Below are positions 1 through 64,000 of a stretch of 64,000 nt of DNA, one piece after another. Position 1 is the first letter of the stretch. Each line of letters begins with the position of its first letter. The DNA comes from Agaricus subrufescens (Eukaryota; Basidiomycota; Agaricomycetes; Agaricales; Agaricaceae). The position numbers and the translations under genes were made by a program. Below the pieces are notes generated by a model. That model was not told the origin of the DNA. It saw nothing but the letters and a program-made list of their open reading frames with translations, and did not search any database. The DNA lies in contig CM057060.1 of the NCBI GenBank assembly GCA_029945375.1, positions 620,001 to 684,000 of the forward strand, read 5' to 3'.

Positions 1-634
1 TTTCAGCAGAGGGCCCATAAACGACAGTATAGTCTGGGAGGACCTCATCCTCTGTGGGGGCGAGCAAGACTCTTGGACTTATAACGCAGTATGAGCCCAT
101 ACTGACAGTATGGTGTACACATGTACGAGTGGACAGGGTATTTGTGTTGCCGATGAAAGGACATTCGACTTCTAAGATGTGTGTTAATGAGGGGGTATAA
201 GTATTATAATGTACAACTCATGAGAACCAATTTCAAAGAGATTGTTGTCACCAACACGTAGGATTTCTTTCTTACTGTAAGATAAATTTCAATAATTGGA
301 ATAACTTGTGAAGATGGCTGATTTAGCTCACCGATTGACAATGATGGTGCTCTCTTCAATAATACATCCCGAACCAATAATGATAGGACCCGTGATAGTG
401 AATATAGTCACTTTAGAGTGGATTATGGTACTTAATAGTTGCTCAAGATGAATATGGTTCCCCAAATGTGATGAGGATTTTGCAAACTGACCAGAACTGA
501 TTGTGATGTCTCCTTTCAGTTCAACATCCTGGCAGACAACAGCTTTCAAGTGGATCATAAATTTGTCATGTCTGTGTGACAGTGTTAGTACCAGTCAGCA
601 AAGAGCAGAGAGAGACTCAACACATTGGTAGCAT
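1..634 (-). pseudogene. Decayed copy of dynactin subunit 6 (DCTN6), cut by window start
   Basis: This segment aligns base by base with the intact DCTN6 gene at 10131-10883. It carries the same exon order, and its 3' end lies beyond position 1. Left-handed beta-helix hexapeptide repeats remain readable (for example [12 protein letters not shown]). Most differences are C-to-T or G-to-A, often at CpG sites of the intact copy. They change arginines to histidine or cysteine and serine or threonine to leucine or methionine. At about 431-434 the intron acceptor is altered: the intact copy reads TAG then GTACC, this copy reads TAA then GTACC. The only usable AG is shifted by one base and would put exon 3 out of frame. 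That suggests a pseudogene, although exons 2-5 are otherwise open. A start ATG equivalent to that of the intact gene is at 634. Confidence 0.75.
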
Positions 635-738
635 TTGTGAAAAGAAAGGAGGCAAGAGACTTTGTCTGTTGGTTGGCATCAATTTCCAAAAAGCAAAAGG
701 AAAATAGACATTTTGTGTACTCTTTGTTGAAATTGACC

Positions 739-905
739 ATGGACAAGTCTGCACCATGGACTATCACCAAAGGTGCTTTTACTATATGCAAGTCCATTTT
801 CCTTTGTCCATCATTCAATGAAGTCAATGTTAAGTCTCAACAGCTGTGGTTAGCATGACCACAACTGGTATTTCAAGTATCATCAAGTGACAAGAACATC
901 TCAGA
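739..905 (+). pseudogene. Fragment of Tim17-like gene: exon 1 and start of exon 2
   Basis: The first 53-nt exon of the Tim17-like gene at 10989 is recognisable here, beginning MDKSAPWTI, with the following intron and the first bases of exon 2. Similarity to 10989-11155 stops near 905. The rest of the gene is missing. All CpG dinucleotides present in the intact copy over this stretch have been lost. Together with 1-634 this shows that the whole divergent DCTN6/Tim17-like promoter was duplicated. Confidence 0.65.
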
Positions 906-1649
906 ACACAGACCAATGAGGATGTGAGGAGGGATCAGAGGATCAGACACAGACTCATGAGGGCTTGATGTGGGGGTGTATAGATTAGACAAGTAAAGCC
1001 ACCATATTTGGGCAACAAATGGGAAGACTGAGGCCCTAATTTCATACATAAAGCAAGATAGAGCACAATAAAAATAATTCTATATGGAGGGGAGGATGCT
1101 TTTTAAATATTATAAGGTTTATGTTATTATAATCATGTGGGTTTATTCTACTTGACACAGACTAGATGCAAACTAGATGCAGAAAAAGAGGCTGATGTGG
1201 GCTCAATGCAGGAAAAAAGCCCACAGTAGGCTCTGCAGGCTCCTCATATTTCTGGTAGCCCTGCAGCTTAGTGATGTACATATGATTCTGCTATACATAT
1301 GTTTCACCTATTCTTGTGCATACCTATGTATCTTGTTTACTTGTTCCCATGATTACTCAGATACTTTGGCCATACTTACTCAGCCTGACTCCATCAATAG
1401 TTATGCTGGGGTGACCATAGTAGTATAAATAGTACAGTAATACCCCTGTATTGCTTATGTTATACCAACTTGCTCTTTTCCCTTTTCATTTTCAAGTCTT
1501 TGTCTTCAGTTGCAACCTGAGTTAATAATTTAAGGTTGTAACACATAAGGTGAACTTGTGGAAGATAGGGATAAATTTGTAACAATTATGCTGACAATTT
1601 GCATTGTCCTCTCTGTCAACTGGAAAACTGATCATTTGTAAACTGCTGT
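906..1649. other. CpG-free AT-rich intergenic stretch
   Basis: I see no convincing gene. Open frames here are short, without splice-compatible partners or a recognisable family. The stretch is part of a longer CpG-free block (393-2360). Confidence 0.5.
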
Positions 1650-1979
1650 TTAATTTTCCACATGGTCATACTCTTTTTTCTCTCTTCTACAAAAAAAAAT
1701 CTCTTGTATCTCCCTCAAGTCTGATTTTTCAGCTTAAATAAGCTTTGAAATATGCCTTGTTTTAATGTTAATGATAAGGGAAAAAAAAACTATATTTGTT
1801 TACTGACCCTTAAATTTGTCCCTTTTCCTTTCAGTAGGGCAGTAAGGAAGAATACAAAGTTTGCTTCCCTTTGCATCTCCAGGAAAAAACATAACTTGAC
1901 CATTGGAAACCATTCCACAGATAAGCACTTGTAGCTTTGGTGATTTCTGGAGGAACTGCTTTGTTTGATGATCAATAGG
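1650..1979 (-). CDS. Possible 3'-terminal exons of the NACHT gene
   Basis: Two exons can be read beyond the tandem array. The first (1979-1808, 57 codons plus 1 nt) follows an acceptor TTCCACAAG and begins PIDHQTKQFL; it is open in phase 0, the same phase as the last secure exon of the NACHT gene at 3885 and as every 3-nt microexon of the array. It ends at a GTCAGT donor. An 88-nt intron with a TCAG acceptor leads to a short last exon (1720-1650) ending in TAA. No domain is recognised. It could also be an unrelated gene remnant or chance open frame, because the region is CpG-depleted and probably mutated. Confidence 0.35.
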
Positions 1980-2040
1980 CTTGTGGAATTGAAATAAGAT
2001 AAGCATTTATAAACTGCAGTCTACTAGTTGGTATACTTAC

Positions 2041-3884
2041 AATCTAAGGCAAAGTAAAGATTTGAAGGGAAAATGGATCAGTGACACTCATAATTTATGA
2101 AGCAATAAACTTGCAAGCTAATTGAAGGCAATTACACAAATGAAAATGATGAGTTTTAGAGAATAGGTTACTAAGTGACAGACTTACATGCTAATAGAAA
2201 AGAATTATAAAAGAGAAGATGATTAGCCACAAACTATAGGCCATGAACTCATAGACTTACAAACTAATCCACACCAATTATAGAAGAGAAAATGATTAGT
2301 CAGACACAACAGATCACCAACTCATAGACATACCCACTGATCCACACCAGAAGAGAAATGACGAGTAGTGCCACCTACGCCGGACCCACACCAATTGTGT
2401 GTAAGAGATCACCAACTCAAGTACCGAAATGACTTACATCCTGGACCAATTGTAAGAAAACGACGAGAGAAACACCACAGGCCACCAATGAACGGACTTC
2501 TACCAATTCGATCCACACCAATTGGTAAGACACCACAGAAATGAACCACTTACATCCCGATTGACACCATAAGCTGCGCCACCAACGAATTGACTTTTCT
2601 ACACCCCGATCCACACCACCTGTAAGAGAAATTATTTAGTCGACATTACAATACCAATGAGAATGGACTTACCACCCGATCCACACCAATTTGTAAGAAA
2701 AAACATAGCCGACACTGTGTCACCAATGAATGGACTCTTACATCCCGATCGGGACACCACCAGGTAAGAGAAAACGACGAGCGACACCACAAGTGTCACC
2801 AATGAATTCGACTTACCACCGATACCATCCGAGTCGACCGCCGCGCTACCAACGAACGGCTTACACCATCCATCAGAAGAGAAAATGATGAGACTTACAT
2901 CCTGACACCACACGGTTTCGACACCACAGGCGTCACCAATGAACTTACATCCCCGGACGACGTTACGCGCCACCGATCCACACCACACCAATGGGTGTAA
3001 GAGAAAATGATGAGTCACACCACAGTCACCAATGAACGGACTTACCACCGATCCACACCAATTGTGTAAGAGAAAATGATGAGTCGACACCACAAGTGCC
3101 ACCAATGAACGACTTACATCCTGATCCACACCAATCAAGGCAGGAAACATGAGTCGACACCACAGGTCACCAACGAATGGACTTACCACCTGATCCACAC
3201 CAATCAGAAGAGAAAATGATGAGTCGACACCACAAATACCACCAACGAATCTGGACCTTACACCGATCCACACCAATTGTAAAGAGAAAATGATGAGTCG
3301 ACACCACGCGTCACCAATGAACGGACTTGCCACCGATCCACACCAATTGTGTAATGATTTAAAATTGATTTACGGACTTACCTACCGATCTACACCACCG
3401 ACGGGTCACCAATGAACGACTGGCTACGCCGATCCACACCAATGTAAGAAAACGATTTAGTCGACACCACAGTCACCAATGAAATTTTACCACCGACTTC
3501 AGACAGCCACACCAATGAAATCTGATCCCACACCAATTGTAGAAGAGAAAATGATGAGTCAGACACCACAGGTCACCAATGAATGGACTTACCACCTGAT
3601 CCACACCAATTGTAGAAGAGAAAATGATGAGTCAGACACCACAGGTCACCAATGAATGGACTTACCACCTGATCCACACCAATTGTAGAAGAGAAAATGA
3701 TGAGTCAGACACCACAGGTCACCAATGAATGGACTTACATCCTGATCCACACCAATTGTAGAAGAGAAAATGATGAGTCAGACACCACAGGTCACCAATG
3801 AATGGACTTACATCCTGATCCACACCAATTGTAGAAGATAAAATGATCAATCACAGACTAAAGGTCTCCAAGTCATAGACTTAC
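2041..3884 (-). repeat. Tandem array of about 24 intron-like 73-bp units
   Basis: Read on the minus strand, each unit is a 70-nt intron (donor GTAAGT, branch-like CTGACTCAT, tract TTTTCTCTTCTAC, acceptor GGATCAG) followed by exactly 3 nt. Clean introns lie at 3884-3815, 3811-3742, 3738-3669 and 3665-3596, separated by trinucleotides GAT, GAT, GTG and GTG. At the far end, strongly diverged units (about 2041-2345) keep the 70-nt length in three cases and 71 nt in one, keep GT or GC...AG, and are separated by TGG, TTT, CAT, CTT and ATT. The 5' exon (ending 3885), all trinucleotides and the exon at 1979 are in phase 0. Units between about 2361 and 3494 are scrambled by small indels. The array could be spliced unit by unit, as one long intron, or may be a non-genic minisatellite. 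Confidence 0.8.
2361..3494. other. Scrambled core of the array, CpG-bearing
   Basis: Units here differ from the clean unit by many small indels and substitutions that vary from unit to unit. Typical changes are loss of the middle base in CTG or CAG (CCTGATCC to CCGATCC, GTCAGACACC to GTCGACACC) and ATGG to ACGG, each of which creates a CpG. Flanking units on both sides have no CpG at all. This looks more like poor consensus of a long-read assembly over a collapsed or miscounted repeat than real divergence, but it cannot be settled from sequence alone. Confidence 0.5.
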
Positions 3885-6154
3885 CAATTTAGCTATATAC
3901 TTTCCATCATAATTATAGTCAACATGTATATCTTTGAAAACTGCCTCCCGAAACATCCCACTCTTAGTAAACTCATGTTCATATTCCTGTAACAACAATA
4001 ATGAGAGTAGGAAATATCTGATCGTATGTATGATGTAACCTTCCATGCTCTGAATGCCAGATGAACGAATTGGAATATCATTTTAGGAGCATTATCTTCA
4101 GTCAAGTGACCATGTGCAGAGTCGCAAAGATCGACCATGTTGATCCTTCGTAAAGAGTTTACACACTCAACGTGCTGTGGTCTTGATGAGAGCTCCCTGT
4201 GAGGCTTTTCCCTCTCAATTATCCCGCGCAGCAGAGTTTTACTCATATCCCTGAGCATGCCCGTGGTAAATTCTGGCATTCCCCACATCTCGTTACGGGA
4301 TAAATTGGCACCCGGGACTGAAAGCCAGTATAAGCACTCCTCCAATGCGACTAAAATGTACTCAGAACATACCAGCATTCTCCCCAAAGTGTTCAAACCA
4401 CATCGCAAGATATCCCGATAGCACATTGTCCTCCATACCACGAACGTCAATATGAAATTCTCCTGATCTCTCCGCATCCATCAAAAAGTCGGGGAAAGAA
4501 GCATGTAAGAACGTCAATGGTTTCTTATCTGCTTCTTCCCAAGGCGGTATCTTGATTGTCGATATGCATTTGATCAGAGCCGAATAAGCTCGGTCCAACT
4601 CTAGCTGGAGAACGATGGACATTCCTTTGAGGGTTCGGGTTTTCGACTCAGCAGGAAGTTTCAAAAAGTCGCCACTGCGGAATGACAATGCCAGCCCGAG
4701 CAAGAGTTTTGTTGTGGGCAACACCTCTGGTGAAATCTGAGAGAGAATCTCCGCATACAAGTTGTCGAGTATCCTGAAGGGCCGCTCTCTACTAGGCACA
4801 CCCCCCGAGCGATCAATGACAGATAAGACGATGGCAAGGCGTGATACAGGGCCAGAGCCACCAGGATCCCCGATGAATCGAGCTACAATCTGGGCGAAGA
4901 TGAAGAGGCCAGAAGATGCGTTTACGAGCTTTGCAAGCTCAGCTTCCGACGGCCAATTATGTGGGAGAGGGACGAATGATTCTTCTAGTATGGTCTTGAA
5001 GGTGTCAACCAGGAAGCGTCGAACATCACCGCGAGAATCTGGGGAGTCGATGAAGATAGAGTGTGATTCAAACTGGCCTTGTATCAAGGTCTCTCTGAAC
5101 GTGCTGGTTATATGGACCTCCGGACGACTGGCAATGATCCATGCGAGGGGCGTGTCACGATTCTCCCGCGTAAACTTGCTGACGATTCGGATAATGTCCT
5201 GTTGGGGCTTCACACCGTCGACCTCGTCAAGCCCATCCAGCAGTATAGCTATGGATGGTCCACCCGCTCCAATCTTCCTCACTACGAATGGATCGGTGAT
5301 GAAGGCTTGGAATTGAGTCTCCATGTTTTTGTCGAGAATGCGGGGATTGGTAGCGATCAGGTCCACGATATAGTCATGGTAAGGCTTGATACGTTCAGCG
5401 AGCTGATATGTGATGGTGGTGAAGATACGTTTTGGGTCGTTACGGTCGTTCGGTCGTGAGATAAACACAGAAACGACGCGATCGCCTATAGATTCCGCAA
5501 AGGTTTGCATGATGGCAGATTTACCCACTCCAGCTGGTCCGCTAATCAGGAAAAGGGAATTCGACCGCAAAATGTTGTTGAACCAGGTAAGGAGTAACTC
5601 GAGAATTGCTTCACGTGTGCCAGGATGACACCTGGGAGGGTATTGGCGCGAAGCATCATCATGGGCTGCACCACTAAGGATATACTTCAGAAGGAATTGC
5701 ATGACTAGGGATAGGTGAATGAGCGTGAATCTCGAATGGATGACAAACTGATTCTTACTCTGGTAGACTTTATCATCCTTGTGTATTTCTGTCACGTTCC
5801 CGTGTATTTCTGTCGCGTTCAAAGTGCCAATATTGAAGTTGTGCGCTCCGGGTAAGACACTAGTCGAACCAGATTGAACTGCGATGACCATAAATTCCCG
5901 ATTATCATGAAAGTATACAGAAAACGTACCTTGGATGTCTAGAGAAGCCATGGCAGGACCTGCAGAACCAGATTGATTGACCATGCTGGTGGTAGACGTC
6001 GGGTGGGAGGCTTGAGGGGGGCCTGAGGCAACGATGAATTATGACTGTAGTTTCACGCGAAAATGCGCATAAACATACCAGAGGTGGCCGGTACTGGCCT
6101 AGCAGAGCCCGGGCTTCCAGACCTGGGATCAGCTACCGGATTGTCAACAGGCAT
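3885..6154 (-). CDS. NACHT-domain NTPase (NLR-like), 3' end open
   Basis: P-loop NTPase of the NACHT/STAND class, expected to act as a nucleotide-dependent switch in fungal NLR-like proteins. Exons: 6154-6079, 6022-4373, 4317-4040, 3986-3885, all phase-consistent. Walker A is GPAGVGKS, Walker B-like is ILLDGLDEVDG, and IIASRPE follows as in NACHT sensor regions. The N-terminal 130 or so residues form a low-complexity linker and a short beta-rich segment seen in Agaricomycete NACHT proteins. I chose ATG 6154 (MPVDNPVADP); the open frame continues upstream without an ATG. After the NTPase the protein has an alpha-helical stretch but no ANK, WD40 or TPR repeats are recognised. The last secure exon ends in AAATTG at a GTAAGT donor that opens the tandem intron array, so the C-terminus is unresolved. 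The first exon and upstream region are duplicated at 13.3-13.8 kb. Confidence 0.8.
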
Positions 6155-6774
6155 CGGTTGAGACGACTTGAAGATTAACACAGTGAAGGAGAGCGCTACA
6201 GTGATACCCGAGGGCACAAAGATCCAAGAGATCGCGTTTAGATCACAGCTACAAGAATCGTACAGGTGAAGCGTTCGTGGCACACACCTTTGAGTGGAGG
6301 TTTTGTGGGCGGGAATCTGTACGAGCGGGGTTGGCTGCAAAGACGAAGCTGTGCTGGCCTCGTGCCTACAACGGGTATGAGAAATCTCACGGATTTCTAC
6401 ACGGCCAGAGCTTCAATTAAAATGAACTCAAGTTGGCCCGCTTTGAATTTAACACAAACCGAGATTTCGAGTTGAACCTACAATGAGATATAAACGGAGT
6501 AGGGTCTAACTCATGAGGGGAAATCGACTCGAGTTGATTCCAGGTCCAACAACACATCATGCTGACATACCACATAATTTGCTAGAATTCATTTAGAAGA
6601 GAGCAACGCTTCTGTGCCTCAGTTCAGCATTCAGTATTCAATGACACTGCCTTTTCGACGCAATTTGGATTCAGCTGCTCATTTCTTCTCGCTCTCGTAT
6701 CAACCGTCTGGGTGTTATAAGCTATGATCATTCTGTTACACCTCTGCTTCCTCCCAATGGTTTGATCTACTGAC
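6155..6774. other. Upstream region of the NACHT gene
   Basis: Positions 6155 to about 6395 align with 13562-13778 and are probably 5' leader or promoter. An open frame continues the first exon upstream with a hydrophobic stretch (FVPSGITVALSFTVLIF) but has no ATG, so it is probably untranslated. I see no gene in 6400-6774. Confidence 0.45.
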
Positions 6775-7562
6775 AATGTCGTTAAGGCAAACTCAGGGGC
6801 ATGCCAATTCCTCGCGGGCCGCCTTCTGCGTCACAACCTCCACTAACAAGTGCTCTCGGGGACCCATTCCACCGAGCCACACACCTATGACACAATTGAA
6901 AAAAAAAACCCAACAAGGATTAAAGAAAGAAAAAAAAACAGATTCAATGCGCACAATATCATGTTTAGTCTTCATCCTCACAGCAGTGTTCAAAGACAAA
7001 TCAACGACCGCCACCGCTCCAGAATCCATCCCAAAAGCCAAATGCGTTTTCTCCCAATTCAGCGCAAGCTATCCTACCTTCGCTTCAGTCTTGTTCGCCC
7101 CCAGATCCATTCAAATAATAACAAGGACGTACATGTTGCACTTCATCTTCATCATCTTCATCTGGTATTGCGATAATAGTTTCCAGTGCAGCAGTATAAT
7201 TTTGCACGAGTTTCGTCGTGTCCAACGTAAATCTGAGAATCTACCAGAATTGTAATCGACTATTGAGAAAAAATCTTTTTGTTGCATGATGCAACATCCG
7301 CACGCGTACACACCTGTTTTCCAGAAGCGATCTATGCGACTCTAAACTCAGTCACTGGTCTTTTCACGCAGACAACAGCAAATATCATTTCTGCAGTACC
7401 TTTGACCGTCCTGAGAACCTTGAACGGAGAGAGATCATACACACGTAAATCACCATTATCTATCCCCCCCAGAAAAGATGATTTCGGTCAGTTGCGCACA
7501 TAAAACAAAAAAAGAGCCATTAATACCTGAACAGGCGTGCAAATGGCCAGCATGTCCAAAGG
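6775..7562 (-). pseudogene. WDR53-like pseudogene (5' half only)
   Basis: This aligns with 14765-15550 of the intact WDR53-like gene at 14180-15650, introns included. Exon 4 remains readable (AFGMDSGAV, MKTKHDI). In the next exon a small deletion near 6853 removes the bases corresponding to RPK of the intact protein and brings a TAG into frame. The 3' half of the gene is absent. At about 7562 the alignment jumps from the WDR53-like first exon directly into the middle of UTP21, so the start codon and about 1 kb of intervening DNA are deleted. Confidence 0.8.
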
Positions 7563-9990
7563 CAAAGGATACATCTTTAATGTCCTCCTCGGTGATTCGC
7601 TGGAAAGAAACCTCCGCATACTGCGCATGATTCGCCCTAACATCATCTTGTTAGAACGTTGTGCACATCATTTCTTTTCCTTGCTACGAGCACGTACCAC
7701 AGATAGACACCGGCACTATCAACATGAGCAGTCGCCAACGAATCGCCAGTGGGAGAAAACGAGATACTGGTCGCAATACTCGACGTCTTGACAGCATCAT
7801 GCGGGCGGCCAGTGGGTAGATCAAAAGTCCTAATGATGGAATCCAGCGACGCTGTCACCAACCACCAAGCATCAGCTGAAAAGCCTGATCTCTGTCAGAT
7901 TGAACTATGTTGAAGGTCTGAAACGTGTGAACCGACCATATCCAACATCCTTCCTCTAATATAACTCAATTCTCTTACAATCCTCCGCGTTTCTATATCC
8001 ACCACCCGGATGACCATATCATCACACGTAATGGCCAACAAACCGTTATCATGATGTATTTCCATCGAGACTGCAGTCGGCGGCAGCACCAGTATGTGCT
8101 CTAGTTTTGCCGTCTTGAAATCAAAGAACTGAAATGAAACAAAGGTCAGACGAAACGCTGAGCAAAGCACGAGAGACTAACGTTGAGTGTCCCATCAAGG
8201 GAACTAGCAATTACGATCCGATTCAAAGGGTCTATTGCGAGACCAGTGATAACTCTATGTCGTTTTTGGGCGTCATTTCGCAACCTTGCCAATGCTTCCG
8301 GCGGACAATGGCCAATATCATAAGATTTACGCTTGATCCCCGATTGCACATTCCACATTTGTATCAGTCCTGCTGAGGAGCCAGCCGGGCCAAAGATAAC
8401 GCGAGTGGTAATGCACATCCTGCAAAACTATCAGAGAAGACGCTAAGGTTTTTTTTATGATTTACCTTGATAGATCGGAGCGCATTACGCTCTTTACTTT
8501 CGCCCTTTGCTGAGTCAGCAAAGCCGAGCGTATGCTTGCCGAATTGCTTGTTCGGCCTCGTCCAAGAGCGAGCGAATGTCTCGTCTCGTCAGTGTGTGCA
8601 GTATGTGCATCATCCCAGTCTTTTGATCGTGTAGTCGGGTAAGAAAGGGAACAGATCGGGGGAAATTTGGGAATTAATGGGGTTGGGAAAGAAGTCGGGC
8701 TTTTCGCTAAAGAACTTCAAGACAGCGTCAATGAGGCAGGCGAGCGGGATGAAATGACTGGAGGTTTACCTTGCGAGAGCTCGAGTGATCTTCAATCCCC
8801 CACGACAGAAGTACATCTTGTGGACACCATCACCGCAGTCATGGATGAGATGAAGTGGAGTATGGCGACCTGAACGAAACTTGAGGAACTTCGGGGCAGA
8901 CTCAGATAACCAATGCTATAGGTAATTTAGCAAGCAAGGACAACAATACTGGGTAAGACTCGCCTTCACACTATCGTTTTCGCTTGGTGTCACCGGGAAT
9001 GCATTCGACGGCAGTGATAGCACCATCGTGCGCTCAACGAGTTATGTGTAGCACCAGGCCATCACTGTTGAGAACCATGGTACTCTGTGCCTGGCAGGCG
9101 AAGCAGAACAAGAGTAGGGTGGCCGTCTAAAAAGTTTTTGAGCAAGAATGTAAGCCCACGCACCGATGGAACGCACCATTCCCGAAGCCTAGGGCGCAGA
9201 CACCACCTTCCATAGACATTTTCATTAAACATGCGTCGAGTCGGACATCGTGTACTGAAATCTCTCTAAACGTGAACCCAATGCTGAAGACGTCAATAGC
9301 AGGTGATTGTACGAGAGCCGTCATGATACAACCAAGAGCCTGCGTCGTGTCAGACAACTCATGCATCGATGTGAGATTTGTGAAGAAAAAATTTTGCACA
9401 AGAACTGTAAGCACAAGAGGGGTGAGTGTTGCGATGTGTTATGCTAATGATTCTAGAGACGCACTTTGTTTTGATATTCCATAGTTGCAGAGTGCCTTGA
9501 CTATGGTCAACAAGGCGGGGTACAGAATGGAGGTTGCAGTGAATCCACAATCGATTCGAATGGCTGTTTCGAGTTCTGGATGAGAATGTCGGAACGAATA
9601 TCAATGGTGTAAAACAAGATGCATACCATCGTCAGTCGTGTCTGTTACCAACATGTGCTCTCCATCTTCAGTCAATGTAAGGAGGGCGGAACCGAAGATT
9701 TAGAAGTGTCGAGTGGATTCGTCAATGTAGAAACCTAATGTCGATGAGTGTGCAAGCAAACGACGGGAGCTAGCAGGCTGACGGGTTTCCCTCGCGAGTA
9801 CTTGATTGCGTGGGGCCTGTTGCAGCCCATACAGCGTCGCCGTCGAGAGTCATGTGTTTCGTTGTATCTGGCCGGTGCTAGGTGTTTGCGAGACATCAGG
9901 CGGTCATTTTCCCACTCTGCCAGAGGATCTCGTCTGGAGCACGAGACAGGCTCCGCCTCTTGGGGCTTTCTCCGTGGCCTCCGGACCGAA
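7563..9990 (-). pseudogene. UTP21 pseudogene, both ends missing
   Basis: Collinear with about 16541-19130 of the intact UTP21 gene, including intron positions. WD40 exons are still partly open (SLDSIIRTFDLPTGR, MWNVQSGIKRKSYDI, ALVQSPAIDV). Disruptions include loss of a block in the WD repeat near 8990 (the motif VLVTSGEDN is broken), destruction of the HIALWDLNN motif near 9075, and a deletion of about 90 bp near 9930 that removes the junction of exon 1 and exon 2. The C-terminal UTP21 domain is absent. It abuts the 3' end of DCTN6 at 10131. Confidence 0.8.
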
Positions 9991-10130
9991 ATCATACACT
10001 TTCCTTACGTCAGTCAGGCAATTCCACCAAACATTCTACTTTTGAGTACGAAACGAACTACAGAAAGATCATCAAGTGGCGGGCCAGAGACAGAAAAGTA
10101 TATTGCTGAAAGCGAAGATGAAAGACAACC

Positions 10131-10883
10131 CTATGTTCCATCGCCCCGCCTCAGCCTGTTAAACTTGGGTAAAGTTTCCTTCAAATAATCCGCATGTTTC
10201 TTGCGTAAGTCTGCTTCCTGGACTTTCCCTCTTCCACTCCACGTACGTCTCTCAGCAGAGGGCCCATAAATGACAGTATAGTCTGGGAGGACCTCATCCT
10301 CGGTGGGGGCGAGCAAGACCCCTGGGCTTATGACGCAGTACGAGCCCATGCTGACGGTGTGGTGTACGCGTGTACGAGTGGAGAGGGTGTTTGAATTGCC
10401 GATGAAAGGACATTCGACTCCTAAGATGTGTGTCAATGCGGAGGTATACATATTATTATATGTACGACTCACGAGAACCAATTTCAAAGAGATTGTCGTC
10501 ACCAATACGCATGACTTCTTTCTTGCTGTAACATAAATTTTTAATAATCTGAATGACTTGTGAAAACGGCTGATGTAGACTCACCGGTTTACGATGATGG
10601 CGCTTTCCTCGATGATGCATCCCGAACCAATGATGATAGGTCCCGCAATAGCAAATATAGTCGCTTTAGGGTGGATTATGGTACCTATCATTGTTCAAGA
10701 TGAATACAGTTCTCGATATATGACAAATTGGCAAACTGACCGGAACCGATTGTAATGTCTCCTTTGAGTTCAACATCCTGGCAGACAACAGCTTTAGAGT
10801 GAATCGTAAACTTGTCGCGTCTGTTTGACAGTATCAGTACCAGTCAACGAAGAGCAGAGAGAGACTCAACACATTGGTGGCAT
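10131..10883 (-). CDS. DCTN6: Dynactin subunit 6 (p27)
   Basis: Subunit of the dynactin pointed-end complex that links dynein to cargo. It belongs to the left-handed parallel beta-helix family with imperfect hexapeptide repeats. Five exons join in frame. Exon 1 is only 11 nt (10883-10873, MPPI), exon 2 starts at 10820 ([14 protein letters not shown]). Repeats such as [15 protein letters not shown] and [12 protein letters not shown] follow, then [15 protein letters not shown] and a C-terminal helix ending NRLRRGDGT. Introns are 50-60 nt with GT-AG ends. The protein is about 180 residues, normal for p27. The gene is divergent from the Tim17-like gene (ATGs 105 bp apart) and has a decayed duplicate at 1-634. 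Confidence 0.9.
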
Positions 10884-10988
10884 TTGTGAAAAGAAAAGAG
10901 GCAAGAGAGGTTGTTTGTTGTTTGGCATCAGCCCCCGAAAAGCGAGCAGGAGAATGGGCGTTTCGCGGACTCTTCGTTGAAATCGACC
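10884..10988. promoter_or_regulatory. Bidirectional promoter DCTN6 / Tim17-like
   Basis: Only 105 bp separate the divergent start codons, so both genes must share promoter elements. The same interval is duplicated at 635-738, where its CpG sites have all become TpG or CpA. Confidence 0.6.
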
Positions 10989-11891
10989 ATGGACAAATCT
11001 GCGCCATGGACCATCGCCAAAGGCACCTTTACTATATGCAAGTCCGTTTTCCCTTGTCTGTCACTCGATACAGTCAAAATTAACTCTCAACAGCTGGGGT
11101 TAGCGCGACCGCGACTGGTATTTCAAGTATCATCCGGGGACAAGAACGTCTCGGTGTTCATGTAGCCACATCTGCATTGAACAGCGCTATCACTGCTACT
11201 ACCTTCTTCAGTGAGTTTCAACAGTTCTTCACCTTTGTGTCTCTCTGCATCTGCTAAACGTTAAATTAGGTCTACGTGAATTTGTTGTCAGCCCTTTGTT
11301 TGTCTACACTCTACCCTTCAACCAGTATGAACAAAGGCGACGCGACTTGGGTATCGAAAATTCGATTTTTTCCACCCAACCCATGGCTCTCAGTGACACG
11401 AATGTCTCATCGGCTCGGAGTAACAAACTGTTAGACAGCGCCGTGAGCGGAGCAATTACAGGAGGAATCTTACAAGTAATCAAAAGTCAGTTTCCCTTTT
11501 TTTATCGCTTGTGTAAAGTAAGTGTTGACACGTATGAATAGCTGGTACCAAGGGCATGTTATCAAGTTCAGTTTCAGTTGGCACCGTTTGTATGCTTCTG
11601 CAGCTCGTTTACAATGAACTTGGCATCCAACGGCGAAGGTACCTATCCCAAACTAGTTCCATACCAACATCGACATTGCCCACGACTGTGGAACCACTAT
11701 CAGCCACGCTTACCGATGACTCTCAATCTTGGAACGAGAAGGCCCTTTGGCTGTTGGGTGTAAGGCATTTGTCCGATGAAGAATATCTCAAGCGAATGAA
11801 GCTGCAGAGGGAACAATATATAAGGCGGATACAGGAGCTTGAAGGAAAGAATGGAGAGGAGAAGAATGCGCCTGAAACTACCTCATATTAG
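10989..11891 (+). CDS. Tim17/22/23-like membrane protein
   Basis: Four exons: 10989-11041, 11128-11210, 11270-11485, 11542-11891, all phase-consistent, giving about 233 residues. The start MDKSAPWTI is supported by its conservation in the duplicated copy at 739. Small-residue-rich hydrophobic segments (VATSALNSAITATTFF; LLDSAVSGAITGGILQVI; SVSVGTVCMLLQLVY) resemble the GxxxG-rich helices of the Tim17/Tim22/Tim23/PMP24 superfamily, including complex I assembly factor TIMMDC1. A charged C-terminal helix follows (SDEEYLKRMKLQREQYIRR). A mitochondrial or peroxisomal membrane protein is likely, but the exact orthologue is not established. It is divergent from DCTN6. Confidence 0.65.
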
Positions 11892-11958
11892 ATATCTGTC
11901 TTTGTTTAACATAAATTTATTACATCTGTCAAGATATTTAGGGTGTTGGTGCACTTTG

Positions 11959-12738
11959 GGGTAGTAATGTCATCGTTATAAGTTCACTGTTCTATAGGTT
12001 TTGAAGGTTCTTTCGGCTTATTACGTTGTTGTATGACTTCGAGGTTCAGAAGTGTTTGCCACTTTGTTCGGGGTAGTAATGTCATCGTTATAAGTTCACC
12101 ATCCACCTGCGGTGGCGTAGAAAAAACATCCGCTGGGGTATCGTGCGCAGGAAGGGCCCCAAGGCCTCCAGGGCTGTCGGAGCTAATAAGCGTTGGTATT
12201 TAGGATATTCCTAAACCAAGCTCACCATCATCTTCAGCGGTGCCTTGCATGGATGGCAAGGATACATCTTGAATGTCCTCCGTGATTCCCTGGAAACGAA
12301 CCTCCGCATACTGTGCACGGTTTTCCCTAGCATTATCTTGTTAGAATGTCTTTGTCCCTTGTTACAAACACATGCCATAGATAGGCACCGACACTATCAA
12401 CATAAGCAGTCGCAAAGAAATCTCCTGTGGGAGAAAACGAGATGCTAGTCGCAACACTGGACGTCTTAAAAGCATCGATCAGGCGGCCAATGTGTAAATC
12501 GAACGTCCTTATGATGGAATCCAGCAATGTTGTTACCAACCACCGAGCATCAACTGAAAAAGCCTAATCTCAGTCAGATTGAAGTATACCCAACATCTGA
12601 AACGCGTGAACCAACCATCTCCAACACTCTTCTTCGAAATCTACTCAGTTCCTTTACAATTCTCCGCGTTTCTACATCCACCACTCGAATGACCATATCA
12701 TCACATGTAATGGCCAACAAACCGTTATCACGACGTAT
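11959..12738 (-). pseudogene. UTP21 fragment (internal exons)
   Basis: Collinear with about 16276-17037 of UTP21. It contains parts of the exon with the last WD repeat (SLDSIIRTFDL) and of the linker before the C-terminal domain. A block of about 30 bp (GGGGTAGTAATGTCATCGTT...) occurs at both 11963 and 12073, so a short tandem duplication happened inside the fragment. The fragment ends exactly where the copia LTR starts. Confidence 0.75.
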
Positions 12739-13319
12739 TGTTGAAATAAAATTAATGAATTATTTCGATATGCTTCTAAGCACACTTTTCGTCTTTATTA
12801 TCTACGGAGATTTCTCTCCGATATTATGACTACAGTTCAGCATAGGAATCGACATCCACCAGCTATGCAAACATTATTTTATACATATGTTCTCGAACTC
12901 CTTATGCTAGTTTCATTGTCGTATGATTTATGTACCATGCCCGGAATTTATCCCACTTTTATCCTGTATCAGTAGTATATATACTCGAATATCTTGTACT
13001 TGTGGGCTAGACTGCAATCCTGCACTCGTACTTTGATTCTCCCATCGCTCTCTGCTCTCTAGTATTACTTTGCTTTATCAACCCGCATTACTGCTTACAT
13101 AGTAAATAGGTGGGTACTTAGATAAATCAAAGAGCCTTCGCATACTGATTATGTTTCATCAGGTTATGGGCCCCACGATGCGCTGATATAGAGCACATCG
13201 GGCAGCATCCTTTGGCTGCCCACTGATACTATATCGGTATCTGGATCCCGTATCCTTGATCATCAATCAATGATAAGTCTCTCCTGACACATGGAAATAC
13301 ACCGATCCCACGGATCACC
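12739..13319 (+). mobile_element. Ty1/copia 5' end: LTR, primer site, start of gag region
   Basis: A putative LTR of 423 bp (12739-13161) starts TGTTGAAATAAAATT and ends TTTCATCA. It contains a TATA-like TATATATACTCG near 12978. It is followed immediately by GGTTATGGGCCCC, which is complementary to the anticodon arm of initiator tRNA-Met, the primer type used by Drosophila copia. About 150 bp of internal sequence follows, then an abrupt change at about 13320 into a NACHT-gene fragment. No pol and no second LTR are present, so the element is truncated. No target-site duplication could be assigned. Confidence 0.65.
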
Positions 13320-13777
13320 ATTATCTTCGGATTTTATTTTTACTCCATGGGTCATATCTAAAAACTTGGCACTGGACGTCGGGTGGAGAGCTTGAAGGGG
13401 GCCTGAGACGACAATGAATTATGACTGTAGTTTCGAGCGAAAATGCGTATAAACATACCAGAGGTGGCCGATACTGGCCCAGGAGAGCCCGGGCTTCCAG
13501 ACCTGGGATCAGCCACCGGATTGTCAACAGGCATTGGTTGAGACGGCTTGAAGATGAACACAGTGAAGAAGAGCGCTACAATGATACCCGAGGGCACGAA
13601 GATCCAAGATCGCGTTCAGAGGACAGCTACAAGGATAGTACAAGCGAAGTGTTCGTGCCACATACCTTTGAGTGAAGGTTTTGTGAGCGGGAATCTGTAC
13701 GAGCGGGGTTGGGTGCAGAGACGAAGCTGTGCAAAGACGAAGCTGGCCTCGTGCCCACAACGGGTGTGAGGAATCTC
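13320..13777 (-). pseudogene. Fragment of NACHT gene: first exons and leader
   Basis: Aligns with about 5990-6395. The peptide MPVDNPVADPRSGSPG is identical to the start of the NACHT protein, followed by the same donor (GTATGTTT) and the start of exon 2 (PFKLSTRRP), where a stop appears after a few codons. Upstream, a 2-bp deletion (near 13610) relative to 6227-6237 shifts the leader frame. No NTPase domain is present. Confidence 0.75.
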
Positions 13778-13845
13778 ACGAATTTTGAGAGATCAAACAG
13801 TCTGTAATTCCTCACAACATAGATCCATCTCAGGTTACGGTCTCT
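13778..13845 (-). pseudogene. Short UTP21 exon fragment
   Basis: About 68 bp align with 17752-17819 of UTP21 (protein motif RDRSLRCTSVVRD; here RDRNLRWIYVVRN). It is joined directly to the NACHT fragment, another rearrangement junction. Confidence 0.6.
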
Positions 13846-14179
13846 CACTCAAGCCAATATTTGCGGCATACTTGCTTCTCAGTATCATGCCCGCTGGCTG
13901 GATTGCTGATATATTTTTTTCACTCATCGTAGCATACCGCGTGGCTTGGATACTTTGGAGTATGTTGGCTAGGCCTACCCAAAATACAAGAACGTACTCC
14001 TTTCGTAGCTTCATGATATCTCACCACATTTCTTTGTTCCTTGAACGTTGATATCACACCGCTCTGGTCAATGTCCTCATTCACAATATCCCAGTTAATA
14101 TGTATCTACGCAACAACCAATTAGATCGAGAAACCCACACCTACTACATCTGATTGAAACAAACTCACCGTTTCCGTAT
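13846..14179. other. Intergenic, 3' of the WDR53-like gene
   Basis: A plus-strand open frame here (13785-14051) has hydrophobic character but begins inside the UTP21 fragment, so I do not call it. It probably includes the 3' UTR of the WDR53-like gene. Confidence 0.4.
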
Positions 14180-15650
14180 CTACTCCATTTTCCAGATATC
14201 AATCACACCTTTCCCATTTTCATCAAACCCTCCCACAACAATGCGTTTTTCATCAACGATCAACGTATTGACTTTAATCATATTCTCGCATTGATGGTGC
14301 CACACCGCTTGATAAAGGACTTGACCAGTGTTGTTACCATATATGAGATTATAATGCGTGATTGCACCTTTCAATGTCGAAAGTGTCAGTCGCGTAGGAC
14401 TGTGAAAAGCACTATATCACACGTTATAGTCCAGTTGAATAAGACATTGGGAGAGTCAGAAGAAAAGGTTCACTTACACAGCGACTATAGGTGCTTCAGC
14501 AACTGAAACAACTGATGCTTGTTCTAAATCTAAACCACTCCACTTTGATTTCTTCTTGCTTTTAGACGCAGAAGCCAATTTTTCACCCCCGAAACCGAGC
14601 CAGAGTTTGCCATCTGCTGTACCTGCCGCAATGATCCCATTCGAGGCAATACATAACGACATGACAAAAGGTGGTGACATCGATACTTGTCCTTCTTGCG
14701 CAGACAAACTAGCTAGAAATTTTATGAGGTGATTAATTGATATCACCGAAATTGAAAGACCATACTCAGATTCTGTCTTGATACAACTTCATCGCGTGCG
14801 ACGTCTGTATGCAATAATGTAGCATCACAACCTCCACTAACAAGCTCTTTCGGACGTTCAGGGATCCATTCCACCGAGCCACACATCTATTCCACATCAA
14901 AACAAACCAATAAGGATCAAAAAGAAAGAAAGAAAGGAGGAAAAACAAATTCAACACGCACAATATCATGTTTAGTCTTCATCCTCACAACAGTCTTCAA
15001 AGACAAATCAACAACCCCAACCGATCCAGAATCCATCCCAAAAGCCAAATATGTCTTTTCACAATTCAACGCAAGCTATCCTAAGTCCGCTTTAGTCTTG
15101 TTCGCACACAAATCCATTCAAAATATAGAAAGGGCGTACATCTTGTATTTCATCTTCATCTTCATCTGGTATCGCCATAATAGTCTCGAGCGCATCAGTA
15201 TAACTTTGCACGAGTTTCGTTGTGTCCAATCTGAATCTGAGAATCTACGGAAATTGTAATGGACTATTGAGAGGATTTTTTTTTCTCAGGATCCACTCGC
15301 ACACACACCTGTTTTCCAGAAGCGATCCACGCGTCTCTAAATTCAGTCCCTGGTCTTTTCACGCAGACAATGGCAGATATCATTTCCCCAGCGCCTTTAA
15401 CCGCTCTGAGAACCTTGAACGAAGAGAGATCATACACACGCAGATCACCATTATCTATCCCCCAAAGAAAGATTTTTTTGGTCAGTTGCGCACATAAAAC
15501 AAAAAAAGAACCATCAATACCTGAGCCGGCGTACAAATGGCCAGCATGTCCAAAAGCGAGTGCAGTGATTTGCCAATTATTCGGTGTTGTCAATGATTGA
15601 AAGAGAGAGAACGAAACTCCAGGATGCGAGAGTGGATTCGCGTCAGACAT
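14180..15650 (-). CDS. WD40-repeat protein, WDR53-like
   Basis: Seven exons join without frameshift. Exon 1 is 15650-15521 (MSDANPLSHPGVSFSL...HAGHLYAGS), exon 2 starts 15454 (DNGDLRVYDLSSFKVLRAVKG) and the final exon ends IDIWKME at 14180. WD-repeat signatures include AGSDNGDLRVYDL, AFGMDSGSVGVVDL, CGSVEWIPERPKELVSGG, AAGTADGKLWL and VGGFDENGKGVIDIW, consistent with one beta-propeller. A serine/lysine-rich insert (SASKSKKKSKWSG) precedes the last blades. The layout resembles WDR53, a possible CUL4-DDB1 adaptor, but this assignment is by general similarity only. The gene lies head-to-tail 79 bp downstream of UTP21. A decayed 5' copy is at 6775-7562. Confidence 0.75.
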
Positions 15651-15729
15651 GATTGGACGTAAGTATCAACAACACCACCCAATAAATGATCAGTCATTAC
15701 AAATGTGCACAAATGTACATATAAAGCAA

Positions 15730-18700
15730 CTATAAAGTATCGCGAACAAAACCCAATGTCCCCAACGACGACGTTATCAACTCTAGTACTCTCCGACTCT
15801 CCTTCTTCTGCACCTCCTCCAATTCCTCCAGCCCCTCTCTAAGTTCCTCATTCGTAATCAATACATCTGCGTGAATATGTAAAAAGACATTCATCATCGT
15901 TTCAACAGCCTCAAAATCCCTATGCGTTGAAAGTCGTCTTCGAAGAGCACACATAAATGTTTTTAAACTCTGTATCGAGTTCAATGACCGTATCTCGAGA
16001 TTTAGCGCCGCTGGTTGCAGCATTTTTGCGTGATTGAAGAATCCCTCATCTAACAAACACGTATAAATATCACGTATTTCCATAACAGATTCAGATGCAA
16101 CTTACAATCCCCTTCGGGCTCTGCCTCAGATAACAACGTATGGAATACACTTTCGGCACCGCCAGACATCTTATCCAACCTTTTGGTCGGCTTTTTCTCC
16201 TTTTGCGTATCTTTTTCTGTGGGTGCAAACCGCGTCTCGACTCCAGGTAGTGTTGGCAAGAAAAAGGGTGCCTGTTCTATAGGTTTTGGAGGTTCCTTCG
16301 GCTTATTGCGTTGTTGTATGACTTCGAGGTTCAGAAGTGTTTGCCACTTTGTTCGGGGTAGTAATGTCATCGTTATGAGTTCACCATCCAGCTGCGGTGG
16401 CGTAGAAAAGACATCAGCTGGAGTATCATGCGCAGTAAGGGCTTCCAAAGCCTCCAGGGCTGTCGGAGCTAATAAGCATTATTATTTAGGATGTTCCGAA
16501 ATCAAGCTCACCATCATCTTCAGCGGTGCCCTGCATAGATGGCAGGGATACATCTTGAATGTCCTCCTCTGCGATTCCCTGGAAAGAAACTTCCGCATAC
16601 TGCGCACGATTCGCCCTAGCATGATCTTGTTAGAACGTTGTGCGCGGCTTTCTTTTCCTTGCTACAAACACGTACCATAGATAGACACCGACACTATCAA
16701 CATGAGCAGTCGCCAAGAAATCGCCTGTAGGAGAAAACGAGATGCTGGTCGCAATACTCGACGTCTTGAAAGCATCAATCAGACGGCCAGTGGGTAGATC
16801 GAACGTCCTAATGATGGAGTCCAGCGATGTTGTTACCAACCACCGAGCATCAGCCGAAAAGGCCTGATCTCTGTCAGATTCAAGTATGCCCAGGATCTGA
16901 AACGTATGAACTGACCTTATCCAACACTCTTCCTCGAAAACCACTCAATTCCCTTACAACTCTCCGCGTTTCTATGTCCACCACCCGAATGACCATATCA
17001 TCACATGTAATGGCTAACAAACCGCTATCGCGATGTATTTCCATCGAGACTGCAGTCGACGGCAGCACCAGTATGTGCTCTAGTTTTGCCGTCTTGAAAT
17101 CAAAGAACTGAGATGAAACAAACGTCAGAGAAAATATTGAGCAAGGCACGGGGGACTAACGTTGAGTGTCCCATCGAGGGTACTAGCAATCACGATCCGG
17201 TTCAAAGGGTCTGTTGCGAGACCAGTGATAACTCTATCTCGTTTTTGGGCTCCGTTTCGCAACCTCGCCAAAGCTTCCGGTGGACAAGGGCCAACATCAT
17301 AAGATTTACGTTTGATCCCCGATTGCATATTCCACATGTGTATTAGTCCTGTTGAGGAGCCAGCCAGGCCAAAGTTACCGCAAGCGGTAACGCACACATC
17401 CTGCAAAGATATTAGAGAAGAAGCTACTATTTTTTTTGTATGATGCACCTTAATAGATCCAAGTGCATTACGCTCTTTACTTTTGCCCTTTGCTGACTCA
17501 GCAAAGCCAAGAGTATGCTTCCCGAGCCTCTTGTTCAACATCGTCCATGAGCGAGCAAATGTCTCGTCAGTGTGTGCAGTAAGTATATCATCCCAGTCCT
17601 TTGATCGCGTAGTCGAATAAGAGATGGAATTGATCGGGGGAAATTTGAGAGAAGCTATAGGTATTGAGAGAGAAGTCGCCTTTTTTGCTAAAGAACCTAA
17701 AGACATCGTCAATATGGCGGGCATACGGAATAGAGCAGCTAGAGGTTCACCTTGTGAGAGCTCGAATGATCTTGAATCCCTCACGACAGAAGTACATCTC
17801 AGGCTACGGTCCCTCGACGCCGTCAATAGTTGCTTTCCGTCATCGCTGTAGTAACGAATAAGATGAGGTGGAGCATGGTGACCTGAACGGAACTTGAGGA
17901 GCCTTGGAGCAGACGTTGGTGAGTCAAATAGCCATTGCTAGAGGTAATTTAGTAAGCGGATTCAGTAATGCTGGGGAAGACTCGCCTTTACGCTGTTGTC
18001 TTCGCCCGATGTCACCAGTACAGGCTGACCGGGAATCCATTCTACAGCAGTGATAGCACCGTCATGCGCTCCGCGAACCATATGTAACAGCCGACCGCCG
18101 TTGTTGAGATCCCATAGTGCTATGTGCCCGGCGGACGAGGCAGAAGCAAGAATAGGGTGACCATCTAAAAAGTTTCTGAGCAGGGGTGTAGGCGCATGCA
18201 CCGATTAAACGCACCACTTCTGAAGCCTAGGGCGCGGACACCACCTTCCATAAACATTCTCATTAAACGTGCGTCGAGTCGCACATCGTATACTGAAATT
18301 TCCCCGGAAGTAAACCCAATGCCGACAACATCAATAGCAGGTGACTGTACGAGGGCCGTTACAGCACTACCAAGAGCCGGAGCAGTGTCAGACGACTCGG
18401 GCATCGATGTAAGACTTTCCAAAGAAAATTTTTGGACGAGAGTTCTAAGCACAAGAGGGGTGAGTGTTGTGAAGGAGTATACTAACGATTCTGGAGACGC
18501 ACTTTGTTTTGATATTCCACAATTGCATAGTACCTTGACTACTGGCAACCAGAACCTTGTTAACATAAGTTGCGGGATGTAGGATGGAGGTCGCAGTGAA
18601 TCCACGATCGAAGTGAATGGATGTTTCGAGTTCTGGATGAAGATGTTGGAACGAGTATCAAGAATGAAGGACTGCACACATACCACCGTCGGCTGTGTCC

Positions 18701-19252
18701 CATACCAACATGTGTTCTCCATCTTCAGTCAATGCAAGGAGGGCAGAACCGAAAATTTGGATGAAGGAGATTGGAGTGTCGAGCGGGTTTGTCAATGTAG
18801 AAACCTAACGTCGATGAGTGGATTAGCAAGCTACAGTGGTTTGTATGACTGACTGGTTTCCCTCGAAGGTACTTGATTGCGTGGGGCCCAGTCGCGGCCC
18901 ATACAGCGTCACCATCAAGAGCCAAGTTGGTTATTTGCTCCGGTGTATCTGGGCCTGTGGAAAAATCTTAGGCGTTTACGAGATATCAATGAAGTAGATA
19001 CTGGCCTACGAAGAGCAAGGTCATTTTCCCGCCCTCCCAGAGAGCCCATGCCTTGCCCAGACAGGTGAGGATATGGACGCGAGGACCGTCGGTTGCGCCC
19101 TTGTAGGATCTCGTCTGGAGCACGAACGGCACATGGTTTGTGATGAGTCCGAGGGCGCGAAAGGGGGCGAAAAGGCGGGGCTTTGGTGCTGCAGAGAGAG
19201 CGTCCGTGCGCAGACGTTTGCGCGGCGGCGGGCTCGCACCGTCGACCTCCAT
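15730..19252 (-). CDS. UTP21: U3 snoRNP protein Utp21 (WDR36)
   Basis: Component of the small-subunit processome (UTP-B) needed for 18S rRNA maturation in the nucleolus. The start is MEVDGASPPPRKRLRTD at 19252. The conserved N-terminus follows (FAPFRALGLITN, PFVLQTRSYKG, VHILTCLGKAWALW), then tandem WD40 blades (LVWDTADG, MQLWNIKTK, SGEISVYDVR, GHIALWDLNN, RSLRCTSVVRD, GLIHMWNMQSG, IRVVDIETRR, SIIRTFDLPTGR). The C-terminal Utp21 domain has TLLPRTKWQTLLNLEVIQQRNKP-type sequence and ends LGTLGFVRDTL. I could join the exons through about 13 introns with no stop. Two introns need GC donors (near 19014 and 17985). Three degenerate pieces of this gene lie elsewhere in the window. Confidence 0.93.
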
Positions 19253-19347
19253 CGCAAAAATTCAGAAAAAGCGGCGACACTTATCGCGGCGAGGATCACG
19301 TGAGCAGACAGGTGCACCCGAGTCTGTGCTTCCTGGACCCGCTGCCC
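19253..19347. promoter_or_regulatory. Bidirectional promoter UTP21 / SRPRB
   Basis: Only 95 bp separate the divergent ATGs at 19252 and 19348, so the two genes share a GC-rich promoter with no obvious TATA box. It is absent from the duplicated UTP21 copies. Confidence 0.55.
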
Positions 19348-20302
19348 ATGGACTCTGCATTCACGACTCAGACCCTCCTCTGGGCGTCGCTGCTCGTGGC
19401 GCTGCTCTGTGTGGCAGGTACGTCTTCTTCTCCGCTCTCCTTTGTGCCCCGACTCAGGCCTCGCATCAGTCGCATTCTTCGTCAACAGAAGAACTTCCCG
19501 CTCGAAGGGAACTGACCTCATCCTGGTCGGTGCACCCGATGCCGGCAAAACAGCCCTCTTGACCGCCGTACGTTTAGCAGCTTTATGCGGGACTCGTTAC
19601 CTGATATCTATTGCAGCTTGTCTACAACCAAAGTCTGCCGTCCCTGACATCAATGCAGACCAACTCTTCAGTCTACTCCCTCTCGCCTAACAAAGCCTTT
19701 CGGGTGATTGATATTCCTGGCCATCCTCGTATCAGAACACAAGTTCAAGAGCATTTCCCGAGCGCAAAAGCCTTCGCATTCGTGGTCGATGCGAGTACCA
19801 TTTCGCGGAATGGAGCGGCGGTCGCAGAGTGTGTTCCTCTCATCTCAGTAAATTCTTATGATGTATTCATTTTGTTTCTAGACACCTTCACACTATCCTC
19901 CATGCAATTACATCGCTCCCGCCTTCGCAGCCCCTTCCCTCCCTGCTAATAGTAGCGCACAAGGCCGACTTGTTAAAGGCCGGCTCTTCAGTCAACCCGA
20001 ACGAATCGCTCGCTATCACTCGAGTAAAAACTATTCTCGAACGTGAACTCGAGAAGCGAAGAGCATCCCAAAGCGGAGGTGTCGGCATCGAGGGACTGGG
20101 AGCGGAAGATGAGAAAACTGAGATGGGTGGTTTGGACTGCGGAAACGGAACAAACGCCTTCAAATTCGACGATTGGGAAGGTGGCGAGATTACTTTCGTC
20201 AGCAGCTTTGTTCGCCCCGCAAAATTCAATAGCGATGACGAAAAGTTGGATGTGGATGACGGCCTATCGGACCTGCGCAATTGGCTGGCAGACAACATGT
20301 AA
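19348..20302 (+). CDS. SRPRB: Signal recognition particle receptor subunit beta
   Basis: ER-membrane GTPase that anchors the SRP receptor alpha subunit. Exons 19348-19417, 19458-19567, 19617-19828 and 19882-20302 are phase-consistent, giving 270 residues, the normal size. Residues 1-33 hold a single membrane anchor (LLWASLLVALLCVAG). The GTPase motifs are G1 GAPDAGKT, G3 DIPGHPR and G4 AHKADL (the usual N/TKxD varies to HKAD). A lysine-, glycine- and acid-rich insert lies between G4 and the C-terminal part (EITFVSSFVRPAKF). The protein ends LRNWLADNM. The first intron is only 40 nt. Divergent from UTP21. Confidence 0.92.
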
Positions 20303-20759
20303 TTCATTTGACCCTGTGGGGACACTTCGTACTCCCTCTGCTCCATCGTTGAACACGCCTTGCTTCTGATAACATGGCTACCAAACCTGGGCGATGTCTC
20401 ACTTGGACTATAACCGCTATACGCATGTATAATTTAATCTACTATCTTCAGTGTCTCTCCCCAACTATTGTGGTCCCTACTGAACTGTATTTCTACGAGT
20501 TATTCGTTCTACACTCGTCTTCTACGGTGCCTAAGGTGTTTTCACCTCTACTAACGTCGGTTTGAATGCATGAATATATTCACCTTCCAGTCAGTTGACT
20601 TTGACGATGTAGATAAATAAAGAATCAAATTGATAAAAGTCAGATTCGAGTAGATACATGGAAACAGTCCCGGTAAGCAAGACACAGACAGCAATCAAGA
20701 TACGTTAAAATAGAATAACGATAACAAGTGGTCCAAATTCCACAGTCCATCCTCACCAC
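20303..20759. other. Convergent intergenic region
   Basis: Between the 3' ends of SRPRB and the cyclin-like gene. AT-rich with an AATAAA-like motif near 20616; no gene seen. Confidence 0.4.
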
Positions 20760-21521
20760 CTACAAAATGCGTATAGGCTTCCTTTGCAACTTCCGAATCA
20801 ACTGATCCATAGATTCGACATTCAAACTAATCTTCCTATCCTGCCGTTTCGCCTTTGCTTCTTCAGCCTTCAACAACCTCTTTCGACGAGCAAGAACAAA
20901 AGGACAATCAACCTCAACTATATCCCTCACATAGTCATCCTCCATCATCGATTTAACCGCCGCCTCAAGTTCAAGAGAAATATACGGCCTGATAGCAACG
21001 ACTATCTCCATGATCTCCCTCTGACAAATTCCAAAAATCAAATGTAACTTGTTCCAACAAGGTAATTGTTTTCCGTGTTCGTTTATAAGAATGTTTTTAT
21101 AAGTTGCGAGTGCGAGGTAAAATGCGCCGACGAAAACGTGACGGTCGCTCCAACGGGATTTAGAGAATGGGGTACGGGTGACTGCTCGGGAGAGGATATG
21201 TGAAAATCTGGATGGGGAGGAAAGAGTGTCTTCGGAGTGATCATCGTCGTGAGGGGTTCTGCATTGACACGGTTGGGAGATGGAGATGAGGAGGTAGCTG
21301 GCGGCGTAGGGTACGATTTCTGGGACTTCGCAGTAATGGATCGAATGGGCGATGTAGATGTCGAGAGGTTCTGGTGGAGGAAGTGAAGGGACTGGATAAC
21401 GGAAAGGGTAGCAGTGGAGGCTTGGACTGAGAGAGATGTATCTTGCGAATGCCTCTGCTACGAGTTTGTGGCCCAAGTATTCGTCGCCACTTACACAATC
21501 TACAAAAAGCGTTTCAGCCAT
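20760..21521 (-). CDS. Cyclin-like family protein, paralogue 1
   Basis: Single-exon frame of 253 residues from ATG 21521 (MAETLFVDCVSGDEYLGHKLVAEAF). It is one of three related proteins in the window. Shared blocks are YLGHKLVxxxFAxYI, PLDIYIAHSIHxxxVPEIVPYAASYLL, SRAVTRTPFS, RHVFVGAFYLAxLAY and DCPFVLARRKRL. The helix-rich pattern, with an arginine-poor YIAxxIH helix followed by an FxGAFYLA helix, is reminiscent of a cyclin box (PHO80 type). That is weak similarity and the function is unknown. Unlike paralogue 2, the conserved intron after the N-terminus appears to be read through; a GTAAGT is still present at that point. Confidence 0.6.
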   Translation of the reverse strand: MAETLFVDCVSGDEYLGHKLVAEAFARYISLSPSLHCYPFRYPVPSLPPPEPLDIYIAHSIHYCEVPEIVPYAASYLLISISQPCQCRTPHDDDHSEDTLSSPSRFSHILSRAVTRTPFSKSRWSDRHVFVGAFYLALATYKNILINEHGKQLPCWNKLHLIFGICQREIMEIVVAIRPYISLELEAAVKSMMEDDYVRDIVEVDCPFVLARRKRLLKAEEAKAKRQDRKISLNVESMDQLIRKLQRKPIRIL

Positions 21522-22557
21522 TGAATTGCTAGAGAAGACGACTCGTACGGAATTTGTCACTTGGTGGGCACATGTTGGGCTCCGGACGAAAATTTTAATG
21601 ATATGGTGATAAAGTACAACCGTGGTGGTGGTTCTACTTTAAGAGAGGTTCCACTTTTTGAAGTGTTTTTATGTTGAGAGTAAAAAAAGGGGAAGTTGGT
21701 TTCACTTCAGCATCAAAGAAGCTGTATATTGACGACATTTTATGCTGAAGTCTCTCAGGTTATTGAGCTATAGTAGGTTCCGCGAAGCGTGGTATGGTGG
21801 AAGGGGTAAAAAGAACCGATGATCCATTTCTAAGTTCTGGTTTCAGTTGGGCCACCAAAAAGAGGTCTACGTACGTGGGTATATAACGTACATTTATTCA
21901 AAAATATTAAGTTTAAAAGTACGTGCGTTAGGGTGGAAGCGCACGTAATGTGGAAGTGGAAGTGGTTGAGGCTATGATTCTATTAATAGATATACAAGCA
22001 AAAGCTAAATATAACCATTAAGCTGCTAATGACGTAAATCACTATAAGTGATTCACATTTTGACGGGTCAAAGGCTGAGACACAAAGTCTTCAGTTACTC
22101 TATGCATGTGTGTTTCAGTAGCGGCCATCAAGTGACAACTTATTACCACTGTATCTAGTCCATCGAGCATTGCATCTGTCCTAACCTTCTGACGGTAGAC
22201 GAGAGCGACCTACCAACGTATCTTCTCACTCTCGAATTCTCTTATATTAGTCCACAACTCAATATAGTGATGTTGATGATTTCCTGCGCTTTGATAGGCG
22301 ACGTGCGACGTCTCCTCTGCATCACCATTCTACTCCGATAATGATCTTCGAGCGATAATAACACTTATTAACTACTATAAACAATCATACTCAGACTTTG
22401 ATACTTCTCAAGCTTGAATTTTGCCTAACTAAACATACTTCATTGATAGTACCGCTAAAAACCTGATTATTGCGGGTAGAATATAGTGTCCATATTGTGT
22501 AGATAAAACAAAACAAGTCCAAGTCCAGTAAGTAGCATAGACGAAGATAAAAACAAA
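21522..22557. other. Intergenic, about 1 kb
   Basis: Upstream of paralogue 1 and downstream of paralogue 2. AT-rich, no open frame or repeat that I can support. Confidence 0.4.
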
Positions 22558-23425
22558 TCAAGGATAATAGTACGAGTCTGCAGATCCTGTATTAGGCCCA
22601 CAATCTACCGACCATTGTGACTCTGGGCTCTCAACGGGCGTAGCCTTTTCTCTCGGCTTCCAAAACGAACTGATAGATCTTTTCAAACCTACACCTTTTT
22701 TCCGACTCTTCTCACTCTCGTGCTCAGTCCCCGACAACCGCCTTTGACGAGCCAGAGCAAAAGGACAATCAAATTCGGATACATTGATCATGAATTTGTT
22801 GTACAACATAGAATTGATTGCCATTCGAAGCTCGTAGCTGACGCAATGCTTGAATGCTGTTGATACCTCTCCAATTTCTGCTTCCTCGACATCGCATACC
22901 AAAATCATGTTCCCGTAAGGCAGCTCTTTATGGTGCTCCTCGTAAAAAACGGGCCTGTACGCCAAAATTGCGAGGTAGAACGCGCCGATGAAGATGTGTC
23001 TCTCGGTCCAGTGAGATTTTGCTACGCGGGAAAATGGGGTACGGGTTACGGCCCGGGAGAAGATGTGTGACAGTTTGGATGGGGGGGAAGAATCGTAATT
23101 TAATTTATTCTCGTCGTGAGGGACTTTGCATTGGCAGGTTTGGGAGATGGAGGCGAGAAGGTAGAGGGCAGCGTAGGGTACAATATCTGGGACCTTGGCA
23201 GCGTGAATAATGCGAGCGATGTACAAGTCGAGCGGGACCTTTGGTTTAGGAGAAAGGCTTGCATGGTGGGACGATTGGCGGTGAAGAACAGGGCTATTGA
23301 CGATGTAGTTTGCGAATGTCTGGGAGACGAGTCGATGGCCTGAATATTTGTCGGAACGCTTGGGGCCTAGAAGCATTCTGAGTGCTCGGAACGTCAGGGA
23401 AGGGGGCACTTACGAAAGGTATCAT
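22558..23425 (-). CDS. Cyclin-like family protein, paralogue 2
   Basis: Exon 1 is 23425-23414 (MIPF), then a 55-nt intron with a GTAAGT donor and an AAG acceptor, then exon 2 23358-22558, giving 270 residues. Exon 2 begins RSDKYSGHRLVSQTFANYIV. It carries the blocks of the family: PLDLYIARIIHAAKVPDIVPYAALYLLAS, SRAVTRTPFSRV, RHIFIGAFYLAILAY and DCPFALARQRRL. The C-terminus is basic, then has a motif SVDCGPNT shared with paralogue 3. A stop lies in frame upstream of the chosen ATG, so this is the only ATG that can join exon 2. Function unknown; a cyclin fold is a weak possibility. Confidence 0.65.
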
Positions 23426-24077
23426 ATGGGCAGCACATTTTGCAATTCCAGATAAGCTATTCGAGATGGTGGTAGACTTTCAGAACGGCTCCACGGCATT
23501 GAGTGTTTACATTCAATGAACGGAAAGGAGATTTGGGTGTTTTGTTTCGTTTCAAATGAGAGACACCTAGCGTGTACTTGCAAATTGACGGTACTTCAAG
23601 CTCGAAGGTGCAGCACAGTACTTTGACACAAGTATTGTCAGACGTACATAGCGGCAAACAGTCTGGAGGCCGGTGGTGCTGGTCTGATCGAGAATCTGGT
23701 TGCCGCTTGCGATTATTAAACAAGAGTGAAGTACGGAGGTAGAGAAAGAAAATCAGTCCAACACTTCAAACAGTAATGCTAGTCTGAGGATGCTTCGGGA
23801 GCGGCAGGTCCATCTCGAAAGGAGAAACAGTTGCTCTAGAGGTCTTGACAGAAGCACCTGTATTTTCGCTCAAAGTACCAGTGGTCCAGTAGAAGACATG
23901 TCGCCGCTGATAGAAGAAGGTAAGGCCAGGCCAAAGTGTGAGATGCTTGATGACTTTAAGTGTAGGGGATGACTGACCAACATCAACTCAACGAGATGCG
24001 GGCTATGGTCGTTTGTAGTCACGTGCGATCAAACATTTTCTGCAGAACTGGGATCTCGTTGCGAAATTCGAACCGAC
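23426..24077. other. Divergent intergenic region
   Basis: Promoter space between paralogue 2 (-) and NOC4 (+). Short open frames on both strands have no support. Confidence 0.4.
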
Positions 24078-26349
24078 ATGGCGCCTCGCTCACTCCCTCC
24101 CGCGAAAAAACGCAAGGTCGAGCATGACCCTGCGGCAGAGGAACGGATAAAATCTTTAGAGGCCGCTCTACTTGATTCTCTCAGCAAAAACCAATCTCTC
24201 AACACCCTCGCTGACCTCCTGGATATTGTTCAATCGATTCGGGATGCACAATCAACTTCCAAGGCTGTATATGCCGCCTACCGCGTCTTCGTCGTGATAA
24301 TAGTGAACGGGAAACTCAGTCTAGGAGGAGATGAAAGCGCACGATTAGTCAAGTCCTGGCTTTTGACACAGCTGAATACATATGTTGAGTTCCTTACCGG
24401 CCTTTTGAAGGACGAAGAGAAGACGCTCAGGGTTAGTAGATTATCCCTATCTCTCGTACTTGCATCTCACACGAATTATTCCCGGCCAGATTTCTGCCCT
24501 TCAAATCTTATTTTCTCTCCAGAAGCATCTCTCTACGGCGTACTCAACATCGTCTACATCTTCTAATCCCCACCCTCAATTCCACCTATCACATTTCCGC
24601 AAGATTGTTTCCGCTCTTTTGACATGCCCGCCATCCCCACGCTCCGGTTCTAATGCAGCTAGCGACCAATTACTCGATTTCGATGTCGCGAATCTTTTTT
24701 ATGAAACTTGGTTTAGCGTACATGATGATATTCGTTGGTATTTCCTTCGCGAGTCTGCGTAGGTCCATTCCAGTTTGGTGGCGAATCCTGTCTGATAGTG
24801 TCAATCGATACAGGACCCTCCTCAACAAACATTCGAATCACCCAACACTTCATCTCAATCTCCTTTCCATCCTCGAACGTCTCACGACGTTTCCTACTGA
24901 ACCAGCCGAGCTCAATGCGTGGTGGATTGAGGAAATGGGTAGCCCTCCACCAAAACGTAACAAGTCAAAATCGAGCGGGGATGCTCACGACGGGGAAGTT
25001 GAAGAATCAAAGAAGCAAGATAGGAAAGACGGGGATAGGGACAGTGATGACGATGATGACGATGATTGGCGGAAATTTTTCGAGGAAGAACCTGCAGCAC
25101 CTGAGACTCTGAAAGCCAAGACCCCTGGCATACGTTTGCATCAAATGACAATACATCAATCACTACACTCCCTCGCCTCACATCGCGCCGTGTTTACTAG
25201 GACGTGGTTACTTCTCCTATCACACTTACCCAAGTCCAAAGGTGCGGAAAAGCTGGCTGTTCGCGTCCTCAATATTATGCATCGTGGTATATTACCGCAT
25301 CTTACTCGCCCAGTCCTAGTCATGGATTGGGTGAGCGCATGCGTTGACTATGGTATGTAGATATCACCGGTCATCTGATATATGATACTGAGTTCTGTAA
25401 AGGAGGCGCCGTTGGCTTATTAGCTTTGAATGCGCTTTTTATTTTGATGAAGGATTATAATCTGTAAGTGGATTGCTTCGCTATATAACCCTATTTAACA
25501 CTTTCGCCCTTGTGCCCAGAGATTATCCGTCCTTCTATACGCGACTTTATGCATTCTTGGACAGTGACGTCCACCACCTCAAGCATCGTGCACGCTTCTT
25601 CCGACTAACTGAATTGTTCCTCAGCTCAACGTACGTTATCTATCAGGCATTCTTCGTTTCTAACGTCACGTTTTATCTCTAGACATCTTCCTGCAACCCT
25701 CCTTGCCTCGTTTATCAAACGTCTTTCGCGGTTGTCGCTGAATGCTCCCCCTGCTGCCATAGTGATGATTGTCCCATTTACCTATAACATTCTCAAAAAA
25801 CACCCAGCCTTGATGGTTATGGTCCACAATAACAATGTGGAGGATGAATATACTGGTGAGTTATCAAGATATGTTGATCTTCTATAACTTAATACTTGTT
25901 TACTGTTCGATAGACCCGTATTTACCAGCTGAACCTAACCCGACACAAACGCGTGCCTTGGATAGTTCTTTGTGGGAACTCGTATCCCACAGATCACATT
26001 ATCATGCCACTGTGTCTACCCTATGTAAAATCTTCGCGGAACCCTTTACTAAACCGAATTACCCTCTGGAAGATTTTTTGGACCACACCTATGCAACGGT
26101 GAGCATGCTTCAACGTTGCATACTTCCTAGTATTCATTATACCAATTTGCCGCGCGCGTTTAGCTCTTTGATACTGATGCCAATAGGAAAATCAAAAAAG
26201 AACCCGCATTTGCAATGGATTTGCCGAAAGGTTTTATTCCATTTCCTGCAAGTAATTCATCAATATCTCTGGAAGAGGGGGCCGATGAGGAAGAAATTGA
26301 GTTCCAACAACGGCTTGACGTTGTTGGTCAATTATGGAGCTTCTCGTAA
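24078..26349 (+). CDS. NOC4: Nucleolar complex protein 4 (Noc4)
   Basis: Ribosome-biogenesis factor of the CBF/Mak21 family that pairs with Nop14 in export of the 40S precursor. Eight exons (24078-24431, 24490-24758, 24814-25352, 25403-25463, 25520-25630, 25683-25855, 25914-26098, 26164-26349) join in frame. The N-terminus carries a basic stretch PPAKKRKVEHD (nuclear signal). The middle holds a long acidic run (DSDDDDDDDWRKFFEEE). The C-terminal CBF domain includes DYPSFYTRLYAFLD, HRARFFRLTELFLSS, PAAIVMIVPFTYNILKKHP and SSLWELVSHRSHYHATVSTL. The last exon ends VVGQLWSFS. The protein is about 625 residues, somewhat longer than the yeast protein. Convergent with the GMF gene. Confidence 0.92.
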
Positions 26350-26637
26350 AGTATCTGTATCGATGCGGGGACCTCCTTCCAGATGCATCTACAAAAAGCA
26401 TGGTGTAAAAACAATTACTTAATTTTAAAAGGATAGATGTTAAGTGGGCACGAGCTCGATATAATGCTTATCTTTCCAATTTCTCAGTATTCGAAAAAAA
26501 CCTTGTTTTGAAAGCCATATCAGCGAACGAACATGGATGTTTGCCTTTCGATGTCATTATGTATATATCATGCAAATTAATACAACCTTTATGAGGTCAT
26601 AATTAGCCCCTGTGTGTGTGTCGGCATGTTGTATTGA
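26350..26637. other. Convergent 3' intergenic region
   Basis: AT-rich 3' UTR space between NOC4 and GMF; no gene seen. Confidence 0.4.
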
Positions 26638-27229
26638 CTACTTGTGTAGCAACTGTGCATCGATCGCTGTCTTCGTCAAGGCTTCTGGTCCATCTCGAAT
26701 TTCGATGACTTTAGATACATCAGACTGGAGGTAATAGGGTATCCGATCATTAACTTGTGGAGGGGAGGACTGAGCAAAACATACTATTTTCTGAAAGTCA
26801 AGAAGGGCACTAGCATGTAATGTCAGTAGGCCGGTCTCTGAGGATGTGGGCGACCAATTGAGGAGGACGAGTGGATAGGATTTCCGTCCATCGGGATGGT
26901 CGAGTTCATGAGAGATGACCACATATCGAGGAGAATTTTCGGGTAATTCTATTCAAAAGATTAGCTGATTTACCGCTCTGTCATGCACGACAGACTTGAT
27001 ACCTTCGGCAAGCTCTTCAATTGAAATGTCGTCAAATTGTTCAACCTCTTCCATGATAAGCTTGGCCTTGTTGATCTTGATAACAATCGCAGCGCTCCCT
27101 TTGCTACGTTTCGCGAACCTAAACTTGCGGAGGGAGTCTTTGATGTCCTGTGGTATGTCTACGGTGTGTGACTGTCGCGTGGTGCATTGGCAGGAGCGGC
27201 TGGGAGTAGGCTGAGAGCGGACTGACCAT
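26638..27229 (-). CDS. Glia maturation factor (GMF), ADF-H domain
   Basis: GMF binds the Arp2/3 complex and promotes actin debranching. Exon 1 is only the ATG (27229-27227), followed by a 55-nt intron, and exon 2 starts SHTVDIPQDIKDSLRKFRF at 27171. A start codon isolated on its own exon is a known layout in ADF/cofilin-type genes and gives the only in-frame start without a long unlikely extension. Two further introns (with GTATC and GTATG donors) separate ISIEELAE, LPENSPRYVVISHEL...LDFQKI and SDVSKVIEIRDGPEALT. The protein is about 140 residues, the family norm. Convergent with NOC4 and divergent from the MFS gene. Confidence 0.88.
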
Positions 27230-27386
27230 TGTGATAATGATGTGATAATGAAAAGGATAAGATAAGCGTGTTGACTAACTGAATGCGTAATGAGTAATCC
27301 AAATTCGTATAGAACACACACCCATGTCCCTGAACTGTCAGCTATCATAATTCTCCCTCTCACTTACAACAACCCAGGCGTTTTTA
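27230..27386. promoter_or_regulatory. Bidirectional promoter GMF / MFS transporter
   Basis: A 157-bp AT-rich interval between divergent start codons at 27229 and 27387. Confidence 0.5.
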
Positions 27387-29732
27387 ATGCCTGCATCGTC
27401 TAGTTCGTCCCGTGAGCCCATTTCTAGGCACCACAACTCGGACAACACCATGGTCGATCGCGCGAACGCGGACGAAGCCGAGGAACCCATATACGAGGAA
27501 ACTGCTGAGCTGCACCACCAGCGCGGCCATTCTGGGCCGAGAGCATCAGACGATACCATTGTAGGAGATGAGACCGATGAAGAGGAAGCGGCTAAACTGA
27601 GGAGGCTCCCCTGGTGGAAGCGGCCTTCTCCTTGGTGGTAGGTACTAGCCTTTCTCGTTGCCGAAGACTTTCACGCGCTTGCCTTCTAGGTTATTATGTG
27701 CGCTGCCATTCACGGCTATGGCCATGACGTCGTTACTTGCACCTCGTATCGAAGTATATACAATTCTCATATGCCGACAAATGAGACCCGATATTTACTA
27801 TGAGGAATCATCAACTGGTCCTGCCCTTCTATCGCCCTCAGGATCAACGCCAACACGCTCCCAGCTGTGTGCCTCCGACCCGGTCATACAGGCTGGAGTT
27901 TCTAAACTTGCAGCTCGTATGTCTTCTCTCCGCACTGTCATCATCCTGCTGACAACTTTGCCCAGTGATGACCACATCCATGGGTATCCTCAGCTGCCTA
28001 TCCACGGGCTGGTGGGGTGCTGTGAGAGTACTTCCTGCTGCCTCATTGCTGTGGTTAATTTGGGAGCTAGTTCTCGGACCGCTACGGCCGCTGTCGTGTG
28101 ATGGGGATTTCTGTCATCGGCTTGTTGTTGACGGATCTCAACTTTATTTTTATCGTTTCCCTTACGGATGCATTCCCAAGAGCCTATTGGTTTCTCCTAC
28201 TGGGTCCCATCGTGGAAGGTTCCCTCGGAGGTAATTCTCAACCAGCCACCATCAGGATGTGTGTATTTACGGTCTTGCAGGCTACACGAGTGGAGTCGCT
28301 GCCATTCATGCATATCAAGCTGACGTTGTTGACGAACACAGCAGGTATGTTTCGGGAGATTTTTACGCTATCTACTTCTAACACCTGTTCAGATCACGCT
28401 TTTTCTCCCTCGGCCTTGGCTTAATGTTCGTCGGGATGGCTGTAGGACCAACTCTAGCCTCCTTCGTGATTCGATCCACTGGACAGTTGATGCTCATTTT
28501 CTACATTGCTACAGGACTGCACTTCCTATATGCGTTCCTTGTTTGGTTCATTTTACCAGAATCACTGAGCTTGTCTCACCGACTGCGAGCTAGAGAAAAG
28601 TACGCGCAGGAACTACGCACAGGTACATCTGAGGGTAGCGGCCCTTCCAGTATTCGAACCCTCAAGATGATCAAAAGACTGTTCGCCTTCCTCGCCCCGC
28701 TCAACATCTTCATACCCGAGACGAGGGAGATCAACAATAACCCTCTCAAAAGAAGGAGGGACTGGAACTTGACCTTCTTGGGCATTGCATATTTCTTGAT
28801 GACCTCCATGATAGTTCGTTATTCCGCGTTTTATCCCAGTGCTATTATAATGACACCGCTATACCAGGGCATTTCAACGTATATATTTCAATATGCCGCT
28901 TTGACGTTTGGGTGGACCTCGGAGAATGTAAGTTCTTGTTATCGAGCCCTTGTGTGCCCTTCAACGTGAACAAAGCTAGGATACTGGTTGAGCTTGGTCA
29001 GTGGCACAAGGGCCGCCGTCTTGACTGTTGTTATACCTCGTGAGTATATGATATAGGTTTCCTGGACCAGACAATGATAAGAGGATACAGTGGCAATTAA
29101 GATTTTCAAGCCAAAGCCAAAAGTTATAGAAATACCCACAGAAACCGTGCCTCTGTTGTTATCAAATCAGAATCCTTCCAAAAAGAAAGAAATCCATTCT
29201 CCCGCTTTTGACCTTGGTTTGGCCAGGATCTCGCTCGTCATTGAAGTGGTTGGTTTCACATGCGTAGGGTTGGCACTAACTCCCTTCGCGTTCACCGTAG
29301 CTGGAATGTTAGGGTCTATGGGTGTCGGTTTTTCCCCAGCGAACCAAGCCGTGGCATTAGCTCTATATACCAAGCGCGGAGGTCTGGAAACGGGAAGACT
29401 TTTTGGAGCCCTTAGTGTCTTGCAATCTCTTGGGTGAGTTACGAGCGAATCAATCAAATCTTTCTTGATCTGTTGATATATGTTTTCACAGCTCGCAAAT
29501 ACTGGGGCCTTCCATTTATGCCTTCATTTACGTGAATACTGTCGCGACATACCCGAGAGCCATATTCTTCGCAGCCGTCAGCGTGGTAGCCGCGTCGGCG
29601 GTACTTCTTGCCTTTGTTCGTCTGCCGAAAGAAAGCCATTTTGCGCATACCACCGTGATCACTGAGGAGCCTGACAGATCAACTGGGCGCGGTACTAGAA
29701 ACGTTCTAGCTGGCGCTGATGAAGCGGCTTGA
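27387..29732 (+). CDS. Major facilitator superfamily transporter
   Basis: Proton-coupled membrane transporter of unknown substrate. About nine exons join in frame. A cytosolic N-terminus of about 85 residues (MPASSSSSREPISRHHNS..., ending RRLPWWKRPSPWW) precedes the first helix (CALPFTAMAMTSLLAPRIEVY). The MFS signature between helices 2 and 3 is clear after splicing: STGWWGAFSDRYGRCRVMG. A long loop (ETREINNNPLKRRRDW) separates the two halves. The C-terminal half includes FTVAGMLGSMGVGFSPANQAVALAL and ends with an acidic tail (RNVLAGADEAA). Layout resembles fungal TetA-like or Hippocampus-abundant-transcript-like MFS proteins. Confidence 0.85.
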
Positions 29733-30331
29733 TGTTCCTCGTGGTTCGCCGTGTTTCATATTTTTGTAAATTTATTGCCCAATGGGGGTCGGATGGAACC
29801 GTCTGATTCTTCAAGACTATGAGACAGTATCATTTGATTTTTTTTGTTTCCTGTCGCGCCTTCGTAATGGCCGAAGAAATAGCACCTAGAAGCACAGGTA
29901 TCTGTCAGGAAATTAATGCTACTCCAGTTTCTCGGTTTCCCTAATGCATGTTCAGTTGCCGATGCCGAGTCCCCCAAAAGGTAATCTCTGATGAACCCTT
30001 CCTAGCATTTAAATTGCCCGCCTACTGAAGCCGAGAAGCTCATGGTTATTTATATCGTCTATAGGCCAGAAATCAAGAAGGGAGGTGACGTCTGGTGCAA
30101 GTGTTACTTTGGAGCGTATTTGGAGCACAGGCGGAACATCAAATTCTCCTACTAAAACTCCAGGCGGTGAGATCGGAGCTAGGAAACGTCGTACGCGGAC
30201 GCGCCGTGCTCCACAAAATTCGTCTTTTTTGATGCTCCGTCTCTAATAGTCCACACTTTAGTCTCGAACTAATAATATGTTCGCTGCTAAGATATCGGCC
30301 GCGATGAAACATCCCTACCAACGCGAACAGG
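29733..30331. other. Intergenic between MFS and GH17-1
   Basis: The right part (from about 30180) is similar to 32950-33100 upstream of the second GH17 gene, showing that the promoters were duplicated with the genes. No gene seen. Confidence 0.45.
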
Positions 30332-30338
30332 TATAAGA
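30332..30338 (+). promoter_or_regulatory. Conserved TATA-like box of GH17-1
   Basis: TATAAGA about 100 bp upstream of the ATG. It is kept at the same distance in the paralogue (33101) while flanking DNA has diverged. Confidence 0.5.
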
Positions 30339-30431
30339 GGTGGACCTCATATTCACATTCTATATCGTTCTTTCCCTCATTTGAACGAGAAGGATACATC
30401 GCCTGCTTTTGTGTTTCGCGTCGCAACCAAG

Positions 30432-31709
30432 ATGATTCTGACAGCCAATATCATTTTCTCTCTTGCTTTTCTCTCTTTTGCCTTTGCGGCCAACAATTTC
30501 GCGGGCATAACAGCCTCTAATTCAATTGGGGGAAAGGCTCCATACACCTGCCGTACTCAAGCTGATGTGGGTGGTTTTCGGTACACCATTTCTTCAAACC
30601 GTTCATTGATAAACGATCCATTACATGTATAGTGGAACAATCTTGCCAACAAGGCAAAGTCCGCCGGATTTAAGGAAATCAGGATCCTTGACTTTGACTG
30701 TTCGGCGTTGACCTTTGCTTCCAAAGCTGCTGCTTCAGCGGGTATGCAAGTACTTGCCGGAATTTACTTCGATGTGAATATTCTATTTTCCAATTATTTC
30801 TCCAGTGTATACTTAACCGTGTTTCCCTTAGGGCGCCGTTTCTGCTGCAAACGGCAAGATCGAGTGAGTCGCACTGCTCATTCTTTGTTTGTGATTGGTT
30901 TAATGTATGATCAATAGTGACGAGGTTCGCCAATTCCAGAGCGCTGTCAAACAATTCGGTGCCAATCGTTATGTCGGGCTTTCTATTGGCAATGAGGTAG
31001 CATTTTCGTTGCTCTGAACACGTTGGCCTCTGACTGATCTTGAACCTAGAACACGGACGATCCTAACAACATCATAAACAAAGTCAATCAAGTTAGAAGT
31101 AGGTGGAATTCTTCCTCAATCTGGTCTAGAGATTAATCATCTCCTGCTCCTAGATACTCTGAGATCTGCAGGGATCAATACTCCAGTGTCGACTGTTCAC
31201 ACATGGGTGAAGATTCGTGACGCCAAGGTACTCTGCAATGGAGATTTCGTAGGTGCTAATGCACAGTAAGTACTCCTTTAACTCGTAGTTGTTCTGCATT
31301 CACATGATGGGTGATGAATAGCGCGTTCTACGATGGTAACACCGCTGCGGCGAACGCTGGCAACTTCTTGACCCAAACTGTAATTCCTGCCCTTCGAACT
31401 GCATGCGGTAACAAGAAAATCATGATCACCGAGTACGTAAATCTATTTCAAGTACATTTTGCACGATCAAACTCCCTGCGCCATAGAACTGGTTGGCCTT
31501 CTCGCGGAAACTCTAACGGTGCCGCTGTCGCCTCGGTGGCCAATGAGCGTACTGCACTCGCTAAATTGAATTGCGCGAGTGCCAAGAGTCCCGCGGTCTC
31601 GGTCTTCGCTTTCGAGTATGATGACCAAACTTGGAAGAGCAATGGTAATGAACAGAGTTTCGGTATCTTCCCCAAGTTCAACAATGGAGATATATTCCCA
31701 GCTTGTTGA
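30432..31709 (+). CDS. GH17 endo-beta-1,3-glucanase, copy 1
   Basis: Secreted cell-wall glucanase or glucosyltransferase of glycoside hydrolase family 17. Eight exons with introns of about 50-65 nt join in frame to about 290 residues. The signal peptide is about 20 residues (ILTANIIFSLAFLSFAFAA). The catalytic motifs are present: acid/base in YVGLSIGNE and nucleophile in the GH17 signature IMITETGWPSRG, which is formed only after splicing inside the Glu codon. The C-terminus has FAFEYDDQTWKS and ends GDIFPAC. A near-identical paralogue lies 1.5 kb downstream in the same orientation. Confidence 0.92.
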
Positions 31710-33100
31710 AGCGCTTGTACTTCTACCGTAGCTACTGATAGAATGTGCTGGGTAGTGCATTATATTAGTATCGTCTTAATACCGGAATTGCACTGGTCGA
31801 GTTGAAACTGCATCGAGTCCAGAGCTTTACAACTCTATCATTTGACTATCACCCTACTTTGAGCCCAGTGCTATTTCGGTGGATTTTTGTATTCACCTGA
31901 TCTGGCCTAAAGAGCTGCCTGACTCTCCGGGTTTTCCGGTCTGAACCTACCATTACGAGGACCAGATATTGATCATACCGCCGGCTCCTTGCGACCCTCT
32001 CTTTTTTCAGGGTATGCCATTTGTCTTGGCATACAATTCGTATACCAGAAAAACGTAAAGCCCAGGGAGCTGAATTATAGTGCTCGCCGGACTTATATAC
32101 TATTTATAGTTTCATGTTATTAATAAGTGGCTTTGAAATTTGAATTTAACCTTTACCTCAAATTGAGTCCACTATTTCCTTCGCAATAATCATTCTATCT
32201 TCCAACCCTGATATCACTGGAGCAAAAACTCGTTTCCTCTCTACTCCAGTTATACCTGTGGCATCATTCCCCCGTATCGAACGATGCAACTCACGGGCAT
32301 TTTCCGCTTTCCCGCAAACTGCGAATTCATCTTAGTTCATTGTCACCAACTGCGACATAGCTCACATCAAAGTTATTTTGATTTGACCTGGGGCCGATAA
32401 CAAATGTTGGACATCTTGGGTTGCTTTGATCAAACTATACTATGCCCATGTGGACGATACCCTGAACAGTGATCCAAGAAATCAAGAGACCCTTTCCCTG
32501 CCGAGCTTTATCCTCTCAGCTAAATCAGACAATCGGTGTCAAGCACTACATCGAACACTTTGTAGCTCACTTATAGCGTGGTTGTGGCTAGATTTTGGTA
32601 TGTGTGGGAAGGTTTCCTTGACAATAACCACGAGTGGAAGATATCCTCTTTTCTCAGCCATACTCGCGCTTTAGACGATTACTTAAAGGTATTCTAGCCT
32701 CGTTCCAGGCTTGGATTTTCCAAAAGGGAGACGGTATGAGTTCGCTATTTTAACTCACATCGCCAACAATCTATAAAAGCTGTCGAGACGTAAGTCTTCT
32801 TTTGTTCTGATATTCATTTGTTTCCCTTGATACGCGCTTCTTCGTACCATATGATTCTGTTGGGAATAGTCCTTCGTTTGCTGATGGTAAGTCTCTCTTT
32901 TTGTGAGCCTCTGGACTTTCTTTCGTCTTCGCGATGATATCGGAACTGCCAGGAAAGGTTGCACGCGGACGGACCGAGTCCTTCACACAAAATTTTATTC
33001 GATGCTTCTTCTTCAATGTTCATTCCTTAGCCTCGAGCTAATAATAAGCTCGTTGCTTTAACATCGGACCGTGATGAAACTTCTTCCACGACATGAAAGG
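31710..33100. other. Intergenic between the two GH17 genes
   Basis: About 31710-31830 matches 34503-34630 (duplicated 3' flank) and about 32950-33100 matches the promoter of copy 1. The 1.1 kb between holds no gene that I can support. Confidence 0.45.
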
Positions 33101-33107
33101 TATAAGA
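33101..33107 (+). promoter_or_regulatory. Conserved TATA-like box of GH17-2
   Basis: TATAAGA 104 bp upstream of the ATG, aligned with the box of copy 1. Confidence 0.5.
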
Positions 33108-33204
33108 AGGGGGTTTCATATTCATGTTCTATATCCCTCTCTCCCTTTTTTGTGTGAGAAGGATAAATCACCACCTGCTTTCGTGTTTTTACGTCGTGTC
33201 AAAC

Positions 33205-34502
33205 ATGATCCTGGCAACCAATATCATTTTCTCTCTTGCTTTTCTCTCTTTTGCCTTTGCAGCCAACAGTTTCACGGGCATAACGGCCTCTAATGCAATT
33301 GGGGGAAAGGCTCCATATACATGCCGTACCCAGGCTGATGTTAGTGGTTCCTTGGTCTATAATTTCTTCGAGGTGCTTGCTGATAAACGATTGTTCCCGT
33401 CGCAATAGTGGAACAGCCTTGCCAACAATGCGAAGGCCGCTGGATTCAAGGCCATCAGAATCCTTGGTTTTGATTGTTCAGCACTGACTTTTGCTTCCAA
33501 TGCTGCGGCTTCAGCAGGTTTGCAAGTACTTGCCGGGATTTTTTTCGATGTGATTACTTTATATTAACTCGGAAGTCCTTATATCCGATACTCAACTACA
33601 TTTCTTAGGGTACCGTCGCTGCTGCAAATAGTCAGATCGAGTGAGTCGCTTTGATAAGTTTCTGAAATGTAATGGGTTTACTGAATGATTGATAGCAATG
33701 ATGTTAACACTTTCCAGAGTGCTGTCAGACAATTCGGCGCTGGTCGTTATATGGGGCTTTCAATTGGCAACGAGGTAAGTCTTTTGATTTGGACGGGTGC
33801 AATTGGTTCACACATCGTTTTCAATACAGAATACGGATAACCCTAACAATATCATGAATAAAGTCAGCCAAGTTAGAAGTAGGTCGCCTTCTTGGTTCGA
33901 TCAGGTATATGAAATAACGAACTTCTGCACTTAGATACTCTGAGATCTGCAGGGATCAATACCCCGGTTTCGACTGTCCATACTTGGGTGGCAATTCGTA
34001 GCGCTCCAGTATTCTGTAACGGCGATTTCGTAGGCGCTAATGCTCAGTAAGTAATTATGAGCTCGAAGCCCAGTTGTTCTGCATCATATATACTAATCTG
34101 TCGAACAGTGCCTTCTATGATGGTAACACAGTTGCGGCGAACGCTGGCAACTTTTTGACCCAGACTGTAATCCCTGCTCTTCGAAGTGCATGTGGCAGTT
34201 CCAAGAAAATTATGATCACAGAGTGCGTAAATATAGCTCATACCCATTTTTGTACACGATCAAACTTTCTGCACGATAGAACTGGCTGGCCTTCTCGTGG
34301 GGGTTCCATTGGTGCTGCTGTTGCCTCGTTAGACAATGAGCGCACGGCGATCGCGAGATTGAACTGCGCCAGTGCCAGTAGTCCTGCGGTCTCGGTCTTT
34401 GCTTTCGAATATGATGACCAAACCTGGAAGAGTAATGGTAACGAACAAAGTTTCGGTATCTTCCCTAAATTCAACAATGGAGATATATTCCCTGCTTGTT
34501 AA
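33205..34502 (+). CDS. GH17 endo-beta-1,3-glucanase, copy 2
   Basis: Tandem paralogue of the gene at 30432 with the same eight-exon layout and intact catalytic motifs (MGLSIGNE and IMITETGWPSRG). All splice sites and frames are conserved, so both copies look functional. Differences are mostly conservative (for example Lys to Asn after FAS, GNKK to GSSKK). The signal peptide is ILATNIIFSLAFLSFAFAA. The introns have diverged far more than the exons, which argues for an older duplication under purifying selection. Confidence 0.92.
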
Positions 34503-34744
34503 AGTGCTCGTATTGTCGACTGTAGTTACTGGTAGAAATGTGCCGGGTAGTGCATTATATTAGTACCATTTTAGTACCGGAATGAGTTGTACTAGTAGGC
34601 CCAAAACTGCATCGAGTCAGTAGCTTTACAATTCTATCATTTGCTTACCAATCCATTTCATGGCGCAAGAAAGGATGTGAGGCCAGCCCTCGAGGACTCA
34701 TATTATAGTTGCCTAGTGGCTTTCCTCTCTATGACGCGTCTCTT

Positions 34745-35215
34745 ATGCAAAGGTCGTTTGTTGTCTACGTCGAAACTTGTACTTTCTATCTCGCTCGCCT
34801 CCGCACCGCTATGAAAGTAGTTTTTGTGTTGATTGCCTTTAGACGTTGTTTGGTGGAAGTTTGGGCGAGTAAAGGAGGCGTGGCAAGTGTCGATGCTCCC
34901 CTCTGGCTCTTTTCCTTCATTGTCATATCAATCGTGGTGTACTCGAGCGGCGGAAGAGTCAAGGGTCAGGTGGCTTATCAGGTAGAAGCCATCCGTCCGA
35001 GTCGCGCTAAGTCACTTACACGTGATCTTTTGGTACTGTTAGGTGTATCTATTTATAGTCTTATGGTTACTCCCCATCTCGAAGTCATTTACATTGTTTC
35101 CTTCGCATTTGCCGATTCAATCCTCAAGCTCCGGGGGCGAACCACTGTCAAGATGTTGCATTTCCCGGAAGGCTTTGTCTGCCACCGACTTTTATTCTAC
35201 CCCTGGAGTCCTTAA
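34745..35215 (+). CDS. Possible small membrane protein
   Basis: A single open frame of 156 residues from ATG 34745 (MQRSFVVYVETCTF). It has hydrophobic stretches (LWLFSFIVISIVVYSS; LLVLLGVSIYSLMV; VIYIVSFAFADSILKL) compatible with 2-4 membrane segments. No family recognised. The length is above what chance easily gives, but there is no other support, and it could be a spurious frame. Confidence 0.3.
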   Translation: MQRSFVVYVETCTFYLARLRTAMKVVFVLIAFRRCLVEVWASKGGVASVDAPLWLFSFIVISIVVYSSGGRVKGQVAYQVEAIRPSRAKSLTRDLLVLLGVSIYSLMVTPHLEVIYIVSFAFADSILKLRGRTTVKMLHFPEGFVCHRLLFYPWSP

Positions 35216-35389
35216 CATTCAACGTCGAGTGCTGTCCGGGTCATCTACTTAAGTCGAACAAAAATGGCTCTTCGATCACGCGAGCCCCACCTGTCTTCAA
35301 ACTATTTACCGTCTCTTTTAAAGTACTATGTGAAGCCCCTTCATGGTCGAGCATCGTCGATTTACGAAGTTCAGTGATGTCTCATTCAT
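35216..35389. other. Short intergenic region
   Basis: No feature seen. Confidence 0.3.
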
Positions 35390-36401
35390 ATGAAGCAAGA
35401 CATTGAAATCTCCTTTCCGATGGCCAAAAAAACTTGTAGTATTTGTGGAGTAATCTTCCAAAATCCAACCACCATCTCGAATATACTTAAAAATCTGAAA
35501 TTTCAAAAATGTGTTGTCCTTGGGAAAATTATCGTAAGTAGTTCTTATCCTCCAACTCTTTCAATCACTCAAAAACCATCAACGAGACTACGCACGCTCC
35601 GACAAATACTTAGGCCATCGACCTGTATCTCAAGCATTCGCAAACTACATCGCCCGCAGTCCTATCCTGCACCACCACTCCTCCCACTATCCAAGATTTT
35701 CACCTCTCCCAACAAAGCCTCTCGATTTATACATCGCCCACGTAATCCACGCCTCCAAAGTCCCAGATATCGTACCCTACACCGCACTCTACCTCCTCGC
35801 CTCCCTCTCTCAACCCTGCTCCTGCAGAACACCCAACACCAACACCAAATCCACATACACCCTCCACCCCCCATCCAAACTCTCCCACACCCTTTCCCGA
35901 CTAACAACCCGCACCCCCTTCACCCACATATCTAAATCCCACTGGGACGAACGCCATTTCTTCATGGGAGCATTCTACCTCACAATCTTGGCTTTCAAAC
36001 CTGTGTTTTACCGAGACCACCGTAAAGAGTTACCACCATATCAAAAAATGATGAGTGTTTGTGAGATTTCGGATGAAGACGTTGGGGAGGTATCCACGGC
36101 TTTCAAGAAATGCATCAATTCCGAACTTCAAAACACGATCAACGCGATGTTATGGGATAAATTCGTGATCAGTGTATCGGAATTTGATTGTCCTTTCGCT
36201 CTTGCTCGTCAAAAGCGGTTAGCCAAAGCCGACGAGGATGGAAATGAAACTCGTCAGAAAAGGAGGTTAAGTTTGAAAGAATCTATCGGGTCGTTTTGGA
36301 AATCTGGGGAAAAAGCCAGCTCTGTCCTATCGGACTCGAAACCACAAGGTTCAGTAGATTGTGGACCAAACTCTGTATCTGATGAATCATGGTGCTGGTA
36401 A
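35390..36401 (+). CDS. Cyclin-like family protein, paralogue 3 (possibly damaged)
   Basis: The main exon, in frame to 36401, carries the family blocks: SDKYLGHRPVSQAFANYIA, PLDLYIAHVIHASKVPDIVPYTALYLLAS, SRLTTRTPFTHI, RHFFMGAFYLTILAF, DCPFALARQKRL and SVDCGPNS. A first exon of 48 codons (35390-35533, MKQDIEISFPMAKKTC) matches the region upstream of paralogue 2 and ends at a GTAAGT donor. The acceptor expected at about 35592 (AAG-CGTTCC in paralogue 2) reads CACGCTCC, with no AG and one base fewer. The only nearby AG (35583) gives a frameshift. The gene may be a pseudogene or use an unrecognised start within 35590-35620. Confidence 0.5.
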
Positions 36402-36665
36402 ACGTTTACATTGCTGTTGTTCCAGTATATCTCCTTTCTACTTACCGGACTTGTATTCTCTTCAATATCTTTTATAGAAGGTGTTTTGGAGAATATTCGA
36501 AACCAATCTCTTACGAATCACAACACTAATGTCAAAAGCGCGGTGGTGACAAATTGCGATTAAGTATGAGTTATTATTACATGCTGGAGAAAATGTCGGA
36601 GTGAAAAGTGCTTAGTCAATTGTACATGCATACAAAAACAAAAACAAAAAAAAAGGAAAAGAAAA
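36402..36665. other. Convergent intergenic region
   Basis: 3' space between paralogue 3 (+) and the RING ligase (-), with an A-rich run near 36640. No gene seen. Confidence 0.4.
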
Positions 36666-39480
36666 TCAAGGGATAAAAATTCTCGAGTAACCATCAATCC
36701 TAAAAAGAAGGGCAACAAGAGTCAATATAGGCTACAACCAGAGTGCAGGTTAGATAAGACTCACGGCTGACGGCAACAAGGGCAGCCATGTTTGCTCGGA
36801 GATCCTTTGGCGGCCAGTACTTCTCTGCACTGATCACACATCGCCAAGCACCTGCATCCACGTCATTCAGTGAGAAAAATATGAAAATTCAGAAGAAAAA
36901 AAAGCTTACCGGCAAGGCCAGCTGACGATTTCCCTCGGCTTACCCGTACAGATAACACACATAGCCCTGTTCAGCACGTCCATATCCACTTCTTCACTCC
37001 CACCATCAAAGTCGCTGCTCGTAGGCGTAGACGTGGTGAAATCCCAAACATCTCCAGTATCATCCTCATTATCCCTAATCTCGAACCCCCACATTTTCCC
37101 CATCTGGCCCCACCTCCGCCTAGTCAATGGCGGGGCTGGTTCCCTCCCGGTCGTGCGGGCAGAGCCATTCACAATATGGCTCAAAACAAGTTTACTGCTT
37201 TCGTCGACTCCCTGATTTCTTACGAAATCAGCGAACAGAGATACTGCTTCTGCTTCTCTTTCTTGTTGTTCGTCCATGAGAGCTACTGAGGTCGAACGTT
37301 CGCCTCTTGTCGAGGAGGCGTCTTCGGGTAAATCATCGTCTTCATACGCACTAGAGGCATCATCATCATCGTCGTCCTCATAATCTCCATCTTCTTCAAT
37401 CACAGCATCCTCCTCATCATCGCTAATCTCTTCTCCCCTCAAAAACCTCTCATATACTTCTCTTTCTCTCCTCTGCTTCTCCAACTCAGTCAAACCAGAC
37501 GCTCTCACACTCTCAGCACAATCTACACCATGCTCCCTCCTGCACGGTCTCTCATCCCGTTCCGCACTCTCAAATCCTTTCCTACTCCTCGTCCAGCTCC
37601 ACCCAAATCTCAACAACCCCAAAAACACTCCACCCATCGACTTTACGAATCTCACAAGCTCATGGAACCACATCCAACCTCTCCTCCCCGACCTCGTCGA
37701 TGTCCCACTCGAATTGGACTCTACAGTCCTCACTTCATTATTCCACCCCACCGTTTGTACATGTCCACCAGGGCGATTCCCTGGCCCAGGCTCGATACTT
37801 TTATGCCCATAAAACACTTTTCCAACGCCCGATCGTCCCATTGTCACAGCTCCAAACGTAACGGAGGGTTCCGGCGGAGGAGGCGGACGAGTAAGTTTTC
37901 TTCGCCTCACAAGCTGCGAGACCGAGCGGTGCAGTAGAGGAGCAGATATGGGTGCAACTTCATTTCCCCATCCTTTCAACCCTGTCGCTTCCAGACTAGC
38001 AGTTCCGATTCTCATCAAGACCACACCCCATTCTTCCTCAAAAGGCAGGTTCGCCCAGGAGAATCTCGCAACATCAGAGTCAGGGTTATCCGTAAGGCCG
38101 CCGGCAGCGGCGATACCAAGTGTTGTGAGTAACCGATCCACGCGGCCGTTAACGAGGAGTTGAACAATGGCGTTAAGGATTATGGTCACAAGGATGATGC
38201 AAATTAGAATGGATTCAACGACGCAGGAGAAATAGTTCATAAGAGGATAACTGGACTTGAATCCCGTACCCGAAAAAACATTGTTTTCGAGACTCTTGCC
38301 TCGGCTCGATAGGAGCGGAAGGAGAATGGCGAGATAACCTCGCCTGAAGAGTGTTGTGTGAAAGTGGAGGAGGCCGAGGAAAGATGTAACAGCAGTAGGA
38401 ATCAGCCGATGGTTGGAAAGCTTCTTTGAAATACAAAGCATGTGGACCATCGTGGATTGGAGGAGCGGAATTCCTAGTGTGATGAGAGCATGCGAGTCCG
38501 GTCGGGCAGGGAGTCCCTCAGGTTTGTAAACGTGAGACGCGGGAAGTGAGAAGAGGTACAAGACGAAGGAATGGGCAACCTATCAAGGTAAGCTTATTAG
38601 AAAGGGGGATATTTTTTTACAGCATGGCACATACGAGGTTATATGGAGACATTTGTCGAGCAAAAGGCGAATCGTCCAGAGTCCCATTCGCCAGTTCATC
38701 CAGTTTTCGCACAAAACTTTCCACAAAATACGCAAATCCCAACGAACAAAAACTGATCCAGCAAACCTCTTCCATGGGTTTATGCGAAGCCCACTCGCCC
38801 AATTTCTGGACGGCAGAGACAATATGCTGAGGGGTCCACGCAGGAAATGATTCTGGGAATGTCCCAGACGTCTGTAGGATGATCAAACACCACAACAAAC
38901 ACATTCGCAGCAAGCAGTAGACGGTCGGAAACTGGATCATGAATCGAGTATGTGTGCGTGAGAGGTCGATGGGAAATATAGAATTGTAGATTCGGATGAA
39001 CACAATGGCGCGGCCCGAATGCAACCTTCCACGCCTGATAGCATGTCTGCGAGACAACCTAGAAGGAATTACGATGTTGTGTAGCCTATGTAGAATAAAG
39101 GCCTATACCGTGTGAGACACGAGAGGAAGAATGAACGAAGCAGGACTTGCCATAAGAAAGAGCCCGAGCATGTAACCCGAGGTGAAGAAGCCAAGCGGCC
39201 CAAACAACAAGGAGCGTTCACCAGCACCGGGAAGCTTCGGCTTCGCTGAGGCCTGGGGGGTCGAGACGAGAGGAAGAGGAGTGGTCCACTCGGGGGTGGC
39301 CATGAGATCAGAAATAGTGGATGGAGAAAGGGAGTCCAGATCAAGGGTCGTGGGGCTTGCAGGGGGTGTGGACGACCTGAGAGAGACAAACCTGGCGAGG
39401 AACTTGTTGGGGAGGTAGTCGAGGAGCTGGGTGAAGTTGAGGCTGAAGGTTATGTTTTGCACGGACGGGAAGTCGTCCAT
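36666..39480 (-). CDS. Asi-type RING-finger membrane ubiquitin ligase
   Basis: Multi-spanning membrane protein with a C-terminal RING, resembling yeast Asi1/Asi3 of the inner-nuclear-membrane degradation pathway. Start MDDFPSVQNITFSLNFTQLL at 39480. Exon 1 probably splices at a GTCTCA donor (near 39122) into an exon beginning LSRRHAIRRGRL at 39059. Hydrophobic segments include GYMLGLFLMASPASFILPL, LLRMCLLWCLIIL, ISFCSLGFAYFV and ILICIILVTIILNAIVQLL. A long acidic, disordered region (EEDGDYEDDDDDDASSAYEDDD) follows. The RING is assembled across two introns: CVICTGKPREIVSWPCR, then CLAMCDQC, then CPCCRQPIDGYSRIFIP. The position of the RING at the extreme C-terminus fits Asi proteins. Confidence 0.8.
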
Positions 39481-40136
39481 GGCGGGGCTGCTCAAGCTCT
39501 CGGCCCCTCCCCGTCATATTGGCCCCCCTGCTGACTAAGCACCATGCTAATCTACCCTTCCCTTGTTCTCGCATCCGTTTCCCTGGCTACATGCTCTTTT
39601 CTTGCGCCGAATGGGGCTCAAGGGGCTCGAGGGAGAGGCAGATTTACGTAGCAGCCAAGCACGGCCTGTGCTGTATCGACCACAGTGCCCGGCGCGCATG
39701 TTGTTGAAGCTGGGCTGCTACAGTCGGCTATAACACACCAAATCCTCCCGCGGTGACATCGGCGAGGAGAAAATACCCATGGTCTGGGCGTGCACAAGTA
39801 TAGCCCCTCGCGTCCCAATTATTAAACACGCTCGCCACAACCCACCAATGAGTGCCACTGCCTTCAGCATGGAACCCCTCACGCCCATGCATCGACAGTT
39901 ACGCGCCACAATCCCACGAGCCGCTGGTCATAACCACGCGCACTCCCACTAGCGTACCACGTCCCAACTGCTCAAGATCAGATAGAGCAGGAGGATATTT
40001 ATAATTATGCTAAATCACTAAGTTCTTGCCAAGAAAGGAAACACAGCGCATCAGTACTCCGACGCGGGTCCGAAAGCATAAAAATGAGAGCAATATATTG
40101 CATTACCAAGTACCAGAGTAGCTAGGCGAATGTACA
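39481..40136. other. Intergenic, RING promoter and mS38 3' flank
   Basis: About 650 bp, no gene seen. Confidence 0.4.
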
Positions 40137-41133
40137 CTACCGTCCAATTCTGATACGCTGCGAGCGGGTAGCCTGAAAAAAAAACACAAAGGGAGAAAAA
40201 TCAGTCATCATCAAAATACCGCGGTTTAACAACTCACCCTCCGACGCTTCTTCAGTCTAACAGGGCACAAAACATCAATGATTGATCGACAATTGTAGAA
40301 CGGGCACCATCAACTCACTTGTGTTTCTTCATCTTCTTTTTCCTCTTCCTCTTCACACTATCCATCATAACATCCTCCCACTCCTTATCCATTTGTTCTC
40401 TCAACTGAACCCTCTCAACATCCTGACTCACATCAAGGCCCATATTCTTCAACGTCTCCTCCCACGACGCAACCGACGCAACCCGATGCATCGTCATAGC
40501 ATAATGCAACTGCCTGGCAGTCTCCGCATCCTCATCCACATTCACATTATACCCATACGTCCCATCCAGATTCAACACCCCCGACGGAGCCGGCGGTAAC
40601 ACATTACCATCCATCTTCTCAGCACCAACAGAATCAAGTATCGATGAGCGTAATAGCGGGGCACTGTTCGGCGGCGGCGTAAACATTGAATGTGGGTTCG
40701 AAATAAGTAAAAGCGGGCGATGCAATGAGAAAAATTGATGAATTTTGAAATCCTTTGCGTTGACATTAGGATGAGGGCCAAGATAATTGTGATATGGATC
40801 GGTTGAAGAATGAGTTCCTAGGTACGCCGACGGGGATATGCTAGGTTTTCGGAACCCCTGATCATTAGAAGGTTCTGGCGACGTGGCAGACGTAGCGGCT
40901 TTGGCATTATTTGAGGGTGAATTAGGGTTACTGCTATTCGCAGCTTGAGCTGTAGAGGGTGTTTTCGTCGCAGCATCCTTGGAAGGACCCTCCGAAGTGT
41001 CAGACTTGTTCTTTGCTGCGACAACTGGGGTCTTGGGCGGTTTAGAAGAGTTAAAGAAGCGGCCACCGCCAAAGGAGGAGTAGGAGCGGCGGGTGACCGA
41101 CGAACGGCTGATCAAACGGCCGAGGGCAGACAT
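40137..41133 (-). CDS. Mitochondrial ribosomal protein mS38 (Cox24 family)
   Basis: Small-subunit mitoribosomal protein of the AURKAIP1/Cox24 (DUF1713) family. The start MSALGRLISRSSVTRRSYSS looks like a mitochondrial targeting peptide. A long low-complexity Ser/Pro/Asn linker follows. The conserved basic C-terminus is split over three exons: MMDSVKRKRKKKMKKH (to 40318), LKKRRR (18 nt at about 40255-40238) and ATRSQRIRIGR (ending 40137). This gives the diagnostic KKHK-LKKRRRATR pattern. At about 290 residues it is long for the family because of the linker. An upstream in-frame extension exists but lacks an ATG. Confidence 0.85.
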
Positions 41134-41315
41134 GGACGCCCGGCTGCCCAGGGAAAACGAGGACTGCAGTGCAACAGGCGCAGTGCCCAACCCAGGACAG
41201 GAAAATTACATCATCCCACACCGTGCACGTGACATCCACCGACAAGAGTACTCAGTACATTACACACAGCTCTACAGTAAGTGGTACAGTACATACAATA
41301 TCATCACCGTCATAA
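41134..41315. other. mS38 upstream region
   Basis: About 180 bp between head-to-tail genes, presumed mS38 promoter. It holds CACGTG-containing sequence near 41226. Confidence 0.35.
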
Positions 41316-42747
41316 TCATGTAACAGTCACTATGTCCCCCTTTCCATCTCTCAGTATCACGACCTCACACTCAATCTTCTCCCCAGTGTCCAAGCACACC
41401 ACCTCTGTCGGATCAATGGAACTCGTCTGTATCTGTCTCTTGTCAAAGAACGACCGTCCAAGCACGACATCGAAATGGGGTTCCTCGCATAGATAAACCT
41501 GGACATTCGTCACAGTCGGCTTCCTCTCACCCCCCTTTTTCTGTTGTGAAACCAATTGTTGATGCAGAGACGAATGTCGTTTCGACTGTTTACGTTGAGG
41601 GGTGGAAGTAACCACACCCGGCGAACGGGATGACGAAAGCACAACCGTGCTCGAAGAATGAGACGGGTTAGGCGACGGCATTCCACTAGGCCATCCATGG
41701 CCAACTTCCAAATTTTCCCGTCCAGTCTTCGTAGGTGTCTTCAACGACTCTCTGCCGGCATGGTCTTGATTAGACGAGCTCGAAGTCACCAGTGTGATCG
41801 GCCACGTGCCGATATTGACTAGACCACCGTATCCGTAGTGTCCTGGGGTAGCATCGCGGGGTATGAAACCATGACCCTGTGCGAATTTCCTTGAAATATA
41901 AACATGGCGGTAGCCGACCTTCAAAAGCATCCTGACTGTGAAACGACTATCAACCAAACCGCCCGCACATATATCGAGCAAATAAACCCACCATTCTTTA
42001 CAGGACCTATACTTCCCATTACAGTCCTTACCCCGTTCTCATTATGGAATTTCTGAAATTGTTTCATCAACCTCGGTACACCATCCTGCGCTTTTTCCTC
42101 TTTCTCTTTTTTATGACTACTCCGTCGGCTCGATTTTTCAACAGAAGAAGAAGAAACAGAGAGTGTTTTTTCAACAATACTTGTAGGACGGAACGCATAA
42201 TAGGATGGATTCCTGTACGCCGGGGGAACAGGTAACGGTTGATTTGGATTGTGCAAATATAGCGTAGGCGATGAAGACACTGTCGATGCCACTGATTGTT
42301 GACTCCGATAGCCCTCGCCAATTTCTCTATTAGGAGCAGCGGGGGACGCATCGTTCATATTAGGGCTCAATAAGCCATTCACGTATGACTGCTGTCGCCA
42401 TGAAAAGATTGTATAATCCGAATCTGAGATAAAAAGTATTAGTTAGATAACTCTCAAATGAACACAAAGCTCCTACCGTCGTTTAAATCCCATACGGAGT
42501 CGCCAAAATCATATTTAAGCCACCCTGGTCCAACATGTTGACCATGGTATTCTTTCTGAGTCTTCAAACTGAGCTTGTCAAACAATAAGTTTAGGGACTC
42601 TTGATTCACTACATGACGCACCACCGTCAGTTGATTTGAAGGGCTCTGATGCGAAAACGTAGACGTACGTGAGTGAATGACTGCAAAAGATGATGTAGGT
42701 GTGTGTATATTCAGAACTGTCCCATGGGAAGTCGAAGCTTCTGCCAT
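41316..42747 (-). CDS. Conserved fungal protein, PB1-like and retropepsin-like parts
   Basis: Three exons joined in frame from ATG 42747 (MAEASTSHGTVLNIHT). The N-terminal part (LTVVRHVVNQESLNLLFDKL...WLKYDFGDSVWDLNDDSDYTIF) has the strand/helix pattern of a PB1 or ubiquitin-like domain. A Ser-rich linker leads to a C-terminal region (VRMLLKVGYRHVYISRKFAQGHGFIP...HFDVVLGRSFFDKRQI...VVCLDTGEKIECEVVILRDG). In this, DVVLGRSFF resembles the flap-distal LGxxF strand of retropepsin-like proteases. No DTG catalytic triplet occurs at the expected N-terminal place (the CLDTGEK motif is late), so a protease activity is doubtful. Function unknown. About 440 residues. Confidence 0.7.
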
Positions 42748-44897
42748 ATCCCGTATGCAGGTGCGTTAACAACGATAGACCGAGTAAGAGCGTAAACCCA
42801 ACTTGTCAGTTACAACGAGACAAGTGAGAGGCGTATAGGAAATATCTTCTTAACAAGCAAGTAGTAAATCCCTTTCCACACCAACAATGACGAGTAAGAT
42901 GATGTCGATGGGTATAGTTGATCCGGGACCAGGTTTTTATGATGGGTCTTCAAAACGGTAACAAAAATCCAATCAAGACGACGGTTAGTAGCGTACACAC
43001 GATACAAGATGGTCTGACGCCAAGGATGGGGTGGGTATAGGGTTTAGCGAAGCGGAAGAAAGGGCAGGGGTGTTGCGGATTCAAGCTCTTGCCGATGGAG
43101 CAAACGGTAATAAATGAGCAGTTGGGAGTACTTGACCGGATTACGTCAGCCGTATGCCAAGATAGGGGCCCGAATAAATAGGATGGTACCCCTGTTCATT
43201 TCTTCCGCCTGCGGAAAATTGAATGCAACCATGTTCGTCCGTCCTACCTTTGTAGTACTTGATCGAAGACTAGACACGACTTCTGCTCGTGCAGATGCTA
43301 AAGCAATTATATACGCTTAGTATACTCTGCGCAGCATCTAGTTACCAATCTCCTCATTAGAGGCACGAGTTTCGTCGGAGGTGGGTAACGAAGACACGAG
43401 ACAACAACCGTCTACCTTGAGGAAATTTCTGTGTATCTAGTTCCTCGCCTACGGTGTAGGTCATTACCAGGGTTGAGAATAGATTGCTCCGTAAACTTCG
43501 ATCAGTAAATAGAAATATCCAGGCACGTTCTTGCATAGTCAGTTCCCTGAATATAGCCCGAAAACCATTGCCTCACAGGAAGAGTACTTGAACAACATTC
43601 CAGGCCACAACGCTCAGACCATGTCGCTTCGCTGGCTATGTTCAAATGTTGTTCAGATTTTGTCCAGACATTGTTTTTATATCATTCAGGCGCTGTTCTG
43701 AAGCTGGATTCGCTGTTCAAGCGTTATTCAGTGTTATTCAGGCTATATTCAGATGAGATTGTTCAGTCGAATTCTGCCTCGTTTGAAATGGTCACTGTGC
43801 TTGATATTCGGAGACAACCAGGTTGTTCAACAAATCTGATCATACTAATGATATATCAACGAGACTATACAGCACTTCTGAGAATCATACGTATCCTTCC
43901 ATCCGTAGTAACTTCGCATTGTATATGCCACTCAGCCGTCTAATTTTCTGATCTAATAGTTCAATTGTCCAGCAGCAGCACTGTACGGGTGCTAAAGCAA
44001 TCAGCACATCTCTCATCGCAGTGAAACTGCTTGCGTACATGAAAAGGTCTACCTATTGCCTCTAATTTCCAGTAAGTAAACACTCAATCTCTTTGCCTGC
44101 GTCTGGAGCGAGGTTCGGTACTTCAGGCGATATTTATAGCCTTTTTGCAGTACTGCAAATATGTTATTTTTAGCACATACCACAATAGTCTCTGGAAGGC
44201 CAGGGAAACAAACAGGTGGGCGAGAAGGATTATCTTCCAGATAAGAATGAGTAATTAGACACAAAGTCAAGACGTTACGAGTTGTTGTGCCAGTCAAGGA
44301 GTATCATACCAATGGACATGAGCCGAGTTGGTCATTAAAAAGCGGATAGTTCATTAAGTTCGAAGATGAGAATAAGCAGGGAAATGTAGAAGGGAACAAT
44401 GAGCTCTATGATAATGTTCCCATGGTAATGCTAATGTACCTACGTCTATGAAGTAATTTGTTTTTCTAATGACCGACATTAAAAATGGTGTAAGTAAAGT
44501 AGGCGAATTGAAATCCGAGCCCGGAGAAAGCGCATGTAACCATTCTATAAAGTCCAAATATTTTCTGCTGAATTTACTGAGAGGCCACTAGGAGTGCTGC
44601 ATGATCTTTGAGATGATAGCGCTGGCAAGCAACTAAGGCGAAACACCCTGAACAGCAACCTCAGTGTTCTTGACTAGACCGAAGGAATCTTCGCTAGTAT
44701 TGCGCATACTTATAGACCCTCTTGACGTTTGCGCTTATGCAGTCTCCCAGACAATGGGAACGATGGTTGCCGTTTAGTAGATTTAGCATGATTGCCGGTG
44801 GTTTTGGGTGCAGCGCAGATGTTCTCGTATTCCTACATCATAGGGCAAGGAGGCCGGGAGTATTTTTGGAATGTTTGGGTGGCGTACCACACCCAGG
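42748..44897. other. Gene-poor 2.15 kb
   Basis: No gene I can support on either strand; frames are short. Around 43630-43770 lies a degenerate run of GTTCAG/ATTCAG hexamers. Confidence 0.45.
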
Positions 44898-46059
44898 TCA
44901 AGTTGGAGCGGGAGCCATGAGTGTTCGAGTGAGGGTTGAGCAAAGGGTGATGTAGCAAGTGGATAAATGCGCAAGTGAATGCCATTGAATGCACGGAAAG
45001 GTGTGATCAGTGGGTGTTTCATTGTCAGGACGGGTACTTACCAAAACGAGTTTTAGTTGCGAATGGCGAATCTCTCTCTCTATCTCCTCGAGGCGGTGAT
45101 TGTTGATGACAGATAAGTCGAATGTCTGATTATCCTTGCTGATGGCGAGAGTTCGGTGCCACTCCAGTCTGGCCTCAGCCTGGTACTTAACGAGAACCTG
45201 GCCGCCCCCAGGCTTGTTTCCGATGGGGTGCGTGGTGAGGCATCGGAAAAAATGCATGAACATGTTGATGAGGTTTTGGGGCCAGTCACATTTCGCCATA
45301 TAAGATACCAAAGTCATTTGGGCGACTGACATCTCTTCGTACGTGATATCTTTGTCTGGGACAAACTCTGCCTTCAAAGCGGCAAAGGAACGGGTTGGTA
45401 TGGGCATGAGTGAGGAGCCAGTCCAGAAGACGGTAGTGCCAGCTTCCTCGATGGACAAATCGTGGGCAGCAGCTATTTCGCAGCCTTTCGGCGTGAAGTA
45501 CCAGAGCGCTACGTATTCAAAGTTCTTCAGCTTGCAGATGGCGTGTTCGAAGGGATATGGGTCTCTTCTGGTGAGTAGGCATCTACCTTGGATGATTTTG
45601 GGGATGCTTCTCTGCTTTTCTGGTGTAGGAAGAGTATGCGGGGTAAGGACGAGAGCCTGGCTATGAGAAGGGGTTTGATGAGACTTTGTTGCTGCGACTC
45701 CTGCGTCTCTCTGCCTCCAGATGGACGCGAGTTGGTCTATCGCCTCTTGCTCTGACATGCCGAAGACTTGCACCAGGTTCTGCCTGGCTGAAGCAAAACA
45801 TTGCGCAGAATAGTCAGGGAGATTCATGTGTGGAGGGTAGAGGAGCCACGTAGCACGGTATAGCACCTAGGATCAACGAAGTAGAGTGGGATGCGTTGGA
45901 TAGCGGGACTACAGAGGAAGAAGTTGAATTTGTGACCCTGGCTGCATATGGGTAATATTGATCGTGAATCGCGCCTATTACGTACTGCCTCTGCCTTGTC
46001 CTTTCCTTGTTCATTCCGATGACTTCAAAGGGTTCGCTCTCGTCGGCGGCCTCTGACAT
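44898..46059 (-). CDS. Agaricomycete-specific family protein (LWYFT motif)
   Basis: Exon 1 starts MSEAADESEPFEVIGMNKER (46059); two short introns lead through HQGHKFNFFLCSPAIQRIPLYFVDPR into the long exon QNLVQVFGMSEQEAIDQLASIW. The core has KLKNFEYVALWYFTPKGCEIA, then AALKAEFVPDKDITYEEMS, CDWPQNLINMFMHFFRCLTTHP and VLVKYQAEARLEWHRTL. This layout recurs in many hypothetical proteins of mushroom genomes that I recall, sometimes described as retrotransposon gag-like, but no function is established. The coding end is uncertain: a GTAAGT donor near 45044 may lead to another exon, otherwise the frame runs to 44898. Confidence 0.6.
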
Positions 46060-46254
46060 GAAAATTGGTCACTCCTTGGAAGATTGATCCGACAAGATGT
46101 CAGGTTAGCCTTCCCCGCACTTCTGACAGAATACTTAAAATAGTTGTCGCAGAGTTCGGAATGGGTCAACTCTCTCCCGCATAGAGATCAGAGATGCAAG
46201 ATAAAAACACTGAAAGCACCCACTAGCATCATCACTCCGACCATTCCTATTAGC

Positions 46255-47668
46255 ATGCTCTTCCCGCAGGAACTCATCAACATCTTCATCGAGTTCTCCG
46301 AGGGCGATTTACCATCCTTGGTCAGTCTCTGCCTCGTCTCGAGAGCATGCTATCGCGTCGCCAGGCCTCTCCTCTATAGGAAGGTCATCGCTGCATCATC
46401 TTTCAACCGCCAGGTCATCGTTGGGAAGAAGCTTTTCGGCGCTATCACATCCAACCGTCAATTTGCGTCCTACGTGCATGAATTCACTCTCCATCCTGAT
46501 TGTTTTTGTCGAGAGCTATCAATGTCGATGCCCCGCCTTTTAGAAGTCCTACATGAGACTCTCGCCTCCATGACAAGACTCAGGAAGCTACGCCTGGTCT
46601 TCCAAGATGGATGTGACGATGAATTCCCCATTGATGCCGTCCTCGTCGGCCATGATTTCAAACTGACCGAATTTTTCTGGAGGGACTTCCGTTGGTATGT
46701 CCAGCAACAGGCACAGCTTGGCGAATTCCTCGCTTCCCAACCCCACATCAGAACCATGGAGATTGTATCAGGTCCTGATGCAACACCTTCATCTTTTGAT
46801 GTACCCTCCACGGCATGCCCTAATCTCGAAACTTTCTCCGGCAACTTTCTCTATTTCAAAGCATTAGCCCCCACACGCTCAGTTACCAACTTCATTTGGA
46901 ATGGCGTTTCACACGTGCCACCAAGTGTTATTGATGAAATGTCCCCTTCGCTCTCCAAGTTGCGAGTCCTCATTTTCCATGAGGGCTTCCCCAACGACCT
47001 TGACTTACGCCTTCTAACGTCCCACTTAAACTCCTTGGAGGTACTACATCTTTCGCTTGAAGACACGAGGACGACGTTCCAAATTCATCAGCAGGTATTT
47101 TCGTTTCCATTTCGGGATTTCAAAGTGGATTCATAACGTTCAAAGATACAGAATGGCCAGAAAATCGTTGTTCACATTCCTAAATTAACAAATCTTCGAG
47201 TGTTCGTTCTGACAGTGTATCCCTCGCGACTGCAAATCCATGAAGAATCCCAACGAATGTTGACTCACGAGTGGTTTAGCACGCTCCCGCATCTACAGCG
47301 CGCATATTTCAATGGATCTTCGATGGACACCGATGAAGTGCTGTGTTGGGCTCGCGGGGAAACGTTAGTACCGAGAAGAACGCAGATAGAGGAGATTTAT
47401 GAGATGTATCGGACCGAATACGCGCTAGAGACGGCGTTGCTAAAACCTTTTTCTGATGTTTCTCGGTTTAAGCATGAAGAATATTCGATTGACGGGCAAG
47501 GAAAGGTGGGAGATAGGACGACTTTTAACCCTTCTCTCAGAGCTACACAGGCACAGTGGTGGAAGAGGTTGTTGAACTGGGATACCCTATCATTCGTGAG
47601 TTTCATGTTCATTGAGTTTGCTGTGCATGTATTCAAGCTGACACTTGAAACAGTTTGCAGCTCATTAA
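46255..47668 (+). CDS. F-box-like protein
   Basis: An F-box-type N-terminus (MLFPQELINIFIEFSEGDLPSLVSLCLVSRACYRVARPLLYRKV) suggests an SCF ubiquitin ligase adaptor; leucine-rich, irregular repeats follow, as usual in fungal F-box proteins. Exon 1 runs 46255-47094; the intron ends at 47151; exon 2 starts NGQKIVVHIPKLTNLRVF. Near 47597 a strong donor (GTGAGTTTCATG) and an acceptor (GAAACAG, 47653) suggest a last intron. With it the protein ends DTLSFFAAH at 47668; without it the frame runs to 47700 with a hydrophobic tail. I prefer the spliced form. ATG 46255 is the first ATG in frame. Confidence 0.7.
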
Positions 47669-48393
47669 CGGTCAGGCTTGGTACTCATTTTTTGAGATGA
47701 ATTTCCAGAGGAAATTCATCTCGCCACCACAATTAAAAATGTCATGAGTAAATAGAAGATATCAATGCACAGCAATATTATTAGTATCCACTGCGCCATA
47801 TTAGATACACACTAGCATAACAATCACGCCAATCGACTGCTGGCTTGGGATCCATTTCTTATTATCAATCTGACCCCAACTTACCGCAAATTGACCTCAC
47901 CAGGAACCTATCCGGTCATCCACACGACTATCCGAGGGGCGGGCTCGGATGACTCAGATTATCAGCCACCGCTTGTTCACTTTTGATTGTGACTTTTTCT
48001 AATAATCGACGCGTAGAAATTTATAATCGGATTTTTCGATGAAACGATAAACGCGAACTCTCATACAATTTAGTTCCGGATGCTTATCTATTAGATAGAA
48101 GTAGATTAAGGAATTTAAGAACCAAGGTGGACCTGGTGCTAGAATATCAGAAACGTACATTTTCACGAGAGTAGGAGTATCAGTTCAAGCTTATCTTCTC
48201 TTCTTTCCAAAAATTTCGCCGCAAATGTTATTCTTCTTTTTCCATTTGTCCAGCGATGAGATATATTTAGCACGTCAATTGTTCGTGTGAAGTTGTAAGC
48301 CTGCTGACTCAGCATTCAATTACTGCACGAGGAAGCGCTCATTTAACTTTGGTTTCTAGACAACTCTTTTGTTCGCCTCGAGTCCTCTTAACG
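47669..48393. other. Intergenic, about 0.7 kb
   Basis: 3' flank of the F-box gene and promoter of UBC9. AT-rich; no gene seen. Confidence 0.4.
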
Positions 48394-49457
48394 ATGTCTG
48401 GAATATGTCGGATGCGACTTGCTGAAGAACGCAAGCAGTGGCGGAAGGACCACCCCTTTGTGAGTTAACGTTAAACTTACCTTGTCCTCAGAGGAAGATC
48501 GTGTTGCATGCGACCAAACAACTCCCAGTTGCACGAAATTGGTCCCACATTGACGGAACCATGATCCTCTACATACTCTACACCGGACTTTGTAACAGTT
48601 TCCCCTTGTTCTTGGCCGAGTTTTCCTGACTATCCTGTCGAACGGCTGTGATTGACTTCTGACTTGTCTCAGGGGTTTTTTGCGAAACCAGCCAAGGCTC
48701 AAGATGGATCGATGAACTTGATGGAATGGGAGGTTGGTATTCCAGGAAAAGCAAATGTGAGTTGGCTCGTTTTATCAGCGCGTTTTACACGCTCCTTGAG
48801 CGCGCCTTTGGGAGGCTCCGTGATAAATAATATATGCTCATTCTGTGAACTTTCCACAGACCCCTTGGGAAAACGGACTATATAAACTTACCATGACCTT
48901 TCCCGAAGGTATGTTTTGTTTACCCTAAGCCGCTTATATACCTTTGATTGAAGATGGTACTTATGTTTAGATTACCCATCCAAACCACCAAAGTGTAAAT
49001 ATGTGCACGTTCAATGAGCTATCATCAGACCGTGTTGACCCGGGCCCAGGCAAATTCACTCCACCTCTATTCCATCCCAACGTATACCCCTCGGGCACAG
49101 TTTGTCTGTCCATTCTAGACGAGGAAAAGTCATGGAAACCTGCAATTACTATCAAACAGGTAAGCGCCGAGTGACCTCGAGTGTGGCGCATACTGATCGA
49201 AATGGTAGATTTTACTAGGTATCCAGGATCTTCTCGATGACCCCAATGTCGGCGACCCAGCTCAAAGTGATGCATATACGATGTTCAAGTAAGTCCAGAG
49301 GTTCTCATGCTATTCAATGTGGCAATTTTGTTGATGTTTTTTCAGGAATGACAAAACTGCTTATGAGTGCGTACAAGACTTTCATGTTAGTTCCTGGTTC
49401 TCAACCCCTCACAGAAGAAGAGTTCGTCAACAAGCTAGAGAAAATATACCCAAATGA
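48394..49457 (+). CDS. UBC9: SUMO-conjugating enzyme E2 (Ubc9)
   Basis: Transfers SUMO to lysines in the nucleus. Seven or so small exons join in frame to about 157 residues, matching the family. Start [22 protein letters not shown]; then [43 protein letters not shown] and the catalytic segment [19 protein letters not shown] with the active-site Cys. The end is [15 protein letters not shown] with a TGA at 49455. The splice after SKPPK uses GTAAAT rather than an earlier GTGTAA, needed to keep CKFTPP. Convergent with SNU13, 140 bp apart. Confidence 0.93.
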
Positions 49458-49597
49458 CGTCCTATTTGTTGTCCTGGGCCTTATGTTAGTTGGTTAATCT
49501 GTTCACTATTATATCATGATAGTAAGGATAAACTCATTCGTCTGTTGTATTGATAAGATTACGACATCGACTAGTGATACATGGTGAGATAGAGGTA

Positions 49598-50158
49598 TCA
49601 GAAAAGACTCTTCTCGATCGCATTCTTGACTGTAGTGATCTGGCTGGACAATTGGGAGTCGCCAGAGGTGATGCTAACCGCAATGACAGGTCGACTGACA
49701 TTGCAAGCACGGCCCAGAGCGGCTTTCGAGGGAACAAAGATGTAAGGAACGTTCTACAATATGATAGCAAATGAAAAGGTGTTAAAAAAGGACTATAAAA
49801 TGTGAACAAACCTTTTCCTCACAGAGGAGAGGAAGATGAAGCAGAATTTCGAGAGGTTCAGTGTCGGCCGTCAATATGATTACTTCCGCAATACCACGAT
49901 TCAAGGTTTTGGTGGCTGAAGAATCAGCGTCAGAGATATCTCTGATTTACGAATGAGTTGTAATGAATCATACCCTCATTGGCACCCTTTTTGATTTGCT
50001 TGTATGCAGTAGCTTGCTGCACGAGGTCGAGAATCTAGTGGTAATAACAGCGTCAACCCACTACAACCCACAAAGAGGTGAAAAAAAAAATTCCGTACAC
50101 CGTTCGTCAACGTTTCGTCGGCAAGCGGCCACGCTTTCTTGTCACCTTTGTCATCCAT
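49598..50158 (-). CDS. SNU13: Snu13 / 15.5K, kink-turn RNA-binding protein
   Basis: L7Ae-family protein that binds kink-turns in U4 snRNA and box C/D snoRNAs. Four exons join to 126 residues, the exact family size: [20 protein letters not shown], then [41 protein letters not shown] and [27 protein letters not shown]. These include the RNA-contacting GANExxKxLNRG loop. It ends AIEKSLF with TGA. The first intron uses a GTACGG donor after ACGAACGGT. Divergent from the first GGCT-like gene, with about 236 bp between starts. Confidence 0.93.
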
Positions 50159-50394
50159 GTCCGGAATTGATGATATGAGTTGGAGACCTCACGAATGTTG
50201 ATCCTTGGTCGTTGGAAAGTTCGGAGCCGGTGACTATTTTTTTCCTCTCTCTTAGTCGATTACGTAATATACGCACACGAACACTCCTGCATGCACGACA
50301 GCTCTCATGGAATAAATAGCCTATTTGTACTTGTAATCGATTGAGCATTGGAAGGACCTTCTTTCTACTTATACCCGTCGTCACCTTTCGGACC

Positions 50395-50925
50395 ATGGTC
50401 CTAAGCAGGCCGTCTTCGTTCTACTTTGGCTATGGCAGTAATATGTGGAAGGACCAGATGATCCGCCGATGTCCTGAAAGTAAATATCTTGGCATCGCTC
50501 GCCTCGCAGATTGGTCAGTCATTTGAATGTGTGCGCACTGACGAAAATTCATCCACTCATTCATGTACAGGAAGTGGATTATTTGCGAGAAGGGTTATGC
50601 TAATATCGTTCAATCACCCGGAGATGAGGTCTGGGGCCTCATGTATGACATCACCGAGGCGGATGAACAGAAACTTGACGGCTACGAGAACGTACCAGAG
50701 TATTATCACAAGGAATACCACACCGTGACTTTTCTTGGCACGAAAGACAAGCCGGTGAACACTTTGATGAAGGATCTCATTTATGTCGATGTCGAAAGGA
50801 AGAAGGAATCTGAGCCAAAGACAGAGTATATCTATCGCATGAATATGGCAATTGCCGATGCCATTAAAGAGGGGGTACCAGAGACATACATCGATAAAAA
50901 CTTGCGTCGATTCATTCCAGAGTAG
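50395..50925 (+). CDS. Gamma-glutamylcyclotransferase-like protein, copy 1
   Basis: Member of the GGCT/AIG2 fold (5-oxoproline formation from gamma-glutamyl compounds, glutathione metabolism). Exons 50395-50513 and 50571-50925. The glycine-rich signature FYFGYGSNMW lies near the N-terminus. The segment WGLMYDITEADEQKLDGYENV contains an acidic residue at the place expected for the catalytic Glu. The protein is about 157 residues. A second copy lies at 52896, with a cutinase gene between. Substrate not determinable. Confidence 0.85.
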
Positions 50926-51595
50926 ATACAAAGGCCAGGAACACGGTCGCACGCCAAGACGATGCATTGTAGAGAAGCTATAAATGTCAGAGTATTGGAA
51001 GCTTGTGAGCGGGTGCAATTGGGCGTGATTAGGTGCAATAGATGCGTCCAGGTCGCAGGACGAACATCATTCTTCCTGTTTTACAAGATCATACGTCAAC
51101 CTATTTTTGTCACGAAGGCGTCAATGGCCAATCGTCGAATATCCAGGGAAATGGGAACCTTGTTGCGAGCTGCTGCCGTTTCTAAAACTTGTGGTAAATG
51201 GTCAACTGACAGTGATTGAAAGCACCCGAGCAGACAGGCCAAGACTCCGGTGTGAACACCCCCTGCTCTTCCTGGTGTTGCATTGGACACTTCTACGGCA
51301 AGTAACAATAGAAATAACGCAAACCAATGGGATCAGAGCCAAGAGGGTCGGCTCCGGAATGAGAATAGGAGTGAACCGTCGCAAAAGCTCCCAAGAAACT
51401 GGAAAAGAGGGCCAAAGCATCGTCGTATCAGCTGAAACTGCACCCGTCTTTCGGAGAATTTACGGGATCGGTAGCTATTCTTTTATGCGACGCATATCGC
51501 TTGCTCATGGATATTATCATATCTTGGAGCAATAAAAGGCGGTTCAGTAAAGCCTTCTCAACTTCAGAAAGAATTTACCTTTCACAACAATAGCC
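50926..51595. other. Intergenic with cutinase promoter
   Basis: Several overlapping open frames but none with family similarity or a splice-compatible partner. AATAAAAGG at 51531, 65 bp before the cutinase ATG, may be its TATA element. Confidence 0.4.
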
Positions 51596-52291
51596 ATGTT
51601 CAAAGCCAGCCTCCTCGCTCTCGTTCTTTCTACACTCGCATACGCCACTCCATTGGCACCTCGTCAATCCTGTGCTGATGTCACGGTTGTCTTTGCTAGA
51701 GGCACTACTGAGGTTCCACTCATTGGTACAGTCGTCGGACCACCCTTCGCGGCTGCTCTCCGAGCGGTACTTGGGGGGAGATCTCTGAACTTTGTCGGAG
51801 TGGATTATGCTGCCAACATTCCCGGATTTTTGGTTGGCGGCGATCCAGCGGGTGCCCGTACCATGGCCAACGATGTGACCTCCTTTGCAAATGCGTGCCC
51901 GAACACAGCAATTGTCATGTCTGGTTATAGGTATGTCCTCGATATTTCACTCGGAACTGGTCCAATAAGCAACGGATTATAGTCAAGGTGCCCAAGTTAC
52001 GCACCTGGCCGCGAGACAGCTTTCGTCCTCCGTTCAACAAAGGGTTAATGCTGTCGTTGTTTTCGGTGATCCAGACAATGGTGACGGTTTCCCTGGCGTA
52101 TTGAATGGCCGCTCGATTACTTTTTGCGCAATTGGTGACAATATTTGTGATGGAGGCGTCCTTGTTCTTCCACCTCATTTGAGCTACGGCGCGGTAAGTT
52201 ATCAATTTCGAATACGATACTGACATCCGGTACTGACTTGAGATATTAGAATGTTGGACAGGCCGCAGCTTTCGTGGCCTCTCGACTCTGA
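51596..52291 (+). CDS. Secreted cutinase (CE5)
   Basis: Serine esterase that hydrolyses cutin or other polyesters. Exons 51596-51930, 51983-52193 and 52250-52291. Signal peptide about 17 residues (FKASLLALVLSTLAYA) and a short pro-segment. The mature part starts near SCADVTVVFARGTTE. The nucleophile motif GYSQG is created by splicing inside the Ser codon. Asp and His of the triad fit GDNICDGG and LPPHLSYG. Four cysteines (SCAD, NACPNT, FCAIG, ICDGG) match the two conserved disulfides. About 195 residues, the usual size. Confidence 0.93.
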
Positions 52292-52895
52292 ATGTTATCA
52301 GAAAATTACAATGTGTCAGATGTATATAAACCTATGAAATATACATACCTGCTTAGGCTTTGGCGACCTGTAGATGACAGATGTATTAGTGTATGACCAA
52401 AGAGAGGTCTACAAAGTAGGACATATGAGAAGGACGGAGCTTGTACAGCCCCTCTCGTTTAAAGAATTTTGAAGACGTCTCCTGCAAATGAAGAATTCGT
52501 GGTGTTCATTACCGTATCGCAAATTGACCTCGGTGCATCTTCGCAGAATCATCAGCGGAAACTGTGTACAGCCGACAGATTGAATGCTTCTTAAGGCGAA
52601 TGGAATGGTTTCTTCCTTCGATGCCCACCAGATGACCCAAACCACCCGTATTATGTGAAGAACGTTTCCTTCAAAGACTCTGAATAAATATGCACCACCA
52701 GGAGCGCGCAAAATGGGAATTTCTTTGACTATGGTTGATTGCAACCGAAGTAGAAGATACGCATTTGCGAATCAACGACCAGATCGAGGAGAGCAATTGC
52801 TAAAGGAAGGAGGGCCTGGAATCTTGAGTAAGATAAAAGGCCCGCCGGTAGAAGGTAAGGTCCAAAATCCTCGTCTTCAACGATTCGAAGGTACG
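52292..52895. other. Intergenic between cutinase and GGCT copy 2
   Basis: An in-frame upstream ATG at 52713 could extend the GGCT copy 2 protein by 61 residues, but that extension has no counterpart in copy 1. Confidence 0.4.
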
Positions 52896-53416
52896 ATGTC
52901 ATCTTACAGACAAATCTACATGGGCTATGGCAGCAACATGATGCGCAGACAAATGAGTGAGCGTGCGCCAGAGAGCCAATTCATTGGCCTTGCGTTCCTC
53001 AGGGGCTGGTAGGTCTTGAGTTTTATGTCTCGTTGATACAAGACTTACTTTTCTATTTCAGGAAATGGATTATAAGTCGAAGGGGTTACGCCAACCTAGT
53101 ACCCTCGCACGGTGACGTGGTCTATGGCCTCGTCTATACCATTTCCGCCTCTGACGAAGCGACTCTCGATGAGCATGAGGGGGTGCCGAATATGTACTCG
53201 AAGCTGTACCTTCCTATCACCATGGGCAGCGAAGACAGGCCAGGCATTAGGCACAAGTCTTTGGTTTATATCGACGTTAATGTCAAGGACCCTGCTCCCG
53301 CGCCACAGGAGTATATCGACAGAATGAATGAGGCGATTGAAGATTGCAGAAGGGCGGGGATGCCGGAGAGTTATATAGAAAAGTACTTGCGCGCATTTAT
53401 TCCTCCCGCCAATTAG
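52896..53416 (+). CDS. Gamma-glutamylcyclotransferase-like protein, copy 2
   Basis: Paralogue of the gene at 50395 with the same two-exon layout and the intron at the same place (after GW, before KWII). The signature is IYMGYGSNMM; the putative catalytic segment is VYGLVYTISASDEATLDEHEGV, closer to the LDEQEGV sequence of animal GGCT than copy 1. Start chosen at MSSYRQIYMGYGSN because family members begin shortly before this motif. About 156 residues. Confidence 0.83.
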
Positions 53417-53528
53417 TTTAGGTCGAGATTGATGCAATCATTGTTTGATTCCCCTGAAGTAGCCAAACAATTGATTATACGCGTAAGGAGCATCGACACG
53501 GCCGCGTCACCTCGACACATCTTTATCC

Positions 53529-54748
53529 ATGAACTCCTTCGTCGACCAGTTCTCGACGCACAGTCCAACTGCACAGCTCAAGCGAGCACAGAAACTCATT
53601 GCTGCTGAGGAGGAGGACTACTCAGATGCCGCATGGGGCTCGCAGGCTGGTTTTGGCGGTATGATCAAGGGTGTACCCGCTTTCAAAGTTCCCGCTGTGG
53701 CAGACGTGAGTTTCCTATTCATCTTTGTATATCCACATTGTTGAAAGCCAGACTTCCAATCCAGCCTACTGCTTTCCTTCGGCTGCACACAGACGACTAC
53801 GCCGACCCTAATTGCAGAATTAAGATCCAGCATGGTACAACGACTTTGGCATTTAGATTCCAGGGCGGCGTCATCGTCGCTGTAGATTCTCGGGCAACAG
53901 CTGGAAGCTATATCGGTATATCACACGACTTTGATCTTGTCGGCCGGTCCTGATCACACCCAAAGCTTCGGGAACGGTGAAGAAGGTGATTGAAATTAAC
54001 CCATACCTACTTGGAACGATGGCTGGTGGTGCAGGTACGTGCACGAAACATATTAAAGCTGGATTATGATATCCATACACATCTTTCCTTAGCTGATTGT
54101 CAGTTCTGGGAGACTTATCTTGGTATGCACTGCCGTTTACACGAACTCCGTAATCGCGAACGAATCTCTGTCTCCGCCGCCAGCAAGTATCTTAGTAATT
54201 TGGTATACAGCTACAAGGGAATGGGCCTTAGTATGGTATGTACATACTTTCGGAGTCTTACGTGTTTTGGCTCTTAATTTTTCTTCTACCAAGGGAACTA
54301 TGATCTGTGGTTGGGATAAGACTGGGCCTGCACTCTTCTACGTCGATTCGGATGGCACACGCCTCAAAGGCGACCTTTTTTCGGTTGGATCTGGTAGCAC
54401 GTTCGCATATGGTGTCTTGGATCAGGGCTACCGTTGGGATCTAACAGACGAAGAGGCGCAGGAACTGGGCAGACGTAGCATCTTTGCCGCCGGTCATCGT
54501 GATGCCATGTCAGGTAACACTTGTAACTTGTATCATGTTAAGGAAGCTGGTTGGGACTTCATTGGTACGTTATATATGTTCTCTCCTATGCTCCATCAAC
54601 CTCATGCGCGTCATCACTAGGCAACTACGATGTCTCAAAAATGTACTACGAAGGACCTGGAGACGTTCCCGGAGCTCCGGGTGGTGGATATGGATATGCC
54701 ATCCGCACAGAGGGCCGCAGTGCTGCTAATCCACCTCCATCTTCATAA
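53529..54748 (+). CDS. PRE2: 20S proteasome subunit beta5
   Basis: Chymotrypsin-like catalytic subunit of the proteasome. Six exons join in frame from [17 protein letters not shown] propeptide of about 75 residues ends at the autocatalytic site HG-TTTLAF, leaving Thr1. The conserved segments are [19 protein letters not shown], Lys33 in [36 protein letters not shown] and [11 protein letters not shown]. The C-terminus is [20 protein letters not shown] followed by a short Pro/Ser tail. About 288 residues, normal. Convergent with amino acid permease 1; the coding ends are 97 bp apart. Confidence 0.94.
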
Positions 54749-54845
54749 AAGTGTAATTCCTCTGTACAATATTCATCTTGCCTTTTGGTCTTCGGAAGCT
54801 GGTACAGAAGTGCAATTGCAAGGTCGAGGTGGTGCTGATAGGATG

Positions 54846-57157
54846 CTACAAGTTAAGGGATTCCTCATAACGATCGATCTCTAGACGCTCGCTTTTGAAG
54901 AAATCAATCTGCTTTAAATCACGCCACTGAGACACAAATCAGTAAGTAGTACCGACACCAGAAGAGAAGTGCTTACTTCTGTTCGATGCGTAACTTTCCA
55001 TCCAATATAAAGGATTGGGAAGACGCCAATCATGGTGTACGAGAAGAGGAAAGAAGGTATATTCCAGTTTCCGGGAAGGAAGACAGCATAACCTCCTACG
55101 AATGCCATAATCAAGGTTCCAACGAACGCATAATATCTGCTTGAGTTTAGCAAATGATGCAAATAAAGCATTAGATCAATGACGTACGCTGCATATGGCT
55201 GCAAGCTGGTCTTATGTGGCAGGGAATCACGCGATATTCCCTGACTCTTGAGAGCCTAGCAGGAAAACAAGGTCAGCCAGTCCGCCTTTCATATGCCAAC
55301 TAAATATACTTGCAGCATGGAAACGAATATAGGTGAATGCAATGGTTGCAAAATTCAAAAGCTGTGATGCCGTCACCAGATTAACAAACCTTTTTTCCAC
55401 TTGACGGTTAGCATCATTGGGCCTCAACAGACATGAAGCACGTACCAGGTTAAAACGACCGCAGCATTATTGGAAACTTGCAAGAAGGCCAGTGCAGAGA
55501 TAGCGAGTGTAATTCCTACACAGTAGACTGGCACTCCTCGGTTTGTGCAACGGGTCATGAAAAGAGGCATTTTGCCCTCAAGTGCCAGCCCGTAAAGTGT
55601 TCGACTTGCACAATACACATAACTATTTCCGGCAGAGTATATGGCGGTCAATATCAGTGCGTTCACGATGTGCGGAAGGACTTTAATGTTCATACGCTGC
55701 ATCGCAATGACGTATGGCGATGATCCTGCACCTGGACGAGCGTCGGATATGGCTTTTATCAGATCGGGGTCGTTATACGGAACGACGATTCCAACACAAA
55801 GGGATCCGAGCACGAAGAAAGCTGCGAGACGGTAGAAGACACTGTTGAAAGCTTTAGGGAGGACCTTTCTTGGATATTGCGCCTCTCCCGCTGTCATCGA
55901 AACATAATCTGGTCCAGCGATAGTGAAGGAAGCTTGAATGAGACATGCAAGGAATCCTAGGAACCGGCCCAAGTTGCCTTCTTCTACATACTCAGCGAAG
56001 GGAGTACCTGGAACCCTCGATGCTGAGGATGTATCACTAAGTGAGTGCTCATAATGATTCGGAAAAACAAACTTACGGTTCCAGTAGCGAAAGCCGTAAG
56101 CGTCTTTTTGTGGGTTGCCACCCACCATCGTGACGAATGTGAAGCATATTAGACCCACAGCTAGGATCACTTTTCCCAGGGCAAGCCAGAATTCCGACTC
56201 TAAGGGACGTCAATTAGAAGGGGGAAAGAAGGGTTAGGTAGAGATCTACCTCCAAAGAACTTGACGGCAAATAGATTAAGGAAACTAAAGATATAAATAT
56301 TAGGTTCCAGAGATTCGAGTGGGAACTTACTCACGCAAAAGTTATTATCACAAAAAATATTACTGCTACCAGTGGGATCTTGTCCGTCCAGAAATTGAGT
56401 ACGACATTGAATGCGACAATTTCAAAGGGTATCAATGCCGTTTCGAATATGAAAAAGTTGACACCGGCACAAAAACCAAGAGCCGGATCCACGAAATGGT
56501 CTGCATAACGGACCTAAAGGGGAAATTGGTCCGCTGGCCCGCAAAAGATAACAGAAATAGCTCACAAAGGGGGACGAAATTGGCATCCATGAGACCATTT
56601 CGGCTGAAAATCAAGATGAGGAAAAGATGGAGTGGGTATGGAAGCAATGCTTCATACCAAGGCATTGGCTGACAGCAAGAATGAAAGAACACCAGATCGT
56701 GAAAGCCACGAAGAGACTCGCTATATTGAGTGCTATTAGCTCACTTCCACAGTTTTAGTGTTCCTCTTGCCTGGACCCCCCTTCACTAGTGTGGTGCCTA
56801 TTTGCACGAAGAGAGCGGTTCCGATGGTACCTTCATATCATCCTCAGCCATGAAGCGATGTAGTCGAGAAGAGAGCATACCTCCTATACCAATCATTTGT
56901 ATATGCCGGTCCTGTTTTCGTAGCCCTTGTCATTCCATCTGCATTCGAGAGACAACGTCAAGAGCACACACCTTCAGTTTGCGGTGAGCCTGATTATTGA
57001 AACGAGTGTCAATGCTCTTCTCATCTTGATCTATGTCCTCCTTGCGGGAACTTTGTGGCGATCCACCTCTCAAAAAGTGAGGTCGCTCGATAGGGCTACT
57101 ATGCTGCATAGCAAAGAAGGGAAGAATGGATAGGCGCGCGGGCTCTCTACTCGTCAT
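54846..57157 (-). CDS. Amino acid permease (YAT family), copy 1
   Basis: APC-superfamily plasma-membrane permease with 12 expected helices. About 12 exons join in frame from MTSREPARLSILPFF. After a charged N-terminal tail, DRHIQMIGIGGTIGTALFVQIGT opens helix 1. Then come LAEMVSWMPISSPFV, RYADHFVDPALGFCAG, the FGESEFWLALGKVILAVGLI segment, and QASFTIAGPDYVSMTAGEAQYPRK. The C-terminal half includes PHIVNALILTAIYSAGNSYVYCASRTLYGLALEGKMP-type sequence and ends RYEESLNL. One intron after KGGPG requires a GC donor (GCAAGA). Tandem with copy 2 on the same strand. Confidence 0.9.
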
Positions 57158-57971
57158 TTAAAAGTAGATTGCGTGACCGTTTATGTGAGTGGGCCGGGCA
57201 TCAAGTAAGTTTAGACCTACACCAATGAGACGTCAGCTTCTGATGCGTGTATGTCAAGCGTACAAAAATTATCGCACCTCGCATCATACATACCCCCGTA
57301 TCGCTAAAAATAAAAATTCTTGATCATGGAATTTGAAAATACTCCTGTTCAGTGTTCATCGTGATGGCCGTCTTCGAGACCACTGAGAGAATGCGATGGT
57401 AGAGGGAAGCAGTCGCAGCTGACCGGAGATATGGTTGTCATTATGGCTTTTATTTATCATCAGACCCACTTAGTATGCTTCGAATGATCGGTAATATTAA
57501 CAATAAACTATACAGTGTATAAGAGTATCATCGGGCTAGCTGTTCCTGACACCTAACGTCCAGAAACCACGAGATGAGCTCAGGTTTAGCTCAGACTAAA
57601 ACTATCCCGCCGCTCTTGGCGATGCGAACCCACAGTCAGGGAGTTTTTCAAGCTATCGAATATGGTCACCAAAAAAGAAGACGTCAACATGACAGCATGG
57701 GACCCGACCAAGAGCACTGAAGGAGCAAACAGGGAAACGGACTGTATTGTCGACTGCCAGTAGGAGCAGGTCGAGCCGGTTCCTACTTTCATATAAATGA
57801 CACGATTCGATTCTCCAAGCTAAAACGAAACACAATATAACTTGTTCGCCTCCGCCACCATGCTGAGTGTTATCCCATAGCATGTATTCGGTAGCAGGCA
57901 GTGTTGCCGTAAGCGTGTATTATGTTACATTGCATCATTCCATTCGAAAATGGTACAACTTTCAGTACTTT
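57158..57971. other. Intergenic between the permeases
   Basis: About 0.8 kb, promoter of permease 1 and 3' flank of permease 2. No gene seen. Confidence 0.4.
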
Positions 57972-60281
57972 TCATTCAACAAGCTTCCTTTCTTCTTCAA
58001 AGAACCGTATTTTCTCAAGGGGAACTATCTGACAGCCCCGAAATGAGGTGAGTGAACGAGTGAGTCAGCAATGCATGGCACACGCACCTCTGTTTTCTTC
58101 CACCATTTCCAACCAAAATAAAGTATGGGAGCGATCACCAATATACCATATGAAAAAATGAATGTCACTGTGTTCCAATGGCCTTTCAAGAAGAGGGTAT
58201 ACTGGTACACAAACACAATAAGGAGAAGAGCCACGCATGAATAGTATCTGCATCCAGTGCTGTTTAGATGAGGAGGGTGATAATCATACAATGTACTCAC
58301 GCAGAGAATGGTTGGAGGTAAGTACGATATGGCAGTTCCGTTCTGGGTATTCCTTGAAGTTTCATAGCCTGTATTGAGGTGTAAGAAATCGCAAGCCTAA
58401 CCCAAAGCAATCCATATCTCACTTTATAAAATCGTATATATGCAAGAGAAATAAATGCTCGAGCCAAGATTCCGGCAGAAGACAGTAAGTTAAGGAGCCT
58501 AATGGTGAAGGTCAAAAACCTTATGTATGGGACAATAAAGGGCACTCACCAGTTGAGCACTAGAGTTCCCCTTTCTGATACCTGCATGAAGGCTTCGGTT
58601 TATGAGAGATTAGTGGATATATTGGCACGAAACAAGCCTCACCAAGTAAAGAGAACAGGACCATGATTATGACGCTATATATTGGCACTCCTCTCTTAGT
58701 GCACTTCGCCAATATTTTAGGAGCCTTCCCTTCAAGAGCGAGGCCAAAGAGGATTCTACTTCCAATGTAGAAATAGGTATTTCCAGCCGAGAAGACAGAG
58801 GAGAGCACGAGGGCATTTACGATATGTGGTAGCACCTTAATCTTCAGTCGTCCCATTGCCATCACGAAGGGAGATGCACCAACTCCGGGCTTCGGATTGA
58901 TAACAGATTCGACCAAGTTAGGGTCATTATAGGGTATCAGCGTACCAACACAGATGGCACCAAGGATGAAAAATATAGCAAGACGATGTACTGTAGTGCT
59001 GAATGCTCTGGGCATCGTTTTGCGTGGGTCCTCTGCTTCTCCTGCAGCGATGGCAACATAATCTGGCCCTAAAAACACCTTTCGTCAGTTATCCACGAAA
59101 GGCCAACCAGCTTGTCGAATTTACGACGTACCAACAATGATCAACGCCGCTTGGATCAAACAAGCCGCGAAACCATGGAAATGTCCCACAGGACCTGTGC
59201 CGATATATTCCGCAAAGGGAGCTCCAGGCACGCTATCAGCTAGAACGAAATGAGAGACAGGAAGGGATAGACATGTATCGTCTTACAGCTCCAATAACGA
59301 AATCCAAATTTATCGTGTAGAGGATTAACGCCGACCATCACGAAAAAGGTGAATGCTATGAGACCAATCATCAAGATTACTTTCCCCATAGATAGCCAGA
59401 ACTCAGATTCTATAGTTCAATGCATGAGCCAGTCAGAGTATGAGGTGGACATGATGTACTTACCCCCATAGAATCGAACAGCAAAGAAGTTGAGAAAGCT
59501 AGTACACAAGGTCAGATAAGGGAATAAATGACGGTGAAAACTTACATATAAAGGACTATAAGAGCAGCACTCATCGCTGCGACCGGTATCTTATCTGTCC
59601 AATAACGGAGGATCAGGTTGAATGCGACAATCTCGAATGGTAGTGCTGTTGCCTGGGTGAGGAAATAGATCCACCCAGTACAGAAACCAAGAGCAGGGTC
59701 GACAAAATGATCTATAAAGCGTATCTAAAAACAAGGGAGAGACGATTAGCATCATTTTGGAGGAAGCCTTGCTCGACATACAAAAGGAGAAGAAATGGGC
59801 ATCCAAACCACCATTTCCGCTAGATGTACGAAGATGAGATAGCGTGGTGGCTTCAAGGCTTCAAAATATCGTACCTAGGCAATTGTTAAACGCGAGTATA
59901 ACTGTGCACCATAAGACAAATGCAATCAGCAAGTTCGCAGGCCCTCCCTGAGTCAGTGGCGTTCCGATCTGCACGAACAAGAGCGTGCCAATCGTTCCTA
60001 GTAGCGAAGGTTAATTCAATCAACATTAAAATGCGCGAGGTAACGCACCTCCGATAGCCAAGAGAGATATATGCCGGCTCTTTGTTGTAATAAGTATCAT
60101 CCCCTTGGTTGAATCAGGTTCAAGATACCTTTAAGGTTCTTTGCGTCTCGTCAACGAGCCCTGCGTTGTCGTAGGTAAAAGAACGAGAGGGTCCAGCGCT
60201 ATGAACGCTATGAATGCTGTGTGTGCTACTCCCACTGCTCTTAAGATATTTTGGATCGTCGTCTTGTAAAATTTCCCGCAT
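57972..60281 (-). CDS. Amino acid permease (YAT family), copy 2
   Basis: Paralogue of copy 1 with the same exon layout. Start MREILQDDDPKYLKSSGSST at 60281, a longer Ser-rich tail, then RHISLLAIGGTIGTLLFVQIGTPL. Conserved segments: EMVVWMPISSPFVRFIDHFVDPALGF, GPDYVAIAAGEAEDPRKTMPRAF, PYNDPNLVESV, PHIVNALVLSSVFSAGNTYFYIGSR and LALEGKAPKILAKCTKRGVPIYS. The C-terminus after the last intron is IVPLEKIRFFEEERKLVE. All introns I checked are GT-AG. Function is uptake of amino acids; specificity cannot be read. Confidence 0.9.
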
Positions 60282-63200
60282 CGTCTGGATGTTAATCTTG
60301 CGGAATCGTAGAGGCGGAAAGGGGGATAGGAGTGGAAACCCGCATGGTTAAGACTGGTTTATATTTAACAATCTGAGCGTCTCGTATAGATCCACATATG
60401 GGAATGGTTGACCCGCTCCACTTCCCAGGTAGCGTTCAAAGAGATGAAATGCCACTGAAGTCCGGCCTGTTTGAGCATTGGCCATCATATCCGCTGCCAT
60501 AAAAATAGATGAAGTCACCGTTAATCAAGGCCGTGGATGTTCAATCGATGACGTGTTTCTATTTAGAAAGTGAGAAACCATTCCAATCAGAAAAATGGAG
60601 CGCCGCTTGACAACCTCGACGTCAAAAGGCCCCAGGAAATCCAGACAAGTATCAGCCAATACGGGCACTAGGCCGGAGCCAAAGCCGGATAATATTTTTA
60701 ACTAAGCAGAGATGTTATGTGCAGAAGATTTACCCATCTTTATCTGAGTTTCACGTTCATTAATGGATGTCAGCAAATTCAGGTATCGTTAATTTGACCT
60801 CACTTACAAACAAGCAGTGGAGGACTTGAATATCTTGGTGTATTTTTGTCCAATCTGTAGAGCCAGGTCAAAGAGAAGAAGTTGTAAGGGCAAAACTTCA
60901 AGAATCCGGCCATAACCTGTAGCCGTAGGCATAATCCAGGGATCCCATGTCAAACCGCTGATAGTAAGATCTATGCAGAATGTCGTAGAGAAACCATTCC
61001 ACGCGGTTAGAATCTCTAGATGAATTTGCTGTCACAGGCACGGCAAAATTAACAGCCATCGGCGCCGACGCTACCTCTCACTAGAAATATACCAGGGCTC
61101 TGAGCACTCAAGAAACATTGACCACCAAATAAGAACTACCGACTTATATATGACTACTTGAGTACTCAGTTTAGTGACCTAGGCTCCCGGGGCTACAATG
61201 CTGGAAAACACGGTGAGCGACATCCACGGCCTTATGCTGGGAGAAATGATCCTGACAAGAAAATTGTTGTTCGGTCGGGACCAGTCCAACGCTTGAAACC
61301 GAACCCTAAGCGAATAGCTGAAGAACAGAATATTGCCAAGAGTATTCAGGAATCGAGATGGTAGGCTCACTGAGTATGACAGGACCTTCAACGCACTTAG
61401 CGATCACTCTCTTTTCTTCTCCTTGTTGATTTTTTAGGCTGAGATCGAGAACTTCAGAATACTAGGAGCGAACATTAGATCGGCCAAGCTCTCCGGTGGG
61501 CCTTACCAACGACGGTCTTCCGTAATTGAAATTGATGGAGTGGAAAAGAATTGTCAAATGCACAAGAGAGTGGAGCCCCACTTTAGTCAATCAAATGACA
61601 AACTGGGATATCTTGAGGTCATAAGCTTGGCAGTAATAGAATTCATACCATGTCTCCACAAGAAAGGATCAGAATCCCACGGCATCTGGCCGATTGGTCC
61701 ATTCCTTATTCCCACAAGCCGAAGGCCAGGCCATCGAGTCTCCGACCTCACGGCCAACGAATTTGGCTGAAGGCGGAGTTAAGTATTCGAGGACGATGGG
61801 GGAGATATTCCGAGAGGCAGCCTGACCTGGGAAGCCAAATTTGAATGGTTTTGTCCCCCAACAGAGGCCTAAGTGGCCTAGAGTCTTCACTTCATCTTAT
61901 TGAAGCACAAGTCCCCTGAGTAACTGCCGGTTTTCAAATTCTAAAGTATCAATACTTATATGATCGCCACGGACGACACTCAATAAAAGTTTCATCATGC
62001 CGCGTTGAAATTGCACTCCCCATGACTTTCCCATGAAAGTCGTGAGAGCCACCTAGACAGAACTTAATCACCGATCCCGAAAAGAAAAGAAAAAAACTGA
62101 CCATATAACCCGAAGGATGCGAGAATTTGAGCCATAATTAAACTTGCAGGAACGAAAAGTCCCTGGATGGGCCATGTGTCGAATTAGCCGGCACCGTAGT
62201 AAATGCAAAGTAAATAACTATTCTTAGAATGCTACTCGGGAGCGTTCATGGCAGGTTCATGGTGTACCTTAGCGTCCTATTTTCACTATATCTCCCCTAT
62301 CACCTGCCCCGAACCGGCGCCAAGCCAAGCCGTATAATGAAACGGCGATCGTTCAGTTGGACCAAATAGGGGCGGTCCCGGGATAGCAAGTATCAAAGAT
62401 GATAGAGGTGGCGCAACTGAAGACATAGAAAGTTCGCATATCATGATCAGTAGCGAGATAAAGTGAGCACATATAGAAAGGTATGTATTGCACTTAGATA
62501 TAGCCCCGGTAGTAACAGGACTTTTGAGAAGTACAGCTCAGGGTAAGTAGCTCTGTAGGTGGCTGGTAATGAATGCTTGATGGTGAGGGTAAGGCCAGTT
62601 TAATCGAGAGTAGGCATTGAGTTGATTCCAGGTGTAGCCTGAATAAGAGGTTGTACGTTTTGATCTAGAGCAATAGCGGCCTGAAGGGCGAGTGAAACTA
62701 CACCCACAGCGGTTATGGCAGGAGAAACAAGCTTCACAAGTTCCAGCATATTTTTACGTCAACTTCTTTCGCACGTCCTTTCACATTTCACCACAGCAGA
62801 AAGCACAATGACTCATTCACGAAAATAAGAGTGCCTATAGTAAAAACGACGCGTAGACCTTTACACGACTAGCGAAGCAGTGCCCAGAAAAGGATTAGTA
62901 ATATGTTCCATCCCAGAATAATAACAACGGGTCCAATATTTAAAAAAAAGAGAGTAAGAGCACAAAAAAATGGAAAAAAAAAAGAAGACGAAGATGTCCG
63001 CAAAATGCGAAAATAGTTCATTAAATGCGGGGTATCACCAAAATTGCAATACAATGACGAAAGAGAAAAGGGTTGTCCTTGAATAAATTTGACAGCGTCC
63101 CAATGTTAAAAATGAGAGAAAAGATTTGAAAGACGAACCGACCCGCCATATCGCGGTATACCCCGAAAGTTCTCCCAACTAAGTCTTATCCAAACAAAGT
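60282..63200. other. Gene-poor 2.9 kb
   Basis: Promoter of permease 2 and 3' flank of the LIM gene. Two open stretches on the plus strand (61158-61364 and about 61438-61770) could be remnants of one split gene, but no phase-consistent splice joins them and no family is recognised. The remaining sequence shows nothing I can support. Confidence 0.4.
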
Positions 63201-64000
63201 TCAAAGTAGATCACTTAAATCCCCTCCACCTTCCTCATTCCCTCCAGTACTGGAAAGGTTCATAAATCTTGTTATACGTTTCTTCGCCTTGGATGTCTGC
63301 ACCCACTCCTCTTCTTCATCTTGCTCTCTACATGCTTGTGCTGCGTGCCCCTCACACATCATCTTCCCGTCAACTTCCCAGTACTCCTTCAATCGTTCCT
63401 CGCAGGGAACGGGACCTGGATATTCGCAGGTCATATGTTCTGGATGATATCTTTCACCCGTGTGGGAGAGGGCACAGGGTCCCTCAATAGGTTGTCCGCA
63501 ACGAGCAGCAGCACATAATGACCGGTTAGCTTCGTGATAGTGGTAAGCGCATAAAGGTTTGCCGTCAAACACATAGAACGACTTGTCAGGGAAAGGTTTC
63601 TGCAAGTATTAATATCAGACTCGATGTATCGTATGCTGTTAAAAATGGTACTTACGTGGCAGACGTGACAATTGAAACACTCTTTGTGATACTTACCCTT
63701 CAATTGACCATCAGATGATGAGACAGCCTGCTTTTCAATTGGCAGCATACAACGGCGGCACTACGACTTCTATCAGACAGAGGGAAAATCCGAAGGAAAA
63801 TTGGGGCAGACCTTCGGTAGATACATGTTCTTCCAACACGTCTCACACAATGCTCCTCCAGTATCAACCCTAATCCACCTCCCATCAACTATTGTCTTCT
63901 GACACCGCAAGCAAATCCTCGTCCTCGGAGTTTTTTCATGATGAGGCTGCGACTTAGACTCGTTCGTGGTCTTTGATCGAGTCGGAAGTTTTGGAGGCTT
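63201..64000 (-). CDS. LIM-domain protein, 5' part beyond window
   Basis: The 3' portion of a zinc-binding adaptor gene. Three exons are visible: 64000 to about 63828 (partial), about 63755-63657, and 63600-63201. After a basic linker (KPPKLPTRSKTTNESK), CLRCQKTI...CETCWKNMYLPK forms a first zinc module. Then come a LIM domain (CRRCMLPIEKQ...YHKECFNCHVCHKPF...GKPLCAYHYHEAN) and a second one (CAAARCGQPI...RYHPEHMTCEYPG...GKMMCEGHA). The tail is acidic and ends GGGDLSDLL. Fungal LIM proteins of this layout (paxillin-like or Rho-GAP-linked) act in polarity or cytoskeleton, but the missing N-terminus prevents assignment. Confidence 0.85.

Follow-up and report, generated by a model that had tools for sequence, protein, structure and literature searches.

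Tandem short intron-like units separated by predicted single-codon exons in NACHT receptor-like genes of the mushroom Agaricus subrufescens

About 20 immune-receptor-like genes in the genome of Agaricus subrufescens carry arrays of short tandem intron-like units that are spaced exactly one codon apart. The same anatomy recurs in the sister genes, i.e., continuous in-frame chains of units in which the splice letters are kept and the spacer codons vary more than the introns that surround them. The 3-nt spacers of these GT..AG chains are predicted to be one-codon exons, and they would probably supply one residue each to a hypervariable tract of an NLR-like receptor. The product would likely be a tract of 4 to 31 residues in a C-terminal domain. 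The analysis started from a gene in a window of 64,000 nt (GenBank assembly GCA_029945375.1, contig CM057060.1, positions 620,001 to 684,000), to which all coordinates below refer unless a contig or another locus is named.

Anatomy of the gene in the window

The gene is located on the minus strand and begins with an exon (4373..5984) that encodes an NPHP3_N/NACHT NTPase (Pfam, NPHP3_N 1.5e-15 and NACHT 3.8e-7); this exon is delimited by its open frame and a predicted GTATGT donor at 4372, and its start codon is uncertain. An ordinary intron (4318..4372, GTATGT..CAG), predicted from the sequence and from comparison with paralogs, is followed by exon 2 (4040..4317), an open frame of 92 amino acids that has a counterpart in the paralogs examined and no match in Pfam. 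A second ordinary intron (3987..4039, GTTACA..CAG), predicted by paralog comparison, leads to exon 3 (3885..3986), the final exon ahead of the array, which comprises 34 codons, terminates in phase 0 with KYIAKL, and has a counterpart in front of the sister arrays.

The array itself has a 73-nt period, which was detected by Tandem Repeats Finder, and its units start with GTAAGT, GTATGT, or GCAAGT, end with AG, and are followed by 3 nt. Its clean 5' part (3593..3884) consists of four 70-nt introns (3884-3815, 3811-3742, 3738-3669, and 3665-3596) with the microexons GAT, GAT, GTG, and GTG. The ragged middle (2334..3592), with 17 aligned units that contain insertions, deletions, or both according to the wraparound alignment, closes with the microexon TGG at 2336-2334. 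The clean but diverged 3' part (2041..2333) has introns of 70, 70, 70, and 71 nt (2333-2264, 2260-2191, 2187-2118, and 2114-2044) and the microexons TTT, CAT, CTT, and ATT, and a last intron of 61 nt (1980..2040) was placed by wraparound alignment and by the parse of the sister arrays. The first-pass annotation of this DNA had described the four clean units, the diverged units of the far end, and a chain of about 24 introns; the units at both ends were confirmed, but the alignment resolves the chain into 26 units. Nine of these are clean, with four in 3884-3593 and the remaining five in 2333-1980.

Behind the array follows a C-terminal exon (1803..1979) with 59 codons (PIDHQTKQFLQ..LICG..PYCP), and a further exon beyond it is possible. 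As had been noted before, exon 3 and the C-terminal exon are both open in the phase-0 frame, and the reading frame therefore survives the inclusion and the skipping of microexons alike.

An expanded family of array genes

The genome (44.65 Mb in 44 contigs) was searched with several parts of the gene. At least 68 matches were found with one array unit as the query, at least 137 with a unit of the 72-nt type, at least 25 with the C-terminal exon, and at least 81 with the NACHT exon (81 of 910 candidates scored). Arrays are present in at least 25 places, 21 of them distinct once near-identical copies are merged, and belong to one NACHT/NPHP3_N gene family in which the sister arrays lie at an equivalent point of the gene and connect two conserved exons in frame. 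Their period is 71 or 72 nt, and the period of 73 nt is confined to the window. The longest chain of junctions amounts to at least 4 in 25 of 36 loci and to 0 or 1 in the remaining 11. A chance origin of the pattern was rejected, as 200 first-order Markov resamplings reached at most 2, compared with 5 in the gene region of the window and up to 25 in sister loci.

An array stands directly upstream of 21 of the 25 matches to the C-terminal exon. Two further matches (L037 and L042) are array-less loci with a stop each, a partial match on contig C7 (L043) borders the end of the sequence retrieved and has no array upstream, and another partial match (C25:127.0 kb) is 1.7 kb away from an array. Four array places lack a matching exon directly downstream; two of them are situated at contig ends, one is truncated, and one is at C25:128.8 kb. 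The last is an extra array of nine junctions (L012, C25:128.8-129.4 kb) whose near upstream region has no listed NACHT match, and it looks like a gene fragment.

Near-identical copies occur for L010/L009 (98.6%), L011/L014 (98.9-99.8%), and L045/L030 (99.8%). The loci L028 and L029, which are both located on C6 at a distance of 0.56 Mb, differ by one mismatch in 6940 and represent either a recent segmental copy or an assembly duplicate. Two contigs end within arrays, i.e., C27 at its end (L010) and C25 at its start (L045), and these two contigs resemble second haplotype copies of regions on C1 and C4. Damage was seen in some array genes, as one in-frame TAG interrupts the NACHT match in each of L009, L010, L028, and L029. 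Unrelated sequence, perhaps inserted there, breaks off the array of a NACHT gene on C8 (L047, 4125-4900) after 13 junctions.

Continuous in-frame chains

For 13 arrays, the whole stretch between the first donor and the C-terminal exon was parsed, with GT or GC and AG as requirements of the parser. The introns are of the GT..AG type and about 60 to 75 nt long, with a modal length of 68, 69, or 70 nt, and exactly 3 nt follow each of them. Eight of the 13 arrays are unbroken, with 5 to 26 introns: L041 (26 introns, 25 codons), L028 (24 and 23), L030 (23 and 22), L035 (21 and 20), L033 (19 and 18), L014 and its near-identical copy L011 (18 and 17), and L038 (5 and 4). One fused intron each was found in L034, L036, L040, L015, and L031. 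In the longest unbroken array, L041 (C8:1362-1368 kb), the predicted codons read in order PGPIYLAAAYLGHPVGYDLPPAHFS. Every spacer of L030 measures 3 nt although its introns vary from 61 to 75 nt.

Parsed genes have between 4 and 31 microexons, 231 in total over 12 arrays. The last intron measures 59 to 61 nt in all 13 arrays that were parsed end to end, and the terminal units are unlike the homogenised middle units, as would be expected if unequal crossing-over acts on the middle. The predicted spliced products of L035 (758 amino acids) and L041 (670 amino acids) are open throughout, and that of L028 (584 amino acids) lacks stops only if read from an internal ATG. The first-pass annotation had proposed the serial duplication of an intron within a NACHT gene and a variable tract as a possible outcome, and the sister arrays, whose splice letters, 3-nt spacing, and frame are preserved amid varying codons, are in agreement with this proposal.

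Constraint on the splice letters

As the parser requires GT or GC and AG, the conservation of donors as such is a biased measure, and losses were counted instead. Five letters were scored in 11 arrays (the donor's G, T, and +5 G and the acceptor's A and G), and lost junctions were inferred from fused lengths. Only 5 of 232 junctions are broken, compared with 63.7 expected if the letters had drifted like interior sites. The contrast is largest in the most diverged arrays, e.g., L015 with 1 broken junction of 32 (15.8 expected; P 1e-8) and L030 with 0 of 22 (12.8 expected; P 4e-9), and the test is significant for eight of the 11 arrays individually, the exceptions being L033 (P 0.06), L040 (0.41), and L031 (0.42). 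The donor is GTAAGT in 226 of 243 array introns, whereas this motif was found in 0 of 8 predicted donors of ordinary introns in four genes (the window gene, L028, L035, and L041). The GT..AG ends of the array units thus appear to be under constraint, as in spliceosomal introns.

Variability of the microexon codons

Codons were counted in 12 of the 25 array places, after exclusion of the four near-identical copies, the window, and other arrays with ragged or unparsed units, and mean diversities were calculated from units of modal length in 11 of these arrays, L038 with three such units having been dropped. The mean diversity of codon positions 1 and 2 is 0.669, compared with 0.106 for the intron interior (Wilcoxon P 0.0005, with arrays that are paralogs and as such not fully independent) and a parser-biased value of 0.016 for the donor. 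One of the two positions ranks first in all 11 arrays, and neither falls below third among 71 to 72 columns, whereas the third codon position is invariant in 5 of the 11 arrays and ranks fourth or lower in the other six. Even between modal-length units whose introns are identical to the letter, the codons differ in 88 of 105 (nonindependent) pairs.

Among the 231 microexons of the 12 arrays, 193 conform to NNT, and all 20 amino acids are represented. A-ending codons (CGA, CAA, GGA, and GAA) are frequent beside NNT in L036 and L040 and rare in the other arrays. No stop codon was found in these 231 microexons, which proves little because only 1.7 were expected; since no NNT codon is a stop, changes at the first two positions, which are free, carry no such risk. 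Codons of the type AGN are absent from the same 231 microexons (3.2 expected), and L047 has one AGT; this absence would be weakly consistent with the avoidance of a false acceptor.

A first, wider tally comprised 316 microexons and included a few false junctions (TTG within some older introns). Small samples of usable units show little or no codon excess in this tally, as in the window (n = 6; ranks 1, 15, and 15), L016 (n = 4; 19, 19, and 43), and L038 (n = 2; codons invariant), and L030 showed ranks 8, 5, and 16 before it was reparsed.

Closely related copies document differences on the level of single units. L011 and L014 differ in three adjacent units and in the length of one intron, between L034 and L035 a CGT stands against an ATT and units were gained or lost, and L030 and L045 are identical in all units present in both. 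The codon order differs between L009 and L010, and their best alignment has GAT against CAT behind an identical intron; this alignment of units is not unique, because the introns are near identical, and some of the difference may stem from ragged assembly.

Alternative explanations

Tandem repeats within introns are common, and the phase-0 flanking exons preserve the frame, so that the whole array might be part of a single long intron that contains a minisatellite, and the 3-nt pieces would then never enter the message. We regard this as improbable, since diverged arrays retain the internal splice letters, the spacing of exactly 3 nt is maintained throughout eight unbroken arrays, and the codons are hypervariable, yet with a third base that is mostly T. 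A regulatory function of recursive or slow splicing, i.e., a splicing timer with the codons as by-products, would take account of the need to remove 20 or more introns 3 nt apart in turn, but it leaves the codons as the most variable columns unexplained and seems very improbable. Rather unlikely, too, is the explanation that the excess of codon variation stems from local hypermutation, or from gene conversion that affects the introns only, and not from selection for residue diversity. NNT codons offer no synonymous yardstick, and our measure is therefore one of diversity only. Nevertheless, the variation sits at positions 1 and 2 and not at the third, and unequal crossing-over would move intron and codon jointly, yet the great majority of pairs with identical introns differ in their codon. 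Predicted one-codon exons that contribute to a variable tract accordingly remain our preferred explanation for the family.

For the array in the window the situation is different, and we lean slightly towards the view that it is a decayed or misassembled copy whose ragged middle does not represent what the cell carries or uses. Raggedness affects 17 of its 26 units; in the wraparound alignment, in which the placing of these units is uncertain, the acceptor AG is missing in 11 of the 17 and GT or GC is kept in 15, and the first of them can still be read as a 71-nt GT..AG intron (3592-3522). The 1188 nt of 3522-2335 contain 62 CpG, whereas none occurs in the clean parts of 292 and 355 nt, a contrast that could be explained by consensus error or by a decayed stretch. 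In addition, contig C27 terminates within a sister array, and L009, L010, and L013 show ragged stretches, too. Other long arrays, however, are clean end to end, and arrays as such can thus be assembled. Recurrent changes in the ragged middle create CG (TCTGAC to TCGAC, CAGG to CGG), and these may be basecalling or consensus errors or real.

A possible mechanism

If the spacers are exons, the introns with their GTAAGT donors would hold the splice information, and the codon would thus be free to vary. Near-identical introns may recombine unequally, whereby codons would be added, removed, and reordered, and diversifying selection would maintain the differences between them. By analogy with the truffle genes discussed below, some microexons may be skipped at no cost to the frame, and one gene would then give rise to several variants of the tract. 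A more far-reaching proposal, which we put forward tentatively and hold to be possible rather than probable, is that the units act as codon cassettes in which the repeated intron is splice signal and recombination substrate at once, so that single codons could be added, swapped, or skipped to generate a Dscam-like repertoire of loops that arose independently of the truffle system.

Protein context of the tract

Flanking exons from 11 loci align to the C-terminal domain of Agaricus bisporus NACHT proteins (hhalign probability of 96%), in which the matching region is annotated as one stretch. The structure model is that of an A. bisporus relative (P0013), not of the array genes themselves; in this domain it has a strand and two short strands, then a helix and three further strands, and pLDDT averages over 10 residues range from 66 to 93. 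According to a weak alignment, the tract may enter a small C-terminal alpha/beta domain just before the helix, where it would likely form a recognition loop.

The C-terminal part has no match in Pfam, and its spliced form as a protein query against 5.8 billion proteins (only those sharing short words) resulted in 42 candidates, none with an E value of ≤1 and none carrying the C-terminal tract. The predicted spliced L041 matches NPHP3_N (3.2e-14), with NACHT below the Pfam cut-off. Ankyrin repeats were not detected by Pfam in exons 1, 2, and 3 and the C-terminal exon of the window gene or in spliced L041. A coding repeat domain of the WD40/ANK/TPR type was considered for the array and rejected, since Pfam gave no repeat match; neither of the array periods 71 and 73 nt is divisible by 3, in contrast to that of a coding tandem repeat. 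A search of the window against Rfam at gathering scores returned nothing. The closest named protein to the NACHT exon is from Agaricus bisporus (57%), and a metagenome protein reaches 73% (among the best 120 of 386 matches); for a RING protein, the corresponding values are 78% (Agaricus bisporus) and 90% (metagenome). Receptors with such arrays are likely missed by standard gene prediction.

Relation to known systems

The first-pass annotation knew of no described array of this kind, a statement that has to be revised in the light of the literature. Tens or dozens of alternatively spliced, codon-sized microexons of 3 bp have been reported for the NACHT-ankyrin genes of Tuber melanosporum (Iotti et al. 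2012, as cited in PMC4986451, PMC3689799, PMC9815663, and PMC10197012), and, as far as these citing passages describe it, the kind of array is thus already known. The two systems share a fungal NACHT-type NLR family, tens of 3-bp exons, and codon-wise diversification of the C terminus, and the 25 array places (21 distinct) form an expanded paralogous family here as do the nank-type genes of Tuber. They differ in that Tuber is an ascomycete and Agaricus a basidiomycete, and in the ankyrin repeats of the Tuber genes. For Tuber, alternative splicing is cited, whereas for A. subrufescens it is a prediction; comparisons of codon with intron diversity and tests of splice-letter constraint were made here and are not mentioned in the passages that cite the Tuber work. 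No basidiomycete case is named in the titles and abstract openings that were searched, a body of literature that excludes most subscription journals. The case described here is that of a basidiomycete, shows evidence of codon diversification, and differs by having no ankyrin repeats in the sequences scanned.

Fungal NLRs with WD40, ANK, or TPR domains have been described as having highly similar repeats with few hypervariable positions that are subject to unequal crossing-over in the sensor region (PMC9815663). Similar repeats, hypervariable positions, unequal crossing-over, and the location in an NLR sensor region are common to both, but the repeats of those proteins are coding, whereas in A. 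subrufescens an intron is repeated and the coding part of a unit would be only 3 nt.

The arrays of mutually exclusive exons in insect Dscam are comparable insofar as one gene could yield many receptor variants by splicing; the exons of the mushroom arrays, in contrast, are single codons that stand in series and are not mutually exclusive, and their skipping is a prediction. Introns have also been multiplied in fungi as stwintrons and introner elements, which are nested or dispersed, whereas the introns described here are arranged in tandem with one-codon exons.

Implications

Fungal NLR genes diversify fast by several routes (PMC9815663). If our interpretation is true, A. subrufescens would be a second case of a fungus that diversifies its receptors one codon at a time. 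Microexon arrays would then, if confirmed, be no oddity of truffles but present in both large branches of the higher fungi, and the strategy would either have been reached independently or be very old. Genes with 20 to 30 consecutive introns and exons of 3 nt would also probe the limits of splicing.
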